From the NCBI RefSeq assembly GCF_020905345.1, contig NZ_JAJJMO010000001.1:2542001-2606000 (forward strand): DNA of 64,000 nt, given 5' to 3'. The stretch's first letter is position 1. Every line of letters begins with the position of its first letter. The notes under the pieces were generated by a model. It was not told where the DNA came from, searched no databases, and was given only the letters and a program-made list of their open reading frames with translations. Positions 1 to 64,000 of the stretch are shown here, one piece after another. Position numbers and translations under genes: made by a program. Source of the stretch: Flavobacterium pisciphilum (GTDB lineage Bacteria > Bacteroidota > Bacteroidia > Flavobacteriales > Flavobacteriaceae).

Positions 1-160
1 ACAATACGGACTAGCAATAATCCTTGCTTTTATTGGAGTAAAAATGATTATCTCACCATTCTATCACATAGAATCACTGTACTCTTTAATTGTTATTGCA
101 GGTGTTTTAGTAATATCAGTAATCTTATCAGTTGCGTTTCCAGAGCCAAAAGAAGCATAA
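1..160 (+). CDS. TerC-family integral membrane protein, C-terminal end only
   Basis: The reading frame is open from base 2 to the TAA at 158-160 and gives 52 residues; the 5' part lies outside the window. The peptide holds two hydrophobic stretches (around YGLAIILAFIGVKMI and LYSLIVIAGVLVISVILSV) separated by a short SPFYHIES loop and ends in the charged tail FPEPKEA. This pattern resembles the last two membrane helices of TerC/Alx proteins, which are linked to metal (Mn) export and tellurite resistance. Family assignment rests on a short tail, so it is tentative. A strong terminator follows 20 bases downstream. Confidence 0.6.
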   Translation, partial: QYGLAIILAFIGVKMIISPFYHIESLYSLIVIAGVLVISVILSVAFPEPKEA

Positions 161-180
161 AACAAATAATATACACACTA

Positions 181-206
181 AAAAAGACCTCAATTGAGGT
201 CTTTTT
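181..206 (+). terminator. Rho-independent terminator after the TerC-like gene
   Basis: A perfect 26-base palindrome (AAAAAGACCTCAA and its complement) ends in a T-run that continues into TTATTTTT. It is flanked by A-runs and T-runs on both sides, so it may serve the + strand gene ending at 160 and the - strand gene ending at 235. Confidence 0.85.
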
Positions 207-234
207 TATTTTTGATAAGTATATAAAACAACTT

Positions 235-879
235 TTAGTTTATAGTTCCGTATTCGTTAATATAATAAAGGTTTAATTTTTTAGTCCTTTTCGAATTATA
301 ATTTAAAATTTCATAACTTACAATTGGAGATAACTTCTTATTTTTTGGGTCATTATTTTCATCTTCAATTATTTTTCCTACTATATCGTATAGATTATCT
401 TTTAAGAGGAAAAATAGAACGCTTCGAGCATTCTTTCTGTCTAACTTCTTATAGTTTTTTAAGTATTCGGGATATTTTTCTATTTTATAATCATTATCCT
501 CATTTTGTTGAAAACAATAGAATTTATTATCGAAAATTACAAAGCCTTTCATACCTGATATATTAAAACCAGATTCTACTAAAATTGTAATTTCATTATC
601 ATTTTCATTAAGGTCATTTAAAGCTAAAATATTTTTAAACATTAAAATTTTATTTTCTGTATCTTCTTTTTGACTTTTAGCTTGAAACTCAATTAATCCA
701 ATTCCATATAGCGTTTTACATATACTATCCATTTTAGGGTCAATTTGATTTCTCAATTCATCAGTAGTTTTAGTTTCCCAAATTGGCTTCATCAAATTAA
801 AATACTCATCTCCCAAACTTTGCGAGAATATATTTTGACATGTAAAAAAAATCAAAATGATTAAACTAAAAAGTTTCAT
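235..879 (-). CDS. Hypothetical exported protein (214 aa)
   Basis: I do not recognise the family. The protein begins MKLFSLIILIFFTCQNIFSQ, a signal peptide ending in a Flavobacterium-type FSQ cleavage region. An in-frame ATG lies six codons upstream at 897; I prefer 879 because it gives a normal n-region directly before the hydrophobic core. The mature part is Lys/Asp/Asn-rich and predicted soluble, with no repeats or catalytic motif I can name. It stands alone between a terminator at its 3' end and a 320-base gap at its 5' end. It probably resides in the periplasm or on the outer membrane; its function is unknown. Confidence 0.6.
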   Translation of the reverse strand: MKLFSLIILIFFTCQNIFSQSLGDEYFNLMKPIWETKTTDELRNQIDPKMDSICKTLYGIGLIEFQAKSQKEDTENKILMFKNILALNDLNENDNEITILVESGFNISGMKGFVIFDNKFYCFQQNEDNDYKIEKYPEYLKNYKKLDRKNARSVLFFLLKDNLYDIVGKIIEDENNDPKNKKLSPIVSYEILNYNSKRTKKLNLYYINEYGTIN

Positions 880-897
880 ATAATATAATTTAAACAT

Positions 898-1136
898 TAA
901 GTATAATATAATTAAGTTTGAAGAGGTTGAGCAATTTATAGCGAAGCATAATGTCCAACTTAAAATGCGATAAAGGTAATATTCTCAATTAGTAAATATA
1001 CTCGAACCAAATCTTCCCTACACATTCTAATTAGCCAAATATAAAAGAATTATAGAGCTAAATAATTCTCCATGTAGAATATATTTTAGTATTCAAAAAA
1101 AATCATAAGTTTTCTGTTTATGAAAAAATCAAATAG
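898..1136. other. Gene-free stretch, no feature recognised
   Basis: This AT-rich intergenic sequence carries stop codons in all frames. It presumably holds the promoter of the exported protein on the - strand, but no full TTTG/TAnnTTTG pair stands out. Confidence 0.5.
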
Positions 1137-1162
1137 AATTGGACTCATATATGAGTCCAATT
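1137..1162. repeat. Perfect 26-base palindrome, possible terminator
   Basis: AATTGGACTCATA followed directly by its exact complement forms a 13-bp stem with no loop bases. On the - strand it is followed by TCTATTTGATTTTTTC, a loose U-rich run, so it could end transcripts arriving from the higA side. A regulatory site for the small gene at 1218 is an alternative. Confidence 0.5.
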
Positions 1163-1217
1163 AAAAAATATTTCTGGTGACTTTTGTTCTTATTGTATTT
1201 AACTAAACTCAAAAATC

Positions 1218-1451
1218 ATGAGTACAAACAACCTTTCAAAAGAAACAGAATTAAGATTAATCGATTTTTTCGACAAAACAATTGACCCAAAAACTATGGC
1301 AAAAACAATAAGACAAGTAAACTATATTGTTACTTTAAGTTTAATGAGGAAAAATGAAACACTCGAATGCGAAATAATCAACCTAGGAATAGCCTTTTAT
1401 TGGCTCAATGAATTAGCCGAAGTTCTAAATCCATATCTCGATGAAGAATGA
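1218..1451 (+). CDS. Small hypothetical protein (77 aa)
   Basis: ATG-started 77-residue soluble protein with no signal peptide or membrane segment. The N-terminal half (KETELRLIDFFDKTIDPKTM) looks helical and amphipathic; the C-terminal half holds a hydrophobic patch (GIAFYWLNELAEVLNPYL). There is no recognisable catalytic motif. It follows a 320-base gap and stands alone, so its context gives no clue. Its good codon pattern and clean start make it a plausible real gene of unknown function. Confidence 0.55.
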   Translation: MSTNNLSKETELRLIDFFDKTIDPKTMAKTIRQVNYIVTLSLMRKNETLECEIINLGIAFYWLNELAEVLNPYLDEE

Positions 1452-1478
1452 ATTACACACAAAAAACATCCACAAACT

Positions 1479-1588
1479 TGTCATTCTGAGGAACGAAGAC
1501 CCGAGCGATAGCGAATAGACGAAGTAATCACATAAAGCAACTCGATAATCTAGGAATACACTGTGTTAGCTTCTTGTAGAAATTCCTT
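1479..1588. repeat. Intergenic repeat family A, copy 1 (most complete)
   Basis: Begins with TGTCATTCTGAGGAACGAAG, continues through CACATAAAGCAACTCGATAATC and ends near TGTGTTAGCTTCTTG. The same ordered blocks recur, decayed, at 2712-2780 and 4329-4409. It lies between two convergent genes. Confidence 0.7.
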
Positions 1589-2149
1589 TTAACATAAAAA
1601 TAAATCGTCATCTGTTAGTCTTACATTTGGTTTTCCTAATTTTCTCACAGCTTCCTTTACCTTCGTTTGGTCTTCTTTCGATAAGAATACAGGTATTAAC
1701 AGAGTTATATCTATTTTTAACAATCGATTTATTATAATTAAATCTTTTAGCGTGAATGGCTTAATTCCATTCATTAGTTCAGACATATGAGTCTTACTTT
1801 TATGCCCTAAAATTGAGGCTAAATTCTCTTGAGTTAAATCAAGTTCCTTGATTTTTCTTCTAATTGTAAGTTTTCTATTTTCTATAAACAACCTTTCTAG
1901 CTCCGCAATACGTTCCGATTTTTCACTTTCGATAAGCTTATTATCGTCAATTGCATCAATATCGCTCCATTCAGAATTTTCATATTTTTCGATTATGTCA
2001 CGAAGTTTAACCCTTAAGTTTTTAAAATGAAAGTTTTCCTTCGCAAGAAGTCTCAGTTTTCTATCAGCTATAAGAGCTCTTTCATAATCCAATTCGTTTG
2101 TGATTACTCCTTTTTCTACAATATTTTCTATGTCAAAATGTGTTTTCAT
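1589..2149 (-). CDS. higA: HigA-like antitoxin / HTH transcriptional repressor (186 aa)
   Basis: The C-terminal third (about residues 95-148) is an XRE/HTH_3-type helix-turn-helix: IKELDLTQENLASILG followed by a recognition-helix region SKTHMSELMNG. The N-terminal 90 residues are charged and helical and are the likely toxin-neutralising part. I start it at the ATG at 2149, which overlaps the toxin's TAA by one base (TAATG); an ATG at 2179 would overlap the toxin by ten codons. The toxin-first order and the tight overlap are typical of higBA. By family analogy it binds HigB and represses its own promoter. At 186 residues it is longer than most HigA proteins. Confidence 0.75.
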   Translation of the reverse strand: MKTHFDIENIVEKGVITNELDYERALIADRKLRLLAKENFHFKNLRVKLRDIIEKYENSEWSDIDAIDDNKLIESEKSERIAELERLFIENRKLTIRRKIKELDLTQENLASILGHKSKTHMSELMNGIKPFTLKDLIIINRLLKIDITLLIPVFLSKEDQTKVKEAVRKLGKPNVRLTDDDLFLC

Positions 2150-2490
2150 TATTCTATATGTCCAAATTTCCTCAACCATTTTTCAATGGTTATTTTATTA
2201 TTTTTAAATATCGTCTCATATTCTTGATGAGTGCCAGCCCATACAATTGTAGCTTCACCATCATCGTCAAGCTCAATCAATATTAATGTACGATGAATAT
2301 TGATATTAAAAAAATAAAAACCATCGGAATGAACACAATCGGCATCATTTCTAATATCACTAATACTTTTTTCACTGGACTTAAAACTTTCTAAATCAGA
2401 AATTAACGAATCAATTGCACTGCACAGTTTTGCATTACCTATATTTTTATTTTTAACTTTTAAAATTATTTTTTTTCCTAAAACTCTCAT
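2149..2490 (-). CDS. higB: HigB-like toxin, putative mRNA interferase (113 aa)
   Basis: The start MRVLGKKIIL, the block KSISDIRNDAD, the core FYFFNI, and the C-terminal WAGTHQEYETIF match the layout of the HigB_toxin family (RelE fold, ribosome-dependent mRNA cleavage), where a GTHxEY block is conserved near the end. The frame stays open up to 2580, but I place the start at 2490: a promoter -7 box (2504-2511) and a palindromic operator (2512-2542) lie directly upstream and would fall inside the longer frame. It is the first gene of a two-gene operon with the HTH antitoxin. Catalytic residues were not assigned. Confidence 0.75.
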   Translation of the reverse strand: MRVLGKKIILKVKNKNIGNAKLCSAIDSLISDLESFKSSEKSISDIRNDADCVHSDGFYFFNINIHRTLILIELDDDGEATIVWAGTHQEYETIFKNNKITIEKWLRKFGHIE

Positions 2491-2503
2491 AGTAATAACT
2501 TTG

Positions 2504-2542
2504 CAAAAATAACAAAAGTTCTGATATAAACCGAACTTTTGT
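2504..2542 (-). promoter_or_regulatory. higBA promoter and operator
   Basis: On the - strand TATTTTTG (2511-2504) is an exact match to the Bacteroidota -7 element and lies 14 bases before the higB ATG, so the leader is very short or absent. Immediately upstream are two perfect inverted 10-mers, ACAAAAGTTC at 2512-2521 and GAACTTTTGT at 2533-2542, separated by 11 bases. This is the expected place for the HigA autoregulatory operator. Confidence 0.7.
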
Positions 2543-2711
2543 GATTGATTATGTTTTCTGTTTGATTCAAAAAGTTGCATTTACATGAAATAACCCATCG
2601 TATACGCACCCCTTACTGGATAAATCAGCAAAGATCTGTTTCAATTCATAACACATCAAATATATAAATATTTTCTTACAATTAATATACGAGCTTATCT
2701 TTCAGATAAAG

Positions 2712-2780
2712 AAACACATAAAAACAAGTCGATAATCTGGGGGTAAATTGTGTTAGCATCTTGCGCAGATTCTTCGTAAG
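2712..2780. repeat. Intergenic repeat family A, copy 2 (decayed)
   Basis: Shares the ordered blocks AACACATAAAAACAA, GTCGATAATCTGG and TTGTGTTAGCATCTTG with the copy at 1479-1588; the leading GTCATTCTGAGG block is missing. Confidence 0.6.
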
Positions 2781-2815
2781 TCAGAAAGACAAGACTGGGC
2801 AGAAAAATACGTTGT

Positions 2816-3436
2816 TTAGTTTACTACTCTTCGCTTCTCCATTCTTTTCACAATTAGAAAGGCAACCAATAGGTTCGGCACCCAACAAAGCCAAGCAACA
2901 ATTCTATATGCAGGGGTAAACGCATTAAAAAGAATAACTAAAATAGGAAGCCAAATTCTAAGAGTCACTGCAGCAAAACACAAAGCATAACTGTATATCA
3001 TCATTTTTTCATGGCTATCAGTCATTCCTTTTTTAATATCAAGATAAGCTCTTAAGGTGGTGTAGAACCACAAAACACCTAAGCAAGCAAAACCCAAAGA
3101 TGCTATAGGTCCGCCCGTGGAGTAAAAAGCAACATACAAACTTGCCAATGCACTTAATAAAGATGAGATTACATAAACCTTACCTATCTGTCTATGTAGT
3201 GTAATTCTTTTAGCTCGCATTTTCGAACTGAATTGGATCCATCCGATAAGCAATGCTAGCCCACCCAAAACTATGTGAATGTAAAAGGCTGAATTCCAAA
3301 AAATACTATTTAATAGTACCTCACTTTTTGAATTTAGTAAGCCAAATTTTTTATCAAAAATAAAATAGAGAGTTGGATACAATCCAATGATTATTGCAAA
3401 TGTTGCAAATAATATCCAAAGTGCTTTTTTAGTCAT
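2816..3436 (-). CDS. DUF2306-family integral membrane protein (206 aa)
   Basis: The sequence shows about six hydrophobic segments, starting with KKALWILFATFAIIIGLYPT. Features of the DUF2306 family visible here are the second-helix region FYIHIVLGGLALLIGWIQF, the polar loop TLHRQIGKVYV and the later HEKMMIYSYALCFAAVTLR. The paired His residues in those segments are the kind of residues that could bind haem or a metal, but the biochemical role of the family is not known to me. It stands alone, with repeat sequence on its 3' side. Confidence 0.75.
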   Translation of the reverse strand: MTKKALWILFATFAIIIGLYPTLYFIFDKKFGLLNSKSEVLLNSIFWNSAFYIHIVLGGLALLIGWIQFSSKMRAKRITLHRQIGKVYVISSLLSALASLYVAFYSTGGPIASLGFACLGVLWFYTTLRAYLDIKKGMTDSHEKMMIYSYALCFAAVTLRIWLPILVILFNAFTPAYRIVAWLCWVPNLLVAFLIVKRMEKRRVVN

Positions 3437-3622
3437 TATGTGTGCTTTTTATTAAACTACTACTTAATACATCCAAAAAACAAACCCTCCTCCTACCATT
3501 CGTCCATTACTAGACAAACCTGTAAGTACCTGGTTTACTTTATGCCACTGCCAAATACACAATTATTTACTTACAAATAATCAAACCACCATTTAATTTT
3601 AACCAACCCTCGTTACGCACTT

Positions 3623-4243
3623 TTATTTATTCCCAACAATTCTAAATACCTCCCCCGTTACTTCAATCGCTTCAGTATTGCTTATTGGAACAAATTTAAT
3701 TTTGTCTTTAAGGTCAGTAATTATTTCTTCGACTGCATTTTTAAAAGGTTCGTTTGTATGATGAGGCAAAGGATAAAAATCAATTAAGTTTAGAGCTTTA
3801 TAATCAGTTAAATTTTCAGCTTTAGTCTTATCATCCATTTTTTCGACATACTGTATGTTTGGAGATGCAATTACAGAACCTGCAGAAGCACCAATGTAGG
3901 GTTTCCCTTTTTTGATTTCTTCGATTATGATAGTATCAGTTCCTGTCTTCACAAACTCATTGAGCAAAAAAAAAGTATTTCCGCCAGATACATATATCAT
4001 ATCGTTCTTCTTAATAGTGGTTTTGATATTTTCAGGAGAATCTGTAGAAACATCCAACACATCAACAATAAGTCCTAGATTTACAAATGCACGTTTGTCA
4101 TTATCTACATATCCTTTATACTCTTCGGGTATACTCGCTGTAGGAATAAAGGTAATTGTTTTGTTTTTTAGCTTTTCACCAATAAAAGGCTCTAAAAATT
4201 CGGCTACATCAACAAACGATGATGTTAAAAAAAGTTTTTTCAT
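3623..4243 (-). CDS. S51-like peptidase / type 1 glutamine amidotransferase-like protein (206 aa)
   Basis: The fold markers are IYVSGGNTFFLLNE in the middle and IGASAGSVIASPNI, whose GASAGS carries the nucleophile Ser of peptidase family S51 (dipeptidase E and cyanophycinase relatives), where related amidotransferases have Cys. There is no signal peptide, so it should act in the cytoplasm, probably on small peptides or a peptide-like substrate. The length is close to bacterial members of the family. It is a single gene with a 670-base gap upstream. Confidence 0.75.
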   Translation of the reverse strand: MKKLFLTSSFVDVAEFLEPFIGEKLKNKTITFIPTASIPEEYKGYVDNDKRAFVNLGLIVDVLDVSTDSPENIKTTIKKNDMIYVSGGNTFFLLNEFVKTGTDTIIIEEIKKGKPYIGASAGSVIASPNIQYVEKMDDKTKAENLTDYKALNLIDFYPLPHHTNEPFKNAVEEIITDLKDKIKFVPISNTEAIEVTGEVFRIVGNK

Positions 4244-4328
4244 TGTATATATTCCTTAATTTATATTTTTTCAGCTTGTGTTTCAAATCGTCTACAATGT
4301 GTATAAATGCAAAAAATGACAAACGAAT

Positions 4329-4409
4329 CATTCTTAAGAACGAGGCATCACATAAAACAACTTCGCGATCTAGTTTTACCGTATGTTAGCTTCTTGGAGA
4401 AGCACTTCC
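4329..4409. repeat. Intergenic repeat family A, copy 3 (decayed)
   Basis: Contains CATTCTTAAGAACGAGG, then CATCACATAAAACAACTTCG, GATCTAG and TGTTAGCTTCTTGGAGA in the same order as the copy at 1479-1588. Confidence 0.6.
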
Positions 4410-4838
4410 AATTCAAGAATAAAAGTATCTAAAAACCAATAATCTACCTAAATTAAAGGCATAAAAAAATCCTATTTTATTGTATATCGGAAAAAACTGC
4501 AACTTTTCTAGAATTGCAAATAAATCTACATTTTATTGTCTAATGTTTCCTTAAACTGTTTGTCTTTTTTGATTAAAAAACACCTACAAACTTATAATTA
4601 AAGATTAAAAGGTCTGACCTACTTTTTTAAATTATTATAAAAAAATACTTATATAATTGTTTAAACAGAACAAAATGTATATTTTTACTTTTTTGAAAGA
4701 AAATACTGTAATAAAACACCACTCCCATTTATAGACAAAAAATAGTAGACGGACATATCATAATAAATTGATTCACTACTTTTTTTAGTGAATTATAAAA
4801 ATTTAATTAATACCCTAAATGAAGAAACTATTTGAGTG
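4410..4838. other. Gene-free stretch upstream of the Cys-containing lipoprotein
   Basis: Very AT-rich with many in-frame stops. It holds a small palindrome, AGGTCTGACCT near 4610, and a 16-codon frame at 4819-4869 that runs into the hairpin at 4839-4872. I see no convincing gene. Confidence 0.45.
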
Positions 4839-4872
4839 GGTTCACCAAACAACTGTAATTGTTTGGTGAACC
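4839..4872 (+). promoter_or_regulatory. Perfect 14-bp hairpin in the leader of the lipoprotein gene
   Basis: GGTTCACCAAACAA, loop CTGTAA, then the exact complement. It ends 45 bases before the ATG at 4918 and is not followed by a T-run, so it is not a standard terminator. A protein-binding operator, an mRNA-stabilising 5' stem or a transcription-attenuation element are possible. Confidence 0.55.
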
Positions 4873-4917
4873 ATAGTAAATCCTAGTAAAAAAATATTAT
4901 TAAATTAAAATTTCAAA

Positions 4918-5649
4918 ATGACAAAAATTAAAATTTTAGTTTTGGGGCTGATAGCAATTTTCTTTGTAGCAATCTCATGTTCAAAGGAAGAAAGCCTCAA
5001 TCAAAATACGAATGCAACTACAAACAAAGAGAACTTGCTTTTGCAAAAAAAATATAACTTTAACAATATCAATTTAAATGTCGATAAATCAAATATATCA
5101 ACATTTAAAAATTTCAACAACCTAAATAAACTTACAAATAAATCTAGTAAATCAGAAGAACTTGATTTAAGAAAGGTTACAGAAATAAATTGGAAAGATA
5201 ATATAACATCATATTTTATTCCCTTTACGAATAATCCAAATAAATCCATTGTAATTGTAGTAACTAATGATAATACAAACGATAACAATATTGATTTTAG
5301 TAAGGGAACGATTGTTGAAAATAATGTAAATCAAAATACGGGCACAGGTTATATTATAATAACTACACAAGAAAACACAGTACAGAAATCATTTGTAAAT
5401 GGTGTTCTTACTCAACAATTAACTTTATCAGGAAAAAAAACTTTTAGAGCATGTTTCGATGATGCTTACAATAGTATTTGTGATGGATTTATTGGATGCG
5501 CTTCTTGGTATTCGAATCCATTACCAGCCCTAACAGCAGTTGCGTATTGTGGTGCAACCACATACAAGGAAACACTTGTTGATCAACCTATAGATGAATC
5601 ACCAATTATTTTAGAGCCTCTAGAGCCTAAACCAAAATTGAAACTATAA
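4918..5649 (+). CDS. Lipoprotein of unknown function with a Cys-containing C-terminal module (243 aa)
   Basis: The N-terminus is a lipoprotein signal (hydrophobic core LVLGLIAIFFVAISC, lipobox AISC, then SKEES), so the mature protein is lipid-anchored. Residues 25-175 are Asn/Lys-rich and of low complexity. The part near residues 180-220 is different in character: RACFDDAYNSICDGFIGC, then WYSNPLP and AVAYCGATTY, with the spacing C-X8-C-X5-C-X16-C, and the protein ends in an acidic Pro-rich tail. The Cys pattern could form two disulphides. I do not recognise the family. A 58-residue membrane protein follows within 28 bases and a strong hairpin lies in the leader. Confidence 0.65.
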   Translation: MTKIKILVLGLIAIFFVAISCSKEESLNQNTNATTNKENLLLQKKYNFNNINLNVDKSNISTFKNFNNLNKLTNKSSKSEELDLRKVTEINWKDNITSYFIPFTNNPNKSIVIVVTNDNTNDNNIDFSKGTIVENNVNQNTGTGYIIITTQENTVQKSFVNGVLTQQLTLSGKKTFRACFDDAYNSICDGFIGCASWYSNPLPALTAVAYCGATTYKETLVDQPIDESPIILEPLEPKPKLKL

Positions 5650-5677
5650 AAAAAACAATAATATATTAAATGTATAA

Positions 5678-5854
5678 ATGAAAAAGAAAAAAATATTATT
5701 AATATCAGTCATTGGATTGATTGTAGGGACATTAATTAAATTACAAGGATACAAAACCTTAGGAGATACATTTCTCGGTCTTTCAACACTAGTTTGGCTT
5801 TTCATTATTATCCCTCTTATTTATAAATTTATGAATAGAAATCAGAAGACATAA
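5678..5854 (+). CDS. Small two-helix membrane protein (58 aa)
   Basis: The start MKKKKILLISVIGLIVGTLI forms a positively charged end and a first membrane helix. A short polar loop (KLQGYKTLGD) leads into a second helix (STLVWLFIIIPLIYKF), and a basic tail NRNQKT follows. The hydrophobic layout and basic ends look like a real inner-membrane miniprotein; its first helix and loop faintly recall the short helical hairpin at the N-terminus of GldL-like proteins, but it is far too short to be GldL. It begins 28 bases after the lipoprotein gene on the same strand and is probably cotranscribed with it. Confidence 0.6.
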   Translation: MKKKKILLISVIGLIVGTLIKLQGYKTLGDTFLGLSTLVWLFIIIPLIYKFMNRNQKT

Positions 5855-5971
5855 ATAATGCATGTCCGATGTAGAAAACTCAATAATAGAAACAAAGAAA
5901 TTATCATACTTAAAAAGACAATCCCTAAATGATTAAAGCATTAATGTTTCGGCAAAATTTAGGCAAAACAA

Positions 5972-6002
5972 AAAACCCTTAAAATATAATTTTAAGGGTT
6001 TT
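5972..6002 (-). terminator. Terminator of tRNA-Leu
   Basis: AAACCCTTAAAA and its complement flank a 4-base loop. On the - strand the stem is followed by TTTTTTGTTTTG. It lies 13 bases beyond the tRNA 3' end. Confidence 0.8.
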
Positions 6003-6014
6003 CAAAGTAAGTAG

Positions 6015-6096
6015 TGCGGATAATAGGACTCGAACCTACACGCCTTGCGGCACCAGATCCTAAGTCTGGCATGTCTACCAATTTCACCATATCCGC
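6015..6096 (-). tRNA. tRNA-Leu (anticodon UAG)
   Basis: The - strand folds with acceptor stem GCGGATA/TATCCGC and discriminator A. The anticodon stem CCAGA/TCTGG encloses the loop CTTAGGA, giving anticodon TAG (reads CUN codons). The long variable arm expected for Leu (TGCCGCAAGGCG) and the T-loop TTCGAGT are present. The 3' CCA is not encoded. Confidence 0.93.
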
Positions 6097-6174
6097 TCAA
6101 TTGTGGGTGCAAAGATAGTCATAACTTTGACATTACAAAGCATTTTCTAAAAAAAATATTCATTCTATTTTTTG

Positions 6175-6182
6175 TACTTTTG
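6175..6182 (+). promoter_or_regulatory. -7 promoter element of the dipeptidase gene
   Basis: TACTTTTG matches TAnnTTTG exactly and lies 23 bases before the ATG at 6206. A clear TTTG at -33 is not seen. Confidence 0.6.
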
Positions 6183-6205
6183 AAATTCTATAAAAATCAA
6201 TTTAA

Positions 6206-7594
6206 ATGGACACTATAAAAGCATACGTTCAACAACACAAAGAACGCTTTATCAATGAATTAGTCGAATTATTAAAAATTCCTTCAGTAAGTGCAGACAC
6301 AGCATACTCACAAGACGTTATTGACACATCCGAGGCAGTAAAGGCAAGTTTAGAGAAAGCGGGATGCGATTTTGTCGAAATTTGTGACACTCCGGGCTAC
6401 CCAATTGTATATGGAGAGAAAATAATCGATCCCAATTTACCAACCGTATTAGTTTACGGTCACTATGATGTTCAACCACCAGATCCAATAGAGTTATGGA
6501 CATCACCTCCATTTGAACCAGTTATCAAAAAAACCGAAATTCACCCAGAAGGAGCCATATTTGCTCGTGGTGCTTGCGATGACAAAGGACAAATGTACAT
6601 GCACGTAAAAGCATTAGAATATATGGTACAAAGCAATACCTTGCCTTGTAACGTAAAATTCATGATAGAAGGAGAAGAAGAAGTAGGGTCTAAAAGCCTA
6701 GGATGGTTTGTAGAACGCAATCAAGAAAAACTTAAGAATGATGTGATCTTAATTTCTGACACAGGAATGATATCAAATCAACAACCATCTATAACAACAG
6801 GATTACGTGGATTAAGCTATGTAGAAGTTGAAGTTACAGGACCAAACCGCGATTTACATTCAGGATTATACGGAGGAGCAGTTGCAAACCCAATTAATGT
6901 ACTTGCCAAAATGATTGCTTCACTTCATGATGAAGACAACCATATTACGATTCCAGGATTCTATGACAATGTCGAAGAATTATCATTAGAGGAAAGAGCC
7001 GAAATGGCAAAAGCACCATTTAGCTTAGAGAAATACAAAAAAGCTTTAGACTTAAATGACGTTTATGGCGAAAAAGGATATGTAACCAACGAACGTAACT
7101 CTATAAGACCAACATTAGATGTAAACGGAATTTGGGGTGGATACACTGGTGAAGGAGCTAAAACTGTTATAGCAAGTAAAGCTTACGCAAAAATATCAAT
7201 GCGTTTGGTACCTAATCAAGATTGGGAAAACATTACTGAATTATTCTCAAAACACTTTACAAGCATTGCACCTGCTGGCGTAACTGTAAAAGTTACTCCT
7301 CATCACGGTGGACAAGGATATGTAACACCTATTGATAGCATTGGTTACAAAGCGGCAAATATGGCGTATACTGAAACTTTTGGAGTTCCTGCAATTCCAG
7401 TTCGTTCAGGCGGAAGTATTCCGATTGTAGCATTATTCGAAAAAGAATTAAAAAGCAAAACAATCTTAATGGGATTCGGACTTGATAGCGATGCAATTCA
7501 CTCTCCAAACGAGCATTTCGGAATCTTCAATTACCTAAAAGGAATTGAAACTATTCCATTATTTTACAAATACTTTGTAGAGCTTTCTAAATAG
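6206..7594 (+). CDS. M20-family metallodipeptidase (462 aa)
   Basis: Metal-binding and catalytic motifs of the M20 (CNDP-like) dipeptidases are intact: VYGHYDVQPPDP (His ligand and catalytic Asp), FARGACDDKGQ (bridging Asp), MIEGEEEVGS (general base and Glu ligand), an Asp ligand in LISDTGM, and the last His in IHSPNEHFG. The dimerisation domain lies between about residues 190 and 340. The protein lacks a signal peptide, so it likely hydrolyses dipeptides in the cytoplasm with a two-zinc or Mn centre. Length is normal. It is monocistronic, with its own -7 box and a terminator 20 bases downstream. Confidence 0.92.
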   Translation: MDTIKAYVQQHKERFINELVELLKIPSVSADTAYSQDVIDTSEAVKASLEKAGCDFVEICDTPGYPIVYGEKIIDPNLPTVLVYGHYDVQPPDPIELWTSPPFEPVIKKTEIHPEGAIFARGACDDKGQMYMHVKALEYMVQSNTLPCNVKFMIEGEEEVGSKSLGWFVERNQEKLKNDVILISDTGMISNQQPSITTGLRGLSYVEVEVTGPNRDLHSGLYGGAVANPINVLAKMIASLHDEDNHITIPGFYDNVEELSLEERAEMAKAPFSLEKYKKALDLNDVYGEKGYVTNERNSIRPTLDVNGIWGGYTGEGAKTVIASKAYAKISMRLVPNQDWENITELFSKHFTSIAPAGVTVKVTPHHGGQGYVTPIDSIGYKAANMAYTETFGVPAIPVRSGGSIPIVALFEKELKSKTILMGFGLDSDAIHSPNEHFGIFNYLKGIETIPLFYKYFVELSK

Positions 7595-7614
7595 TTCATA
7601 CAGCAACATACCTT

Positions 7615-7646
7615 AAAATCCGTTCAGCAATGAGCGGATTTTTTTT
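7615..7646 (+). terminator. Terminator after the dipeptidase gene
   Basis: AAAATCCGTTCA, loop GCAA, TGAGCGGATTTT and a run of T; one G-T pair in the stem. Confidence 0.85.
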
Positions 7647-7648
7647 AT

Positions 7649-7732
7649 GGGCGTTCCCTTCGGTCGGGCTATCCACTATATCTTTTATGCCATTAGCATG
7701 ACAAAAAAGGATACCGCTCCTATCCCTAACGC
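7649..7732. repeat. Intergenic repeat family C, copy 1
   Basis: Starts GGGCGTTCCCTTCGGTCGGG, continues with GCTATCCACTATATCTTTT, then GGATACCGCTCCTATCCC. A shortened copy with the same CTATCCGCTATATCTTTT and AAAAGGATATCGCTCCTATC blocks lies at 42061-42126. Flavobacterium genomes commonly carry dispersed elements of this kind. Confidence 0.7.
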
Positions 7733-7812
7733 ATCCCTGCATACAAGAAAATTTAAATACAAATCATCAGAGCCTTAAGTACTTAATCACTTGTAATTTT
7801 TTTTAAAAATTA

Positions 7813-7843
7813 TTTGCATAATAAAAATTTAACTCTACATTTG
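7813..7843 (+). promoter_or_regulatory. Promoter of the BlaI/BlaR1-type operon
   Basis: TTTG at 7813-7816 and TACATTTG at 7836-7843 are separated by 19 bases, a textbook Bacteroidota -33/-7 pair. Transcription should start near 7850, about 20 bases before the first ATG. The -7 box is embedded in a palindrome (see the operator entry). Confidence 0.85.
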
Positions 7844-7867
7844 TAGAACACAATCTATAAACGTAGA
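7834..7867 (+). promoter_or_regulatory. Two BlaI-like operator dyads
   Basis: Dyad 1, TCTACATTTGTAGA (7834-7847), is perfect and contains the TACA-NN-TGTA core known for BlaI/MecI repressors. Dyad 2, TCTATAAACGTAGA (7854-7867), matches it imperfectly. Their centres are 20 bases apart, about two helical turns, so two repressor dimers could sit on one face of the DNA, covering the -7 box and the start site. The BlaI-family gene is the third gene of the operon. Confidence 0.75.
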
Positions 7868-7872
7868 ATAAA

Positions 7873-8298
7873 ATGAATCGTAAAATAGCTTTCCTACTAC
7901 TACTTTTTTCTTGTTTGGGCTGTAAAACCGAACAGATCAATCAAAAAATCGACAAAAAAAAGGAAGGCAAATGGATTGATATTTACGTACAAGACAATAT
8001 TCAATACAAATCAATTGAATACTACAAGCACAATGAACCTATTAAAAAGTGGAAATCATACATAGACGGAAAAATACATAAAACCGAAAAATTCAAAAAC
8101 GGAATCAGTTCTGTAAAAAACTATTATAGAAACGGAAAAATAGAATCAAAAGGAAAAACAAGAATAGATACCGATTCAAAACAAACACATTGGTATTATT
8201 TCGGAGATTGGAAATACTATACAGACAAAGGAAAATGTGTAGCCATTAAAAAATACAACAACGGAGAATTGCTATCAGAACAACAAATTAACCAATAA
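7873..8298 (+). CDS. Lipoprotein with MORN-like (YwqK-type) repeats (141 aa)
   Basis: The N-terminus IAFLLLLFSCLGC is a lipoprotein signal with the lipidated Cys about residue 17. The mature protein has short Tyr/Lys/Gly-rich beta repeats of the MORN_2 type (GKWIDIYV, YYRNGKIESKGK, GDWKYYTDKGK), as in YwqK-like proteins. It is the first gene behind the BlaI-regulated promoter, with 18 bases to the next gene. It is therefore a likely output of this regulatory unit, anchored in the outer or inner membrane. The specific function is unknown. Confidence 0.7.
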   Translation: MNRKIAFLLLLFSCLGCKTEQINQKIDKKKEGKWIDIYVQDNIQYKSIEYYKHNEPIKKWKSYIDGKIHKTEKFKNGISSVKNYYRNGKIESKGKTRIDTDSKQTHWYYFGDWKYYTDKGKCVAIKKYNNGELLSEQQINQ

Positions 8299-8316
8299 AC
8301 CAAACCTATTTAAATT

Positions 8317-9273
8317 ATGAAAAAATGCTTTATCTTTATTCTAATTGCACTCAATAGTATTGCCATTCAGGCGCAAACCTATAGTGATTACGTTCAAAAA
8401 GGAGATTCATATTACAACAACTCGTCCTATAAAGCATCAACAGCATTTTATGAAAAGGCTTTCAAAAAACAACACACAAATGCCTCCGATTTATACAATG
8501 GTGCTTGTGCTGCGGCACTAGCAAATGAATCAAAAATCGCATTCAAATGGTTAAATCTAGCAATCGACAATGGTTATGAAGATTTCGGCCATCTAAAAAA
8601 AGACAGCGATTTAAAAACATTATACTCACAAAAAGAGTGGGGTAAACTAATTGAAAAATTTCAAAAGAAAATAGATATTATCGAAGTCAATTATGACAAA
8701 CCTTTACAAAAGGAATTACTTACAATTTATGATGATGACCAAGGAGTACGACAAGATTTTATGACTGTTTACAAAGACAAAAAACACGACAAGAAGAAAA
8801 TTGACAGTATTGGGAAAGTAATGATTTATAAAGACAGTATAAATTTGATTAAAGTAACCAAAATTCTGGATGAAAGAGGATGGGTCGGAAAAAATACAAT
8901 TGGCTCGCAAGCCAACCAAACCCTCTTTTTAGTCATACAGCATTCACCACTGAAAACACAACAAAAATACCTTCCGATGATGAGAGATGCAGTCAAAGAA
9001 GGAAATGCAAAAGCAACTGCATTGGCTTTATTAGAAGATCGTGTTGCCCTAAGAGAAGGAAGAAGACAAATTTATGGAAGTCAAGCTTCCATGAATACCC
9101 CAACAAGAAAAAGCTACATTTATCCAATTGAAGATCCTGATAATGTAGATAAAAGACGAGCCGAAATAGGCTTAGAACCCATAGCCGAATATGCAAAAAA
9201 TTTCGATATTATTTGGGATCTTGAAGCCTATAAAAAAGAATTACCAGAATTAGAAAAACTTACAAAAAAATAA
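8317..9273 (+). CDS. Exported TPR / DUF6624 protein (318 aa)
   Basis: A signal peptide (MKKCFIFILIALNSIAIQAQ) precedes tetratricopeptide-like helices at about residues 22-105 (GDSYYNNSSYKASTAFYEKAF, split over two helices; LYNGACAAALANES). The second half, from about residue 135 to 300, matches the DUF6624 layout: RQDFM, a charged helix, LDERGWVGKNTIGSQANQ, FLVIQHS, a middle region RVALREGRRQIYGSQ and the C-terminal IEDPDNVDKRR with RAEIGLEPIAEY. Its role is unknown; it probably acts in the periplasm. It sits second in the BlaI/BlaR1 operon, five bases before blaI. Confidence 0.7.
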   Translation: MKKCFIFILIALNSIAIQAQTYSDYVQKGDSYYNNSSYKASTAFYEKAFKKQHTNASDLYNGACAAALANESKIAFKWLNLAIDNGYEDFGHLKKDSDLKTLYSQKEWGKLIEKFQKKIDIIEVNYDKPLQKELLTIYDDDQGVRQDFMTVYKDKKHDKKKIDSIGKVMIYKDSINLIKVTKILDERGWVGKNTIGSQANQTLFLVIQHSPLKTQQKYLPMMRDAVKEGNAKATALALLEDRVALREGRRQIYGSQASMNTPTRKSYIYPIEDPDNVDKRRAEIGLEPIAEYAKNFDIIWDLEAYKKELPELEKLTKK

Positions 9274-9278
9274 ATACT

Positions 9279-9650
9279 ATGCAATTATCAAACTCAGAAG
9301 AACAATTAATGGAACACCTCTGGAAGCTTGAAAAAGCATTCATGAGGGATTTGCTAGAAGCTTATCCAGAGCCAAAACCAGCAACAACAACCATTGCAAC
9401 TTTGCTAAAAAGAATGATTGATAAAAAATTTGTTGCTTATAACGAATTTGGAAATTCAAGAGAATATTATCCATTGGTAAAAAAAACAACCTATTTCTCT
9501 AAACACGTAAACGGATTGATTAGCAATTTCTTTAATAATTCAGCATCACAATTTGCTTCATTCTTCACAACCGAAACCAATCTATCAACTTCGGAACTTG
9601 AAGAACTCAAAAAAATAATTGACTCACAAATTCAAAAAAAGAAAAAATGA
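9279..9650 (+). CDS. BlaI/MecI/CopY-family transcriptional repressor (123 aa)
   Basis: Winged-helix repressor: EEQLMEHLWKLEKAFMRDLL (helices 1-2), the recognition segment TTTIATLLKRMIDKKFV and the wing around YNEFGNSREYYPLV. The C-terminal half, about residues 75-123, is the dimerisation region, with SQFASFF near where staphylococcal BlaI is cleaved. By family, it represses its own operon until the partner BlaR1 protease is activated. The matching dyads lie at 7834-7867. Its stop overlaps the blaR1-like ATG by four bases (ATGA), suggesting translational coupling. Confidence 0.9.
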   Translation: MQLSNSEEQLMEHLWKLEKAFMRDLLEAYPEPKPATTTIATLLKRMIDKKFVAYNEFGNSREYYPLVKKTTYFSKHVNGLISNFFNNSASQFASFFTTETNLSTSELEELKKIIDSQIQKKKK

Positions 9651-10873
9651 TAACATATCTTTTAAAATCAGGAATATTATTATTTATACTATTTGCAGTA
9701 TATAAATTGTGGTTGGAAAACGAAAAAATGTTCCGCTTCAATAGGATTTATTTACTTGGGAGTTTGATTTTTAGTTTTATAATCCCATTAAATCTTTTTG
9801 CGGTCAAATCTTTGTTTAGTAACGAAACAAATGCAATTCAACTAGAAGAAATCATAATTAAAACGAGTAACAAAGTTTTAAATGAAGTCAACACACAACA
9901 GATTATATTTTATGCTCTATCCTTGATTTATGCTACAGTTGCATTACTATTGAGTATTCGCTTTATCCTTAATTTATACTCCTTTTATAAAAAAATAAAA
10001 ACGAGCAAATCACAAATTACCAACAACGAAAAAATAATTTTAATTGAAGAACCTATTTTACCACATTCCTTTTTCAATTCTATTTTTATAAACGAAAACG
10101 ATTACAAAAACAATAAACTTCCAGCAGAATTACTAGCTCACGAAAAAGCTCATATCCAACAAAAACATACTTTGGATATTCTTTTCATAGAAGTATTGCA
10201 AATCCTGTTCTGGTTCAATCCATTGCTAATTTTATACAAACGTGCAATCAAACTAAATCATGAATTTCTGGCCGACGAAGCCGTAATAATCCAGTTAGAT
10301 TCCGTTTCACATTATCAAAATTTATTACTAAAAATGGCTTCTAACCAAAGCCAAATTGCACTAGCAAGTGCTATTAATTTTCAAATAACAAAAAAACGTT
10401 TACTTATGATGACAAAACAAGAATCTCGATTAAGAACACTATTAAAAACCTCGGCAGTAGGCTTTGTGTTCGCTACATTATTTTTTGCTTTTAACACCGC
10501 AACTATTGCACAAGGAAACAACAGAAAAGCAGAAAATGAACCCCAAAAATTCCTTACCGATTCTACCCAAGACACAACACAACCAGAATATCCAGGTGGA
10601 ATGACAGAATTTTACAAGTTTGTGGGGAAAAATTTCAAAATCCCTCAAGAGGCAACAAAAAACAAAGTCTCAGGAAAAGTTCTTATAAACTTTTTTGTAG
10701 AAAAAGACGGTTCATTATCCGAATACAAAATAGCAAATGATTTAGGATACGGATTAGGCGACGAAGTTATTCGCGTATTAAAACTTTCTCCTAAATGGAA
10801 ACCAGGCACACTAAACAATGAACCAGCGAGAGTAATGTACACTTTACCAATAACTGTTCAAACAGAAAAATAA
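9647..10873 (+). CDS. BlaR1/M56 sensor metalloprotease fused to a TonB C-terminal domain (408 aa)
   Basis: Membrane segments lie at about residues 4-20, 35-53, 85-110 and 268-290. Between the last two lies the M56 zinc protease: HEKAH at 165-169 (HExxH) and the downstream HEFLADEA block with the third ligand region near residue 205-212. In place of the beta-lactam-binding sensor of staphylococcal BlaR1, residues 310-405 form a TonB C-terminal-like domain (PEYPGGMTEFYKFVGKNF, FFVEKDGSLSEYKI, PARVMYTLPITV). The input signal is thus probably not a beta-lactam but something sensed in the periplasm. It likely triggers cleavage of the upstream repressor. This fusion is common in Bacteroidota; the signal is not known to me. 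Confidence 0.85.
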   Translation: MITYLLKSGILLFILFAVYKLWLENEKMFRFNRIYLLGSLIFSFIIPLNLFAVKSLFSNETNAIQLEEIIIKTSNKVLNEVNTQQIIFYALSLIYATVALLLSIRFILNLYSFYKKIKTSKSQITNNEKIILIEEPILPHSFFNSIFINENDYKNNKLPAELLAHEKAHIQQKHTLDILFIEVLQILFWFNPLLILYKRAIKLNHEFLADEAVIIQLDSVSHYQNLLLKMASNQSQIALASAINFQITKKRLLMMTKQESRLRTLLKTSAVGFVFATLFFAFNTATIAQGNNRKAENEPQKFLTDSTQDTTQPEYPGGMTEFYKFVGKNFKIPQEATKNKVSGKVLINFFVEKDGSLSEYKIANDLGYGLGDEVIRVLKLSPKWKPGTLNNEPARVMYTLPITVQTEK

Positions 10874-11076
10874 AAAGCATTATTTTAAATCACAACCAAC
10901 AGGTTATATTATAAAAACGAAAACAATTTTACGACTAAATCTCAAAATAAAGAAAAACTTATACCTGTTTTAAAATTGCTCTTAAATGGATAGTAGCGTT
11001 ATAAATACTATGTAAAAATAAAAGCATACTTTAGCTCATAATATTAATTATTCCATAACTAAAAAACGTTTTTTAA

Positions 11077-11535
11077 ATGACCTGTAAAAAAGAATCTTCG
11101 ATTAAAGAAGGCTTCAAAATGCTATCTGTAGGTATGATTTTCATTTTCCTGTTACTATCTTTTAGCACAAAAGCCAATGCACAAACAGTTGAAAACAAAG
11201 AACAGAATGAACTTATTGAACCCTTTCATAGAGTCGAAAAACAGCCTGAATTTCCTGGTGGAATGAGAATGTTTTACAAGTTCTTCTACGCATTTTTCAA
11301 GATGCCTAATGCAGCATACGAAAACAAAATTTCCGGAAAACTTCTCCTTCGATTTACTGTAGAAATTGACGGTTCTTTATCAAATATTAAAATCATAAAA
11401 GACCTTGGTTATGGATTAGGAGAAGAAGCTGTTCGTGTTTTGAAAAGATCTATAAAATGGATTCCGGCTTCAGATAAAGGCAAAGCAGTTCCTCTTCAGT
11501 TTTCATTACCAATATCTATCGTCTATGCTGAATAA
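11077..11535 (+). CDS. TonB C-terminal-domain protein, duplicate of the BlaR1 tail (152 aa)
   Basis: After an N-terminal hydrophobic segment (MLSVGMIFIFLLLSFSTKANAQ, either signal peptide or anchor) comes one TonB-like domain: PEFPGGMRMFYKFFYAFF, ISGKLLLRFTVEIDGSLS, DLGYGLGEEAVRVLKRS. It is clearly similar, almost block for block, to residues 310-405 of the BlaR1-like protein just upstream, so it arose by local duplication. The ATG at 11077 is used; an ATG at 11119 would start directly before the hydrophobic segment. A weak -7-like box, TACTTTAG, lies at 11027-11034. Role unknown; it could compete with or bind the same ligand as the BlaR1 tail. Confidence 0.75.
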   Translation: MTCKKESSIKEGFKMLSVGMIFIFLLLSFSTKANAQTVENKEQNELIEPFHRVEKQPEFPGGMRMFYKFFYAFFKMPNAAYENKISGKLLLRFTVEIDGSLSNIKIIKDLGYGLGEEAVRVLKRSIKWIPASDKGKAVPLQFSLPISIVYAE

Positions 11536-11616
11536 AAAAAATACTGTTTTCATTAGAAAATAATTTCACATTACAAGATAGTTTTCCGTTCACATTTATA
11601 AGAAATAAAAAAAAAA

Positions 11617-11644
11617 AATCCGCTTCTACTACTAGAAGCGGATT
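11617..11644. terminator. Bidirectional terminator
   Basis: AATCCGCTTCTA, a short CTA loop region, TAGAAGCGGATT, with A-runs to the left and T/A-rich sequence to the right. It lies between convergent genes ending at 11535 (+) and 11695 (-). Confidence 0.8.
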
Positions 11645-11694
11645 AAATAAAAAAAACTAAAAAAAATTCTAAAAAAAATTTTCAAAAAAAACGG

Positions 11695-13065
11695 TTAACT
11701 AAGAAGTTTATCGGGATTATATCCAAAATAAGGCATTGCCTGTTCATGAAATATTACACCGTATTCTTCTAATTCTTTTAAAATCGGCAGATACACTTCT
11801 TTATTTATGGGTAACTGAACCCCAGGAGTTGTAATCTTTCCATTCAATATCAATAAGGTTGCCATAGCAACAGGCAATCCAACTGTTTTGGCCATTGCCG
11901 TATACGTTTGATCATCGCCTATGCAAACCATTTTTGAATCTATTTGTGTGTCTACACCATTTAGTACATATCCAAATTTATGATACATTACGATCATGTC
12001 TTTATCATGTGGTTGTAATGTCCAATTATCTGAAAGTATTTTTTCTAATATCTGAGCTGGAGTAGCGTCTTTTAATCCAACAATCTTATTAGGATTAAAC
12101 AAGTCAAGTTCTACAAGTTTATCCCACATAATATCGTCCTGATCTATTTTGAGAATCAAACGCATTTTGATTTCGACAGAATCAGTAGGATGATAAGGTA
12201 AAAAAGAATTCACAAACTGACGATAACTCATCTTTTCAGAATTCTCCATAACATAGCTATCATCTGTCATACCTAACTGCACAAACATATTCCATGCTTT
12301 CGAAAACCCAACACGTCTAATCGTTCCACGGTATAAAGTAAGAATATCTTCAAGTCCGTAAATGGTTCTATATTTTAAAGAATCTCTATTAGAATAAGCT
12401 TCAAATTTTCCATAACCCTCAACCTCTAGAAACTCCGTTCTACGAAACAAATTACAATATGGAATATATTTATAAGTGCCTTCCTGAATAAATTTGGCTG
12501 CACCACCCTGCCCTGCCAAAACAACATTTCGCGGAGCCCAAGTAAATTTATAATTCCATAAGTTATTATCCGATTCAGGAGCTACAAGTCCGCCACAAAA
12601 AGATTCGAACAATAGCATATCGCCGCCTTTCCCTCTGATTTCATCAATTACTTTCATGGCACTCATGTGGTCAATTCCAGGATCAAGCCCAATTTCATTC
12701 ATGAAAATTAAATTATTGGCTTTAGCTTCCTTGTCCAATTCCTGCATGGCATCACTTATATATGATGCTGTAACCATATGCTTTTTATAAAGCAAACAAT
12801 CTTTGGCAACTTCTATATGTAAATGAGCGGGTAACATCGATACTACAATGTCCGCTTTTTGAATAGCCAACGCTCGTTGTTCTTTGTCAAAAATATCCAA
12901 TGCAATAGGAGTAGCATTAGGATGGTTATTGGTTTTCTTTTCGGCAAGAGCCAAAGACAAGTCACCTATAATAAGGTGCAAGTTTTCTTTTTCAGATTTA
13001 TCCAATAAATACCGTATTAATGACGATGCCGACCTACCTGCTCCAATAACTAAAACTACTCTCAT
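11695..13065 (-). CDS. Saccharopine dehydrogenase-like oxidoreductase (456 aa)
   Basis: The N-terminus VVLVIGAGRSASSLIRYLL is a Rossmann dinucleotide-binding fold; DIVVSMLPAHLHIEVAKDCL and TASYISDAMQELD follow the pattern of saccharopine dehydrogenase-like enzymes, and NEIGLDPGIDHMSAMKVID is the strongly conserved central block. The C-terminal domain (about residues 130-440) completes the fold. In Bacteroidota such proteins are usually predicted to act in lysine or related amino-acid metabolism, but the substrate cannot be read from sequence. No signal peptide. It stands alone on the - strand. Confidence 0.85.
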   Translation of the reverse strand: MRVVLVIGAGRSASSLIRYLLDKSEKENLHLIIGDLSLALAEKKTNNHPNATPIALDIFDKEQRALAIQKADIVVSMLPAHLHIEVAKDCLLYKKHMVTASYISDAMQELDKEAKANNLIFMNEIGLDPGIDHMSAMKVIDEIRGKGGDMLLFESFCGGLVAPESDNNLWNYKFTWAPRNVVLAGQGGAAKFIQEGTYKYIPYCNLFRRTEFLEVEGYGKFEAYSNRDSLKYRTIYGLEDILTLYRGTIRRVGFSKAWNMFVQLGMTDDSYVMENSEKMSYRQFVNSFLPYHPTDSVEIKMRLILKIDQDDIMWDKLVELDLFNPNKIVGLKDATPAQILEKILSDNWTLQPHDKDMIVMYHKFGYVLNGVDTQIDSKMVCIGDDQTYTAMAKTVGLPVAMATLLILNGKITTPGVQLPINKEVYLPILKELEEYGVIFHEQAMPYFGYNPDKLLS

Positions 13066-13243
13066 ATTTTACATATATAACACAAACATACAATATTGTT
13101 ATATCCATAACAATAAAATAATGTTAAAAAACTGAACTAACCATTATTTTAATCCAAAAATAAGCAGAATTTATCTATTTGAAACAACTTAAAATATTTC
13201 CAAAAGTTGTCATAATTTTTTTTCAGATTGAAAGTATTAAACC

Positions 13244-13251
13244 TATTTTTG
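13244..13251 (+). promoter_or_regulatory. -7 promoter element of the DUF423 gene
   Basis: TATTTTTG is an exact TAnnTTTG match 22 bases before the ATG at 13274. Confidence 0.5.
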
Positions 13252-13273
13252 TAAAGACTAATATATTTTTGTG

Positions 13274-13660
13274 ATGGATAAAAAAATAATTGCAACAGCT
13301 GCTTTTTTAGGAATGGTAGCTATCATTTTAGGGGCATTTGGAGCACACGCTCTAAAAAAAGTTTTATCAGTAGAAGAACTAGTAACCTTTGAAACAGGTG
13401 TTCGCTACCAAATGTATCACGCCTTCTTTTTATTATTTGTAGCCACACGAAAAGAACTTTCACAAAAAACACTAAAAGTCATCTACAATTTAGCAGTAGC
13501 AGGAGTGCTATTATTCTCTGGTTCTATCTACTTACTTGCTACGAATAACCTTACATCATTTGACTTTAAAATTATAGGATTCGTAACCCCAATAGGCGGA
13601 CTCCTATTAATTCTTGCTTGGAGTGTTCTTTTTGTTAAAATTATCAAACAAAAGTCATAA
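13274..13660 (+). CDS. DUF423-family small membrane protein (128 aa)
   Basis: Four membrane helices and the diagnostic N-terminal block LGAFGAHALKKVLSVEEL followed by FETGVRYQMYHAFFLL, which are conserved in DUF423 (YwdK/YgdD-like) proteins. A GTG one codon upstream (13271) gives the same frame; the ATG at 13274 is preferred. The family is an integral inner-membrane protein of unknown role. It stands between the divergent dehydrogenase gene and pckA; the gap to pckA is 80 bases, so cotranscription is possible. Confidence 0.85.
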   Translation: MDKKIIATAAFLGMVAIILGAFGAHALKKVLSVEELVTFETGVRYQMYHAFFLLFVATRKELSQKTLKVIYNLAVAGVLLFSGSIYLLATNNLTSFDFKIIGFVTPIGGLLLILAWSVLFVKIIKQKS

Positions 13661-13740
13661 AATTCGTTATATAAAACTATATCTGAAATATAATATCTAA
13701 TTTTACAGTCTATAAAATAAAACACAACAACTTAAAATTT

Positions 13741-15342
13741 ATGGACAATCAAACGTTATCTACGCAATCGATTTCGCTAAATGAGTTAGGGATTAAAAAT
13801 GCAACAATACATTATCAGTTATCGGCTGACGAATTACACAACATCACGATACAGTCTGGTCAAGGTGTAGAGGACTCAACAGGTGCATTAGCAATTAATA
13901 CTGGTACATTTACAGGACGTTCGCCACAAGACCGTTTTATTGTAAAAGATAGTATTACAGAAGACCAAGTATGGTGGGGAAAAGTAAACATTCCTTTTGA
14001 ACCAGCTGCCTTCGAAAAATTGTATGATAAGGTCACTCAATACCTATCTAACAAAGAAGTATTTGTTAGAGATTCATACGTTTGTTCAGATCCAAATTAC
14101 AGATTAAATGTACGTGTTGTTACTGAAACAGCATGGTCTAACTTATTCTGCTACAATATGTTTTTGAGACCAGAAGTAAGTGAATTAGCAAACTTTACTC
14201 CAGAATGGACAGTAATTTGCGCTCCAACCTTCATGGCAGATCCAGCTGTAGACGGAACAAGACAAAGCAATTTTGCAATCTTAGATTTTACAAAAAAAAT
14301 AGCTCTTATTGGTGGAACAGGATATACAGGTGAAATGAAAAAAGGAATTTTTTCAGCTTTAAATTTCATCTTACCAGTATTTAAGAACACATTACCAATG
14401 CACTGTAGTGCTAATGTTGGTAAAGACGGAGATACTGCTATTTTCTTTGGTTTATCAGGAACAGGAAAAACAACTTTATCTGCAGATCCAGACCGTAAAC
14501 TAATCGGTGACGATGAACACGGTTGGACAAATGAAAACACTGTGTTTAACTTTGAAGGTGGTTGTTATGCTAAGGTAATCAACCTAACTGAAGAAAATGA
14601 ACCAGATATTTTTAGAGCAATTAAAAAAGGTGCTTTACTAGAAAATGTAGTTTTCAAACCAGGTACAAATGAGGTAGATTACGATGATATCTCAATTACA
14701 CCAAACACAAGAGTAAGTTACCCTATTACCCATATTGATAACATTCAACCTGGTTCAATAGGTAAAAACCCTAAAAATATTTTCTTCTTAACAGCAGATT
14801 CATTTGGTATTTTGCCTCCAATCTCGAGACTTACACCAGGACAAGCTGCTTACCACTTTATTTCAGGTTACACAGCTAAAGTTGCTGGAACAGAAGCTGG
14901 TATAGACGAACCTCAACCAAATTTCTCAGCTTGTTTTGGAGCGCCATTTATGCCGTTACACCCAACACGTTATGCAGAAATGTTGAGCAAAAAAATGAAA
15001 GATGCCAATGTAAAAGTTTGGCTTATAAATACAGGATGGACTGGTGGAGCATACGGAACAGGAACTCGTATGAAATTAAAGTACACACGTGCAATGATTA
15101 CTGCAGCTTTAAACGGAGAGTTAGATAACGTAGCTTACGAAAATCACGCTGTTTTTGGAATTGCAAAACCACAAACTTGTCCTAATGTACCTAACGAAAT
15201 TTTGAATCCAAGAAACACTTGGACAGATCCAAAATTATATGATATCAAAGCAGTAGAATTAGCAGAGAAATTCAAAGCTAATTTTGCAAAATTTGAAGAA
15301 TTTGCTAATGCCGAGATTATGGCAGGAGCACCATTAGCATAA
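13741..15342 (+). CDS. pckA: Phosphoenolpyruvate carboxykinase (ATP)
   Basis: Catalyses ATP-dependent decarboxylation of oxaloacetate to phosphoenolpyruvate, the first committed step of gluconeogenesis. Visible signatures are GRSPQDRFIV (oxaloacetate-binding Arg), GGTGYTGEMKKGIF (Lys metal ligand), the P-loop GLSGTGKTTLSADP at about residues 237-250, and the kinase-2 stretch LIGDDEHGW. Near the C-terminus NTGWTGGAYGTGTRMKL completes the nucleotide site. The 533-residue length is normal for the ATP-type enzyme; the GTP-type is longer and different. A strong terminator follows. An upstream TAATTTTA could be the -7 element. Confidence 0.97.
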   Translation: MDNQTLSTQSISLNELGIKNATIHYQLSADELHNITIQSGQGVEDSTGALAINTGTFTGRSPQDRFIVKDSITEDQVWWGKVNIPFEPAAFEKLYDKVTQYLSNKEVFVRDSYVCSDPNYRLNVRVVTETAWSNLFCYNMFLRPEVSELANFTPEWTVICAPTFMADPAVDGTRQSNFAILDFTKKIALIGGTGYTGEMKKGIFSALNFILPVFKNTLPMHCSANVGKDGDTAIFFGLSGTGKTTLSADPDRKLIGDDEHGWTNENTVFNFEGGCYAKVINLTEENEPDIFRAIKKGALLENVVFKPGTNEVDYDDISITPNTRVSYPITHIDNIQPGSIGKNPKNIFFLTADSFGILPPISRLTPGQAAYHFISGYTAKVAGTEAGIDEPQPNFSACFGAPFMPLHPTRYAEMLSKKMKDANVKVWLINTGWTGGAYGTGTRMKLKYTRAMITAALNGELDNVAYENHAVFGIAKPQTCPNVPNEILNPRNTWTDPKLYDIKAVELAEKFKANFAKFEEFANAEIMAGAPLA

Positions 15343-15370
15343 TTAAAGGCTTTACTTACTAATTCAGAAA

Positions 15371-15403
15371 AAAAGAGCTGTTCTTAATCGAACAGCTCTT
15401 TTT
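15371..15403. terminator. Bidirectional terminator between pckA and the phytase gene
   Basis: AAAAGAGCTGTTC, loop TTAATC, GAACAGCTCTTTT, then TTTG; A-rich on the left side, so it can serve both convergent genes. Confidence 0.9.
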
Positions 15404-15417
15404 GTTTTTATAACAAT

Positions 15418-16473
15418 CTATTTTTTTGCCTTATCTATCAACTCTTGAATAGCATCCCAACTATAATAATGAAAGGTCATACCATTACTCATTGCTACAA
15501 AAAGCCCATTTGCAAAAGCACCACCTAAATTTACATTAGTCACATCAGCACCATCACACTCAATTGTAGAAGTAGGAATTTCAGCAAGCAAAGGGTAACT
15601 ATTTAAATCCCCATTGGCACCCTCACGCGGATAAACCATAAACGTATTTGCTTGTTGGTTTGAAACCAATATATAGCCTGTTGTTGCTGTTTTTTTGTAA
15701 ATAGCAATTCCTTCATTATCAGCTTTAAAATCTCCTTTACCAAAAACCGCAAGTTCCACATCACTATGATTACCTGCAGGATCTGCTACGTATTTCCTGA
15801 TTCCGAATTGCTCATCACAATAATAGACCACTCCTAATTCATTATCCACAGCAATAGCTTCTATTTCTTTTTTCCCACTGTAAGAACCAAATTTACGAAC
15901 CACTTTAGCGCCAACTATTCCGTTGCCTATATCCGACAGCTGATATTGCCACAAATAACTACCAGAAGGCCCAGATTTCCTTCCTACAATAGCAAAAATT
16001 GCTTGATCGCTAGGTCGAGTATACAAAGCAATTCCCATTGGATCACGTAACAACTCACCATCAAAAACAGAAATCCCACCATTATCTATAGGTTTTAAAT
16101 CTGGCAAGCTAAAAATCCTGATTTTATTACTCTCTCTTTCTGTAGTAACCGCTACATCTATTTTTTCTCCATTTACCATTAAACCATAAGCAATATCTAC
16201 ATTGTTTGGTCTTTGTAGCGGTTCTGATTTAACTATAATTTTACCATTTAAATCAAAAGCATATAATCCTCCGTCGGTATCTTTATCTGTACCTACAATA
16301 ATACTTTTTGATGGATCTGTAGGATGTATCCAAATAGAAGGATCATCGGTATCATGCGGAAGTGGTTGTGTTACAACTATTGGCTTAAGGGCATCTTTAC
16401 GAACTGGTGCTAATTTACTCCCACAAGAAACCAAAAAAGCACTCACTATGAGTAGTATAAATTTATTTTTCAT
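15418..16473 (-). CDS. Beta-propeller phytase lipoprotein (351 aa)
   Basis: A lipoprotein signal (FILLIVSAFLVSCGSK) is followed by a six-bladed beta-propeller phytase: DTDDPSIWIHPTDPS, QRPNNVDIAYGL, the central EIEAIAVDNELG and YYCDEQFGIRKY, and DNEGIAIYK are the calcium- and phosphate-binding blocks of this class. It should remove phosphate from myo-inositol hexakisphosphate at the cell surface or in the periplasm. It lies 76 bases downstream of a TonB-dependent receptor gene on the same strand, so the two are probably an operon for capture and use of phytate or its products. Confidence 0.9.
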   Translation of the reverse strand: MKNKFILLIVSAFLVSCGSKLAPVRKDALKPIVVTQPLPHDTDDPSIWIHPTDPSKSIIVGTDKDTDGGLYAFDLNGKIIVKSEPLQRPNNVDIAYGLMVNGEKIDVAVTTERESNKIRIFSLPDLKPIDNGGISVFDGELLRDPMGIALYTRPSDQAIFAIVGRKSGPSGSYLWQYQLSDIGNGIVGAKVVRKFGSYSGKKEIEAIAVDNELGVVYYCDEQFGIRKYVADPAGNHSDVELAVFGKGDFKADNEGIAIYKKTATTGYILVSNQQANTFMVYPREGANGDLNSYPLLAEIPTSTIECDGADVTNVNLGGAFANGLFVAMSNGMTFHYYSWDAIQELIDKAKK

Positions 16474-16549
16474 GTTATTGTTCTTTTAAAAAAATTGACA
16501 GGAATGTATTACCCCTGTCAATCCTAACTAAATTCATTGTAATTATATA

Positions 16550-19357
16550 TTAAAAATCAAATTTCAATCCTAAATTGTATCGAGCTTGGTAATATTCTAA
16601 CTGCTTAGTATGAGATTTTACACCTTGATAGTAACGCAACGGTTGGTTCGTTAAATTATTTGCTTCAGCAAAAAGACGAATCTTTGGTGTAATTTTAAAC
16701 GAGGCATTAGCATCAACAAAAAGTTGCTTATCATAATAACTATCATTGTATTCATTTGAACCTAATTCATCTAAATAACCTGAAGTATAGTTAGTCGAAA
16801 CTCTAGCCGAGAAACGTTTGTTTTCCCATGATAAAGACCCATTAAACATATGTGGAGCAGTTCCAGGAAGACTAATGTTACGTCTTTCATTTCCTTCAGC
16901 ATCAGCAATCCCTTTGGCAGTAGATTTAGTATGAGTATAATTTAAATAAATTCCGAATCCTTTCAAAAATGGACTTGTAAAGAAATCCAATTGACGTTGA
17001 AACGCTACTTCAAATCCATAAACAGCTACATTATCACCATTTCTTTGCTGGATAAGTGTCCAATTATCAGCAGCAGGAATTGGGTTTTGTTGGTTAGGAA
17101 AATCTGCTGCAAATTTTGCAGTCGTGTATTGATTATCGCTATAAGTATAGATAAAATCATTCAGGTTTTTGTAGAAAACTCCACCTGAGATCAAACCAAC
17201 TGATTTAAAATAATTCTCGGCCATGAAATCATAATTATAAGAATAGGTCGCTTTAAGATCTGGATTACCCGCCAATATTTGAGAATCAGTAGCAATATTA
17301 TTGATATATGGCGCCAATGCATAATAATCTGGTCTTGCTAATGCTGTCGTTGCCGCTGCTCTTAACACCAAATCCTTAGTCGCATTATACTTAAATGAAA
17401 TTCCAGGCATTACGTTTGTATACGAATTTGTTGTATTAATCTTTCCTTCAAGTTCTTCTTCATCCAAAACACGATTTCCTGTATAATCAATACGTGTATT
17501 CTCTACACGAAAACCTAAAATCATGGATAGTTTATCATTAAAATCCTGATCCCATCTTATGTAAGCTGCATAAATTTTTTCTTTAGCATTATAATTTACT
17601 GTCAAAAACTCAGCTGGATTTAACTCTTTCTTGAACAAATCTGGATTATTTAAATCAAGACTTCCTAGATATGAATTAGAAACAAATGCCCCTGGTACAT
17701 ACTTACTTCCTGCATTAAAATCAGCTCCATCATAATAACTAGTTCCAACATCTGCTAGAGTTCCTATTCCGCTTAACGGCTCATAAGAGTAAAAAATATT
17801 ATCTCTCGATTTTTCTTTCATTCTTAATCTAAGTCCAGTTCTTAATCTTCCTTTTTCTGAAGGTATTATTGTAAAAGGAAAGCGAATATTCACCTTAGCA
17901 CCAAACTCGCTCTCTTTTGTCTCATTAGTATTCTCCGTTGCCGAGTCAAATTTAAATTTATCTAAAGCTTCACCAGTTGTTGTAACCAAAGGGAATTCTA
18001 AATCTGATAAATCCTGAGCGGTATTCAATCCTTTCTGACGGTACTCAATATAACGCTCTTGTGGACGGTATTCTCTTGCTGTCGAATAATTTGCAGACCA
18101 ATCCAAATCTAAATTCGAATTTATTAAATGTTCCCCACGTAACGCGTAATTCTGTACACGTTGGTCTTCAAGTCTTCTGTTTTTATTGCGATTATTATCA
18201 ACTCCTCCTTTTGTCTGACGTTTTACTCTTCCTGTAAAACCTGTAATTTGTTCGCCATTGTAAATAGGCTTCATATCATCGTAAGTAGTTCTAAAACGAT
18301 TCTCTCTATCATCTCTCCAATTATAAATCCCATTAGCAAAAATGGTATTGTTTTCATCAATTTTATAATCTAATGCTATTGCTCCACTTCTACGAATACG
18401 CTGAACATCGTATTTTCTAATTTCGGATTTACTTAAAAATTCATTTCCGAATTTATCTTTAGTCCAAGCAGCTTCGATATTATCTGATCCGTAATCTATA
18501 TTATTGTAAGAACCACTCACTACTGCTCCTAGCTTACCATCAAAAAAACGATTACCATAAACTAATCCTCCAGTATAAATAGGTTTATCACGAATTGGTG
18601 CGTACCCTCCAGCTATTGTCGCAGAGATTCTTTCTCCATTTGGTGTTGCTCTAGTAATCAAATTTACTGAACCTCCAATAGCATCAGCATCCATATCAGG
18701 AGTAAGTGTTTTATTTACTTCGATTGTCGAAATCATATCCGATGGAATAAGATCCATTTGCACATTTCTATTATCACCTTCGGCAGAAGGAATACGATCT
18801 CCATTTAAAGTTACGGAGTTTAATGAAGGTGCCAAACCTCTAATAATAATATTTCTAGCTTCACCCTGATCATTTTGCATTGTAATTCCAGGTACACGTT
18901 TTAAGGCATCTCCAACATTTGCATCTGGAAAACGCCCCATTTGATCCGCCGAAATAACATTCCCGATATTTCTATTTGTCTTTTGTTGGTTTAAAGCTTT
19001 TGCCTGCCCTTTCAAGATATCACCTATAACAACTTCGTTCAATTCTGTTCCCGACGATTTTAAAGCAAAATCTATCACTGCATTTTTTCCATCAACAATA
19101 ACTACATCTTGGATATTCTCAGTATATCCCATGTATTTAACTTTAACTTGGTATGCCCCCGACATTACATTAAGTAACTCATATCTTCCGTTATAATCAG
19201 AAACAGTGTACTTATTCTGACCAACAATTTCAATCATTGCTCCCGGTAAAGGCAATTTATCATCTGCATCTAATACTTTCCCAGAAACAATCCCTTTTTG
19301 AGCATAACCAACTAAGGTCATTAAAAAAAGAACTAATACTAAACATTTTTTTTTCAT
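16550..19357 (-). CDS. TonB-dependent outer-membrane receptor (935 aa)
   Basis: A signal peptide (about residues 1-19, LVLFLMTLVGYAQ) precedes a carboxypeptidase-like beta-sandwich (residues 22-105, GKVLDADDKLPLPGAMIEIV). The plug domain (about 120-240) has DALKRVPGITMQND, IIIRGLAPSLNSVTLNG and the plug-barrel junction DADAIGGSVNLITR. The remaining 690 residues form the 22-strand barrel and end in a C-terminal Phe (LGLKFDF). The layout fits the large TIGR01782-like receptor family. Cotranscription with the phytase downstream suggests phytate, inositol phosphates or a bound metal as the ligand; this is inferred from context only. Confidence 0.92.
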   Translation of the reverse strand: MKKKCLVLVLFLMTLVGYAQKGIVSGKVLDADDKLPLPGAMIEIVGQNKYTVSDYNGRYELLNVMSGAYQVKVKYMGYTENIQDVVIVDGKNAVIDFALKSSGTELNEVVIGDILKGQAKALNQQKTNRNIGNVISADQMGRFPDANVGDALKRVPGITMQNDQGEARNIIIRGLAPSLNSVTLNGDRIPSAEGDNRNVQMDLIPSDMISTIEVNKTLTPDMDADAIGGSVNLITRATPNGERISATIAGGYAPIRDKPIYTGGLVYGNRFFDGKLGAVVSGSYNNIDYGSDNIEAAWTKDKFGNEFLSKSEIRKYDVQRIRRSGAIALDYKIDENNTIFANGIYNWRDDRENRFRTTYDDMKPIYNGEQITGFTGRVKRQTKGGVDNNRNKNRRLEDQRVQNYALRGEHLINSNLDLDWSANYSTAREYRPQERYIEYRQKGLNTAQDLSDLEFPLVTTTGEALDKFKFDSATENTNETKESEFGAKVNIRFPFTIIPSEKGRLRTGLRLRMKEKSRDNIFYSYEPLSGIGTLADVGTSYYDGADFNAGSKYVPGAFVSNSYLGSLDLNNPDLFKKELNPAEFLTVNYNAKEKIYAAYIRWDQDFNDKLSMILGFRVENTRIDYTGNRVLDEEELEGKINTTNSYTNVMPGISFKYNATKDLVLRAAATTALARPDYYALAPYINNIATDSQILAGNPDLKATYSYNYDFMAENYFKSVGLISGGVFYKNLNDFIYTYSDNQYTTAKFAADFPNQQNPIPAADNWTLIQQRNGDNVAVYGFEVAFQRQLDFFTSPFLKGFGIYLNYTHTKSTAKGIADAEGNERRNISLPGTAPHMFNGSLSWENKRFSARVSTNYTSGYLDELGSNEYNDSYYDKQLFVDANASFKITPKIRLFAEANNLTNQPLRYYQGVKSHTKQLEYYQARYNLGLKFDF

Positions 19358-19618
19358 CTTGGTTTTGGTTGTTTTTACTACAGTACGAAACTAGTTTCTG
19401 TATATTAACTCTACCTCCTTAAAAATTTAACATATCGTTATGCTTCCTCTTTTTAAGCCTATTTTTTTTACTTTAAAATAACATAATCCCTTAAAAGATT
19501 GAGTAGAATTAACATTACTACTATTTAAAAATGCTATCAAAATCCCGTTTTAAAAACAAAAACAAGACTATAAACAAAAACATATCAACTATTTACCTCT
19601 ATATTAATTTTTTGGCGT

Positions 19619-19626
19619 TAAATTTG
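19619..19626 (+). promoter_or_regulatory. -7 promoter element of the DUF4407 gene
   Basis: TAAATTTG matches TAnnTTTG exactly, 29 bases before the ATG at 19656. Confidence 0.55.
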
Positions 19627-19655
19627 CCTTATCAATCAATCAAAAACAATCAATC

Positions 19656-20756
19656 ATGTTAAAACAATTTTTCATCCTTTGTTCTGGAGCTGACAAAGAG
19701 CTCCTCGAGGACTGTTCACACAGCGAACAAACCAAATACGTTGGTATTGGTGCCACTGTTTTTTTTACTGCAGTTATGGCATTTATTGCAAGTGCCTATG
19801 CATTATTTACCGTTTTTGACTCCATATACCCTGCTATACTTTTTGGATTTGTTTGGAGTTTACTTATTTTTAATCTAGACCGATTTATTGTATCTACAAT
19901 TAAAAAAAGAGATCGTATTTGGGACGAATTCTTGCAAGCAACACCACGAATCATTCTAGCTGTTATTATTGCAATAGTAATTTCAAAACCATTAGAGATT
20001 AAAATTTTTGAAAAGGAAATCAACACCGTTTTATTAAAAGAGAAAAATGCGATGGCTCTTGCCAATAAGAAAGAAGTTGGTAACTTCTACAAATCTGATT
20101 TAGACAAAAACAAAGCTGAAATTGCAGGTTTAAAATCGGATATCCTCACCAAAGAAAAAGAGGTAAATGCATTATACTCAACTTACATCACTGAAGCCGA
20201 AGGAACATCGGGTACAAAACGATTAGGAAAAGGACCTGTTTACAAAGAGAAACGTGACAAACACGATGCCGCTCTAAAAGAACTAGCAACATTAAAAACT
20301 GAAAATGAGGCAAAAATAGCCGAAAAAGAAAAAGCCGAAAAAGTACTTCAAGCTGATGTAGACAAAAAAGTATCCGAAACACAACCTATAATCGAAGGAT
20401 TTGATGGTTTAATGGCTCGAATAAATGCACTGGATAAACTACCTTGGATTCCATCTTTCTTTATCATGTTATTGTTTCTAGCAATCGAGACCTCTCCAAT
20501 TATAGCTAAATTATTAGCCCCAAAAGGAGAATATGATTTTAAGCAAGAAGAATTTGAGACTGCATTAAAAGCTACTTTGGAACAAAACAAATACCAACGC
20601 AGCCTATTGGTAAAAACTAGTGCAGCAATGCATGACAAAGTTTACGCTGATATTGCCGAGGATAAAGAGCTCTACAACTTACAGCGACAAAAAGCAAAGG
20701 AATTACTAGAGCTACAAGCACATCGTTTTGTAGACAAACAGAAAGCAACACTATAA
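19656..20756 (+). CDS. DUF4407 membrane protein with a long coiled coil (366 aa)
   Basis: The start MLKQFFILCSGADKELLEDC is typical of DUF4407. Membrane helices are at about residues 30-50, 55-75 and 95-115, and a last one near 265-285 (IPSFFIMLLFLAIETSPI). Between them lies an extended charged coiled coil (about 120-255), probably in the periplasm, and after the last helix a cytoplasmic Gln/Lys-rich tail. The function of this Bacteroidota-enriched family is not known to me. Monocistronic, with its own -7 box and a strong terminator. Confidence 0.85.
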   Translation: MLKQFFILCSGADKELLEDCSHSEQTKYVGIGATVFFTAVMAFIASAYALFTVFDSIYPAILFGFVWSLLIFNLDRFIVSTIKKRDRIWDEFLQATPRIILAVIIAIVISKPLEIKIFEKEINTVLLKEKNAMALANKKEVGNFYKSDLDKNKAEIAGLKSDILTKEKEVNALYSTYITEAEGTSGTKRLGKGPVYKEKRDKHDAALKELATLKTENEAKIAEKEKAEKVLQADVDKKVSETQPIIEGFDGLMARINALDKLPWIPSFFIMLLFLAIETSPIIAKLLAPKGEYDFKQEEFETALKATLEQNKYQRSLLVKTSAAMHDKVYADIAEDKELYNLQRQKAKELLELQAHRFVDKQKATL

Positions 20757-20794
20757 TTTATCCCTTTAACGGTATAAGCTTAACAAAGTTTCAT

Positions 20795-20828
20795 AAAAAA
20801 ACCAACATTCATCATGTTGGTTTTTTTT
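20795..20828. terminator. Terminator between convergent genes
   Basis: AAAAAACCAACA, loop TTCATCA, TGTTGGTTTTTT plus more T. A-rich left arm lets it serve both the DUF4407 gene (+) and the gene ending at 20850 (-). Confidence 0.9.
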
Positions 20829-20849
20829 ATATTCATTTGTGGTTAAACA

Positions 20850-21557
20850 CTACATATAACTCAAAATCTCTTTTTTGAATGTATCGTACTCACCTTGCAT
20901 AATCAATCCGTTATCTAATAGTTTTTTATAATTCTGTAACTTATCAAAAAGCTCATCCTGAGTCATATCACTCAATCTTCTTTCGCCAGTAGCAAATGAA
21001 GTTTCTTGAACTGGTTCGTTATGAATTACTGCAGCAGGCATTATTTCGGCATAGCTAGTCACTTCTTCAGTTTCAATTTCTTCAATCTCTTCTTCTTCTA
21101 TTACTGGCTCCTCTTCTTCTGGTTCAGCAACCTCAGCAACAGGAGCAGTTCCTAAAACTGGATTTTTAAGTATATCCAATTGCTCTTTTGCGTAAGTGAA
21201 AATTTTTCTTGCTTGAATTTTAGGGATATAATCTATAGTAAACTGAATGTCTGTTTTAGTAGAAAATGAAAATTCTGAACCTAAGATATTTTCTTTTACA
21301 AAAGTACCTACAATTTCGTCCCAAGTATAATCTGTAAAATCCATCGAAAGACCTAAATTTTTAGGCTTACATACAATGATTCTTTTATTTGTTACTACAA
21401 TACTATCTGGAAAAACAGTAATTGCCGGTTTTTTTTGAACAGCAATATATCCAATCTCTTCACCTCTCATCAATAAATCATTGAGTTTAGAAGTAATTTT
21501 TTCTATCGCTTTTGGGTCTTGTTCTTCGTTTAAAAACTTTTTAAATTGTTCTTTCAT
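20850..21557 (-). CDS. PH-domain / SHOCT-like protein (235 aa)
   Basis: The N-terminal 125 residues look like a bacterial PH domain (bPH, YokE-like): RGEEIGYIAVQKKP, VFPDSIVVTNKRIIVCKP, FTDYTWDEIVGTFVKE. A Glu-rich linker follows (about residues 130-170), then a C-terminal SHOCT-type helical pair, RRLSDMTQDELFDKLQNYKK and LIMQGEYDTFKKEILSYM. Such proteins are soluble with unknown roles; the SHOCT part is thought to mediate oligomerisation. The 69-base gap to the MmcQ-like gene upstream contains a short hairpin, so it may be expressed separately. Confidence 0.8.
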   Translation of the reverse strand: MKEQFKKFLNEEQDPKAIEKITSKLNDLLMRGEEIGYIAVQKKPAITVFPDSIVVTNKRIIVCKPKNLGLSMDFTDYTWDEIVGTFVKENILGSEFSFSTKTDIQFTIDYIPKIQARKIFTYAKEQLDILKNPVLGTAPVAEVAEPEEEEPVIEEEEIEEIETEEVTSYAEIMPAAVIHNEPVQETSFATGERRLSDMTQDELFDKLQNYKKLLDNGLIMQGEYDTFKKEILSYM

Positions 21558-21612
21558 GTTTTATAAGTTGCTAAGTTACAAAGTAACTGAGTTGCTAGTT
21601 TTTGTATTACAT
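21558..21612. repeat. Short intergenic inverted repeat
   Basis: AGTTGCTAAGTTACAAAGTAACTGAGTTGCTAG is written here in two parts: AGTTGCTAAGTTAC followed by AAAGTAACTGAGTTGCTAG. It holds GTTAC/GTAAC arms and a repeated GTTGCTA, as in the cell-wide AACCGCAAAG/TTGCTAAG intergenic repeats. Confidence 0.4.
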
Positions 21613-21626
21613 TACAAATGTAATGC

Positions 21627-21998
21627 CTAATTTTTTAATTCAATAATTTCATTCTGAATTTTCTTTGTCAAACTTTTGAAAACTAAATCATACGAATGAT
21701 CAATAAGTTCTTTTATAAAAACAGTAGGCAAATCTCCGTTTATAGTAACAGTATTCCAATGTATTTTACTCATATGAAAACCTGGTTTAATATCATCATA
21801 TTCTGCGCGTAACTCCTGAGCACGCTCTGGATCACATTTTAAATTTACCGAAGGAGTATTATTTTCCCATCGAGTCAAAGAGGACAAAGCAAACATTTTA
21901 CCGCCAACTTTAAAGACCAATGTTTCTTCATCAAAAGGAAAATGTTCTGTAACTCCTTTTTTAGAAAGACAATATTCATAATACGTTTCTAAATTCAT
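21627..21998 (-). CDS. MmcQ/YjbR-family protein (123 aa)
   Basis: Small basic protein with the MmcQ/YjbR (CyaY-like) fold: MNLETYYEYCLSKKGVTEHF, PFDEETLVFKVGGKMFAL, VNLKCDPERAQELRAEY, GFHMSKIHWNTVTING. Members are called DNA-binding, but without clear function. Length is normal. It is the last gene of a four-gene set (cyclase, GNAT, DUF4260, MmcQ), eight bases after DUF4260. Confidence 0.88.
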   Translation of the reverse strand: MNLETYYEYCLSKKGVTEHFPFDEETLVFKVGGKMFALSSLTRWENNTPSVNLKCDPERAQELRAEYDDIKPGFHMSKIHWNTVTINGDLPTVFIKELIDHSYDLVFKSLTKKIQNEIIELKN

Positions 21999-22006
21999 AT
22001 CATTTC

Positions 22007-22357
22007 TTATTTACCAATTTCACCTAAATGTGTGTATTTAAATCCTGTTTCATACTTTAACCCGTATCCAAAAATTCGATCCATTGAAGCATGAGAAAAC
22101 AATATAACTCCCCCAAGCTGCATTGCTTCTATCTTTAAATAACATCCTAAAATATAAACTAAAACTGCAATTCCCCTATGATGGAAAACATTATATAAAA
22201 AAGCCCCTGCTTTTGCATTAAAAGCATAACCAATCATTGAAAAATCGGGCACCAATATCCACACCAAAAACCACCACCATTGATAATCTAAGAGGCTAAA
22301 TAAATATATTCCAAGAATAAATAAACCTAACTCTTCTAATTTTATAGCTGTTTTCAT
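22007..22357 (-). CDS. DUF4260 membrane protein (116 aa)
   Basis: Short protein with three to four membrane helices and the DUF4260 blocks WWWFLVWILVPDFSMIGYAF, GAFLYNVFHHRGIAVLVYILG and ILFSHASMDRIFGYGLKY, which ends GFKYTHLGEIG. The conserved Asp, His and Tyr residues face the membrane region. Function unknown. Its ATG overlaps the GNAT stop by four bases, so the two are translationally coupled. Confidence 0.85.
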   Translation of the reverse strand: MKTAIKLEELGLFILGIYLFSLLDYQWWWFLVWILVPDFSMIGYAFNAKAGAFLYNVFHHRGIAVLVYILGCYLKIEAMQLGGVILFSHASMDRIFGYGLKYETGFKYTHLGEIGK

Positions 22358-22755
22358 TTTATCACTTTTTCCATCATTTTCTCAGGAGTTTTTAATGCAG
22401 TAAAACCAAATTTGCTATATAAGAAATGAGCGTCACTTGTCGCTAATCTCCATATTTTAACGTCTTTTAATACAGGCTCATTTATCATTCTATCAATCAG
22501 AATCGACGAATATCCTTTACCTCGATGTTCTTCAATAATAAAAACATCCATTACATAAGCAAAAACCACATAATCGGTGATTACGCGGGCAAAGCCTATT
22601 TGTTTATCGTTCAAGAAAATTCCAAAACAAAATGAATTATCAATTGTTATCTGAACTTCTTCTATAGTACGTCCTGCTGCCCAATAAACATCTTTTAGAA
22701 AATGCTGAATAAAAGGAACATCTAATTTACTTTTATCTGTAGAAACTGTAATCAT
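22354..22755 (-). CDS. GNAT-family N-acetyltransferase (133 aa)
   Basis: The acetyl-CoA pyrophosphate-binding motif is seen in IIEEHRGKGYSSILIDRM (RGKGYS), after the beta4 strand FAYVMDVFI, and the C-terminal HFLYSKFGFTAL is the usual beta6/7 block with a Tyr acid. The short length points to a small-molecule or amino-acid acetyltransferase; the substrate cannot be inferred. It overlaps both neighbours by four bases (cyclase upstream, DUF4260 downstream). Confidence 0.88.
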   Translation of the reverse strand: MITVSTDKSKLDVPFIQHFLKDVYWAAGRTIEEVQITIDNSFCFGIFLNDKQIGFARVITDYVVFAYVMDVFIIEEHRGKGYSSILIDRMINEPVLKDVKIWRLATSDAHFLYSKFGFTALKTPEKMMEKVIK

Positions 22756-23519
22756 ATCTTATACAAAATAGGTTTTGATGGACTTGCATCATTCTCAAAC
22801 GAAGCAATTTGTATGTTCAGTATATAACTTCCGTCTTTTATTTCGTCAGCAACATAAATCATTTCAGTGATTGTAGCTCCTAGGCATGCATCTGAATTGA
22901 GATTATCTACATCTTTTACATTCCAAAATGCTTTGTGTGCCAATAACTTTCCCTCATCATGTTCCTTATCAACACTTGGTAAATCAATCAATAAGTGTTG
23001 AATCTTGCTTTCGCGAATAAAAATCGCTGCGTCCTCAGACAAATAAGGCGGATTGGTATTCGAATATTTTGCTGATTTTTTAGTTTTTTGATTCGGAAGT
23101 GTTCTAATAATTATTGCTTCTGGTGAAATCGAGCTATTCAACACTTTTTGAAGCTGCACTTTAGTAATTACCAAATCTTCCCCTTGAATCTCAGGTTCAA
23201 CAGAAACTAATTCTGCCAAAAAGAAAAACTTTTTTAGCGATTGATTAATACTATAAAACGCTCGTGTAATATGTCCCAAGCATTCCGTATGTGTTCCATG
23301 CCCATGCGGATTAAAGAAAATATTATTAAAATTAGTAGATGATTTACCTTCTGAAACCTTTCCTATCCAATCACCAAAAACAACTGGCTCAATTACTGGT
23401 TTTTCAATATACCAAGCAATTGGATTATCATCAGTATTCGTTAATGCAATCGAAATATCGATAGGTTCAGATAAATCTATTTCAAAATTTTGATTGTTGT
23501 GTTTTATTGTCGCCTTCAT
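22752..23519 (-). CDS. Cyclase / kynurenine formamidase-like metal hydrolase (255 aa)
   Basis: The HxGTHxxxxxH metal-binding block of the cyclase (KynB-like) superfamily is present in NPHGHGTHTECLGHI at about residues 72-86. Later DLPSVDKEHDEG with LAHKAFWN supplies the conserved Asp, His and Glu of the site, and IQIASFENDASPSKPILY is the C-terminal block. By family it hydrolyses an amide or a related cyclic bond with a divalent metal; the substrate is not known. First gene of the overlapping cyclase-GNAT-DUF4260-MmcQ set; a repeat cluster lies in front. Confidence 0.85.
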   Translation of the reverse strand: MKATIKHNNQNFEIDLSEPIDISIALTNTDDNPIAWYIEKPVIEPVVFGDWIGKVSEGKSSTNFNNIFFNPHGHGTHTECLGHITRAFYSINQSLKKFFFLAELVSVEPEIQGEDLVITKVQLQKVLNSSISPEAIIIRTLPNQKTKKSAKYSNTNPPYLSEDAAIFIRESKIQHLLIDLPSVDKEHDEGKLLAHKAFWNVKDVDNLNSDACLGATITEMIYVADEIKDGSYILNIQIASFENDASPSKPILYKI

Positions 23520-23520
23520 A

Positions 23521-23689
23521 TTTTATTTAACCACAAGATTTTATTTATTTTTAACCGCAAGGAACACAAATGTCTTTATTTATTTAACTACTAAGTTCGC
23601 AAAGCTTTATGTGAAAATTGCATTTCCGTCTTTACGTACATTGCGTGAACCTTTGCGAACTTAGCGGTTGAATACTTTAGATTTAACCC
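23521..23689. repeat. Intergenic repeat family B, copy 1
   Basis: Blocks TTTAACCACAAG, TTAACCGCAAGGAACACAAA and GTTCGCAAAGCTTTATG are followed by the inverse AACCTTTGCGAACTTAGCGGTT, written here as AACCTTTGCGAAC and TTAGCGGTT. The arms (GTTCGCAAAG and CTTTGCGAAC) can pair. Similar blocks recur at 25318-25440 and 25905-26070. Confidence 0.65.
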
Positions 23690-24655
23690 CTAATACATTA
23701 CTTCAGGGTTTGCAATATTTGTCGGATTTCTGTTTACATAGTTGATTACATTCTCAAAAGCTTTCTCAAAATAAAGCTCGTAACTATCTTTCTCAACATA
23801 ACCAATATGCGGTGTACAAACAACGTTTGGCAGTTGCAATAATTCAAAATCTACATCATAAATAGGCTCTTCTTCATAAACATCAATACCTGCAAATCCA
23901 GGTCTGCCTTTTTTCAAACAATGCAACAAAGCTCCTTTTTCTATTAATTCAGCTCTAGCTGTATTAATCAGAACAGCATCCGATTTCATTAAACTCAAAT
24001 CGGTTTCTTTCACTATTCCAAAAGTACTTTCGTTGAGTCTAAGATGTAATGTAATCACATTACTTTGGGAGAAAAACTCTTCTCTTGAAGTCGCTTGAGT
24101 ATATCCATCAAGAACAGCTTGATTTCTTGAATTTTCACTTCCCCAAACCAAAACTGTTGCTCCAAACACATTTGCATATTTTGCAATCTGTTGTCCTATC
24201 TTCCCATAACCCCAAATACCTATTGTTTTCCCTTTTATAGTAGAACCAATATTCGTTTGCCATTTTCCTTCTTTCATTCCTTGAATGGCTTGCGGAATCA
24301 AGCGAACTGTATTCATTAGTAATGCCCAAGCTAGTTCAGAAGGTGCAACAGGCGAACCAATTCCTTCGGCAACAGCAACTTTATATTTTGTGCAAGTAGC
24401 AATATCAAGGTGATTTGATTTTTTCCCTGTCTGACTTATCAATTCTAATTTAGGTAGCTTAGAAAGCAGCTCTTCTGTAATTTCAGTTCTTTCTCGAATT
24501 AAAACTATAATCTCGGAGTCCTTTAATAACTCCGCTAACTTTGAGTCATCTTTTTCTGTATGGTTAAGAACAGTAACATCTAATCCCTTCAACATTTTGA
24601 AGGATTCTAATTTTACAACTGCGTCTTGATAATCATCTAATATGGTAATTTTCAT
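23690..24655 (-). CDS. D-2-hydroxyacid dehydrogenase family protein (321 aa)
   Basis: NAD-binding Rossmann block TIGIWGYGKIGQQIAKYA at about residues 150-167, and the substrate Arg/Glu/His triad of the family: INTARAELIEKGALL (Arg), GIDVYEEEPIYD (Glu) and CTPHIGYVE (His). N-terminal catalytic half has ERTEITEELLSKLPKLELIS with GKKSNHLDIA. The enzyme should reduce or oxidise a 2-hydroxy acid such as phosphoglycerate-like or phenyl-lactate-like substrates. No ACT domain is present, so it is not a typical regulated SerA. Confidence 0.9.
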   Translation of the reverse strand: MKITILDDYQDAVVKLESFKMLKGLDVTVLNHTEKDDSKLAELLKDSEIIVLIRERTEITEELLSKLPKLELISQTGKKSNHLDIATCTKYKVAVAEGIGSPVAPSELAWALLMNTVRLIPQAIQGMKEGKWQTNIGSTIKGKTIGIWGYGKIGQQIAKYANVFGATVLVWGSENSRNQAVLDGYTQATSREEFFSQSNVITLHLRLNESTFGIVKETDLSLMKSDAVLINTARAELIEKGALLHCLKKGRPGFAGIDVYEEEPIYDVDFELLQLPNVVCTPHIGYVEKDSYELYFEKAFENVINYVNRNPTNIANPEVMY

Positions 24656-24676
24656 AATATCTATTGATTAAATGTT

Positions 24677-25288
24677 TTAATGATTATCAAAAACAGAACA
24701 CCATTCATCGTAATAGTCTCCTGCCCATTTTTTCATATTCTTAAAATACCATTCTGCAGCTTCATCCGCAAGATTAAATCCATCTTCATCATCAATAATA
24801 GATTCTTCTTCAAAACTATTTAAAGCATGATGTAATGCTGCACTACAAAGAAGAAACTGACCAAAAGTATCAGCTACAATTTCGCCATTATCCCAACTTC
24901 CTGCGCCATGCATTAGCTTTTGAATACCATCTTCAAGATTATCAAAGTCAATAATAACGGGATCAGCACCTTCATCCGCAAAAAGAAAAAAGCCTTTATT
25001 CCAATTCTCAATTTCTGTATTCTTTACTGGATTGAAGTTGTATCCATTTTGCTTAAACTTTAAATTTTCAATTCCATAAATACACATTGGATTTCCAACA
25101 GTATCAAAATAAAAATCTTTTGCTGGAGCAAAGTCTTTTACATAATTCTTTAAGTTATCAGGGAGTATAGTCGAGAATTCCTCTTCTAGTCTATCAATAT
25201 GGTGATTGTTTTTGGATTCACCGAAAGGGAAATCTTCGCCTTCATTCCAAAAACTTCTAATTTCTATTAAAGCATTTTCTAAAGTCAT
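24677..25288 (-). CDS. SMI1/KNR4-family protein (203 aa)
   Basis: The start LENALIEIRSFW, the block NHHIDRLEEEFSTILPDNLKNY and the middle FADEGADPVIIDF are the hallmarks of the SMI1/KNR4 (SUKH) fold. SUKH proteins often act as immunity proteins for polymorphic toxins, but stand-alone copies without a toxin, as here, are also common. It is highly acidic, with a Glu/Asp-rich C-terminal half including EEESIIDDEDGF. No toxin gene is seen nearby. Confidence 0.8.
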   Translation of the reverse strand: MTLENALIEIRSFWNEGEDFPFGESKNNHHIDRLEEEFSTILPDNLKNYVKDFAPAKDFYFDTVGNPMCIYGIENLKFKQNGYNFNPVKNTEIENWNKGFFLFADEGADPVIIDFDNLEDGIQKLMHGAGSWDNGEIVADTFGQFLLCSAALHHALNSFEEESIIDDEDGFNLADEAAEWYFKNMKKWAGDYYDEWCSVFDNH

Positions 25289-25317
25289 CTGATATTAATA
25301 TTATTCGTTAATTCCAT

Positions 25318-25510
25318 TTAAACCGCAAGGCTCTTATTTTTTTAACCGCAAAGAACACAAAGAATTACATTTACTTATTGCTATGTTCGCAAAGCTTTGC
25401 GTACCTAGCTGTTGAATACTTCACACATAACTGAAAAGGGCACAAATGTTTTTATTTATTCAATTACTAAGTTCCAAAGTTGTATCTAAAAAAGGTGCTT
25501 TTTCCCTTGT
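25318..25510. repeat. Intergenic repeat family B, copy 2 with a partial third unit
   Basis: TAAACCGCAAGG, TTAACCGCAAAGAACACAAA and TGTTCGCAAAGCTTTGCGTA match copy 1 at 23521-23689; GTTCGCAAAG/CTTTGCG can form a hairpin. A degraded CACAAATGTTTTTATTTATT with ACTAAGTTC follows at 25440-25480. Confidence 0.65.
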
Positions 25511-25525
25511 AATTAAAACAATTTT

Positions 25526-25903
25526 TCAAAGATTATTTACAACTCTTCGAATTCCATTTTTTACTAAAACAACATTAAAATTTATAAGCAAACCTAATTT
25601 ACAATTCGTTAATTTCAAATAAGTTAATAGCTGTGCAAAATGAACATTATTTAAAGCCTCCACCGATTTTATTTCTAAAATTAATTTATTTTCTATAATA
25701 ATATCCAATCGATATCCAATATCCAATTTAACTTCTTCATAAATTAAAGGCAATCCTTTTTGCTTTTCAATTTCTAAACCTGTTTTTTTCAATTCATAAT
25801 ATAAACATTCTTCATAAGCACTTTCTAATAATCCTGGTCCAAGTGCTTTGTGTACCTTTAATACTGAATCGAAAACAATTCTTGATAATTCATTCTCAGT
25901 CAT
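25526..25903 (-). CDS. GxxExxY protein (125 aa)
   Basis: The signature GxxExxY lies in ALGPGLLESAYEECLYYEL at about residues 21-39, followed by IEKQKGLPLIYEEVKLDIGY with RLDIIIENKLILEIKSVE and HFAQLLTYLKLTNCKLGLLI. The D-x-E-x-K-like arrangement (RLDIIIENKLILEIK) is like the PD-(D/E)XK nuclease core, so a nuclease-related origin is likely, though activity is unproven. Length normal. Surrounded by repeat family B on both sides. Confidence 0.85.
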   Translation of the reverse strand: MTENELSRIVFDSVLKVHKALGPGLLESAYEECLYYELKKTGLEIEKQKGLPLIYEEVKLDIGYRLDIIIENKLILEIKSVEALNNVHFAQLLTYLKLTNCKLGLLINFNVVLVKNGIRRVVNNL

Positions 25904-25904
25904 A

Positions 25905-26070
25905 TGTTTTTATTTAACTGCAAATAGTACAATACTCGCAATATTTAGAAAAACAAATCTAAGATTAAAATACACGACTATTCCTACATAAATTAATTTA
26001 TTTACAATAAAAACTCACAAGTATTAATCGAAAGACCTTGCGCTCTTTGCGTAAAATCCTAGCGTTTAAA
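25905..26070. repeat. Intergenic repeat family B, copy 3 (weak)
   Basis: TTTTTATTTAACTGCAAATAG at one end, written here as TTTTTATTTAACTGC then AAATAG, and CTTGCGCTCTTTGCGTAAAATC near the other resemble the end blocks of copies 1 and 2; the centre is not conserved. Confidence 0.45.
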
Positions 26071-26073
26071 CTC

Positions 26074-27207
26074 CTATTCCAAATTTATATAAAATAAATC
26101 AGACGCGATTCCATCTGTTAAGAATTTTCCTTTTGCTGTTGGTCTTAAAACATTATCCTTGATGAAAACCAATTCATCATCTAGAAACTTATTTGCTTGT
26201 TTCTTTAGATAAGCCAAATAATCCGCCCCAAATTCTTTTTCTATTCTATCTAACGAAACGCCCCAGATTGTTCGTAATCCAGTCATTATATATTCATTAT
26301 ATCGATCGGATACTGAAAGAACTTCTATTTCATTAGGCAATTTGCCCTCTTGAATTGATTTTAGATAAATTGAGTTATTAGATATATTCCAGCTTCTAGA
26401 AATGCCATCGTAACTATGTGCCGAAGGTCCAACTCCAACATATTTTTTACCCAACCAATAGGCTGAATTATTTTTAGAAAAATAGTTCTCTTTTCCGAAG
26501 TTTGACAATTCGTAATGAATAAAACTATTTGCTTCAAGAGTTTCAACCAAAATCATAAAATGTGCTGAAGCCACTTCATCATTAGGTTTTGCCACTTTTC
26601 CAGTCTGAATCAATTTATTCAATGCGGTTTTGGGTTCAACAGTCAAAGCGTAACTCGAAATATGTGGAATACCAAAACTAAGGGCAGTCTCAATATTCTG
26701 TTTCCATTTTTCATTACTCATTCCGGGAACACCATATATTAAATCCAGAGAAATATTATCAAAATATTTCGTCACTTCTTCTAAGCATTTTTTAGCTTCC
26801 ACCGAATTATGAGCACGGTTCATCATCTTCAAATCATCTTCAAAAAAAGATTGAATCCCAATACTCAATCGGTTTATCGGACTTTTAGACAATTCGATTA
26901 TTTTATCTGTAGATAAATCATCCGGATTTGCTTCGAGCGTAATTTCTGGATTATCCGCTACTTTATAATTCTTATAAACCTCTGCAATTAAAAACTGAAT
27001 TTCATCACTAGTCAATACCGAAGGAGTTCCTCCTCCAAAGTAAATAGTCTCAACGATGTCATTTTCAAACTCATTCTTGCGCATAAAAAGTTCTTTGGCA
27101 ATAGCCAAAACCATCTCCTCTTTCTTTTTCATCGAAGTTGAAAAATGAAAGTCGCAATAATTGCACGCTTGCTTACAAAAAGGGATATGAATATAGATTC
27201 CGCTCAT
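26074..27207 (-). CDS. hemW: Radical SAM haem chaperone HemW
   Basis: The radical SAM cluster motif is C11-X3-C15-X2-C18 in IPFCKQACNYCDFHF, followed by ETIYFGGGTPSVL (SAM-binding GGTPS), EANPDDLS and RLSIGIQSF. The C-terminal region (about 290-377) is the HemN_C domain. At 377 residues it is the HemW length, not the longer coproporphyrinogen dehydrogenase HemN. It is expected to bind haem and help insert it into respiratory proteins in the cytoplasm. It lies 92 bases downstream of ruvC; this gap holds a short direct repeat. Confidence 0.92.
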   Translation of the reverse strand: MSGIYIHIPFCKQACNYCDFHFSTSMKKKEEMVLAIAKELFMRKNEFENDIVETIYFGGGTPSVLTSDEIQFLIAEVYKNYKVADNPEITLEANPDDLSTDKIIELSKSPINRLSIGIQSFFEDDLKMMNRAHNSVEAKKCLEEVTKYFDNISLDLIYGVPGMSNEKWKQNIETALSFGIPHISSYALTVEPKTALNKLIQTGKVAKPNDEVASAHFMILVETLEANSFIHYELSNFGKENYFSKNNSAYWLGKKYVGVGPSAHSYDGISRSWNISNNSIYLKSIQEGKLPNEIEVLSVSDRYNEYIMTGLRTIWGVSLDRIEKEFGADYLAYLKKQANKFLDDELVFIKDNVLRPTAKGKFLTDGIASDLFYINLE

Positions 27208-27225
27208 TTTTTAGTTTTCAATTTC

Positions 27226-27262
27226 AGTAACAGTTCGCAGTCGCAGCAACAGTTCTCAGTAA
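27226..27262. repeat. Short direct repeat between ruvC and hemW
   Basis: AACAGTTCGCAGT and AACAGTTCTCAGT stand 20 bases apart (start to start), followed by an inverted relative in ACTGTGTGCAAAAACTG. A similar AGTATTCAGTT pair lies at 58849-58890. Confidence 0.4.
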
Positions 27263-27299
27263 TTAACTGTGTGCAAAAACTGAAAACCCCGACTGACCA

Positions 27300-27854
27300 C
27301 TATTTCTTAACTCGTTCCTCATTCTGTTTCACAAATGAATCCCAACCACTATAACTTTTCTCTCCAATTACTTTTCCTGAGTTAAAGAAGTGACAAACTG
27401 CGGCAGCCAATCCATCGGTACTATCGAGATTCTTAGGTAATTCTTTTAACCCTAAAAGCTGTTGCAGCATTTTAGCAACCTGTTCTTTACTGGCGTTTCC
27501 GTTCCCAGTAATCGCCATTTTTATCTTTTTAGGTTCATATTCGGTTATCGGGATATCTCTCGAAAGTCCCGCAGCCATTGCAACCCCTTGAGCGCGACCT
27601 AACTTTAACATCGACTGAACGTTTTTACCAAAGAAGGGAGCCTCTATAGCTATTTCATCTGGATGATGTGTTTCGATTAATTCGATGGTACGCTCAAAAA
27701 TGAGTTTTAGTTTTTGGTAATGATTATCATATTTAGACAATTGCAATTCGTTAAGCTGCAAAAATTCCATTTTTTTATTGACGATTTTTATCAATCCAAA
27801 ACCCATAATAGTTGTTCCCGGGTCAATTCCTAATATGATGCGTTCTTTTGTCAA
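27300..27854 (-). CDS. ruvC: Crossover junction endodeoxyribonuclease RuvC
   Basis: Resolves Holliday junctions with RuvAB. Catalytic acids are visible in ILGIDPGTTIMGFGLI (first Asp), the Glu of IAIEAPFFGKNVQSMLKLG and the C-terminal acidic pair in NLDSTDGLAAAVCHF. No ATG is in frame at the start; I use the TTG at 27854, which gives the family-like beginning MTKERIILGIDPG, while another TTG lies five codons upstream at 27869. Length (184 residues) is normal. It ends 92 bases before hemW on the same strand and is divergent from the flippase gene. Confidence 0.93.
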   Translation of the reverse strand: MTKERIILGIDPGTTIMGFGLIKIVNKKMEFLQLNELQLSKYDNHYQKLKLIFERTIELIETHHPDEIAIEAPFFGKNVQSMLKLGRAQGVAMAAGLSRDIPITEYEPKKIKMAITGNGNASKEQVAKMLQQLLGLKELPKNLDSTDGLAAAVCHFFNSGKVIGEKSYSGWDSFVKQNEERVKK

Positions 27855-27910
27855 GTGATTTTGTTTCAAGTTTGCCGTTTCAAGTTCAAAGTTTTCTGTT
27901 TCTTTGCGCT

Positions 27911-28855
27911 ATGATTTCAATTCCTCACAAAGCTAAACAATTCCTTGTTCTTGTAGTCAAACTTTTGATTGTAGGTGGCGCATTTTATTTTATATATAAT
28001 CAACTGGCTCAAAACGACAAACTCGACTGGCAAAAATTTACTGTTTTGTTCAAAAAAAATCAATCTATTTCAGGAATTGCATTTATATTATTACTGAGTG
28101 TTTTGAATCGATATTTTGAAATTTTAAAATGGCAGAATCTAGCACAGGTTATTCGAAAAATATCAGTTGCTGAAGCTACAAAACAGGTACTTGGAGCATT
28201 AACTGCTGGACTTTTTACTCCAAATGGAGTTGGTGAATATGCTGGAAAAGCTTTGTTTTTCGAAAAGAAAAACACTAAAAAAGTAGTATTCTTAAACCTT
28301 ATTTGCAATGGAATACAAATGGTCATCACTGTTATATTTGGAATTTTTGGTTTGTTGTATTTTAATTCAAAATACAATGTAATCACTCCAACTACTGTTG
28401 CATTACTTTTTGGTCTTTTATTTGTAGTGTTTCTAGTTGTTTTTCTATTAAAAAAAATCACCATCAAAGGATACTCAATCGAAAAGTTGATTCATAAGAT
28501 TAATGAAATTCCAAAATCAATCCATCAAAAAAACATTCTTTTAGGAATTTGTCGTTATTTAGTATTCTCACATCAATATTATTTTTTGTTTCTAGCTTTT
28601 GATGTTGACCTCTCTTATTTCACTCTAATTGCGACGATTACAGCCGTTTATTTTCTAGCGTCATCATTACCTACTTTTCAGTTTTTAGATTTTGCTGTAA
28701 AAGGAAGTGTAGCAGTTTATTTCTTCGGAATTCTTGATGTAAACGAATGGATTGTAATTTTCATTTCGACCTTAATGTGGTTTTTAAATGTTGTTTTACC
28801 TGTTGTTATTGGGAGTTATTATGTTTTGAATTTTAAAACTAAAACCACAAACTAA
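27911..28855 (+). CDS. Lysylphosphatidylglycerol-synthase-type flippase-like membrane protein (314 aa)
   Basis: About eight membrane helices and the UPF0104/LPG_synthase_TM layout: a polar ISVAEATKQVLGALTAGL, then FTPNGVGEYAGKALFF (conserved Gly-rich block), and the C-terminal SLPTFQFLDFAVKGSVAVYFF. The ATG at 27911 is chosen because an earlier in-frame start at 27848 would overlap ruvC. Family members move or modify lipid-linked molecules. It is directly joined to a glycosyltransferase: its TAATGATG end gives an overlapping start at 28855. Confidence 0.85.
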   Translation: MISIPHKAKQFLVLVVKLLIVGGAFYFIYNQLAQNDKLDWQKFTVLFKKNQSISGIAFILLLSVLNRYFEILKWQNLAQVIRKISVAEATKQVLGALTAGLFTPNGVGEYAGKALFFEKKNTKKVVFLNLICNGIQMVITVIFGIFGLLYFNSKYNVITPTTVALLFGLLFVVFLVVFLLKKITIKGYSIEKLIHKINEIPKSIHQKNILLGICRYLVFSHQYYFLFLAFDVDLSYFTLIATITAVYFLASSLPTFQFLDFAVKGSVAVYFFGILDVNEWIVIFISTLMWFLNVVLPVVIGSYYVLNFKTKTTN

Positions 28856-29955
28856 TGATGCTTTTGTATGCTATAATACTAATTTATTGCCTTGTTATTG
28901 CATGGCTTAATTATGGTTTTACTAAAATAAAAAAGCAACAATCTACTGGATTAGATCCAAAAACACATTTTACAATTGTAGTCCCATTTAGAGATGAAGC
29001 AGAAAATTTACCAATTCTTTTAAATAGTATTTCAGCATTAAATTATCCTATAGAATTCTTTGAAGTAATTTTAATTGATGATGATTCAGAAGAATCCTTT
29101 TGTATTCTGTCTCAGAAATTTAATATTCAAATAACAAAAAATATTCGTGTTTCGAATTCTCCTAAAAAAGATGCCATTACAACAGCAATGCAGCATGCTA
29201 CAAATCAGTGGATTATTACAACCGATGCAGATTGTATTGTTCCTAAAAACTGGTTGCAGATTTTAGATAATTATATTCAGCTTCACGATGTTTCTATGAT
29301 TGCAGGAGCTGTTAGCTATCAATGTAACAATTCATTTTTGGATCATTTTCAGCAATTGGATTTAACAAGTTTACAAGGCGCAACAATTGGAAGTTTTGGA
29401 TTAAATAAAGGTTTTATGTGCAATGGCGCTAATTTCGCCTATACCAAATCATTATTTAAAAAACTAAATGGCTTTGAAGGGAACAACAAAATTGCCAGTG
29501 GAGACGATGTTTTTTTATTACAGAAAGCAATCATAAATTTTCCCGAGCAAGTACATTATTTAAAAGCCGATGAAAATATCATCATAACAAAACCAACTCC
29601 AGATTGGAGAAGCTTGTTTTATCAACGGGTTCGCTGGGCAGCCAAAACCGGCTCTTATCAAAGTACGTTTGGAAAATCATTAGGTATTCTTGTTTTCCTT
29701 GCCAATTTAAGTGTGGCATTAGCTTGGATTCTGTGTCTTACATTCCAACTAAACTATATCAATCTATTAAGCATACTAACTCTTAAGTTTATTCTAGACT
29801 CGATATTACTTTATCAAACCAATTCTTTTCTAACCAATAAACAAATGCGTTACTTTATTTTATCAAATTTATGGTATCCGTTTTTCAGTACTAGCGTTGC
29901 TTTATACAGTTTATTAGGAAGTTATGAATGGAAAGGCAGGCAGTTTTCTAAATAG
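28855..29955 (+). CDS. Glycosyltransferase family 2 membrane protein (366 aa)
   Basis: After one N-terminal helix comes a GT-A fold: FTIVVPFRDEAENLPILLNS, EVILIDDDSEE, the DXD-like metal site TTDADCIVPKNW, and the acceptor/catalytic block YQRVRWAAKTGS (QxxRW-like). The last 90 residues form three to four helices. It likely transfers a sugar at the inner membrane. It overlaps the flippase-like gene by one base, so both probably form one operon for a glycolipid or polymer; the product is unknown. Confidence 0.9.
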   Translation: MMLLYAIILIYCLVIAWLNYGFTKIKKQQSTGLDPKTHFTIVVPFRDEAENLPILLNSISALNYPIEFFEVILIDDDSEESFCILSQKFNIQITKNIRVSNSPKKDAITTAMQHATNQWIITTDADCIVPKNWLQILDNYIQLHDVSMIAGAVSYQCNNSFLDHFQQLDLTSLQGATIGSFGLNKGFMCNGANFAYTKSLFKKLNGFEGNNKIASGDDVFLLQKAIINFPEQVHYLKADENIIITKPTPDWRSLFYQRVRWAAKTGSYQSTFGKSLGILVFLANLSVALAWILCLTFQLNYINLLSILTLKFILDSILLYQTNSFLTNKQMRYFILSNLWYPFFSTSVALYSLLGSYEWKGRQFSK

Positions 29956-30661
29956 TTTTTCTATCTATAAAAATTAAACCGACAAAAGTTAAGGCTAAAA
30001 ATGCTGAAGAAATTGTACTTACTACTATACTTCCTATCTGCTTTAACGTCATTCCGAATGCAAATCTTATTCCTAAAATAATTACAGTAATACATAGTAC
30101 TAAAAGCCAATATTTTAAATTAACTTCATTTCTTTCTTTAATTCTAACAGGCAACTTATAAATATATAGAAGAATGAAAACCATCCCAACTAGAGAACTT
30201 AGATGCTGTGCTATTTTATAAAAAGGAATAGTAAATAATTCTGCGTTTAAAAAAGGTATCCTTTGTACAAAATAACCCCTTTCATGTGTAAATGCATCCC
30301 AAAAGATATGAGAAATAATCCCTAATAAAAGCGAGAATATCACAATATGTGCATTGGACTTAAAGTAACTAACCCAGTTCATTTCTTTTAAAACGAATAA
30401 TCTTTCTTTTAAGAAATCAGGCAAATTAGCTATAAATGGTCTTTTTATTAACTCATGAAATAAGAATGCAACTAAAATTCCTAAAGGAATATCTACTAAA
30501 AACATTCCTAAAAAAGTATGTCCGATATCTCCTTGCATTTTCATTCTAAAAAAATATTCAAAATCAGGAGACATTGCCCCAACAATTAAACCTGTAGCAG
30601 AAAATTTTTTATTTTTTAAGAATGGTAGAATAATGGCTGGATGCGAAAAAGTAAACGGCAT
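29948..30661 (-). CDS. DUF4184-family integral membrane protein (237 aa)
   Basis: The start MPFTFSHPAIILPF and the following VGAMSPDFEYFFRM, together with SHIFWDAFTHERGYF, are diagnostic for DUF4184. The conserved His and Asp residues look like metal ligands, similar to YdjM-like membrane hydrolases, but function is unproven. About six membrane helices. Its end overlaps the convergent glycosyltransferase end by eight bases. It follows the lipoprotein gene by two bases and may be cotranscribed. Confidence 0.85.
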   Translation of the reverse strand: MPFTFSHPAIILPFLKNKKFSATGLIVGAMSPDFEYFFRMKMQGDIGHTFLGMFLVDIPLGILVAFLFHELIKRPFIANLPDFLKERLFVLKEMNWVSYFKSNAHIVIFSLLLGIISHIFWDAFTHERGYFVQRIPFLNAELFTIPFYKIAQHLSSLVGMVFILLYIYKLPVRIKERNEVNLKYWLLVLCITVIILGIRFAFGMTLKQIGSIVVSTISSAFLALTFVGLIFIDRKTI

Positions 30662-30663
30662 CG

Positions 30664-31140
30664 CTACTCAACCTTAAGAATTACTGGCAATACAAATTGA
30701 GTTTTTACAGGAATCCCACGTTTAATAGCAGGATTAACTTTTGGAAAATCGACTAAACGTGCTCGCAGGATGCTATCAATCTTAACCGTATCATAAGCTA
30801 CTGAATCTTTTGGAAACTGTGGTTCGAATTTCATTGTAGCGTTTGGAAAAATTGTCACTTTTACTTCAATAGTATCTAGTTCTGGATAAAGAATAGCAAG
30901 CGTATCAATGCTTAGTTTTTGCTGAATAAGCTGTGTCATTATCTCAAAAAAGCACTGCTGGCGCTGCTTTTTATTTTCAATTTTCTCACACTCAACCACC
31001 GATGGAAACTCATCAACTTCTTTCCAATTAATCGATTTTAGTTCTTTTTGCAATAATTCTTTTTCAGAAGGTACCTGCTTCTCAAAATATTGACAAGAGT
31101 TAAACAAAAAGATTATTAATAAAAGTGAAAATTGCTTCAA
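30664..31140 (-). CDS. Putative lipoprotein of unknown function (158 aa)
   Basis: I place the start at a TTG (31140), because it gives MKQFSLLLIIFLFNSC, a regular lipoprotein signal with Cys near residue 16. The frame also runs to a TTG at 31182, next to the upstream stop, which would add 14 residues. The rest is soluble: an N-terminal Glu/Lys-rich helical part and a C-terminal part (VKVTIFPNATMKFEPQFP, ILRARLVDFPKVNPAIKRG) that recalls a TonB-like C-terminal domain with the usual PAIKRGIPVKTQFVLPV end. I treat this similarity as a suggestion. It is coupled with the gene at 31183-31566. Confidence 0.55.
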   Translation of the reverse strand: MKQFSLLLIIFLFNSCQYFEKQVPSEKELLQKELKSINWKEVDEFPSVVECEKIENKKQRQQCFFEIMTQLIQQKLSIDTLAILYPELDTIEVKVTIFPNATMKFEPQFPKDSVAYDTVKIDSILRARLVDFPKVNPAIKRGIPVKTQFVLPVILKVE

Positions 31141-31182
31141 GGGTTTGATTTTGAATTGAACTATTAATTTATAAAAATACAA

Positions 31183-31566
31183 TTATTTTTTTTGAGAAGC
31201 TTTGAATAACAAATAATCCTCATAACTTTCTGAAAGCCATTTCTCTTTGTTTTTTGCTGCAACTTCTTTTTGATCAGGATATAGAATTGACAATCGGTCT
31301 GAAAAAGTGGCAATTTGAACTGTATAATTATAAAACTGTGTTTTAGTTAAAACGACATCTGGATTACTTCTAATTTTAAAGAAATCAAAAAAAAGAGCAT
31401 CAAAATCCTTCATTGAAAAATTTAATACTTTTTTCTTATTACTTTTATAAATGCTATCCTGAAGTAGTCGATCGTCTATTGAGAGTTTTTTAGTTTGCGC
31501 ATATGTATCTGTATTGATTAAAAAAATCAAAAAACAAAACATCATTAATTGCAAAATTCTAGACAT
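31183..31566 (-). CDS. Small exported protein of unknown function (127 aa)
   Basis: A signal peptide, MMFCFLIFLINTDTYAQ (from about residue 7), is followed by 105 residues of charged, mainly helical sequence including DFDALFFDFFKIRSNPDV. No family is recognised. It ends one base before the frame of the next gene and probably starts an operon of three (this protein, the lipoprotein, DUF4184). Confidence 0.55.
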   Translation of the reverse strand: MSRILQLMMFCFLIFLINTDTYAQTKKLSIDDRLLQDSIYKSNKKKVLNFSMKDFDALFFDFFKIRSNPDVVLTKTQFYNYTVQIATFSDRLSILYPDQKEVAAKNKEKWLSESYEDYLLFKASQKK

Positions 31567-31615
31567 AGACGAGTTTTACTAAAAGCATGTACGCGCAAAA
31601 TTACAAAAAAATTAT

Positions 31616-32116
31616 ATGGATTCACTATTATTGTTACTCGGTTTTATATGCATGATTATTGGAATTTTAGGCAGTTTCCTACCTGTTTTACCCGGAATAA
31701 GCCTAAGTTGGATAGGTTTATTGTTACTTTATTTAACAAAAGCTGTTCCGATGAATTATTGGATTTTAGGAATTACACTGGCAATTACAATTGTCATTTC
31801 CATTTTAAACTACATCATTCCTGCCAAGGGCACTAAGAAATTTGGCGGTAGTAATTATGGCGTTTGGGGAACTAACATCGGCTTAGTTGTTGGAATTTTT
31901 GCCCCGATTCCTCTTGGTTTTATTATTGGCCCATTTGTTGGAGCTTTTATCGGAGAACTTATCTACGACAAAAAAGATCATAATCGTGCCTTAAAAGCTG
32001 CTACAGGTTCCTTTATTGGCTTTCTAGCTTCAAGTTTCATAAACTTTATGCTTTGTATTGTATTCTTTGGTTTATTCCTTTCGCTTGTATGGCAAAATCG
32101 TGCTGGATTATTCTGA
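31616..32116 (+). CDS. DUF456 membrane protein (166 aa)
   Basis: Four to five hydrophobic helices with the DUF456 blocks IIGILGSFLPVLPGISLSWI and YIIPAKGTKKFGGSNYGVWG, then GIFAPIPLGFIIGPFVGAFIGEL. The Gly-rich helix pairs resemble glycine-zipper segments. Function unknown; probably inner membrane. It is divergent from the upstream small exported protein by 49 bases and ends two bases before the convergent MFS gene. Confidence 0.88.
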   Translation: MDSLLLLLGFICMIIGILGSFLPVLPGISLSWIGLLLLYLTKAVPMNYWILGITLAITIVISILNYIIPAKGTKKFGGSNYGVWGTNIGLVVGIFAPIPLGFIIGPFVGAFIGELIYDKKDHNRALKAATGSFIGFLASSFINFMLCIVFFGLFLSLVWQNRAGLF

Positions 32117-32118
32117 AT

Positions 32119-33708
32119 TTAGAAACTATTCCAAACTCTATTTCTAAAGACATCAAAAGTTTGTTTTAAATGCTGATTAATTCCTAAAAGAATTACCACA
32201 ATTAACAATCCATATCCAACAAGAGTAAAAATCTCCATATTAGACAGCAAAATAGATTGCTTGGTAATAGAACCTAAAATTTGTTTCATTGCCAAAAGAT
32301 TAGCTTCATCCGGATTAAAACCTTTACTAATAAAACCTTGTGTAGTCTGTGCGATTCTACTTTGTGTCTCAGGACTTTCGGGTGCAACAAACTGTGTTAA
32401 CTTTGTAAAATGCGATTTCTGAAAAAATTTCTCAGCATTTTGCATAATACAAAACCCTATCGTACTTCCCCAAAAACGACCAGAAACCCCTATCGCTCCA
32501 GAATAAGGTGCCAAGCCTGTTGGTACTGATGACATGGTAAACAAAACTAATGGCACAAACAAAACTCCAACTGCAACTCCTTGCAAAACATATGGTATTG
32601 CCATTGTTGCCAATGAAATATCAGGCACAAAAAGAAAGGTAAACCATAAATGGAATACTGCTAGAATAAAGAATCCTAGCATAAAAATATATTTAGACGC
32701 TACCGTTTTTGCTAGAAAAACCGCAGCCAAAACCATTCCGATAACATTACCTATCACATTAAGAAATTGAACATGAGCAACACGTGAGGGTTCCCAATTC
32801 CAGACACTAAACATCGTACTATGACAAATATTAAGTGTTGCTCTACCTATATAGAAAAGAAAAAACAACAGAAAACCGATTCGCAGATTGGCATATCGAA
32901 AAACATTCAGATCAAAACAAGGACGTTTTACATGCAATTGTCTAAAAATAAACAAGCCTGTCGAAATTAAAGATGCAATTAATGCAAATCGGATTTCGAA
33001 AGATTCAAACCAATATTTTTTCTCAGCATATACAAAGAAATACGCTCCGCATAATATGGCTATTAACAATAAAACAAAACTAGTCCAATCTATTTGATAC
33101 AATGGGATTTTTCGGTGAAGACGACTATCATTAAAGGTTATCATGATTAGTAAAACACAAACAATCTGAAATAATGCTGATCCGTACGCCATATATTTCC
33201 AGTCGTAGTTCTCCAAAAGCCAAACAGCAATATTCATTATAAAAGGCGATGATAACAACAATGCACCATAATTAAATGTAAATCCAATTATAATTGCATT
33301 TTTAGATTTAAATCGGGTAATTAATAATTGCCTTAACGGCACACCTGGCAATGCCATTAAAAAACCTTCAGCCATTCTTATAATAATGAATAGCGAAAAG
33401 TTCTTAACATAAGCCGACAGCATTATAGTAATAGCTACTAAACAAAATACTGCAATCAAATATTTTTTGGTTGGGAAAAATTTAGAGAATCGACTCTCTA
33501 TTAATATTGTGGCAAGTAAAGTTCCATAAGTAACACACATCGAAAATTGTAAATCTTCTGGCTCTATATCCAAAAAACTTGATGCATAAGTAACATTTGA
33601 AGAGTAAACTCCCAACAAAATCATAGAGTGCAACATGCAAAAAAACAAGATTACAATGATTGCCCAGTTCGGAACCCATGATTTAAAAACGCTCGTATTG
33701 TCTAACAT
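32119..33708 (-). CDS. MFS drug efflux transporter, DHA2/EmrB type (529 aa)
   Basis: About 14 membrane helices and the length typical of DHA2 proton antiporters. Conserved elements are the helix-5 part LPGVPLRQLLITRF, the large middle loop RPCFDLNVFRYANLRIG and the helix-11 motif GLAPYSGAIGVSGRFWGSTIG. Third gene of an operon TolC - HlyD - MFS, four bases behind the HlyD gene. It should form a tripartite pump across both membranes, like EmrAB-TolC. Substrate unknown. Confidence 0.9.
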   Translation of the reverse strand: MLDNTSVFKSWVPNWAIIVILFFCMLHSMILLGVYSSNVTYASSFLDIEPEDLQFSMCVTYGTLLATILIESRFSKFFPTKKYLIAVFCLVAITIMLSAYVKNFSLFIIIRMAEGFLMALPGVPLRQLLITRFKSKNAIIIGFTFNYGALLLSSPFIMNIAVWLLENYDWKYMAYGSALFQIVCVLLIMITFNDSRLHRKIPLYQIDWTSFVLLLIAILCGAYFFVYAEKKYWFESFEIRFALIASLISTGLFIFRQLHVKRPCFDLNVFRYANLRIGFLLFFLFYIGRATLNICHSTMFSVWNWEPSRVAHVQFLNVIGNVIGMVLAAVFLAKTVASKYIFMLGFFILAVFHLWFTFLFVPDISLATMAIPYVLQGVAVGVLFVPLVLFTMSSVPTGLAPYSGAIGVSGRFWGSTIGFCIMQNAEKFFQKSHFTKLTQFVAPESPETQSRIAQTTQGFISKGFNPDEANLLAMKQILGSITKQSILLSNMEIFTLVGYGLLIVVILLGINQHLKQTFDVFRNRVWNSF

Positions 33709-33712
33709 TATG

Positions 33713-34765
33713 TTATTTGTGTTCGGCTACAACAGTTATATTCATTCCGGCACGAAGGAAGTCAGCTTGTTCACTTGTGTCTTTTAATTTTATTCTTACT
33801 GGAATTCTTTGTTCAATCTTAATAAAGTTTCCAGTAGCATTGTCTGGTGGTAATAATGAGAATCGTGCACCACTTGCAGGAGATAACGAAGTTATCACAC
33901 CCACAAATTCTTTATCATTAAGTGCATCAGCATGTATTTCGACTTCCTGACCAATAGTCAAGAACTGCACTTGAGTTTCTTTAAAGTTTGCTGTAATCCA
34001 TTTTTCTTTACTAACCATCGAAAGCAAAGTTTGTCCTTCTTTTATCATTTGCCCTGGCTGAATTGTTTTTTTAGCCACCCAACCATCATAAGGCGCAGTG
34101 ATTACTGTGTATGAAAGAAACAAAGCGGCATTATCTGCTAACGCTTGCTTAGACTGAATTACTGTTTGTGCAGTAGGAACACTCGCAGCTGCTTGCGATG
34201 TATTTAAAGTCGATGTTTCAATTCGATTACTCATTTCTTGATAATGAGCCTGAGCTGATTCGTAATCTGCTTTTACTTTCTCTAATTGTTGCTCAGTTGC
34301 TGCTTCTTCTTTAACCAAAGCTTTGTATCGTTGGTATTCTAGTTGTGTTTTCCAAAGATTTGTTTTGGCTGCAGCCAATTGCGATTTCCCAATTGTAGTT
34401 GCACTTGCAGTTGTTACTACATTTTTTTCAACAACTACACTATTTCCTTTAGCGCTTTCAACATCTGCCAAAGCAACATCTAACCTTGATTTATATTCAC
34501 GGTTATCAATAACCAACAAAGTATCTCCTTTATGAACAAATTGATTTTCCTCATAACGAACCTCTTGAACATAGCCAGTGATTCTTGACATAATAGGCGT
34601 AACATACTGCTCAACCTGAGCATCATTTGTTTCTTCATGGTTTTTATTAAAAACATAAAACCAAATTCCCAAAACGATTCCGCTCAAAACAAGCACGCAC
34701 GCAATAACTGTTATCAATGTATGAAACGACTTATTAGCTCTTGTTTCATTTTTAATTTTTACCAT
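33713..34765 (-). CDS. HlyD/EmrA-type membrane-fusion protein (350 aa)
   Basis: A membrane anchor at about residues 17-38 (LITVIACVLVLSGIVLGIWF), then a beta-barrel/lipoyl half-motif (TPIMSRITGYVQEVRYEENQ), a long coiled coil (about 95-205) and the second lipoyl half (VITAPYDGWVAKKTIQPGQM). The C-terminal KIEQRIPVRIKLKD is the membrane-proximal domain. It links the MFS pump to the outer-membrane TolC homologue encoded upstream; 23 bases separate the genes. Confidence 0.92.
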   Translation of the reverse strand: MVKIKNETRANKSFHTLITVIACVLVLSGIVLGIWFYVFNKNHEETNDAQVEQYVTPIMSRITGYVQEVRYEENQFVHKGDTLLVIDNREYKSRLDVALADVESAKGNSVVVEKNVVTTASATTIGKSQLAAAKTNLWKTQLEYQRYKALVKEEAATEQQLEKVKADYESAQAHYQEMSNRIETSTLNTSQAAASVPTAQTVIQSKQALADNAALFLSYTVITAPYDGWVAKKTIQPGQMIKEGQTLLSMVSKEKWITANFKETQVQFLTIGQEVEIHADALNDKEFVGVITSLSPASGARFSLLPPDNATGNFIKIEQRIPVRIKLKDTSEQADFLRAGMNITVVAEHK

Positions 34766-34788
34766 AAAAACTTATTCTCTTTTTAAAT

Positions 34789-36138
34789 TTAATTATTTAA
34801 TAATCCAGCTGTATGAAGCAATTCATAGTGCTTCATTTCTGCATCAATTCTGGTTGCGATTTTATTAAATTTCGCTTGCAATAAGGCGTTATCCGCATCG
34901 ACCATTTCGGTAATAAGAACCAATTGATTCAGGTATTTTAACTTTACGATGCGATAATTCTCCGTAGCCAATTCTAGTGCTTTATCAACAACTATAATCT
35001 TCTCGACTATTTCCTGATATTGAGTATGATTTTTAAATAATTCATCCTGAACTTTATTTTTCACAATTTCCGATTGCGCTTTTTGCCATTCAACCTTTGA
35101 ATTGGCAATATGTACTTTGGTTTTATTCTTATACAATCCTGACAAACTAAATGTTGCTTCAATTCCTACCTGTCCTAAACTATACAAATATGGATTTGGT
35201 GGAAAAAACATATAATTAGGGTATTTAAAATTATAGTCTCCAAAGAAATTTATTGTTGGATAATAATTCCCTTTTGCCAATTTTAGCTCTGTCTTCTTGA
35301 TTTCAATTTCTTGGTGTGCAATTCGCATCTCTTCATTTTGAAGTGTATGATTTAAATAGAAATTATAGTTATCCAGACTTACATTTTCATTTAAACTTGC
35401 CGTTGTATCAATAGTAATTTCTTGCTCTTCTGGTAACTGAAGGATTGTTTGTAACTCGTGAAGTGCAATTTTGATGTTTTTCGAATTTGTTAAAGCATTC
35501 AACTCACGATCTGAAAGCTGAAGTTCAGCTCTTAAAACTTCATTTTTTGTAATTGTTCCGTGATTTTTCAAAGATTGAACTTCTTTAAGTCGGCTTTGCT
35601 CTTCTTTAATGTTTTCTTCAATAATTTTTTGAAGTTCCATCATTTTCTGAATTCCCAGATAAGTAGCAATTACCTCTAACTGAATATCACTTTCTGTTTT
35701 TTCGCTTTTTACTAGAGCAATTTTACTTTCTTGATTAGCGATTTCTATAGCATTGTTTATTTTATTACCAGCATATAAGGGTACTTTGATAGCTGTACCA
35801 ATATTATACATCTCCGGAATAGTATGCGTTACCGCTTTATCTTTTAAAAACCCACCTTTAAACTCTGTTAAGTTTGTAACACGAGAATAAGAACTATTAA
35901 ATTCTATTTCGGGCAGACGAAGTTCTTTAGTTTCTTTAATATTCTCTTTAGAAATGTCAACCTCGATACGAGATCTAAGAATATTTTTGTTGTTTTCTTT
36001 TGCAATTTTTATTGCTTCTTGTAATGAAATCGGATTGCTTTGTTGAGCTTGTAGTGTAGTTACTCCTTGTAAAATCAGGATTAAAACCAGATTTTTAGAA
36101 AAATAACGTATTGTCGAAAACCTTTTTTTAAGGAACAT
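34789..36138 (-). CDS. TolC-family outer-membrane efflux protein (449 aa)
   Basis: After a signal peptide (about residues 1-31, ending TTLQAQQ) it has two TolC repeats of paired helices and strands: SLQEAIKIAKENNKNILRSR at the N-terminus, LPEIEFNSSYSRVT, the central KVPLYAGNKINNAIE, then GNYYPTINFFGDYNF, and FSLSGLYKNKTKVHIA with LNQLVLITEMVDADNALL near the end. First gene of the efflux operon. A 346-base gap separates it from the AraC regulator upstream on the same strand. Confidence 0.92.
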   Translation of the reverse strand: MFLKKRFSTIRYFSKNLVLILILQGVTTLQAQQSNPISLQEAIKIAKENNKNILRSRIEVDISKENIKETKELRLPEIEFNSSYSRVTNLTEFKGGFLKDKAVTHTIPEMYNIGTAIKVPLYAGNKINNAIEIANQESKIALVKSEKTESDIQLEVIATYLGIQKMMELQKIIEENIKEEQSRLKEVQSLKNHGTITKNEVLRAELQLSDRELNALTNSKNIKIALHELQTILQLPEEQEITIDTTASLNENVSLDNYNFYLNHTLQNEEMRIAHQEIEIKKTELKLAKGNYYPTINFFGDYNFKYPNYMFFPPNPYLYSLGQVGIEATFSLSGLYKNKTKVHIANSKVEWQKAQSEIVKNKVQDELFKNHTQYQEIVEKIIVVDKALELATENYRIVKLKYLNQLVLITEMVDADNALLQAKFNKIATRIDAEMKHYELLHTAGLLNN

Positions 36139-36484
36139 GAATGTAGTGTAATTTATTCACTGCAAAGTTCTTTCATTTTATAATTGCCTGATAATTCTAA
36201 AAAGTCAATAACATATTCATTTCGGACAAATTTTAACAATTGAAAATCAGCTAAATCGAAGGAAATCGTTATAGTTAAGTGGATTGAGCATATTCTAACA
36301 AAGAAAAATTTGACGAACTATCTAATGAAGATTATAAACAAAAAAGCTAATCCAGAATAAAATCTGCATGTTTCACCTAATTATGCTCACGCAGATTCAG
36401 TAGATATAACAGAAAAAAAAGATTTTATTTAAAAATCCGCCAGCGCAACTCATTTTTTACACTTTACATTTCACCATTCACACT
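36139..36484. other. Leader region of the efflux operon
   Basis: AT-rich and without a gene in any frame. It includes a stretch TTTACACTTTACATTTCACC with CACTTTACAG just after the AraC stop. I cannot pick out a complete TTTG/TAnnTTTG promoter. AraC-type direct repeats may lie here but none is obvious by eye. Confidence 0.4.
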
Positions 36485-37312
36485 TTACAGCTTCCCTTTT
36501 TTCAAAATATTTTCTCCTTTAAGATAATCCGAAGGGCGTTGACCTAGAATTTTAAAAAATGTATTACTAAAGGTGGGTACACTGGTATAGCCCACTTCTT
36601 CTGCTACTTCTTTTACAGATAATCTTCTATCAAGAAGAAGTTCAATTGCTTTTAATACTCTTCTAATTGTATAATATTGGATAAAAGACATTCCTAGATC
36701 TTTCTGAAACAAACGGTATAGAGATTTCTCACTATATCCAAATTCATGAGCTACCACTCCAAACAAAATGGTCTCTCCTAGATTATTTTCGATATAACGC
36801 AAAATTTTACCCAAACGAGGATCTTTTGGCAGAGGTAATTCCAAAGGCAAATTGGTTAAACAGATTTGAGGTAGTATTGCTTTGATAACTTTAGCAATTG
36901 CAAAATTAGGACTGCCTTTTTTAAGATCACCATTCCATTGATTGGTAAAAAGCATCATTTGAAGCAATAAGTTATTGACTGGATAAATGCCTTCATTTTT
37001 ATAAAAAGTATCCTCATCTTTTTCAATAGGAAAATATAGGTTTCGCATCATCACATTTTCAGACTTTGGATGAATGCTATGTTCTATTCCACTCGGAATC
37101 CATATAAAATGTCGTGCAGGCAAAAAATAGGTTTTAGTTTCTGTTGTTACAAAAACAACATCACCTTCAGCATAAAGAAATTGAGCTTTATTGTGTTTGT
37201 GTGTAGGAACAAACAATTCTCCCATCAAATCGTGATGACAGTAAATACTCTTTTTATCAGCATCTACTTTTTTGATGTAATACTTATCTACTTTATGTTT
37301 TGACTGCTCCAT
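36485..37312 (-). CDS. AraC-family transcriptional regulator with cupin domain (275 aa)
   Basis: The N-terminal half (about residues 20-110) is a cupin-like sensory domain: FVPTHKHNKAQFLYAEGDVV, HFIWIPSGIEHSI. The C-terminal two helix-turn-helix motifs are GVVAHEFGYSEKSLYRLFQK and SVKEVAEEVGYTSVPTFSNT, and the end GQRPSDYLKG is typical. It stands upstream of and in the same direction as the efflux operon, so it is the likely regulator; the ligand is unknown. Confidence 0.92.
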   Translation of the reverse strand: MEQSKHKVDKYYIKKVDADKKSIYCHHDLMGELFVPTHKHNKAQFLYAEGDVVFVTTETKTYFLPARHFIWIPSGIEHSIHPKSENVMMRNLYFPIEKDEDTFYKNEGIYPVNNLLLQMMLFTNQWNGDLKKGSPNFAIAKVIKAILPQICLTNLPLELPLPKDPRLGKILRYIENNLGETILFGVVAHEFGYSEKSLYRLFQKDLGMSFIQYYTIRRVLKAIELLLDRRLSVKEVAEEVGYTSVPTFSNTFFKILGQRPSDYLKGENILKKGKL

Positions 37313-37394
37313 TGAAGTAAGTGAATATCGACAGCTATATTACGATATATAAATATAAGGAAGATAATTAAAAGAAGTGGAAATGCTTTAAAAT

Positions 37395-37424
37395 AAAAAA
37401 AGCCTTTCCGTTAAGAAAGGCTTC
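37395..37424 (-). terminator. Terminator of the first tRNA-Asp
   Basis: On the - strand AAGCCTTTC, loop TTAACG, GAAAGGCTT and a T-run. It begins 12 bases past the tRNA 3' end. Confidence 0.85.
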
Positions 37425-37435
37425 TTCCAATATTG

Positions 37436-37509
37436 CGGTCTGGACGGGACTCGAACCCGCGACCCCATGCGTGACAGGCATGTATTCTAACCAACTGAAC
37501 TACCAAACC
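37436..37509 (-). tRNA. tRNA-Asp (anticodon GUC), copy 1
   Basis: The acceptor stem GGTTTGG/CCAGACC carries discriminator G. The anticodon stem CATGC/GCATG encloses CTGTCAC, giving anticodon GTC; D-arm and T-arm (GCGGG TTCGAGT CCCGT) are intact. Identical in sequence to the copy at 37801-37874. No encoded CCA. Confidence 0.95.
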
Positions 37510-37760
37510 CACTTGCTTTATTGTGGTGCAAAACTACAACAGAAGTTCTGATTCTACAAGCTTTTTTGCACTTTTTAATCAAATAAAAATGTTAATTTTT
37601 TAACACCTTGATTTCTATCAAAATAGAAAAACTGAAAGTTGTTTAAATCAAAAAAGCCATCCACAAAAGTGGAAAGCTTTTCATTGGTCTAACTACTAAA
37701 CCCGGTCAGCTTACAAGGCCGACCAAACAACACAACTAATCTTAGATACCGTATTTGGGC
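37510..37760. other. Spacer between the two tRNA-Asp genes with a possible decayed tRNA unit
   Basis: A terminator-like hairpin on the - strand sits at 37650-37682 (AAGCCATCCAC, loop AAAA, GTGGAAAGCTT). Next to it, 37686-37735 shares short blocks with a tRNA (GGTCT, AACCCG, and a stem-loop GGTCAGC TTACAAG GCCGACC). The order is the same as in the two intact units. I call it a candidate tRNA remnant only. Confidence 0.35.
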
Positions 37761-37789
37761 AAAAAAGCCTTTCTATAAAGAAAGGCTTT
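37761..37789 (-). terminator. Terminator of the second tRNA-Asp
   Basis: On the - strand AAAGCCTTTC, loop TTTATA, GAAAGGCTTT and more T. Nearly the same stem as the one at 37395-37424. Confidence 0.85.
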
Positions 37790-37800
37790 CCCCAATATTG

Positions 37801-37874
37801 CGGTCTGGACGGGACTCGAACCCGCGACCCCATGCGTGACAGGCATGTATTCTAACCAACTGAACTACCAAACC
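37801..37874 (-). tRNA. tRNA-Asp (anticodon GUC), copy 2
   Basis: Identical in all 74 bases to the copy at 37436-37509, with anticodon loop CTGTCAC. Tandem duplication of a tRNA-terminator unit. Confidence 0.95.
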
Positions 37875-37960
37875 TCTGCGTTATTGCGGTTGCAAAGATA
37901 GTATAGAATTTCGTTTCTGCAAGCCTTTTTTGAAAAAATATTTAATTATTTTTTGAATTA

Positions 37961-38887
37961 TTATCCAAAGTTTTGTTTTTCAACCAAGTATGTCGTTAAA
38001 ATTTTTTCGAAATTTTCACCTACTGCGACCGGAACATACTTAATTCGGTTCTGAGCACAGGTTAAAGCCAATCGTTTAAAGTAACTCTCCACCTCTTTTT
38101 CGTATTCTACTTTCACATTATCTGCAAAAACAGCTACTTCTTCCCCCGTTTCCAAGTCTATAAATTTGCGGGGAGCATTATCAAAATCAAATTTTACTTC
38201 AGTTTCCTTATCTATTACATGAAATAGGACCACTTTATGTTTATTATGCTTAAGATGTTGCAATGCATTAAACAATAGCTCTTCATTTTCTGACTGAAAC
38301 ATATCTGTAAAAACAATAATCATCGAACGCCTGTGGATTTTCTCTGCTATCTGATGCAAATAGGTAATGGTATCCGTTTTTTTACTTGTCTTAGGTTTCT
38401 CTAAAAGCTCCTCTAGCTTATTAAGCAACATTCTATGATGACGGTCACTACCCTTTTCAGGCGCATAATACTCATAACTATCCGAAAACACACTCAAACC
38501 TACTGCATCACGTTGTTTCTTCAATATATTCATTAAAACTGCTGAAGCCAAAACCGAAAAACCTATTTTATTCTCATAAAAAGATTGATTTGATTTTAAA
38601 TCAGGATAATGCATCGATGCTGAATTATCTATTATCAAATGACAACGCAAATTAGTTTCTTCTTCAAATCGCTTTGCATACAGTCGATCCGTCTTAGCAA
38701 ACAGCTTCCAATCGATATGTTTTGTGCTTTCTCCAACATTATACACCTTGTGCTCAGCAAATTCTGCCGAGAAACCATGAAATGGGCTTTTATGCATTCC
38801 CGAAATAAACCCTTCCACAACCTGATTTGCCAACATCTCAAGATGCTGAAAACTAGAAATCTTCTCTATTTGCGACTCAATCTTCAT
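37961..38887 (-). CDS. DUF58-domain protein (308 aa)
   Basis: The DUF58 block GMHKSPFHGFSAEFAEHKVY with VGESTKHIDWKLFAKTDRL and YAKRFEEETNL precedes a von Willebrand-type A domain. The MIDAS-like DNSASM is at about residues 87-92, and IVFTDMFQSENEE is the later metal-site strand. No signal peptide, so it is cytoplasmic. DUF58 proteins usually sit beside MoxR ATPases; none is in this window. It follows the aminopeptidase gene by five bases on the same strand. Confidence 0.88.
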   Translation of the reverse strand: MKIESQIEKISSFQHLEMLANQVVEGFISGMHKSPFHGFSAEFAEHKVYNVGESTKHIDWKLFAKTDRLYAKRFEEETNLRCHLIIDNSASMHYPDLKSNQSFYENKIGFSVLASAVLMNILKKQRDAVGLSVFSDSYEYYAPEKGSDRHHRMLLNKLEELLEKPKTSKKTDTITYLHQIAEKIHRRSMIIVFTDMFQSENEELLFNALQHLKHNKHKVVLFHVIDKETEVKFDFDNAPRKFIDLETGEEVAVFADNVKVEYEKEVESYFKRLALTCAQNRIKYVPVAVGENFEKILTTYLVEKQNFG

Positions 38888-38892
38888 TCGGT

Positions 38893-41463
38893 TTATTTTT
38901 TTATTTTTTGTGCACGGTACAAATCATCTGTCGCTTGCAATAATTTTCTCTTTAATATTGGACTAAAATTAGGGTTTTCCTTCAGAAACGTTTCTACTAC
39001 ATCAAAAGCATATTTTGACGAGTATCTTCCAATTGTATTATTAAGCCAATCCTTTGGAAAGAATATATCTCCCGTACGTTGAATTTCAGTTACTAAATCC
39101 AAACAAAAACGAAGATGTTTTTTAGCACTTTCCTGACGCAATGGATGATGAATATTCCCTAAAGCTGATGAAACCCAAGTTTCTTTCTCTCTATTTTTAT
39201 CCTCATTTAAAGATAACATAAACGCATCTCTAACAGAATCATCTTTTGATAAAGAAGGAAGCAAAAACTCAAATCTCTTTTGTTTATCAGGATTACTAAT
39301 ATCTAACTTTGTCTTACTTAGAATCTCATCTGCTTTTTGATGTTTAAATATAGCCAAATTCATAGCTATACCTGTATAATCATCCTCATTTAATTTTAGA
39401 TTCGGAATAGCATTTTCTTTATTCCATATTTGATATAATTTTTCTTTACCTGAATCTGAATAAGCAATAGAACTAAACAACCCAAACAGCGTTTTTTTAA
39501 TATTTTTAGGCAAATCTGTCCCTAAACGCTCATAAGTTACCTTTTCAAGTTGCTCTTGGCTGGCGCTTTGTTGTTGCTCTGTTAGAAATTTCCAAAAAAT
39601 AGTATTTAACTGATTTGACAAAACTTTAATAACCAATTCGTTTTGCTCCACTTTGATTCCTTCAAGACAGGAATCAAACACCTTTACTGGCGAAACAACA
39701 CCAGCCAACATATTCTCATAAAGGTTAATATAACTATACGCTCTTGCAACCTCGTCTTTGATTGTCGGAATATAATTTAGATTAGCTGCATCTACAGGAA
39801 AAATACCATAACCAAAACCATTATAATTATATATAATTGTAGTTGGCTTTGACAAGCCTAAAACATTTTCCACCTTAGTAGTCTTATCTTTTACCGCAAC
39901 TTTAATCACCTTAACACCATCAGGGTACACCAATCCAATATCAAAAATTTGTGGCCAAAGGCTCTTTGATTTATCCTCTGCCTCCTGATCAATCTCAAAA
40001 CTTTTTATACGACCTTTAGAATCATATCCGATACGACTCGCAAGAATTGGTCTCCCAGATTTATTAACCCACACATCACTCCATTTCTTCATATCCAGTG
40101 GTGTTTCAGCATCCAGAATTTCAACTAAATTCTCCCAATTCGCATTATCATTAGCATACTTCTGAATATATTTCTGAATCCCTTTTCTAAACGCTTCCTC
40201 CCCCATTGAAACCTCTAATTGTCTCATCATGATTGGCGCTTTATTATAAATAATACTTCCATAAAGCGATCCTGCATTTTTAAGATTAGCTAATTTTTGT
40301 TTAATAGGATGCGTTCCTGCAGATCGATCCTCTGCATAAGCACTAGGATAATGAGCCGTTAAGAACTGCAAACCATGATTTACCTTTGGAAAAATTGGAT
40401 TCATAATCTTATCCGCCATGAAGTTGGCAAAAACCTCTTTCATCCAAACATCATCAAACCATTTCATAGTTACCAAATCACCAAACCACATATGAGCCGT
40501 TTCGTGAGCAATTAATTTAGCACGATTTAACTTTTCACTATCAGTCGCACTATTATCCAAAAACAAAGAAGACTCTCGATACTGGATCGCTCCCACATGT
40601 TCCATTCCTCCATATTGAAAAACAGGAATTGAGGCAAAATCTAATTTCTGAAAAGGAAATGGATATTGCGTATAGCGCTCCAAGAAACCCAAAGACTGCT
40701 GATGTAAATCAAAAATAGTATCAGTACTCGCCTTAATTTTATCTAGATTATTTTCTCTATACAACATCGTCATTACTCTAGTACCACTAGGATTTTCAGT
40801 AACTCGTTTAAACTCTCCAGCTACAAACGAAAACAAGTAGGTACTCATTTTATCTGATTTACCAAACCTGTAAGTAACCGCTTCCCCACCTTCAATCTTC
40901 TCTTTTACCGAGGCACCTGCTAGAACAGACCAATCTTTTGGTACTGTAAGGGCAAGAATATAAGTAGCTTTAATATCAGGCTGATCAAAACAAGGAAATA
41001 ATGTACTAGCTCTATCTGGAACCAATAAAGTATATAGAAAATCATCATTTCTATTCAACGATAAGTTCCCGGCTATAAATGAAATTTCAACTTTATTATC
41101 ACCTACCACTAAGCTCTTATCAGAAATAACGATATGCTCTTTTTCATGTATAATGGCTACTTTTTTACCATTTACAAGAACAGATTTTAGGTTTTCAGAT
41201 TTCTCATTAAAATCCAAATACAACGAACGACTTAAATCCGATAATTTAAATTCTACAACAAGATTTGATTCAATTTCTTGACTTTTTTTATCCGGAATTA
41301 CAAATGACAAATCATAAGATACATTAGAAATTTGTTGTTTTCTAAAAACTGCCAATTCCTCCGAAACTCCTCTTTCTAATAAAAAATCATTCTTTTTTAC
41401 AGATTGTGACCAACAAGAACTAGTTAAAATAAAGAAACCAAGAAAGTAATAAATAAATTTCAT
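38893..41463 (-). CDS. M1-family aminopeptidase (856 aa)
   Basis: Zinc site HETAHMWFGDL at about residues 320-330, with the third ligand Glu in WMKEVFANFMADK near 343. Substrate-anchor motif is QYGGMEHVG (GxMEN-like) at 284-291. The N-terminal signal MKFIYYFLGFFILTSSCWSQ contains a possible lipobox (TSSC), so it is probably exported and perhaps lipidated. It removes N-terminal residues from peptides. The 856-residue length includes the C-terminal ERAP-like domain. Five bases before the DUF58 gene. Confidence 0.92.
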   Translation of the reverse strand: MKFIYYFLGFFILTSSCWSQSVKKNDFLLERGVSEELAVFRKQQISNVSYDLSFVIPDKKSQEIESNLVVEFKLSDLSRSLYLDFNEKSENLKSVLVNGKKVAIIHEKEHIVISDKSLVVGDNKVEISFIAGNLSLNRNDDFLYTLLVPDRASTLFPCFDQPDIKATYILALTVPKDWSVLAGASVKEKIEGGEAVTYRFGKSDKMSTYLFSFVAGEFKRVTENPSGTRVMTMLYRENNLDKIKASTDTIFDLHQQSLGFLERYTQYPFPFQKLDFASIPVFQYGGMEHVGAIQYRESSLFLDNSATDSEKLNRAKLIAHETAHMWFGDLVTMKWFDDVWMKEVFANFMADKIMNPIFPKVNHGLQFLTAHYPSAYAEDRSAGTHPIKQKLANLKNAGSLYGSIIYNKAPIMMRQLEVSMGEEAFRKGIQKYIQKYANDNANWENLVEILDAETPLDMKKWSDVWVNKSGRPILASRIGYDSKGRIKSFEIDQEAEDKSKSLWPQIFDIGLVYPDGVKVIKVAVKDKTTKVENVLGLSKPTTIIYNYNGFGYGIFPVDAANLNYIPTIKDEVARAYSYINLYENMLAGVVSPVKVFDSCLEGIKVEQNELVIKVLSNQLNTIFWKFLTEQQQSASQEQLEKVTYERLGTDLPKNIKKTLFGLFSSIAYSDSGKEKLYQIWNKENAIPNLKLNEDDYTGIAMNLAIFKHQKADEILSKTKLDISNPDKQKRFEFLLPSLSKDDSVRDAFMLSLNEDKNREKETWVSSALGNIHHPLRQESAKKHLRFCLDLVTEIQRTGDIFFPKDWLNNTIGRYSSKYAFDVVETFLKENPNFSPILKRKLLQATDDLYRAQKIKK

Positions 41464-41494
41464 TTTAAGATGTGTATTGATATTCGTTAAAAAT

Positions 41495-41529
41495 AAAAAA
41501 AAGGTTTGACTTTCGCCAAACCTTTTTTT
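41495..41529 (-). terminator. Terminator of trxA
   Basis: AAAAAAAGGTTTG, loop ACTTTCGC, CAAACCTTTTTTT. It lies just downstream of the trxA stop on the - strand. Confidence 0.9.
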
Positions 41530-41553
41530 ATATAAATTAATAATCGGAATCGA

Positions 41554-41871
41554 TTACAACAATGCGTCTAAACTATCTGCGTAAGTTTGTTTCGGAGCAA
41601 CTCCTACTTGTTTACCTACTACTTCACCATTATGAAAAACCAAAACAGTTGGAATATTACGCACACCATATTTTGCAGCAAATTCTTGATTTGCATCTAC
41701 GTCTACTTTTCCTACTACTACTTTTCCATCATATTCATTGCTTAACTCGTCAATGATTGGACCAACCATTCTACAAGGTCCACACCATGCAGCCCAAAAG
41801 TCAACCATAACTGGTTTATCTGATTTCAAAACTACTTCTTCAAAAGTAGCATCTGTTATTGCTAAAGCCAT
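41554..41871 (-). CDS. trxA: Thioredoxin
   Basis: Cytoplasmic disulphide reductase. The active site WCGPC is at residues 29-33 in FWAAWCGPCRMVGP, with the usual VDFWA before it, KVDVDANQEFAAKYGVRNIP in the middle (cis-Pro) and LVFHNGEVVGKQVG at the end. 105 residues, the normal length for TrxA. Monocistronic. A TAAATTTG box lies 76 bases upstream of the ATG on the - strand (41954-41947). Confidence 0.96.
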   Translation of the reverse strand: MALAITDATFEEVVLKSDKPVMVDFWAAWCGPCRMVGPIIDELSNEYDGKVVVGKVDVDANQEFAAKYGVRNIPTVLVFHNGEVVGKQVGVAPKQTYADSLDALL

Positions 41872-41946
41872 ATTCTTTTTTGTTTAAAGTTTAACCCTCA
41901 GACATCGCTTCGGGGGACAGTTTTTAATGAGTTTCAAACTCGAGTA

Positions 41947-41954
41947 CAAATTTA
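41947..41954 (-). promoter_or_regulatory. -7 promoter element of trxA
   Basis: On the - strand TAAATTTG, an exact TAnnTTTG, gives a leader of about 70 bases before the ATG at 41871. No TTTG at -33. Confidence 0.5.
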
Positions 41955-42060
41955 GAAATTTAAAATCAATTCACCTCTATTTCTAAATTAGTTTTCATTA
42001 TAAACGCATTGCAAATATTTATACTCCTTTTTGTTTTTCAATTCTTTTTTGAAGCTCAAC

Positions 42061-42126
42061 CTGCTATCCGCTATATCTTTTACAACTTAAAGAAAGCTGC
42101 AAAAGGATATCGCTCCTATCAGGGCT
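42061..42126. repeat. Intergenic repeat family C, copy 2 (truncated)
   Basis: CTGCTATCCGCTATATCTTT, TTACAACTTAAAG, AAAAGGATATCGCTCCTATC and AGGGCTAA share order and sequence with the copy at 7649-7732. Confidence 0.65.
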
Positions 42127-42171
42127 AAACATGTACATAACAGGAACTGTTTCTTTAATTTACCTACAACA

Positions 42172-42205
42172 AAAAAGAGGATATTCTTTCGAACATCCTC
42201 TTTTT
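42172..42205 (-). terminator. Terminator after the beta-barrel protein gene
   Basis: AAAAAGAGGAT, loop region ATTCTTTCGAAC, ATCCTCTTTTT; on the - strand it ends in TTTTTTG. Confidence 0.85.
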
Positions 42206-42228
42206 CAAAAACTAAAAAAATAAAAATA

Positions 42229-43146
42229 TTATAAGTTATATCTAAGACCTAAAGTCAAACCTAAACCACTAATACCAACATAAGAACTTAACTCATCTGT
42301 AGGTTTATTTTGATCTAGTCCATTAGGATTTGTCAAAGCATTATTAGAAGTTGTATTCAAAGAATTTCCATAATTAGTATGAATCTGTGCTGTAGTTCTT
42401 GTTGCTAAAGCATCGTTGCCATTAACTGTAAATTCTGTGGTTTCTTTAGTTTTTCCGTGTACAGTAAAGTTACGGTATTCTAATTCAGCAAATGCAGCGA
42501 TATTTTTTCCTAATTTATAAGATGTTCCTAAAGCTGCCACAAAACCAACAGTTGGATTTGGTTTTACTTTATCAACACTATGAACCGCCATAGTTGCAGG
42601 ATTAGCTACACCAGTTGGCGCAACTGCATCTGTGGTAATTTTAAGATCTCCATGAATTGGAATCAACACACCTACTTTTGTATATGGTTCAAATCCATGA
42701 GCTTTTCCTAAATACATAACTAAAGCAGGAGCAAGATCAAATGCTTTAATTTCTCCCTCAGAACTAAAATTATAAATAGGCTTTCCTCCAGAAATAAAAA
42801 TTTGGTCTGTAGTAGTTCTCGCCATTGTTTTACTATTACTAGTGTAATAATTGATTCCCATCTCAACTCCTAAACGAGCCGAAAAACGGTACCCTGCAGT
42901 AACTCCTGTTCTAAAACCTTCACCAAAAGAACCTGTAACACTTTCTTCAGAAACTAATTTCCCTCCTACATAAGTTCTATCCAAAGGAAGATTTCCTCCT
43001 ACAGTAGGAAACTCAGTAGCTGCAGTTTGCAAGAAATAAGATCCACCTAATTTAAAGTACCAGCTTTCATGTTCTTTTGTTTCAGTTTGAGCTACCATTG
43101 TCATAGAACAAACCATCATTCCTAATAAAAAAAGATTCTTTTTCAT
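42229..43146 (-). CDS. Outer-membrane beta-barrel protein (305 aa)
   Basis: Signal peptide (MKKNLFLLGMMVCSMTMVAQ) and then alternating strands rich in Gly, Tyr and Thr, e.g. WYFKLGGSYFLQTAA, FRTGVTAGYRFSARLGVEMG, PALVMYLGKAHGFEPYTKVG, AAFAELEYRNFTVHG, and a terminal strand GLGLTLGLRYNL ending in a hydrophobic residue. This fits the OMP_b-brl/porin-like family in the outer membrane. No substrate can be inferred. Monocistronic. Confidence 0.85.
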   Translation of the reverse strand: MKKNLFLLGMMVCSMTMVAQTETKEHESWYFKLGGSYFLQTAATEFPTVGGNLPLDRTYVGGKLVSEESVTGSFGEGFRTGVTAGYRFSARLGVEMGINYYTSNSKTMARTTTDQIFISGGKPIYNFSSEGEIKAFDLAPALVMYLGKAHGFEPYTKVGVLIPIHGDLKITTDAVAPTGVANPATMAVHSVDKVKPNPTVGFVAALGTSYKLGKNIAAFAELEYRNFTVHGKTKETTEFTVNGNDALATRTTAQIHTNYGNSLNTTSNNALTNPNGLDQNKPTDELSSYVGISGLGLTLGLRYNL

Positions 43147-43324
43147 AATTTTTTTCTTAAATAATTTATTTAGTATAAAATAATTTAACAGAATGTTCTC
43201 TTTTGCTTTTGGGGCAATGGGAGCGCAATCGTTGTAATTGAGAACAATAATACTAAAAAATTAGTATGCATGCATAATTATACCGTTAAAAAAATGCATT
43301 ATTTAAAATTTTAACTATAAATCT

Positions 43325-46300
43325 TTAATTTAACTTGAAATTTACCTGCATTTTCTCCAATTCTTGCAATAACTCATTACTGATTTTCACTTTTAGCCTT
43401 CTACTTGGCATAGTCAGCTTCGTAACTACGTTTATTTCCTCAACCTCAGTAACTTCCGCTGTTTTAGCACTCATAGCATCATCGCCATCTTCATTTTCAT
43501 CTACAAAAACTGCATCGTCAGCCTCCTCAAACTCAGTCGTAGTCTCAACCAAGCGCTTTATTTTTTCTAATTCCATGATTTCAAAAGTCACTGTATTATC
43601 CCCTTTATTCTCGTTAAATAACTGGCTCAACTTATGAATAAACTCTGTTTGCAAATCTTTTATGTTCAACAACAAAATCAATTTCTTAGCAAAAGCTTCT
43701 AAAATATCTTGTAATTGTCTGATTTCAACAAACTGTAATCTTGGATCAGATTTTTTACCAGTATCGTGATTTACCCAACCATCTTTAATTAACACCTTCA
43801 AGAAAGCAAAGTTATTTTGAATCAAGAAATGGCGAAATTTCAAGTATTCTTCACCAAAAATTTTGAATTCATAACTTTCATCATATCCTTCTAAATTAAA
43901 TATTGCCCAACCTTTTCCATTTTTAGCGACACGATGCTGCACGTTATTTATAATTCCAGCAAAATTTAGATTTTTACCAACATATTCATTCATGCTTTTC
44001 AAGGCTTCTAATCTGGCATTACAGAAATATTTCATCTCAAATCTAAAATCATCTAATGGGTGTCCTGAGATATAAATCCCAACAACATCTTTCTCTTTGG
44101 CCAATTTTTCCATCGTACTCCAATCTTCACAAGGAGGTATCACTGGCTCAGCGATTTGCACCTCACTAGTTTCTCCAAACAAACTCACTTGTGATGAATT
44201 TTCATTTTCTTGAAACTTCGATCCATAACGAATTGCCTTTTCATAAAAAGTAATTCCATCACCATCATCATGAAAATATTGCGCTCTCGTCGTTCCTTCA
44301 AATGAATCAAATCCACCAGCAAGAGCCAAATTTTCAATTGCTTTTTTATTAGCCGCACGCAAATCTATTCGTTTAGCCAAATCAAAAATCGATTTATATT
44401 TACCTTCTTTTCTACTTTCTACAATTGTTGCTACAGCTCCAGAACCAACTCCTTTAATGGCTCCCATTCCAAAACGTACTGCATATTCATCATTTACAGT
44501 GAATTTATAAAACGACTCATTTACATCTGGTCCTAAAACCTGTAATCCCATTCGTTTACATTCCTCCATAAAAAACGAAACCTGCTTGATATCATTCATA
44601 TTATTCGAAAGAACCGCCGCCATATATTCTGCAGGATAATGCGCTTTTAAATAAGCCGTTTGATATGCAATCCAAGCATAGCAAGTCGAGTGTGATTTAT
44701 TAAAGGCATAACTCGCAAAAGCTTCCCAGTCTTTCCAAATCTTCTCTAGCACTTTTGCATCATGTCCTTTTGCAGCAGCTTGCTCCACAAACTTAGGCTT
44801 CATTTTATCCAGTACTTCCTTTTGCTTCTTACCCATCGCTTTACGCAAAACGTCGGCCTCACCTTTTGTAAAACCAGCCAGCGATTGTGACAAAAGCATT
44901 ACCTGCTCTTGGTAAACCGTAATTCCGTAGGTTTCTCCCAAATATTCCTCACAGGCATCTAAATCGTATTTGATTTCTTCTTCTCCATTTTTTCTTCGAA
45001 CAAATGATGGAATATACTCTAATGGTCCTGGACGATATAAGGCATTCATCGCAATTAAATCTCCAAAAACCGTTGGCTTAAGATCCTTCATGTATTTCTG
45101 CATTCCAGGTGACTCATATTGGAAGATACCAACCGTTTCTCCTCTTTGGAAAAGCGCATAGGTTTCAACATCGTCAATCGGAAATTCATCTGGATTTAAG
45201 TCAATTCCGTTTCTATATTTTACCAGCTTTACCGTATCTTTTATCAATGTAAGGGTCTTCAGACCCAAGAAGTCCATTTTAAGTAATCCGGCACTTTCTG
45301 CAACCGAGTTATCAAACTGTGTTACATATAAATCAGAATCTTTGGCAGTTGTAACCGGAACGAAATTCGTAATATCCGATGGTGTAATAATTACCCCACA
45401 GGCATGAATTCCGGTATTTCGCATCGATCCCTCAAGGATTTTTGCTTGTTGAATTGTCTCACCAGCCAAATCATCTTCATTGGCAATAGCAATTAATTCT
45501 TTTATATTATCAAACTCATCTGAACGAAGTGCTTTTTTAACCTCATCTTCACTTTCTGAAATAAAACGTGCCAAATTCCATTTTGACGGCATCATTCCCG
45601 GAATCAGTTTTGCAATCCTATCAGCTTCAAACAATGGTAAATCTAATACACGAGCCGTATCACGAATCGCCGATTTGGTTGCCATTTTACCATAAGTAAT
45701 AATTTGCGCAACCTGATTTTTACCATATTTATTGATTACATAATCCATAACTCGACCACGACCCTCATCATCAAAATCGATATCAATATCGGGCATGGAT
45801 ACACGATCGGGATTAAGGAAACGCTCAAAAAGCAAATCATACTTAATGGGGTCAATATTGGTAATTCCTAAACAATATGCCACTGCTGAACCTGCAGCAG
45901 ATCCACGCCCCGGCCCTACCGAAACATCCATGTTTCGAGCCTCAGCAATGAAATCCTGACAAATCAAAAAGTAACCCGGATACCCAGAATTCGAAATCGT
46001 TAATAACTCAAAGTCCAAACGTTCCTGAATAGATTCTGTAATTTCACCATATCGCCTCTTCGCACCTGTCATAGTAAGGTGTCGCAGATATTTATTTTCA
46101 CCACGTACACCGCCATCTGCTTCATCTTCTACTACTAAAAATTCCTCAGGAATATCAAACTTTGGAAGTAATACATCACGATAAAGTGAATAAATTTCGA
46201 CTTTATCTACGATTTCCTGAATATTTATAATAGCTTCTGGCAAATCCATAAAGAGCTTTTTCATCTCTTCTGGCGACTTATAATAGTACTCCTGATTTGG

Positions 46301-47854
46301 TAATCCGTAACGATAGCCACGACCACGACCAATTGGAGTGGCTTGTTTTTCACCATCTTTTACACACAATAAAATATCGTGCGCATTGGCATCTTCTTTA
46401 TTTAAATAATAAGTATTATTGGTCGCAATTAACTTCACATTGTGTTTCTGAGAAAACTCAATCAAGGTTTTGTTCACCCGATTCTCATCTTCCTGATTGT
46501 GACGCATAACTTCTAGATAGAAATCATCTCCAAATTGTTCTTTCCACCAAATCAAAGCTTCTTCAGCTTGATTTTCACCGATATTCAAAATTTTACTCTG
46601 AATCTCTCCATACAAATTCCCAGACAAAACCATGATGTCTTCTTTGTATTGCTCGACAATTTTTCGATCAATTCTAGGAACATAATAAAATCCGTCTGTA
46701 AAAGCAATCGACGACATTTTAGCTAGATTGTGATACCCTTTTTTATTTTTAGCCAACAGTACAATCTGATTACCATTGTCCTTTTTACTCTTATCTAAGT
46801 GATTATCACAAACATTGAATTCGCAACCCACAATCGGTTTTATTTCAGTTTCTGTTGGTTCTTCACCACTTTCTACTAAAGCTTTATTCTTACCTGATGC
46901 AGCTTTATTATGATTCATAACGGCGCTCACAAAGTGAAAAGCCCCCATCATATTTCCAGTATCCGTCATAGCAACGGCTGGCATTCCATTTTTAGCTGTA
47001 GCCGCAACAATATTCCCAATACCTATAGTCGATTGTAAAACCGAAAACTGGGTATGATTATGCAAATGCGAATATTTAGCTGCTTTAAAATCTTCTAAAT
47101 CTGACTCTGAAACTGTTGCTTGTTTATCATCTGATTCAAAAGCTCTTAATTGCTCTCTGATTTTATCAGAAGCTGCTTTTAAATTGATATGTTTTAGACC
47201 AATAAGTTTGATCTCCTGAGGGTTTTTATTTTGAAATTCTCCAAAATAATCCTTCGGAACATCTAATTCTTCTTTGGTAAAAACTTCTCTTCTTATTAAT
47301 TCAAGAAAACAACGTGTAGTTGCCTCAACATCGGCTGTTGCGTTGTGCGCTTCTGCAAAAGGTTTATTAAAAAGATAACTATGTAGCTCTGTTAATGTTG
47401 GCAATTTAAATCTTCCTCCACGTCCTCCTGGCAGTTGCAATAACGAAGCCGTAACCTCGGTACAAGTATCAAGAACCGGCATAGTGCTCATAGGTGAATC
47501 AACACCCATTCGGTGAAATTCAGCTCCCATAATATTAACATCGAAACCTAAATTCTGACCTACAATAAATTTAGTTTTACTTAATGCAATATTAAATTTC
47601 TCTAAAACTTCTTGTAATGAAATTCCATCGGCTTCAGCCAACTCAGTAGAAATTCCGTGAATACGCTCTGCATCATACGGAATATTAAATCCATCTGGCT
47701 TAACCAGATAATCCTGATGCTCTATAAGTTTCCCCATATCATCGTGCAACTGCCATGCTATTTGAATACAGCGAGGCCAGTTGTCTGAATCAGTAATAGG
47801 TGCGTCCCAACGTTTAGGTAGTCCAGTAGTTTCGGTATCGAATATTAAGTACAT
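43325..47854 (-). CDS. dnaE: DNA polymerase III alpha subunit with fused DnaQ-like exonuclease (1509 aa)
   Basis: Residues 1-190 are a complete DEDDh proofreading exonuclease: IFDTETTGLP (D6, E8), GQNLGFDVNIMG (D105) and AEAHNATADVE (H170, D175). A PHP domain begins at about 260 (SHLHNHTQFS). The catalytic polymerase part has GPGRGSAAGSAVAY near 648 and PDIDIDFDD near 688-696. An OB domain follows near 1290 (LNFAGIINNVQHR). DnaE is normally near 1160 residues; the extra part is mostly the N-terminal fusion. The PHP metal ligands look partly lost (TDTG in place of TDHG, NNTYYL in place of NDxHYL), consistent with proofreading by the fused exonuclease. Monocistronic. Confidence 0.95.
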   Translation of the reverse strand: MYLIFDTETTGLPKRWDAPITDSDNWPRCIQIAWQLHDDMGKLIEHQDYLVKPDGFNIPYDAERIHGISTELAEADGISLQEVLEKFNIALSKTKFIVGQNLGFDVNIMGAEFHRMGVDSPMSTMPVLDTCTEVTASLLQLPGGRGGRFKLPTLTELHSYLFNKPFAEAHNATADVEATTRCFLELIRREVFTKEELDVPKDYFGEFQNKNPQEIKLIGLKHINLKAASDKIREQLRAFESDDKQATVSESDLEDFKAAKYSHLHNHTQFSVLQSTIGIGNIVAATAKNGMPAVAMTDTGNMMGAFHFVSAVMNHNKAASGKNKALVESGEEPTETEIKPIVGCEFNVCDNHLDKSKKDNGNQIVLLAKNKKGYHNLAKMSSIAFTDGFYYVPRIDRKIVEQYKEDIMVLSGNLYGEIQSKILNIGENQAEEALIWWKEQFGDDFYLEVMRHNQEDENRVNKTLIEFSQKHNVKLIATNNTYYLNKEDANAHDILLCVKDGEKQATPIGRGRGYRYGLPNQEYYYKSPEEMKKLFMDLPEAIINIQEIVDKVEIYSLYRDVLLPKFDIPEEFLVVEDEADGGVRGENKYLRHLTMTGAKRRYGEITESIQERLDFELLTISNSGYPGYFLICQDFIAEARNMDVSVGPGRGSAAGSAVAYCLGITNIDPIKYDLLFERFLNPDRVSMPDIDIDFDDEGRGRVMDYVINKYGKNQVAQIITYGKMATKSAIRDTARVLDLPLFEADRIAKLIPGMMPSKWNLARFISESEDEVKKALRSDEFDNIKELIAIANEDDLAGETIQQAKILEGSMRNTGIHACGVIITPSDITNFVPVTTAKDSDLYVTQFDNSVAESAGLLKMDFLGLKTLTLIKDTVKLVKYRNGIDLNPDEFPIDDVETYALFQRGETVGIFQYESPGMQKYMKDLKPTVFGDLIAMNALYRPGPLEYIPSFVRRKNGEEEIKYDLDACEEYLGETYGITVYQEQVMLLSQSLAGFTKGEADVLRKAMGKKQKEVLDKMKPKFVEQAAAKGHDAKVLEKIWKDWEAFASYAFNKSHSTCYAWIAYQTAYLKAHYPAEYMAAVLSNNMNDIKQVSFFMEECKRMGLQVLGPDVNESFYKFTVNDEYAVRFGMGAIKGVGSGAVATIVESRKEGKYKSIFDLAKRIDLRAANKKAIENLALAGGFDSFEGTTRAQYFHDDGDGITFYEKAIRYGSKFQENENSSQVSLFGETSEVQIAEPVIPPCEDWSTMEKLAKEKDVVGIYISGHPLDDFRFEMKYFCNARLEALKSMNEYVGKNLNFAGIINNVQHRVAKNGKGWAIFNLEGYDESYEFKIFGEEYLKFRHFLIQNNFAFLKVLIKDGWVNHDTGKKSDPRLQFVEIRQLQDILEAFAKKLILLLNIKDLQTEFIHKLSQLFNENKGDNTVTFEIMELEKIKRLVETTTEFEEADDAVFVDENEDGDDAMSAKTAEVTEVEEINVVTKLTMPSRRLKVKISNELLQELEKMQVNFKLN

Positions 47855-47963
47855 AGTTTTCTTTAAAAGACAATTTTTAAAATTCCAAATTCCAATTATC
47901 TCTATTCTAAATCCCTGATAACAAGAACTAAATAAAAGCGCTGGATGGAAAATGGAGGAACTA

Positions 47964-47971
47964 CAAATTTA
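47964..47971 (-). promoter_or_regulatory. -7 promoter element of dnaE
   Basis: TAAATTTG on the - strand, an exact TAnnTTTG, about 110 bases before the dnaE ATG. The region from 47855 to 48179 holds no gene and serves as the divergent promoter region. Confidence 0.5.
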
Positions 47972-48139
47972 GTCTTTTTTTGAGCTATTAAAAAAGGAAG
48001 TTATCAACAAGGGAGAGCAAAATGACAACTTAAAAATAAAGATACACATCGCAACAAAAACAGATTTTTCTGTCCAAAACAGATAATATAGTATTGAAAT
48101 AGAGTAAGAAAATACAACAAAAAACAATGTAGCACAAGT

Positions 48140-48147
48140 TACTTTTG
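48140..48147 (+). promoter_or_regulatory. -7 promoter element of the T9SS cargo operon
   Basis: TACTTTTG matches TAnnTTTG exactly, 33 bases before the ATG at 48180. Confidence 0.55.
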
Positions 48148-48179
48148 CCCCTTTAATCTCTAAAAGAAATTAATTTAAT

Positions 48180-49703
48180 ATGAAAAAAACTTTAGTTTTT
48201 TGTTTTAGTGTATTAATCACTAATTTTTTAATTGCTCAGCAATCAGTTACTATAAGTGGACCAGCGTCTGTAGAAGTAGGAGTCCCTTATAATTATACCT
48301 TTGAATTTAAACCTATTTACCCTTGGTTAAATGCTGTTCAAGCAGATGGTTATATTATTACAAATTGGATTGTTTCAACAGGAACAAATGGTAGTACAGG
48401 CTCTATTCCTGGATACATTGGAAACCCTAGTAATCAAAGTAGTTATCTTAATGATGGTACTTATAACAATTCAAACCCAAAAACAATCCCAATCCAATGG
48501 GGAAACAGTACTTATTTGAGTAGCGATAAGATAACTGTAAAGTTAAGTGGTATCTATATAAAAAAAAGCACTGGTCAACATATTGGGTATTTTAATTTCC
48601 AGCCACAAGCTGAACAATCGGTAACTGTGCAAAGGTTAATAAATCCTATTATTAGTGGAAATACATCTATATTAAACTGTAACCAAGCTCCTGTAACATA
48701 TCTGGTATCTAATGCAACCAATGGGGATAGTTTCCAATGGGAAGTAACAAATGGCGCCGAAATTTCGGGTTCTAGTACGGTTACCTCGGTGATAGTAAAA
48801 CCTCCTTTAACTGGAGATTTTAATGTAGGGTGTATAGTTAAAAGAACAGCTGCAAACATCAATTATTATGTCGGTACTGGTAACAAAATAACAAGAACAT
48901 CACGTTCAGCAGTATGGTCAACTAATCCTGTTAATCAAACCTTTTTATGTAAAAGTTCTGGATTAATATTTTCAATCGACAATCAAACTGATATTGATAA
49001 TGTGTTTTGGAATGCGCCAAATTGCACCATTTCAGTAGAAACTATTGTTAATGGTAAACGACAAGTTACCATCACACCAAATAGCTCTATAACTACCGGT
49101 TCAACATTGACAGTAAATGCAGTAGTTAATTTTGCAGGTGGATGTTCGGTAACAACACCGTCTAAAACATTTAATATTTCTGACAGTACAGCTCCTCCAA
49201 TACCCGACGGGTATATTAAAGTTGAAGATTGGGACTGTTATAGTGATTCTGGTTTAAAGTTAACATTTGTACCTACAACTCCCTTCACCAATGGAAGCAT
49301 AAGAGTTACTCCGTCTATAATGGCGCATCCTACTGTCTCAAGAAACATTAATGTTACTGTCACTTATACTAACTCCTGCACTGGAGCTATAGCTAGTAAA
49401 ATATACTCCTTAGACACACCAACTCCTTGTTTTGAAGCAAGATTAACTCCAAAAAGTGAGATTTCAGAAATTATAATTTCACCAAATCCTACAAACGGAA
49501 ATATTACAATAAAACTTCCAGAAATACTTTTTGGCAATTATCAGATTTTTAATCAAAATCAGAAATTAGTTCAAGAATCTAAATTCTACAATCAAGATGA
49601 ATTGCAAATTGAGCTTTCAAGCAAACTAAAAGGAGGGATTTATATTTTAAAAGTAATAACTGAAAAAAATGTCTTAACGGGCAAAATAATTTTAAACAAT
49701 TAA
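48180..49703 (+). CDS. Secreted adhesin-like protein with a type A T9SS sorting domain (507 aa)
   Basis: Signal peptide (FCFSVLITNFLIAQ) and an immunoglobulin-like N-terminal part (VTISGPASVEVGVPYNYTFEF); PKD/Ig-like strands follow, with several Cys (SILNCNQAPVTYLV, GCIVKRTAAN, APNCTISVE). The last 80 residues are a type A sorting domain: ISPNPTNGNITIKLPEI, YQIFNQNQKLVQES, LSSKLKGGIYILKVITEKNV, ending TGKIILNN. By family it is exported through the type IX machinery and anchored or released at the surface. It is two bases upstream of a beta-barrel gene. Confidence 0.85.
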   Translation: MKKTLVFCFSVLITNFLIAQQSVTISGPASVEVGVPYNYTFEFKPIYPWLNAVQADGYIITNWIVSTGTNGSTGSIPGYIGNPSNQSSYLNDGTYNNSNPKTIPIQWGNSTYLSSDKITVKLSGIYIKKSTGQHIGYFNFQPQAEQSVTVQRLINPIISGNTSILNCNQAPVTYLVSNATNGDSFQWEVTNGAEISGSSTVTSVIVKPPLTGDFNVGCIVKRTAANINYYVGTGNKITRTSRSAVWSTNPVNQTFLCKSSGLIFSIDNQTDIDNVFWNAPNCTISVETIVNGKRQVTITPNSSITTGSTLTVNAVVNFAGGCSVTTPSKTFNISDSTAPPIPDGYIKVEDWDCYSDSGLKLTFVPTTPFTNGSIRVTPSIMAHPTVSRNINVTVTYTNSCTGAIASKIYSLDTPTPCFEARLTPKSEISEIIISPNPTNGNITIKLPEILFGNYQIFNQNQKLVQESKFYNQDELQIELSSKLKGGIYILKVITEKNVLTGKIILNN

Positions 49704-49705
49704 AC

Positions 49706-50476
49706 ATGAAAAACTTAGTAATTGCCATGATCTTAAGTATTTCCTTTGCGGGAAATGCTCAAGATATAACTGATTTGCAAGTTGGAATAAATTTGAATCC
49801 TTTCTTTTTCACTAGAATAAATTCAAACTTCCCTTATAATAAAGACAAACAAGATTTGCCAAATGGTTTTGGTTTTGGACTCACAATCGAAAAAAACTGG
49901 AATGACAGTTGGGGTGTAAAAACTGGGTTTGAATATTCGAAACAAAACGAAAAATACTTTTTTGATGTCGTTGGAGACAATACAAGTATAAAATCAAGTT
50001 TTGAGTATTATAAAACCCCCATAACTGTTCAATATTATTATCGCTTAAAAGAAAAATTATTTTTAACATTTAATCAAGGAATACAGTTTTCTTTTCTGAA
50101 ATATTATAAAACAATTGCAGAAAATGAATATGAAATAAGAACACAAACTTCAGATTATAGTGAATATATTTCTTATCAACATCCAGAAAGAAATCAATAT
50201 TATAGTGACGAAGGAAAAATGCACAAAAAAACTTTATTTGGTATAATTGGTTCAATTGGTTTAAAAGGTTTTCTGTCAGATAAAATTTCCTATTCTACAA
50301 ATTTAAGATATGAATATGATTTCACTTCTGCAGATAATTTCCCTTACTATTCCGATACATCTGATTGGAATGATTCTGAAAAAACTACACATAATTTACG
50401 AATCGGGTTAGAATTAGGTCTGCAATATCATTTTTCAATAAATGATCGCTTTGATAAAAGCCCACATCGATTGTAA
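49706..50476 (+). CDS. Outer-membrane beta-barrel protein (256 aa)
   Basis: Signal peptide MKNLVIAMILSISFAGNAQ and then strands alternating in polarity: LQVGINLNPFFFTRINSNF, SWGVKTGFEYSKQNEKYF, TPITVQYYYRLKEKLFLTF, SYSTNLRYEYDF and the end RIGLELGLQYHFSIN. It is like the OMP_b-brl family. It follows the T9SS cargo gene by two bases, so it is cotranscribed and may act as its surface partner, in the style of PorP/SprF-cargo pairs. This is inference only. Confidence 0.75.
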   Translation: MKNLVIAMILSISFAGNAQDITDLQVGINLNPFFFTRINSNFPYNKDKQDLPNGFGFGLTIEKNWNDSWGVKTGFEYSKQNEKYFFDVVGDNTSIKSSFEYYKTPITVQYYYRLKEKLFLTFNQGIQFSFLKYYKTIAENEYEIRTQTSDYSEYISYQHPERNQYYSDEGKMHKKTLFGIIGSIGLKGFLSDKISYSTNLRYEYDFTSADNFPYYSDTSDWNDSEKTTHNLRIGLELGLQYHFSINDRFDKSPHRL

Positions 50477-50492
50477 AGATTGGTAGCTATAA

Positions 50493-50548
50493 TAATCAAT
50501 CCAAATTATTAAAACTCGTTATGTTTTTGATAATTTGGATTGATTATT
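50493..50548 (+). terminator. Long-stem terminator after the beta-barrel gene
   Basis: AATCAATCCAAATTAT pairs with ATAATTTGGATTGATT across a 20-base loop region and is followed by ATTTTCTTTT. The stem is 16 bp. Confidence 0.75.
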
Positions 50549-50585
50549 TTCTTTTATATTGAATGGTAGGTAAAATTTCTTCTAT

Positions 50586-51005
50586 TTACCCCTTGCTTTT
50601 CGCATACACCATCAAAGAAATAGCCAAATATGGAATGTCTTTTAAAATAAAAAAATCAGTTACAGGAAAACCTTCAACCATTTTAAAAACTCCTGGAGTC
50701 GTAAATAAGAAACTTAATGTAGTAATAAAAATAACCATTGATGCCAAAGCTGAATACATGGCTATCTTTTTATTAAAAAAGGACAATGCCAATCCAATTC
50801 CCGTAACAACCTCAAAGACCCCTATTATATTTGAAACCTGTTGAACCGACATCACCTTATACATCCAACCCATAGCAAAATGATTTTCAACTAGTCCTTT
50901 TATCGCCCCAGCCTCTACAGCTGTAAACTTAAAAAGCCCAACCCAAAGTAAAATAATAACAGTTCCAAAAACACCAATTCTGTAAGCAATCTGATTCAAG
51001 TTCAT
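50586..51005 (-). CDS. DUF417 (YkgB-like) membrane protein (139 aa)
   Basis: Four helices and the DUF417 layout: YRIGVFGTVIILLWVGLFKF, the block FTAVEAGAIKGLVENHFAMG, VFEVVTGIGLALSFF and TTLSFLFTTPGVFKMVEGFP. The ATG at 51005 (MNLNQIAYRIG) is chosen over one at 51056 because the extra 17 residues are basic and unlike the family. YkgB-like proteins are linked to reactive-chlorine responses in some bacteria. Monocistronic. Confidence 0.88.
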   Translation of the reverse strand: MNLNQIAYRIGVFGTVIILLWVGLFKFTAVEAGAIKGLVENHFAMGWMYKVMSVQQVSNIIGVFEVVTGIGLALSFFNKKIAMYSALASMVIFITTLSFLFTTPGVFKMVEGFPVTDFFILKDIPYLAISLMVYAKSKG

Positions 51006-51056
51006 AATTTTATATTTTTTTATTATTAGAAACTTCAATATTAATAGCTTATTCAC

Positions 51057-51504
51057 AAACCAAATGTCAGATAGTTGTCATTATCACTCATTTTTACATC
51101 CAACTACATTATTGTTTTTATTTTCATTCTAAAAAACAGAAAAACTTTTTTTTGGATGTCGTAGTATTTAAACAAAGAACACACCTAAAAAAAACCTTCA
51201 GAAAATACATTTTATTGTCAGTCAAAAAAAAGAAACACAAACTAATAATCATTACTATTTTAGTGTACTTTCCCACATTAAAACCCAACAAACACCCTAA
51301 AAACCAGTAAAATACAACAAAAACAACAAATCCTCAACAGCAAAAGCAATTAGAATAATCTCAATCAAAAAAGAAAACAAAAAATCAAATCAAAATACAA
51401 TTGCCAAACCAAAAACCAACAAAAACAATTAGCTAGCAATCTGTAAAACAGTTTGGGCATCGTATATAATCAAATATGCCAATTCTTGCATTTGTTTCTT
51501 TTTC
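51057..51504. other. Long A-rich gap before the leucine cluster
   Basis: More than 440 bases with many in-frame stops, especially A-rich on the + strand from 51280 to 51430 (AACAAAAACAACAAATCC-like tracts). A 16-codon frame, starting at 51476, is discussed among the findings. I see no gene or long hairpin. Its length upstream of a biosynthetic operon suggests regulation. Confidence 0.4.
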
Positions 51505-51512
51505 TAATTTTG
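51505..51512 (+). promoter_or_regulatory. -7 promoter element of the leucine cluster
   Basis: TAATTTTG is an exact TAnnTTTG match and lies 48 bases before the leuC ATG. No TTTG at the usual distance upstream. Confidence 0.55.
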
Positions 51513-51560
51513 TTATCCTCTTATAATTACATGGAAATTACAATTAAAAAATAGTTAAAA

Positions 51561-52955
51561 ATGAGTACTACATTATTCGACAAAGTATGGGATTCGCACG
51601 TAGTGCGTAAAATTGAAGATGGACCAGATGTGTTTTTCATTGACCGTCACTTCATTCATGAAGTTACAAGTCCTGTTGCTTTTTTAGGATTAAAATCCAG
51701 AGGCATCTCGGTTTTATACCCAGAACGCACTTTTGCAACTGCCGATCACAACACACCAACTATAAATCAACATTTACCTGTACAGGATGCTTTATCTGCT
51801 AACCAGTTAAAAGCACTTGAAGATAATGCAGCTGAATACGGAATTTCTCACTGGGGATTAGGCCATCAAAAAAATGGAATTGTTCACGTTGTAGGTCCTG
51901 AAAACGGAATTACACTACCAGGTGCAACTATAGTTTGTGGAGATTCACACACTTCAACTCACGGTGCTTTTGGAGCAATTGCTTTCGGAATAGGTACTTC
52001 TGAGGTTGAAATGGTTTTATCTACACAATGTATCATGCAACCGAAGCCAAAGAAAATGCGCATCAACGTAAATGGTGAATTAAGCAAAGGTGTTGGTCCA
52101 AAAGATGTTGCTCTTTATATTATTGCACAATTAACTACTTCAGGTGGCACAGGATATTTTGTTGAATACGCTGGAAACGTTTTTGAAAACATGTCTATGG
52201 AGGGTCGTATGACTGTTTGTAATTTAAGTATCGAAATGGGTGCTCGTGGAGGAATGATTGCTCCTGATCAAAAAACATTCGACTTTCTTGAAGGAAGATT
52301 ATTTGCTCCAAAAGGGGAAGCATGGGACAAAGCTGTTGCATACTGGAAAACTTTAAAAACTGATGCTGATGCTGTTTTTGATGCAGAACTAAACATCAAA
52401 GCATCTGATATCGAACCAATGATTACTTATGGTACTAATCCTGGAATGGGAATTGGTATCTCTAAAAATATTCCGAACGCCAATCAAGTTGAAGGTGGTG
52501 AGGAAACCTACAAAAAATCTTTAGCCTATATGGGCTTTCACGAAAATGATGTAATGATTGGAAAACCAATTGACTTTGTTTTCTTAGGAAGTTGTACCAA
52601 TGGTCGAATCGAAGACTTTAGAGCTTTTACCGAAATTGTAAAAGGTCGTAAAAAAGCCGACAATGTAACTGCTTGGCTAGTTCCTGGTTCTCACGTTGTT
52701 GAGGCACAAATTAAAGAAGAAGGTCTTTTAGATATTTTAACCGAAGCTGGCTTTGTATTACGTCAACCAGGTTGTTCAGCATGTTTAGCTATGAATGATG
52801 ATAAAGTTCCTGCTGGAAAATATGCGGTAAGTACCTCTAACAGAAACTTCGAAGGTCGTCAAGGTCCTGGATCAAGAACACTTTTAGCTAGTCCAATTAT
52901 GGCTGCCGCAGCTGCTGTTACTGGAAAACTAACTGACCCAAGAGAACTTTTTTAA
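51561..52955 (+). CDS. leuC: 3-isopropylmalate dehydratase large subunit
   Basis: Isomerises 2-isopropylmalate to 3-isopropylmalate with LeuD. The iron-sulphur cluster Cys are in [13 protein letters not shown] (about residue 345) and [11 protein letters not shown] (about 407 and 410). Other family blocks are [26 protein letters not shown] and [12 protein letters not shown]. 464 residues, the bacterial LeuC length. First gene of leuC-leuD-leuA-like-leuB; 96 bases separate it from leuD. Confidence 0.97.
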
Positions 52956-53051
52956 ATGACTTTATGCTTTAAGCATAAAACTCAATAACAAAATAAAAAT
53001 GCTGTACAAAAAAGCTTACTACTTATTACCTACAGCCTAAAGCAAAAAACA

Positions 53052-53648
53052 ATGGCATACGATAAATTTAACATACTTACTAGCAGTGCAGTACCACTGC
53101 CAATTGAAAACGTAGATACAGATCAAATTATTCCTGCACGTTTCTTGAAAGCTACAAAACGCGAAGGTTTTGGAGACAATCTTTTTAGAGACTGGAGATA
53201 CAATGGAGATGATTCTCCAAAAACAGATTTTGTTTTAAACAATTCTACTTACTCAGGAAAAATTCTTGTTGGAGGAAAAAACTTTGGTTCTGGATCCTCT
53301 AGAGAACACGCCGCTTGGGCAGTTTACGATTACGGATTTCGCGCTGTAGTTTCTAGTTTCTTTGCAGACATCTTTAAAGGAAATTGTTTAAACATTGGAG
53401 TTTTACCTGTACAAGTTAGCCCTGAATTTGCTGATACAATCTTTAAAGCAATTGAAGCTGACCCTAAAACAGAGTTAGAAATTAATCTACCTGAACAGAC
53501 AATTACTTTATTGGCAACTGGACAAAAAGAATCTTTTGCAATTAACGGCTACAAAAAGAACAATATGGTTAATGGCTTTGATGACATTGACTACCTACAA
53601 AACATAAAAGAAGATATCGTAGCTTTTGCTGATAAGCTTCCTTATTAA
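53052..53648 (+). CDS. leuD: 3-isopropylmalate dehydratase small subunit
   Basis: Swivel domain partner of LeuC. Diagnostic blocks are NVDTDQIIPARFLK, GKNFGSGSSREHAAWAVYDY and FADIFKGNCLNIGVLPV. 198 residues, normal length. Located between leuC and the synthase gene on the same strand. Confidence 0.97.
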   Translation: MAYDKFNILTSSAVPLPIENVDTDQIIPARFLKATKREGFGDNLFRDWRYNGDDSPKTDFVLNNSTYSGKILVGGKNFGSGSSREHAAWAVYDYGFRAVVSSFFADIFKGNCLNIGVLPVQVSPEFADTIFKAIEADPKTELEINLPEQTITLLATGQKESFAINGYKKNNMVNGFDDIDYLQNIKEDIVAFADKLPY

Positions 53649-53779
53649 GACAACAAATAAAAGCAGTTACACTAGCTTCAGCTTTAATACTGGGCTAGCA
53701 ACTGCTTTCATAATTTTTATTTCAAACCACTCTATACAATTTCAAACAAAAAGAAATAGGTATTAGCACCCAGTTTATA

Positions 53780-55300
53780 ATGAAAAAAAGAAAAATTGAA
53801 ATAATGGACACCACACTCCGTGATGGCGAACAAACATCGGGAGTGTCTTTTTCTGCTGCAGAAAAACTAACCATTGCACAATTACTATTAGAAGAATTAA
53901 ATATTGATCGAATAGAAATTGCTTCGGCACGTGTGAGTGAAGGCGAATTTCAAGGCGTAAAAGGCATAATGTCTTGGGCTGAAGAAAGAGGATACACTAA
54001 TCGAATCGAAGTTTTAACTTTTGTTGATGGCGGTCTTTCTATTGAATGGATGAAAAAATCAGGAGCTAAAGTTCAGAACTTACTGACCAAAGGATCTTTG
54101 AATCACCTAACGCATCAATTAAAAAAAACACCCGAACAACATTTTGCTGAAATTGCAGAAACTATTGCGTTAGCAAAAGAGAACAATATAGACACCAATG
54201 TTTATCTCGAAGATTGGAGCAATGGTATGCGCAATTCTCCCGAATATGTGTTTCAATATTTAGATTTTTTAACTCAACAACCTGTAAAAAGAATTTTGCT
54301 TCCAGACACGCTTGGTGTATTAATTCCATCACAGGCATTTGAATTTATTTCTAAAATCACAGCTAGATACCCTAACATTCATTTTGATTTTCATGCACAT
54401 AACGATTATGACCTAAGTGTTGCCAATGTTATGGAAGCCATTAAAGGTGGTATCAAAGGACTTCACGTAACCGTAAACGGAATGGGGGAACGCGCTGGAA
54501 ATGCTCCGCTCGAAAGTACTGTAGCTGTAATCAATGATTATTTACCCGAAGTGAGCATTAACATAAAAGAAACTTCTTTATATTCTGTTAGCAAACTAGT
54601 TGAAACGTTTACTGGATACCGAATTCCTGCCAACAAACCAATTGTAGGAGATAATGTTTTTACCCAGACAGCTGGAATTCATGCTGATGGAGACAATAAA
54701 AACAATTTATATTTTAATGACTTACTTCCAGAACGTTTTGGGAGAAAACGTAAATACGCCCTCGGAAAAACTTCTGGAAAAGCCAATATCGAAAAAAATC
54801 TTCAAGAATTAGGATTAAAACTAAACCAACAAGATTTAAAATTGGTTACCCAGCGTATTATAGAATTAGGCGACAAAAAAGAAACTGTTACCAAAGAAGA
54901 TTTGCCATATATCATTTCTGACGTACTAGACAGTCATACGTATCAGGACAAAATTACGATTGATTCCTATATGCTAGTTCACTCTAAAGGAATGCGTCCA
55001 TCAACAACACTATCCCTAAATTTAAATGGTGAAGTAATAGAAGAAAACGCCCAAGGCGATGGTCAGTTTGATGCCTTTATGAATGCATTGACTAAAATCT
55101 ACAAAAGCAAAAAAATGACTTTGCCAAAACTGATTGATTATGCTGTTCGAATCCCTCCAGGAAGTAGTTCTGATGCTCTGTGTGAAACGATTATCACTTG
55201 GATTAACAACGGAAAAGAATTTAAAACAAGAGGATTAGATTCTGATCAAACGGTTGCTGCAATTATCGCTACACAAAAAATGCTTAATGTAACTACTTAA
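53780..55300 (+). CDS. 2-isopropylmalate / citramalate synthase-like enzyme with regulatory domain (506 aa)
   Basis: HMGL-like TIM barrel: MDTTLRDGEQTSGVSFS (Arg-Asp start of the active site), HFDFHAHNDYDLSVAN (metal-binding His pair) and TVNGMGERAGNAPLES. From about residue 400 a LeuA dimer/allosteric domain follows (DSYMLVHSKGMRPSTTLSLN). It condenses acetyl-CoA with 2-oxoisovalerate (LeuA) or pyruvate (CimA). Its place between leuD and leuB favours isopropylmalate synthase, but the longer CimA-like architecture leaves citramalate synthase open. Confidence 0.85.
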   Translation: MKKRKIEIMDTTLRDGEQTSGVSFSAAEKLTIAQLLLEELNIDRIEIASARVSEGEFQGVKGIMSWAEERGYTNRIEVLTFVDGGLSIEWMKKSGAKVQNLLTKGSLNHLTHQLKKTPEQHFAEIAETIALAKENNIDTNVYLEDWSNGMRNSPEYVFQYLDFLTQQPVKRILLPDTLGVLIPSQAFEFISKITARYPNIHFDFHAHNDYDLSVANVMEAIKGGIKGLHVTVNGMGERAGNAPLESTVAVINDYLPEVSINIKETSLYSVSKLVETFTGYRIPANKPIVGDNVFTQTAGIHADGDNKNNLYFNDLLPERFGRKRKYALGKTSGKANIEKNLQELGLKLNQQDLKLVTQRIIELGDKKETVTKEDLPYIISDVLDSHTYQDKITIDSYMLVHSKGMRPSTTLSLNLNGEVIEENAQGDGQFDAFMNALTKIYKSKKMTLPKLIDYAVRIPPGSSSDALCETIITWINNGKEFKTRGLDSDQTVAAIIATQKMLNVTT

Positions 55301-55309
55301 AAAAGATAC

Positions 55310-55395
55310 AGAGGTTCAAAGAGACAAAGTCACAAAGGCTTACAACCAAACTACACTTTGCTTCTTTGAACCTTTGCATCTCTGAACCTTAAAAA
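55310..55395. repeat. Intergenic inverted repeat between the synthase gene and leuB
   Basis: GGTTCAAAGAGACAAAG near 55314 and CTTTGCTTCTTTGAACC near 55358 form an interrupted inverted repeat; TTTGCATCTCTGAACC adds a third similar arm. It may be a relative of the Flavobacterium TTCGCAAAG repeats. Confidence 0.5.
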
Positions 55396-55411
55396 ATAAA
55401 ACACCAAAATA

Positions 55412-56473
55412 ATGAAATTTAACATAGCCCTTTTAGCAGGAGACGGAATTGGTCCTGAAGTAATTAATGAAGCTGTAAAATTATCTGATGCTATTGCAAA
55501 AAAATTCGATCACGAAATAACATGGACACCAGCACTTACAGGTGCTTGCGCAATTGATGCTGTTGGAGTTCCTTATCCAGATGAAACTCACGAAATCTGC
55601 ATGAAAGCGGATGCAGTTTTATTTGGAGCAATTGGTCACCCAAAATACGATAATGATCCAAGCGCAGCTGTTCGACCTGAACAAGGATTATTGCTAATGC
55701 GTAAAAAACTAGGGTTATTTGCCAATGTTCGACCTACATTTACTTTCCCATCACTTATAGATAATTCTCCTTTAAAAAGAGAAAGAATTGAAGGAACTGA
55801 TCTAGTTTTCCTAAGAGAATTAACTGGCGGAATTTACTTTGGAGAAAAAGGAAGAAAAGATGGTGGAGAAACTGCTTTTGACAATTGTGTTTACACTAGA
55901 GCTGAAGTACAACGTTTGGCAAAAAAAGGTTTCGAACTTGCAATGACTCGTAGCAAAAAATTATGTTGCGTAGATAAAGCAAACGTACTAGAAACATCTC
56001 GTTTATGGAGAGAAACCGTACAAGCAATGGAAAAAGACTATCCAGAGGTTACTGTTTCTTATGAGTTTGTAGATGCTGTTGCAATGCGATTGGTACAATG
56101 GCCAAACTCTTATGATGTATTAATTACAGAAAACTTATTTGGAGATATCTTAACTGATGAAGCATCTGTGATTTCAGGCTCAATGGGATTAATGCCTTCT
56201 GCATCTGTTGGAGAACACACTTCATTATATGAACCTATCCATGGTTCTTACCCACAAGCAACTGGACTAAATATTGCTAACCCATTAGCTACTGTATTAT
56301 CTGCAGCTATGATGTTTGAAGATGCTTTTGGACTAAAAGACGAAGCTGAAGCAATTAGAGCGGTTGTTAACAAATCACTAGAACAAGGAATTGTTACAGA
56401 AGACTTAGCTCCAAAAGGAACCAAAGCATACAAAACCAGTGAAGTTGGAGATTGGTTAGTTGCTAATCTATAA
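55412..56473 (+). CDS. leuB: 3-isopropylmalate dehydrogenase
   Basis: NAD-dependent oxidative decarboxylation of 3-isopropylmalate. N-terminal LLAGDGIGPEVINEAV, the substrate-binding FANVRPTFTF and ELTGGIYFGEKGRK with tyrosine YTRAEVQR, the Lys block CCVDKANVLETSR, and LITENLFGDILTDEAS with GSMGLMPSASVG are all present. 353 residues. Last gene of the leucine cluster. Confidence 0.96.
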   Translation: MKFNIALLAGDGIGPEVINEAVKLSDAIAKKFDHEITWTPALTGACAIDAVGVPYPDETHEICMKADAVLFGAIGHPKYDNDPSAAVRPEQGLLLMRKKLGLFANVRPTFTFPSLIDNSPLKRERIEGTDLVFLRELTGGIYFGEKGRKDGGETAFDNCVYTRAEVQRLAKKGFELAMTRSKKLCCVDKANVLETSRLWRETVQAMEKDYPEVTVSYEFVDAVAMRLVQWPNSYDVLITENLFGDILTDEASVISGSMGLMPSASVGEHTSLYEPIHGSYPQATGLNIANPLATVLSAAMMFEDAFGLKDEAEAIRAVVNKSLEQGIVTEDLAPKGTKAYKTSEVGDWLVANL

Positions 56474-56523
56474 TATGTATTTTGGTAGCAGGTTATACAA
56501 CTTGAAACAAAATTCTATAAAAC

Positions 56524-56556
56524 AAAAAAGGTGTCAATAAATTGACACCTTTTTTT
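56524..56556. terminator. Bidirectional terminator between leuB and the RRM gene
   Basis: AGGTGTCAAT, AA, ATTGACACCT, flanked by A-run on the left and T-run on the right. Confidence 0.9.
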
Positions 56557-56574
56557 ATATCTTAGAAAAAAATA

Positions 56575-56931
56575 TTAATATCCTCCTCTGTTTCCACCAC
56601 CACGGTTATCTCCACCACGGTTGTTTCCACCATAACCACCACGGTTGTCTCCACCACGGTTGTTATTAAAACTTCTTCTTTCGCCTTCAGGTTTTGGCTC
56701 AGATTTGTTTACAACAATTGCACGTCCTTGAACAGTAGCTCCGTTCAATTCGTCAATCGCTTTTTGAGCCTCATCATCATTTGTCATTTCAACAAAACCG
56801 AAACCTTTACTTCTTCCAGTGAATTTATCAGTAATAATTTTAACTGAATCAACTGCTCCGTAAGCCTCGAAAGACTCTCTTAAATCTGCTTCCTCAATAC
56901 TGAATGGAAGGCTTCCAACAAAAATATTCAT
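56575..56931 (-). CDS. RRM RNA-binding protein with a Gly-rich RGG tail (118 aa)
   Basis: One RNA-recognition motif: RNP2 NIFVGSLPF at residues 2-10 and RNP1 KGFGFVEM at 42-49, with AQKAIDELNGATVQGRAI following. From about residue 85 the protein is a low-complexity tail of GGDNRGG/GGNNRGG units ending GGY. Such proteins act as RNA chaperones, often cold-induced. A TACATTTG box (56962-56955) on the - strand lies 24 bases upstream. A promoter-bearing gap separates it from the lipoprotein gene. Confidence 0.93.
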   Translation of the reverse strand: MNIFVGSLPFSIEEADLRESFEAYGAVDSVKIITDKFTGRSKGFGFVEMTNDDEAQKAIDELNGATVQGRAIVVNKSEPKPEGERRSFNNNRGGDNRGGYGGNNRGGDNRGGGNRGGY

Positions 56932-56954
56932 ATGTACTTATTTATAATATGCAA

Positions 56955-56962
56955 CAAATGTA
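56955..56962 (-). promoter_or_regulatory. -7 promoter element of the RRM gene
   Basis: TACATTTG on the - strand, exact TAnnTTTG, 23 bases before the ATG. Confidence 0.55.
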
Positions 56963-57072
56963 ATCTTATTTTTTTCTAATCTACTATAAATTAGCTTATT
57001 TATGTTTTTATTATCAATAAAAAAAAGTAAGAAGACTCGCAAATAGATTTTTTTTATATTCTGTAAAATTGT

Positions 57073-57561
57073 CTAATCGTGTGAATTAATCAAAGTGACT
57101 GGCACTTTATAAAAAACACCTTCTTTAAAACGAGCCGATTTTTCAGCTGCCATGACATCATTGCCGTTTGGCGCTACAAATATAAAGGTTCCAGAAACGG
57201 TATTTGTTTCTTTATTATACTGAGTAATAACTATCTGACCACTCCCTAATTCCTTTCCTGTTTTATACAAAGTTTCTTGTTTTGATAATGAATTCATGTA
57301 TGTAGCGGTAGAAACATCGTCAACACCCAAAACATACGTTTGAACTTTTGTCGAAGCTGTTTGCAAAACTACCGTATCATTATCCAAACTACCCGTAATT
57401 ATAAGCTTCCCATCACCATCAATATTTGCGCTAAAACTTGTAGCTCTCCAAAAAACGTCATTTTTTAAGGATTGAAAAGCAGGATTATTAGCCACCACTT
57501 CTTCTTTATCACATGAAAAAAACAGCAAAAGTAGAGGTAATAGAAAAAACCTTTTCTTCAT
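57073..57561 (-). CDS. DUF6252-like lipoprotein (162 aa)
   Basis: The ATG at 57561 gives MKKRFFLLPLLLLFFSCDKEE, a classical lipoprotein signal with lipobox FFSC; the frame extends two codons to a TTG. The mature part has a beta-rich pattern, FWRATSFSANIDGDGKLIIT and SGTFIFVAPNGNDVM, that resembles DUF6252, a Bacteroidota lipoprotein family of unknown role. It stands alone on the - strand. Confidence 0.7.
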   Translation of the reverse strand: MKKRFFLLPLLLLFFSCDKEEVVANNPAFQSLKNDVFWRATSFSANIDGDGKLIITGSLDNDTVVLQTASTKVQTYVLGVDDVSTATYMNSLSKQETLYKTGKELGSGQIVITQYNKETNTVSGTFIFVAPNGNDVMAAEKSARFKEGVFYKVPVTLINSHD

Positions 57562-57683
57562 ATTCAATTAATTTTTTTGCAAAATTATCAATTAAAAAGG
57601 TAAAACGACCCGATATCTCTCTTAAAAGAACCATAAAAAACCAACTAACAAACACTTAACTTTTAATTATAAAAATAGAAATT

Positions 57684-57710
57684 GTAATTCAGAATAAAAT
57701 TATATCTTTG
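57684..57710 (+). promoter_or_regulatory. Promoter of rpsP-rimM
   Basis: TATCTTTG at 57703-57710 is an exact -7 element; TTG at 57682-57684 is 18 bases upstream, a slight deviation from TTTG-N19. A GAGGT/ACCTC hairpin lies in the leader at 57726-57740. The leader is about 45 bases. Confidence 0.7.
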
Positions 57711-57759
57711 CACCCTTAATTAACAGAGGTCGAGTACCTCAAAATTTAATCATACGATT

Positions 57760-58305
57760 ATGTCAGTAAAAATTAGATTACAAAGACACGGTAAAAAAGG
57801 AAAACCTTTTTACTGGGTTGTAGCTGCAGATGCACGCTCAAAAAGAGATGGTAAATACTTAGAGAAAATCGGTACTTACAATCCAAACACAAACCCAGCA
57901 ACTATCGACTTAAACCTTGATAGTGCAGTTAAATGGTTAAACAATGGTGCGCAACCAACTGATACTGCTAAAGCAATTCTTTCTTACAAAGGAGCTTTGT
58001 TGAAACATCACCTAGAAGGTGGTATTCGCAAAGGTGCTTTAACTCAAGAACAAGCTGATGCAAAATTAGCTACTTGGTTAGAAGCTAAAACTGGAAAAGT
58101 TGATGCTAAGAAAGATGGTTTAACAAAAGCGCAAGCTGATGCTAAAGCTAAAGCTTTCAAAGCTGAGCAAGATGTAAATGCAAAACGTTTAGCTGCTGCT
58201 GCTCAAGCTGAAGCTGACGCTATCGCTGCTGCTACACCTGCTGCAGAAGAAGTTGCTGAAGAAGCTCCTGCTACTGAAGAAAATAACGAAACAACTGAAG
58301 CATAA
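57760..58305 (+). CDS. rpsP: 30S ribosomal protein S16 with C-terminal extension (181 aa)
   Basis: The S16 core is residues 1-85: MSVKIRLQRHGKKGKPFYWV, ARSKRDGKYLEKIGTYNPN and ALLKHHLEGGIRKGALTQEQ near the end. Bacterial S16 is usually 80-90 residues; here about 95 extra residues follow, rich in Lys and Ala (AQADAKAKAFKAEQDVNAKR), then Ala/Glu (TPAAEEVAEEAPATEE). Such tails are known from Flavobacteria. The protein helps assemble the small subunit. Followed by rimM 15 bases on. Confidence 0.95.
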   Translation: MSVKIRLQRHGKKGKPFYWVVAADARSKRDGKYLEKIGTYNPNTNPATIDLNLDSAVKWLNNGAQPTDTAKAILSYKGALLKHHLEGGIRKGALTQEQADAKLATWLEAKTGKVDAKKDGLTKAQADAKAKAFKAEQDVNAKRLAAAAQAEADAIAAATPAAEEVAEEAPATEENNETTEA

Positions 58306-58320
58306 TTATATTTAGCGGGA

Positions 58321-58845
58321 ATGCGTAAAGAAGAATGTTTTTATTTAGGTAAAATCGCTAAAAAATTTAGTTTCAAAGGTGAAGTCTTGGCTTATTTAGA
58401 CACGGACGAACCTGAGTTATACGAAAACTTGGAATCAGTGTTTGTCGAATGCGACAAACACTTGGTTCCTTTTTTTATTGAAACTAGTTCATTGCACAAA
58501 AACGATTTCTTAAGAATTCGTTTTGAAGACATGACTACAGAGGAAGATGCCGATGCTATTATAGGCAACGCGATTTACCTACCTCTAAGTATGTTACCTA
58601 AACTTACTGGTAACAAATTTTATTTCCACGAAGTTATTGGCTTTGAAATTGAAGACCAACGCTTAGGTGTTTTCGGAAAAATAGCTTCTGTAAACGACAC
58701 TACTGCACAACCTCTTTTTGAAGTTATTAATGGTGAAGTAGAAATGTTAATCCCTATGATTGATCATTTCTTAGTGAAAATTGATCGTGACAACAAAAAA
58801 GTCATCATGAATTTACCTGAAGGCTTAGTTGAAATGTACCTATAG
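58321..58845 (+). CDS. rimM: Ribosome maturation factor RimM
   Basis: Two-domain RimM: N-terminal barrel with CFYLGKIAKKFSFKGEVLAY and the C-terminal PRC-barrel-like part (NKFYFHEVIGFEIEDQRLG, PLFEVINGEVEMLIPMIDHF). It binds S19 in the 30S head and aids 16S processing. 174 residues. The rpsP-rimM pairing is the usual Bacteroidota order. Confidence 0.95.
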   Translation: MRKEECFYLGKIAKKFSFKGEVLAYLDTDEPELYENLESVFVECDKHLVPFFIETSSLHKNDFLRIRFEDMTTEEDADAIIGNAIYLPLSMLPKLTGNKFYFHEVIGFEIEDQRLGVFGKIASVNDTTAQPLFEVINGEVEMLIPMIDHFLVKIDRDNKKVIMNLPEGLVEMYL

Positions 58846-58848
58846 AGA

Positions 58849-58890
58849 AGTATTCAGTTCTCCATTTTAAGTATTCAGTTTACCATTTTA
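58849..58890. repeat. Two tandem 21-base repeats
   Basis: AGTATTCAGTTCTCCATTTTA (21 bases, shown in parts as AGTATTCAGTT and CTCCATTTTA) is followed directly by a near copy with AGTATTCAGTT and TACCATTTTA. They fill the gap between rimM and the methyltransferase gene. Confidence 0.6.
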
Positions 58891-58925
58891 AATCAAAAAC
58901 TGTTAATCTACAATCATAAATCATT

Positions 58926-59633
58926 ATGTTCCAATTCAAGCAATTTTCTATTCAACAAGATAAAACTGCTATGAAAGTTGGCACCGATGGTGTTTTACTG
59001 GGTGCTTGGACTCCTATAAACAATCATCCTTTTAGTATTTTGGATATTGGAGCCGGAACTGGACTTATTGCCTTAATGTTAGCACAAAGAACGAGTGCTG
59101 AACAAATTGACGCTTTAGAAATTGATGAAACAGCCTATGAACAAGCTGTTGATAATTTTGAAAACGCTCCTTGGAATGACCGATTATTCTGTTATCATGC
59201 TGGACTAGATGAATTCATGGAAGAGCCTGAAGATGAATATGATATTATTGTATCAAATCCACCATTTTACAGTGAAGATTACAAAACTGATAACGAACAA
59301 AGAGATTTAGCGCGTTTTCAAGATGCTATGCCTTTTGAAGATTTAGTTGAAGCAGCCGATTTATTACTCTCAGAAAACGGTATCTTCTCAGTAATCATTC
59401 CATTTAAGGAAGAAGAAAAATTCATTACCCTAGCCAAAGAATTCGAATTATACCCTTTCAAAATCACTCGAGTTAAAGGTACACCTACAAGCGACATTAA
59501 ACGCAGCTTATTAGCCTTTAATCGCATTGAAAATCCAGATATTTCAATTGATGAATTAATTATCGAAACCGGAAGACATATTTATACTCCCGAATATATC
59601 GAACTGACCAAGGATTTTTATTTGAAAATGTAG
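58926..59633 (+). CDS. trmN6: tRNA1(Val) adenine-37 N6-methyltransferase (YfiC/TrmN6-like)
   Basis: SAM-binding block LDIGAGTGLIALMLAQR, acidic LEIDETAYEQA, and the amino-methyltransferase catalytic NPPF in DIIVSNPPFYSEDYK. The start MFQFKQFSIQQDKTAMKVGTDGVLLGAW is a YfiC signature (shown as MFQFKQFSIQQD and KVGTDGVLLGAW). 235 residues, normal length. Methylates A37 of tRNA-Val by family analogy. Confidence 0.9.
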   Translation: MFQFKQFSIQQDKTAMKVGTDGVLLGAWTPINNHPFSILDIGAGTGLIALMLAQRTSAEQIDALEIDETAYEQAVDNFENAPWNDRLFCYHAGLDEFMEEPEDEYDIIVSNPPFYSEDYKTDNEQRDLARFQDAMPFEDLVEAADLLLSENGIFSVIIPFKEEEKFITLAKEFELYPFKITRVKGTPTSDIKRSLLAFNRIENPDISIDELIIETGRHIYTPEYIELTKDFYLKM

Positions 59634-59646
59634 ATTTAAAAACAAA

Positions 59647-59670
59647 GAGAGAAAGTAAACTTCCTCTCTA
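59647..59670. terminator. Possible terminator between convergent genes
   Basis: AGAGAGAAAGT and ACTTCCTCTCT can pair with one mismatch around an AA loop region. There is no T-run, so the call is weak. Confidence 0.4.
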
Positions 59671-59678
59671 GTATATGA

Positions 59679-59861
59679 TTATTTTTCACAACACCAATCT
59701 CCAGGATATTGTTTCGAATAAAGTGCTCCACTACAAGTAGCCAAAGGATTAACACAATAGCCTGTTGCCTCAGAATATCTCCAAGCCCCTCCGTTTATTA
59801 ATTTTTGTTCTTTTTTGGTTAATTTTTTGATACCTTCTAAGTTTAAAATGCTTTTTAACAT
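59679..59861 (-). CDS. Double-glycine leader, Cys-rich bacteriocin-like precursor peptide (60 aa)
   Basis: The 25-residue leader MLKSILNLEGIKKLTKKEQ KLINGG (written with a break) has the pattern of double-glycine leaders: L-x-x-x-x-x-L-T-K-x-E-x-x-x-I-x-GG. Cleavage after GG would give a 35-residue core with four Cys, C-X6-C-X13-C-C (YCVNPLATC, then PGDWCCEK). The C39-peptidase ABC exporter and its HlyD partner lie 330 bases upstream on the same strand. Export with leader removal is therefore likely. Bacteriocin, signal peptide or other modified peptide cannot be told apart by sequence. Confidence 0.75.
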   Translation of the reverse strand: MLKSILNLEGIKKLTKKEQKLINGGAWRYSEATGYCVNPLATCSGALYSKQYPGDWCCEK

Positions 59862-59933
59862 AATTTAAATTTTTATAGTTTCGCTAATACCTCAATCGTT
59901 TAAAGACATTTGAGTTTTCTGTCTAATCTTGCG

Positions 59934-59966
59934 CAAGAATATTTTAAATCCTTTTTCAAGCTCAAA
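59934..59966 (-). promoter_or_regulatory. Possible promoter of the precursor peptide gene
   Basis: On the - strand TTTG (59966-59963) and TATTCTTG (59941-59934, 7 of 8 to TAnnTTTG) are 21 bases apart, about 70 bases before the ATG. Weak; if real, the precursor has its own transcript. Confidence 0.35.
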
Positions 59967-60190
59967 CGAATCAGTCGCTTCAAATAGAATATTGTTTTCA
60001 ATTAATTATTTTAAAAACCCAAATGGAAATATTTAAAACACAATATTAAAGATAACAACATAACTAATTAAAAAACAAACACCTATACAAAAACAACAAA
60101 CATTACGAACCTATTTTGTTAAATTTTAAACCTAAAATTTGGTTGATTTAAATTAAAAGAAAATGCAACAAAATGGATGCAACCAAAATT

Positions 60191-61486
60191 TTAATTCTGT
60201 CTAAAAAGACTTCTGAATTGATATAATATTCTTTCTAATAATCGAAGATCTTCAGTAACAATTTCAGCATTACCTTTCATTTCCTGTTGAAAAGGAATCT
60301 TCTTATTATATGATGTTTCTAACCCCTTAGGAAGGGATATATCCAACAACAGATTTCCGTCTTTATCTGGAATAAGGGAAATGTTTTCAACTTTACCTCT
60401 AATAACACCAAACTCTCTATCTGGAAAATTAAACAATCGAATATTAACTTGTTGCCCTAATTTAATTTTTCCTGAATTCTGAGCCTTCGCTTTGGCTTTA
60501 CCAATATACCCTTTTTCAGTATCGGGAATAATCGAGAAAACATTCTCTCCAGAAGTAATGGTTTGGCTCTCTGTCCATACTTGCAAGAATGTAACAACAC
60601 CAGGAATTGATGATCTTAAAGTATATGCTAATTCCCAATCTTTAATCCCTTTCTTTAACTGATAATACGATTGCATCAGATTGCGCTCTAAGTTCACCTC
60701 CTCTTTCGTTCCACTTATTCTAGTACCTTGACTTGATCTAGAGTTCTCTATAAGTGCAGATTTAAGCTGCGATATTGACGAAAGCAAGCCTTTGTAGTTT
60801 TTATCCGCCTGAAGGTAACCTAGCTTTTTATTTTCTAGATCCTGTGTCGAAATAACTCCTTTTGCATATAAGACCTCAAAACGATTAACATCGTTTTTTT
60901 GAAGTTGTAATTCACTTTCATTAATACTTTTTTGCTGCTGCAAAATAGCCAGTCGTTCTTTAATTTGGGTATGCTCAGAATTTTGAGCATTATTTTCAAC
61001 CTGAAAAGGTTGTAGATTTTCATTAAGTTTCCAAGCTGCATAATCCTTTTGGAATACTCCATAAGTACTTTCTAACTCTCCAAACTGCATATTGTTTAAC
61101 AAAGCAAAAGGAAACTCTTTATTTCTGTCATTTATATTAAAATTATCTACTGTGTTCTTTAAAATAAAAACATCTTTATAATTAGCTGAATTTTCAATAA
61201 TTGCAAGTGCAGTATTCTTAGATACTTTTGCTTTGTCCTTTACTAAAATCGCTTCTATTCTACCTGTCGTTTTTGCTACTAGTTTCTCAGGTGGTATAGA
61301 TGTCGTTATACTTATCTCTGTACTTACTACATCTGGATATTTAAGAAACCATGAAACAAAAAACAACATGCATATTATCGCAAAGATCAAAACTGTCCCC
61401 CATCGTATCATCCAATGTGGCACTTTAGTAAGGATATCTTGTACCTCTTCGCTTCTTAATTCAAATTTCGTATTGTCTTCTGCCAT
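60191..61486 (-). CDS. HlyD-family peptide-export accessory protein (431 aa)
   Basis: A cytoplasmic N-terminal 30 residues precede one membrane anchor (about 33-55, WGTVLIFAIICMLFFVSWF), then LVAKTTGRIEAILVKDKAKV (lipoyl half), a long coiled coil (about 120-270) and RSSIPGVVTFLQVWTESQTI with GENVFSIIPDTEKGYIG (second half). The organisation is that of bacteriocin-secretion accessory proteins working with C39-type ABC exporters. Its ATG is three bases after the ABC gene's stop, so the genes are coupled. Confidence 0.9.
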   Translation of the reverse strand: MAEDNTKFELRSEEVQDILTKVPHWMIRWGTVLIFAIICMLFFVSWFLKYPDVVSTEISITTSIPPEKLVAKTTGRIEAILVKDKAKVSKNTALAIIENSANYKDVFILKNTVDNFNINDRNKEFPFALLNNMQFGELESTYGVFQKDYAAWKLNENLQPFQVENNAQNSEHTQIKERLAILQQQKSINESELQLQKNDVNRFEVLYAKGVISTQDLENKKLGYLQADKNYKGLLSSISQLKSALIENSRSSQGTRISGTKEEVNLERNLMQSYYQLKKGIKDWELAYTLRSSIPGVVTFLQVWTESQTITSGENVFSIIPDTEKGYIGKAKAKAQNSGKIKLGQQVNIRLFNFPDREFGVIRGKVENISLIPDKDGNLLLDISLPKGLETSYNKKIPFQQEMKGNAEIVTEDLRLLERILYQFRSLFRQN

Positions 61487-61489
61487 ATT

Positions 61490-63682
61490 TTAATTCCCTA
61501 ATTGCAATTGATTACGAACCAATTCAAAATAATTTCCTTTTTGTTCCACCAATGCCGAGTGACTACCAATTTCGATAATCTTTCCTTTATCTAAAACAAC
61601 AATTTGATCTGCATTCATAACTGTACTTAATCTGTGCGCAATTACCACAACTGTTTTATCCTTGAAGAAAATATCTAATTTCTCCATAATTGATTTTTCA
61701 TTATTAGCATCTAATGCCGAAGTTGCCTCATCAAAAAACAGCATTTCTGGATTTTTATAAACTGCTCTTGCTATTAACAATCGTTGTTTTTGCCCTGTAC
61801 TCATACCAACTCCTTCTGACCCTATTTTGGTATTATAACCTAGTGGCAAGCTAGTGATATACTCTTTAATGTTTGCCACATCTGCCGCATACATCAATCG
61901 TTCTTTATCTATTTTATCAACTCCAATAGCTATATTATTAGCAATTGTATCACTAAAAATAAACCCTTCTTGCATTACCGCACCGATATTATTACGCCAT
62001 GCTTTTTGTGAAATATTTTTAAGCTGTGTATTTCCTATATTAATTTCTCCATTATTTGGCTCATAGAATTTCAATAACAACTTCATTAACGTTGTCTTTC
62101 CACTTCCACTTACTCCCACAATTGCCGTTACTTTATGCGCTGGAATAATTAAATTTAAATTATCTAAAACCGGTATATCTGAACCTAAATAACGATACGA
62201 AAGCTCTTTGATAATAATATCACTATCTCGTGGAATATCTTGCGTCTGATGCTCTTCTTGCTGTACCTCGTCTTCTTTATCATGGATTTCTGACAATCGA
62301 GCTAATGATATTTTTGCATCTTGTACCTCTCGTACAAACTCAATAAGCTGAGTAATAGGACCGTTTAAACTTCCTACGATAGAACTTATAGCAAGCATCA
62401 TCCCAAGAGTAATCTGTCCGTCGATTACCAATTTTGCTGAAAGGAAAATTATAAAAATATTCTTTAATTCATTAATTACTGATGACCCTATTGTTTGTGT
62501 TTGCTCTAAAACTAATCCTTTTATAGAAACTCGAAACAATCTTGCCTGTACATATTCCCACCCCCATCTTTTTTGCTTTTCGGCATTATGCAGTTTTATT
62601 TCCTGCATTCCGTTTATGAGTTCCATAACCTTACTTTGCTCTTGGCTTACTTCTGAGAATCGCTTATAATCTAATTCTTCTCTTCGTTTTAAGAATAGAG
62701 TTATCCAGCCAAAATAGAGTATACTTCCTGCAAAAAACACTAAGAATATCTTAAGATTATAATAGGCTAAAACCCCACCCATAATAATCATATTGATAAC
62801 TGAAAACAGCACATTTAATGATGAAGTGGTAAGAATTTTTTCTATACGGCGATGATCATTTATGCGTTGCATAATATCTCCTGTCATCCTTACATCAAAA
62901 AACGAAATGGGTAAATTCATTAATTTAATAAAGAAATCCGAAATTAATGAAATGTTTATTCGTGTAGATAAATGCAATAGTATCCAGCTCCTTATAAGCT
63001 CTAATCCTGTTCTTCCTGCAAAAAGAAATAATTGCGCAAAAAGGATTAAATAAATAAAATGTATGTTTTGGTTTTGTATTCCAACATCAACAATACTCTG
63101 TGTAAGAAATGGAAAAATAAGCTGTAATAAACTACTCGCTAATAAACTTATACTTAGCTGGATCAGGAACGATTTATATCGCAAAACATATTGCGACAGC
63201 AATCCAAACCCTAAACCTTTTTTATCTTCTTTATCAAAATCGGATTGAAAAAAACGTGGGGTAGCTTCTAATAATAAAGCAATTCCTTCTTGTGTTGATT
63301 CATCTGCATTGTTTCCGATCCAGAACTTAATAAAATCCTTCTGGCTATATTCGATCAACCCAAAAGCTGGGTCTGAAATATAGTAAACACCCTTTTTTAT
63401 TTTATGGAGTACTACATAATGTTCCTTATTCCAGTGCAATACGCAAGGCAACGGAGCTTCTTCAAGACTTTGCACACTCAATTTTACACCTAAAGTTCGA
63501 AAACCAATTTTCTCTGCAGCATCGCTTAAGAATAATAAATTGCTTCCTTCCCTAGTAGTCTCACTAAAATCACGCAGTTCTTGAATGTTTATAGATTTAC
63601 CATAGTACTTGGCAATAATTTTTAAACAGGTAGGACCGCAGTCCTTAAAATCTGCTTGTATATAATTGGGGAATTTTTTCAA
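61490..63682 (-). CDS. Peptidase-domain (C39) ABC exporter (730 aa)
   Basis: Residues 1-130 are a C39 peptidase: Q9, C15 in QADFKDCGPTCL, H88 in LHWNKEHYVVLH and D104 in YISDPAFGLI, so the leader-cleaving site is complete. The transmembrane part runs from about 165 to 440. The ATPase has Walker A GVSGSGKTTLMK, the signature MSTGQKQRLLIARAV, Walker B MLFFDEATSALD and the His-loop VVIAHRLS. The start is a TTG at 63682 (no ATG in frame), giving MKKFPNYIQADF. It should cleave double-glycine leaders and export the core through the HlyD and an outer-membrane partner. Confidence 0.95.
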   Translation of the reverse strand: MKKFPNYIQADFKDCGPTCLKIIAKYYGKSINIQELRDFSETTREGSNLLFLSDAAEKIGFRTLGVKLSVQSLEEAPLPCVLHWNKEHYVVLHKIKKGVYYISDPAFGLIEYSQKDFIKFWIGNNADESTQEGIALLLEATPRFFQSDFDKEDKKGLGFGLLSQYVLRYKSFLIQLSISLLASSLLQLIFPFLTQSIVDVGIQNQNIHFIYLILFAQLFLFAGRTGLELIRSWILLHLSTRINISLISDFFIKLMNLPISFFDVRMTGDIMQRINDHRRIEKILTTSSLNVLFSVINMIIMGGVLAYYNLKIFLVFFAGSILYFGWITLFLKRREELDYKRFSEVSQEQSKVMELINGMQEIKLHNAEKQKRWGWEYVQARLFRVSIKGLVLEQTQTIGSSVINELKNIFIIFLSAKLVIDGQITLGMMLAISSIVGSLNGPITQLIEFVREVQDAKISLARLSEIHDKEDEVQQEEHQTQDIPRDSDIIIKELSYRYLGSDIPVLDNLNLIIPAHKVTAIVGVSGSGKTTLMKLLLKFYEPNNGEINIGNTQLKNISQKAWRNNIGAVMQEGFIFSDTIANNIAIGVDKIDKERLMYAADVANIKEYITSLPLGYNTKIGSEGVGMSTGQKQRLLIARAVYKNPEMLFFDEATSALDANNEKSIMEKLDIFFKDKTVVVIAHRLSTVMNADQIVVLDKGKIIEIGSHSALVEQKGNYFELVRNQLQLGN

Positions 63683-63743
63683 TTTTAAATCTTGTTTTAC
63701 AAGGACAATATAGTATATTTTCTACAATCTAATATAAAATAAT

Positions 63744-63766
63744 AAAGAGGAAATTACATCCTCTTT
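63744..63766 (-). terminator. Hairpin between the right-edge precursor and the exporter gene
   Basis: AAAGAGGA, loop ATTACA region, TCCTCTTT. On the - strand it is followed by ATTATTTTATATTAG; weak T-run, so it may be a partial terminator or attenuator that lets some transcript reach the exporter genes. Confidence 0.5.
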
Positions 63767-63897
63767 ATCATTTTTTTCCAATAAACATAAACCAACTCTT
63801 AACAAATTATAATTTTATAAAGGAATATATTTAACAACAAACCTCTATACTATTTTTACTAAATAATTTAAATAAAACCCTTGGTTTAAGATTTCAT

Positions 63898-64000
63898 TTA
63901 AGGCTCTATAGGTGGATCTATAAGTTCTATACGACATGGAGGAGCACAAGATCGATTGTAGGTTCTACATCTATTTGTAGCAGGATCAATACAATCTATC
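63898..64000 (-). CDS. Second Cys-rich small peptide, 3' end only
   Basis: The frame is open from the right edge to the TAA at 63900-63898. It gives 33 residues, with parts DCIDPATNRCR, YNRSCAPPC and the acidic end IELIDPPIEP; the spacing is C-X7-C-X6-C-X3-C. Strand, position just upstream of the exporter operon and Cys content suggest another substrate of the C39 exporter. The leader lies outside the window, so the assignment is tentative. Confidence 0.55.
   Translation of the reverse strand, partial: IDCIDPATNRCRTYNRSCAPPCRIELIDPPIEP

Follow-up and report, generated by a model that had tools for sequence, protein, structure and literature searches.

The window is a stretch of 64,000 nucleotides from Flavobacterium pisciphilum (C1:2542001-2606000), and a peptide-export locus runs across its right end. 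The DNA past this end is contained in the overlapping segment L009 (C1:2600000-2619999), in which a position plus 57999 gives the position in the window. On the minus strand, a fusion enzyme at the head of the cassette is followed by seven class-1 precursors, precursor 8, the exporter, its adaptor, an RNA element and precursor 9 (Table 1).

Table 1. Features of the locus, in window coordinates or, where marked, in those of L009
Feature	Position	Strand	Basis
Class-1 precursor 9, 60 aa	59679..59861	-	ORF and leader
Pseudoknot RNA element before precursor 9	59877..59927 (L009:1878-1928)	-	covariance, pattern
HlyD-family adaptor, 431 aa	60191..61486	-	Pfam
C39-peptidase ABC exporter (PCAT), 730 aa, TTG start	61490..63682	-	Pfam
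Class-1 precursor 8, right-edge peptide	63898..64000 (3' part); whole gene to 64077 (L009:5899-6078)	-	
Class-1 precursor past window	L009:6109-6261	-	
Class-1 precursor past window	L009:6445-6597	-	
Class-1 precursor past window	L009:6688-6846	-	
Class-1 precursor past window	L009:6929-7072	-	
Class-1 precursor past window	L009:7126-7296	-	
Class-1 precursor past window	L009:7343-7555	-	
Class-1 precursor past window	L009:7616-7783	-	
C39-like/VKOR/thioredoxin enzyme, 521 aa, head of cassette	L009:7871-9436	-	Pfam, alignments
Cys-free GG peptide (class 2)	L009:9690-9851	+	
TPR-AraC protein, 585 aa	L009:9886-11643	-	

The exporter matches Peptidase_C39, ABC_membrane and ABC_tran, each well above its Pfam cut-off, and the adaptor matches HlyD_3 with 46.6 bits against a cut-off of 22.2. 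Q9, C15, H88 and D104 of the peptidase, first read from the window, are indeed there and do not vary among the 15 aligned peptidase domains. By its domains and these four catalytic residues the exporter is of the PCAT kind, for which cleavage at GG and export are predicted. A profile search of the own genome finds two C39 domains, one in the exporter and one in the fusion enzyme, both at this locus.

The original prediction placed four features on the minus strand of the window, and all four are there. Its Cys spacings are likewise correct for both peptides: C-X6-C-X13-CC in the 35-residue, four-Cys core of precursor 9, which follows the 25-residue GG leader MLKSILNLEGIKKLTKKEQKLINGG, and C-X7-C-X6-C-X3-C in the core of precursor 8. 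The two candidate substrates have become nine class-1 precursors, seven of them entirely past 64000. Extension past that position also reveals the complete GG leader of precursor 8, MLKKILNLEGAQKLTKNEQKSIKGG, which removes the doubt whether the right-edge frame has one. The two cores do differ from each other, as was claimed, but they do not belong to unrelated substrates, since the leader is common to both. All nine precursors share the leader residues M1, L2, K3, I5, G10, E18, K20 and G24, and the leaders end in GG in six and in GS in three. Over the 36 pairs of precursors the mean identity is 0.67 in the leaders and 0.24 in the cores. The cores hold 4, 4, 4, 4, 2, 4, 4 and 6 Cys, counted from precursor 8 upstream, and 4 in precursor 9.

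The precursors remain below cut-off for the NCBIfam leader models: for NF047798 (bacteriocin-like leader, Chryseobacterium) the best own precursor scores 17.3 bits where 23.5 are needed, and precursor 9 has no match. By eye, no immunity or TolC gene and no LanB/C/M or radical-SAM enzyme is recognised in the ORF list of L009; the family scans at this locus covered exporter, adaptor, enzyme, regulator and precursors. That the locus lacks a modification enzyme holds only inside the window; past 64000 the cassette is headed by the fusion of C39-like, VKOR and thioredoxin parts. The original picture is upheld in that Cys-rich GG precursors accompany a C39 exporter, that their products are probably disulfide peptides, and that peptides of this kind are poorly described.

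Cysteine parity and core turnover among relatives

From 490 relatives found in a scan of named genomes, the best 80 (77 titled Flavobacterium and three Flavobacteriaceae) were taken for comparison with the own locus. In these 81 loci, where the enzyme is present by construction, the exporter occurs in 75 and HlyD in 73. The six loci without exporter are four in which a contig end cuts the locus (L027, L077, L083, L094) and two that are not cut (L096, L098).

When all Cys of a core are paired in disulfides, their number must be even, and this is what is found almost throughout. A regular expression picks out 210 same-strand cores, and 208 of them have 2, 4 or 6 Cys; the exceptions, one core with none and one with a single Cys, both have poor leaders. 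A leader HMM, trained on the leaders of those 208 cores and hence on Cys-bearing peptides, finds 272 class-1 precursors in the 81 loci, with 2 Cys in 35, 4 in 133, 6 in 100 and an odd number in four. The odd ones are at L027 13015 (3 Cys), L062 11871 and L069 11867 (1 Cys each, short) and L031 14323 (1 Cys, weak leader match). The 261 precursors above 25 bits have 243 different cores, which form 53 clusters at 40% identity, and the count is even in 51 of the 53 (binomial P 1.6e-13 at 0.5, approximate in that the clusters are taken as independent). A database search with 26 precursors returned 851 proteins; among the matches listed, the count is even in 119 of 120, and in 110 of the 111 from outside the 81 loci. 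The odd match, P0194, comes solely from contigs no longer than 707 bases and may be a cut sequence. Parity is weaker in distant loci, with even counts in 47 of 54 hand-picked rows, a set from which two Cys-free class-2 rows and nine spurious-looking rows were left out. The seven odd rows are in L105, L108, L109, L121, L157, L165 and L174; L105 and L108 were considered as radical-SAM loci, and this was ruled out by Pfam, which gives LanC-like, DUF6625, DUF6734 and redoxin.

A single locus may hold up to 19 class-1 precursors (L025), and the cores turn over. Exporter identity between the own locus and L024-L026 is 97-98%, and enzyme identity 80-86%, but only 5 of the 9 own cores find a counterpart of at least 0.6 identity in L024. 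The arrangement goes beyond chance: precursor 9 is matched in 23 of 149 genus genomes (own included), mostly through its leader, and matches above 60 bits that cover the core occur at six places among the 149. Three are in G004, on the contig of L025 and 1.6-3.1 kb beyond the exporter, and those in G000 (own) and G355 adjoin their exporter loci. At the sixth, in G318 (L214), there is no exporter within about 9.9 kb; the locus is present on another contig of that genome, which makes export in trans likely. Homologues of precursor 9 without a nearby exporter, which would speak against a link between the two, thus amount to one place in six, and the link is not refuted by this orphan. In 8 of the 70 loci with enough sequence, the own one among them, HlyD is followed within 1.5 kb by a GG peptide. 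The own genome has three further class-1-like precursors elsewhere, with 6, 4 and 4 Cys, no exporter in the stretches read, and leaders that in two cases end in GK.

The enzyme is present in 12 of 60 relatives examined. Exporter and HlyD accompany it in eight of eight distant loci, and the exporter lies in the stretch in 15 of 21 enzyme-bearing loci from the wider Bacteroidota; of the six without, one (L161) is a 6.5-kb contig. In L125 the enzyme has a split form, and the exporter is absent from the stretch. Enzyme and exporter also occur together on annotated plasmid records of Aureibacter, Emticicia, Spirosoma and Parabacteroides.

RNA element, TPR-AraC protein and Cys-free peptides

Of 261 regions upstream of precursors, 63 contain the pattern AGACA-N8-14-TGTCT, in most cases 39-45 nt ahead of the ATG; 61 distinct sites were listed and 39 of these aligned. 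The pairing in helix 1 is uninformative, since it is set by the search pattern. Helix 2, in which the hairpin loop pairs with sequence 3' of the hairpin, covaries: 31 cells have changed on both sides, compared with 10.2 +- 2.6 in shuffled alignments, none of 500 of which reach 31; one helix 2 pair is seen as CG, UA, AU, GU and GC. A model that includes helix 1 alone finds 101 matches at E <=0.01 across the 81 loci, all on the operon strand, the 39 training sequences matching by construction. Outside the own locus, a class-1 start is found within 120 nt of 89 of the 99 matches but not of the other 10; 89 of 252 precursors there, about a third, have the element, as do 2 of 9 at the own locus. 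In the own genome the two strong matches are both at this locus, and five more have E between 0.09 and 0.7. Searching three loci against Rfam with E up to 10 yields eight matches, none of which reaches its cut-off; among them, two to mir-15 (E 6-7) overlap the position of the element (L025 and L026, 11601-11676) and are taken for chance. The nested fold around one element is unremarkable (z 0.16) under a program that is blind to pseudoknots. The figure from a swap test of helix 2, 83 of 159 sites where the mean was 34.7, was set aside, as palindromic sites had been counted on both strands.

Upstream of the cassette lie the genes of the TPR-AraC protein and of a class-2 GG peptide. Class-2 peptides are Cys-free in 199 of 201 cases and are present in 71 of 81 loci. 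Both genes are found in 70 of the 81 loci, neither in 6, only the regulator in 4 and only the peptide in 1, and in all 70 loci with both, the peptides lie between the TPR-AraC and enzyme genes on the strand opposite the enzyme. A single strong TM segment at 394-412, with a stretch rich in K/R behind it, and what reads by eye as a signal peptide make it likely that the TPR part of the TPR-AraC protein is periplasmic and its HTH cytoplasmic. Our guess is that the class-2 peptide is the signal for this protein. One may go further and see in the array a multi-peptide communication system, whose products would serve chiefly as signals or regulators and whose receptor would be the TPR-AraC protein; such a role, compatible with secretion of disulfide peptides, is suggested by the joint occurrence of the two genes and by the neutral to acidic class-1 cores (mean charge -0.96, +2 in 1 of 53), unlike many membrane-active bacteriocins. 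The strong variation of the cores among species, with 53 clusters and turnover, is weapon-like rather than signal-like, and we find the proposal somewhat unlikely.

The fusion enzyme and its predicted topology

The enzyme is a VKOR (PF07884) over residues 155-274, with 54.3 bits against a cut-off of 27.5. Residues 39-114 match Peptidase_C39 at 21.6 bits in hmmscan, slightly below the cut-off of 22, and at 23.7 bits in the genome search, over profile positions 54-131 only, so that the half bearing the catalytic Cys is absent. Residues 354-409 give a hint of Thioredoxin_4 (18.6 bits, below the cut-off of 23.2). When the N-terminal domain is compared with the C39 domains of exporters, HHalign gives E 1.8e-4 with a probability of only 48%; alone against the PDB it has three weak matches (E 0.3-0.7), a C39 chain being the third (E 0.7). 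When the full profile is compared with the PDB, the thioredoxin part matches 1z6m, a hypothetical protein, at E 6e-6; entries of vertebrate-type VKOR, e.g. 6wv3, also come up (E 0.03). From sequence, the N-terminal domain may have a C39-like fold.

An alignment of 213 rows (the query, 120 database proteins, 84 locus members and eight distant loci), comprising 205 distinct sequences related to one another, shows which residues are kept. Every one of the 213 rows has C185, C193, C261, C264, C375 and C378 of the VKOR and thioredoxin parts. Where the catalytic His of C39 aligns, 176 rows have Asp or Glu and one has His; some Cys precedes residue 118 in 50 rows, with no one column having it in more than 23. 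VKOR matches in 21 genomes number nine, all of the fusion type. The own genome has one VKOR match and no DsbB match. One DSBA-family match is also present there, and an AT-rich palindrome precedes the enzyme gene.

Family hydropathy places an extra hydrophobic segment (TM0, 129-147) ahead of the VKOR helices. Over the 213 rows the mean number of K+R is 2.34 before TM0, 0.08 in loop 0-1, 4.78 in loop 1-2, 0.18 in loop 2-3, 2.58 in loop 3-4, 0.15 in loop 4-5 and 5.43 after TM5. Under the positive-inside rule, such charges predict a cytoplasmic location for the C39-like domain, the thioredoxin part and the loops with the active sites. Loop 3-4 has more K+R than loop 2-3 in 211 of 213 rows, with two ties and no reversal. 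As a control, 247 genomes of the phylum were drawn, 59 had a VKOR match, and 30 loci were read. In the 28 VKORs without the C39-like motif the mean K+R is 2.96 in loop 2-3 and 0.21 in loop 3-4, and 27 of them have more charge in loop 2-3, the exception being L143; in the two with the motif the charges are opposite to the 28 and like the family. In 24 further Bacteroidota loci 21 genes were scored, L125 (split gene, scored at the wrong CxxC) being left out with three that have no family match, and loop 3-4 exceeds loop 2-3 in 18, with ties in three (L123, L160 and one copy in L173) and no reversal; L171 and L172 are shared with the control draw. The weakness of the topology call is its basis in charge and hydropathy with a short TM0. 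It suggests an inverted VKOR in the fusion enzyme, whose active sites would lie on the leader's side of the membrane, in the cytoplasm, contrary to the periplasmic active sites of ordinary VKORs.

Known VKORs face the periplasm or the ER lumen, and the same enzyme could, accordingly, oxidise the cores during or after export, its C39-like domain then docking to the exporter or being a relic. A further argument comes from the bacteroidetocins: according to parts of PMC6671954, which do not state on which side of the membrane the protein works, most of their regions have a thiol oxidoreductase gene, as the present locus has, and its deletion lowers toxin activity, so that it is required for full activity. 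The loop charges, reversed with respect to 27 of 28 VKORs without the motif, argue against periplasmic oxidation. The six-helix reading, moreover, puts the N-terminal domain and the thioredoxin part on one side of the membrane, and a domain for the uncut leader needs the cytoplasm. We consider oxidation on the periplasmic side rather unlikely.

A candidate pathway and its precedents

Consider then a precursor whose GG leader is nearly constant and whose Cys-rich core varies. The C39-like domain of the enzyme, without peptidase residues, would hold the leader, while the VKOR and thioredoxin parts would oxidise the core Cys before export, on the cytoplasmic face according to the predicted topology, with quinone taking up the electrons. 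Cleavage after GG or GS by the C39 peptidase of the exporter would follow, and the core would leave through exporter, HlyD and an outer-membrane channel encoded elsewhere, to act outside the cell in a bacteriocin-like or signalling manner. What the sequences themselves show are the precursors with their common leader, the even Cys counts, the domains of the enzyme and the missing C39 catalytic residues, the inverted loop charges, a gene order that is conserved, and the covarying RNA; that the leader is bound, that oxidation precedes export, the route of the electrons, the site of cleavage and the action outside the cell are inferred from these. That the locus is a secretion system for diversified disulfide-bonded peptides, with the fusion enzyme as a leader-holding maturase that oxidises in the cytoplasm prior to export, we regard as probable, with some reserve. 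A more detailed account would have an inverted, quinone-coupled VKOR-thioredoxin enzyme and the exporter read one leader in succession, with swappable cores, precursor genes that carry their own pseudoknot RNA, and a TPR-AraC protein that may sense the Cys-free peptide and switch on the array; for this whole we would give slightly less than an even chance.

Some distant relatives adjoin LanC-like or glycosyltransferase genes, which would want free thiols and thus count against disulfides. The idea that the Cys instead bind metal or form thioethers, with the enzyme reducing or protecting them, could draw on these neighbours and on the odd counts found there too (L108), yet it leaves the near-perfect even parity without reason and meets a six-Cys relay that is that of disulfide-forming VKOR-thioredoxin proteins, and is very improbable.

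Prochlorosin-like families combine one machinery and one leader with many unrelated cores that acquire thioether rings. The leader-guided disulfide pathway preferred here resembles them in machinery, leader and number of cores, with disulfides expected in place of thioether rings. Inverted VKOR or DsbB reportedly serves as a general cytoplasmic disulfide catalyst in E. coli (Hatahet and Ruddock, 2013); the likeness is a VKOR-type oxidase working, here by prediction, towards the cytoplasm, and the difference is its fusion to a C39-like domain within a peptide-export locus. In HlyB a peptidase-dead C39-like domain (CLD) recruits the substrate as a part of the ABC exporter, as described in parts of PMC6363468. 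Here the peptidase-dead C39 is fused to a disulfide-forming enzyme, and the separate exporter has a C39 domain with all four catalytic residues.

Among known systems the own locus most resembles the bacteroidetocin loci (class IIf), which are the nearest precedent, and it would work like a leader-guided disulfide-peptide pathway. As far as the parts of PMC6671954 on these loci go, they are alike in a PCAT exporter, a GG leader and peptides with at least two Cys, and no immunity gene was found in either case. Their leaders have 15-16 residues; the 25 residues here fail this length, and the locus is therefore kept out of that class. There, 36 peptides occur in 35 regions, whereas here one locus may have up to 19, and the gene of a five-TM protein carried by those regions is not recognised by eye in the ORF list of L009. 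The oxidoreductase here is, furthermore, a C39-like/VKOR/thioredoxin fusion, and HlyD, the TPR-AraC protein, the Cys-free peptides and the pseudoknot RNA are additional.

For fusions of VKOR with C39 nothing appears among the literature matches listed, a search whose scope lay mostly outside subscription journals and bioRxiv. By term search, the main text of PMC10352776, on Bacteroidales RiPP mining, has no mention of vitamin K, VKOR, disulfide or thioredoxin, and PMC4555120, on VKOR phylogeny, none of peptidase, C39, fusion, 'Bacteroid' or 'Flavobact'. Bacteroides is said, in a part of PMC6671954, to lack general disulfide machinery. If the model is true, the phylum Bacteroidota has a dedicated, leader-aimed disulfide maturase, probably cytoplasmic, and behind it large natural sets of small disulfide peptides. 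Leader-guided oxidation would then be directly testable, and the production of disulfide peptides in bacterial cells might profit from the enzyme. The locus would also open up an unexplored pool of secreted peptides, together with an RNA element that has no Rfam match.

RNA element and palindrome

The H-type pseudoknot RNA element (see table) is also found 5' of class-1 precursor genes, which encode Cys-rich peptides with a common GG/GS leader, in the relatives (loci L024-L103), and its helix 2 shows covariation. Rfam, searched for three loci, returned no family that matches the element, which is possibly a new cis-regulatory RNA. An AT-rich palindrome, ATAATTTATAAATTGTATG, is conserved in the same relatives 5' of the gene for the C39-like/VKOR/thioredoxin fusion enzyme; its 10-mers are present in 66-76 of the 81 loci, and it is perhaps a divergent promoter or regulator box.

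Features and their coordinates (L009, own-genome stretch; G000, own genome)
Feature	Coordinates	Strand	Remark
H-type pseudoknot RNA element	window 59877-59927	-	5' of class-1 precursor gene
H-type pseudoknot RNA element	L009:7797-7847	-	5' of class-1 precursor gene
Orphan class-1-like precursor	G000:C1:58343-58540		
Orphan class-1-like precursor	G000:C1:969802-969876		
Orphan class-1-like precursor	G000:C1:970248-970361		
Locus L165	G146:C3:83000-102999		other genus, same family
Cys-free GG peptide, Gly/Pro/Asn/Asp-rich	L009:9690-9851	+	
TPR-AraC membrane protein	L009:9886-11643	-	

Orphan precursors and distant loci

The three orphan class-1-like precursors, which lie distant from the exporter, all have even Cys counts, and two carry GK in place of GG. 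Locus L165 has 16 Cys-rich GG precursors, 15 of them with even Cys counts. DUF6734, LanC-like or glycosyltransferase genes adjoin the related enzyme in loci L104, L108, L123 and L124; other modifications are perhaps combined there with disulfides.

A candidate signalling pair

Cys-free GG peptides and the TPR-AraC gene occur in identical order in all 70 loci that have both, and the pair could form a peptide signalling circuit in a Gram-negative bacterium.
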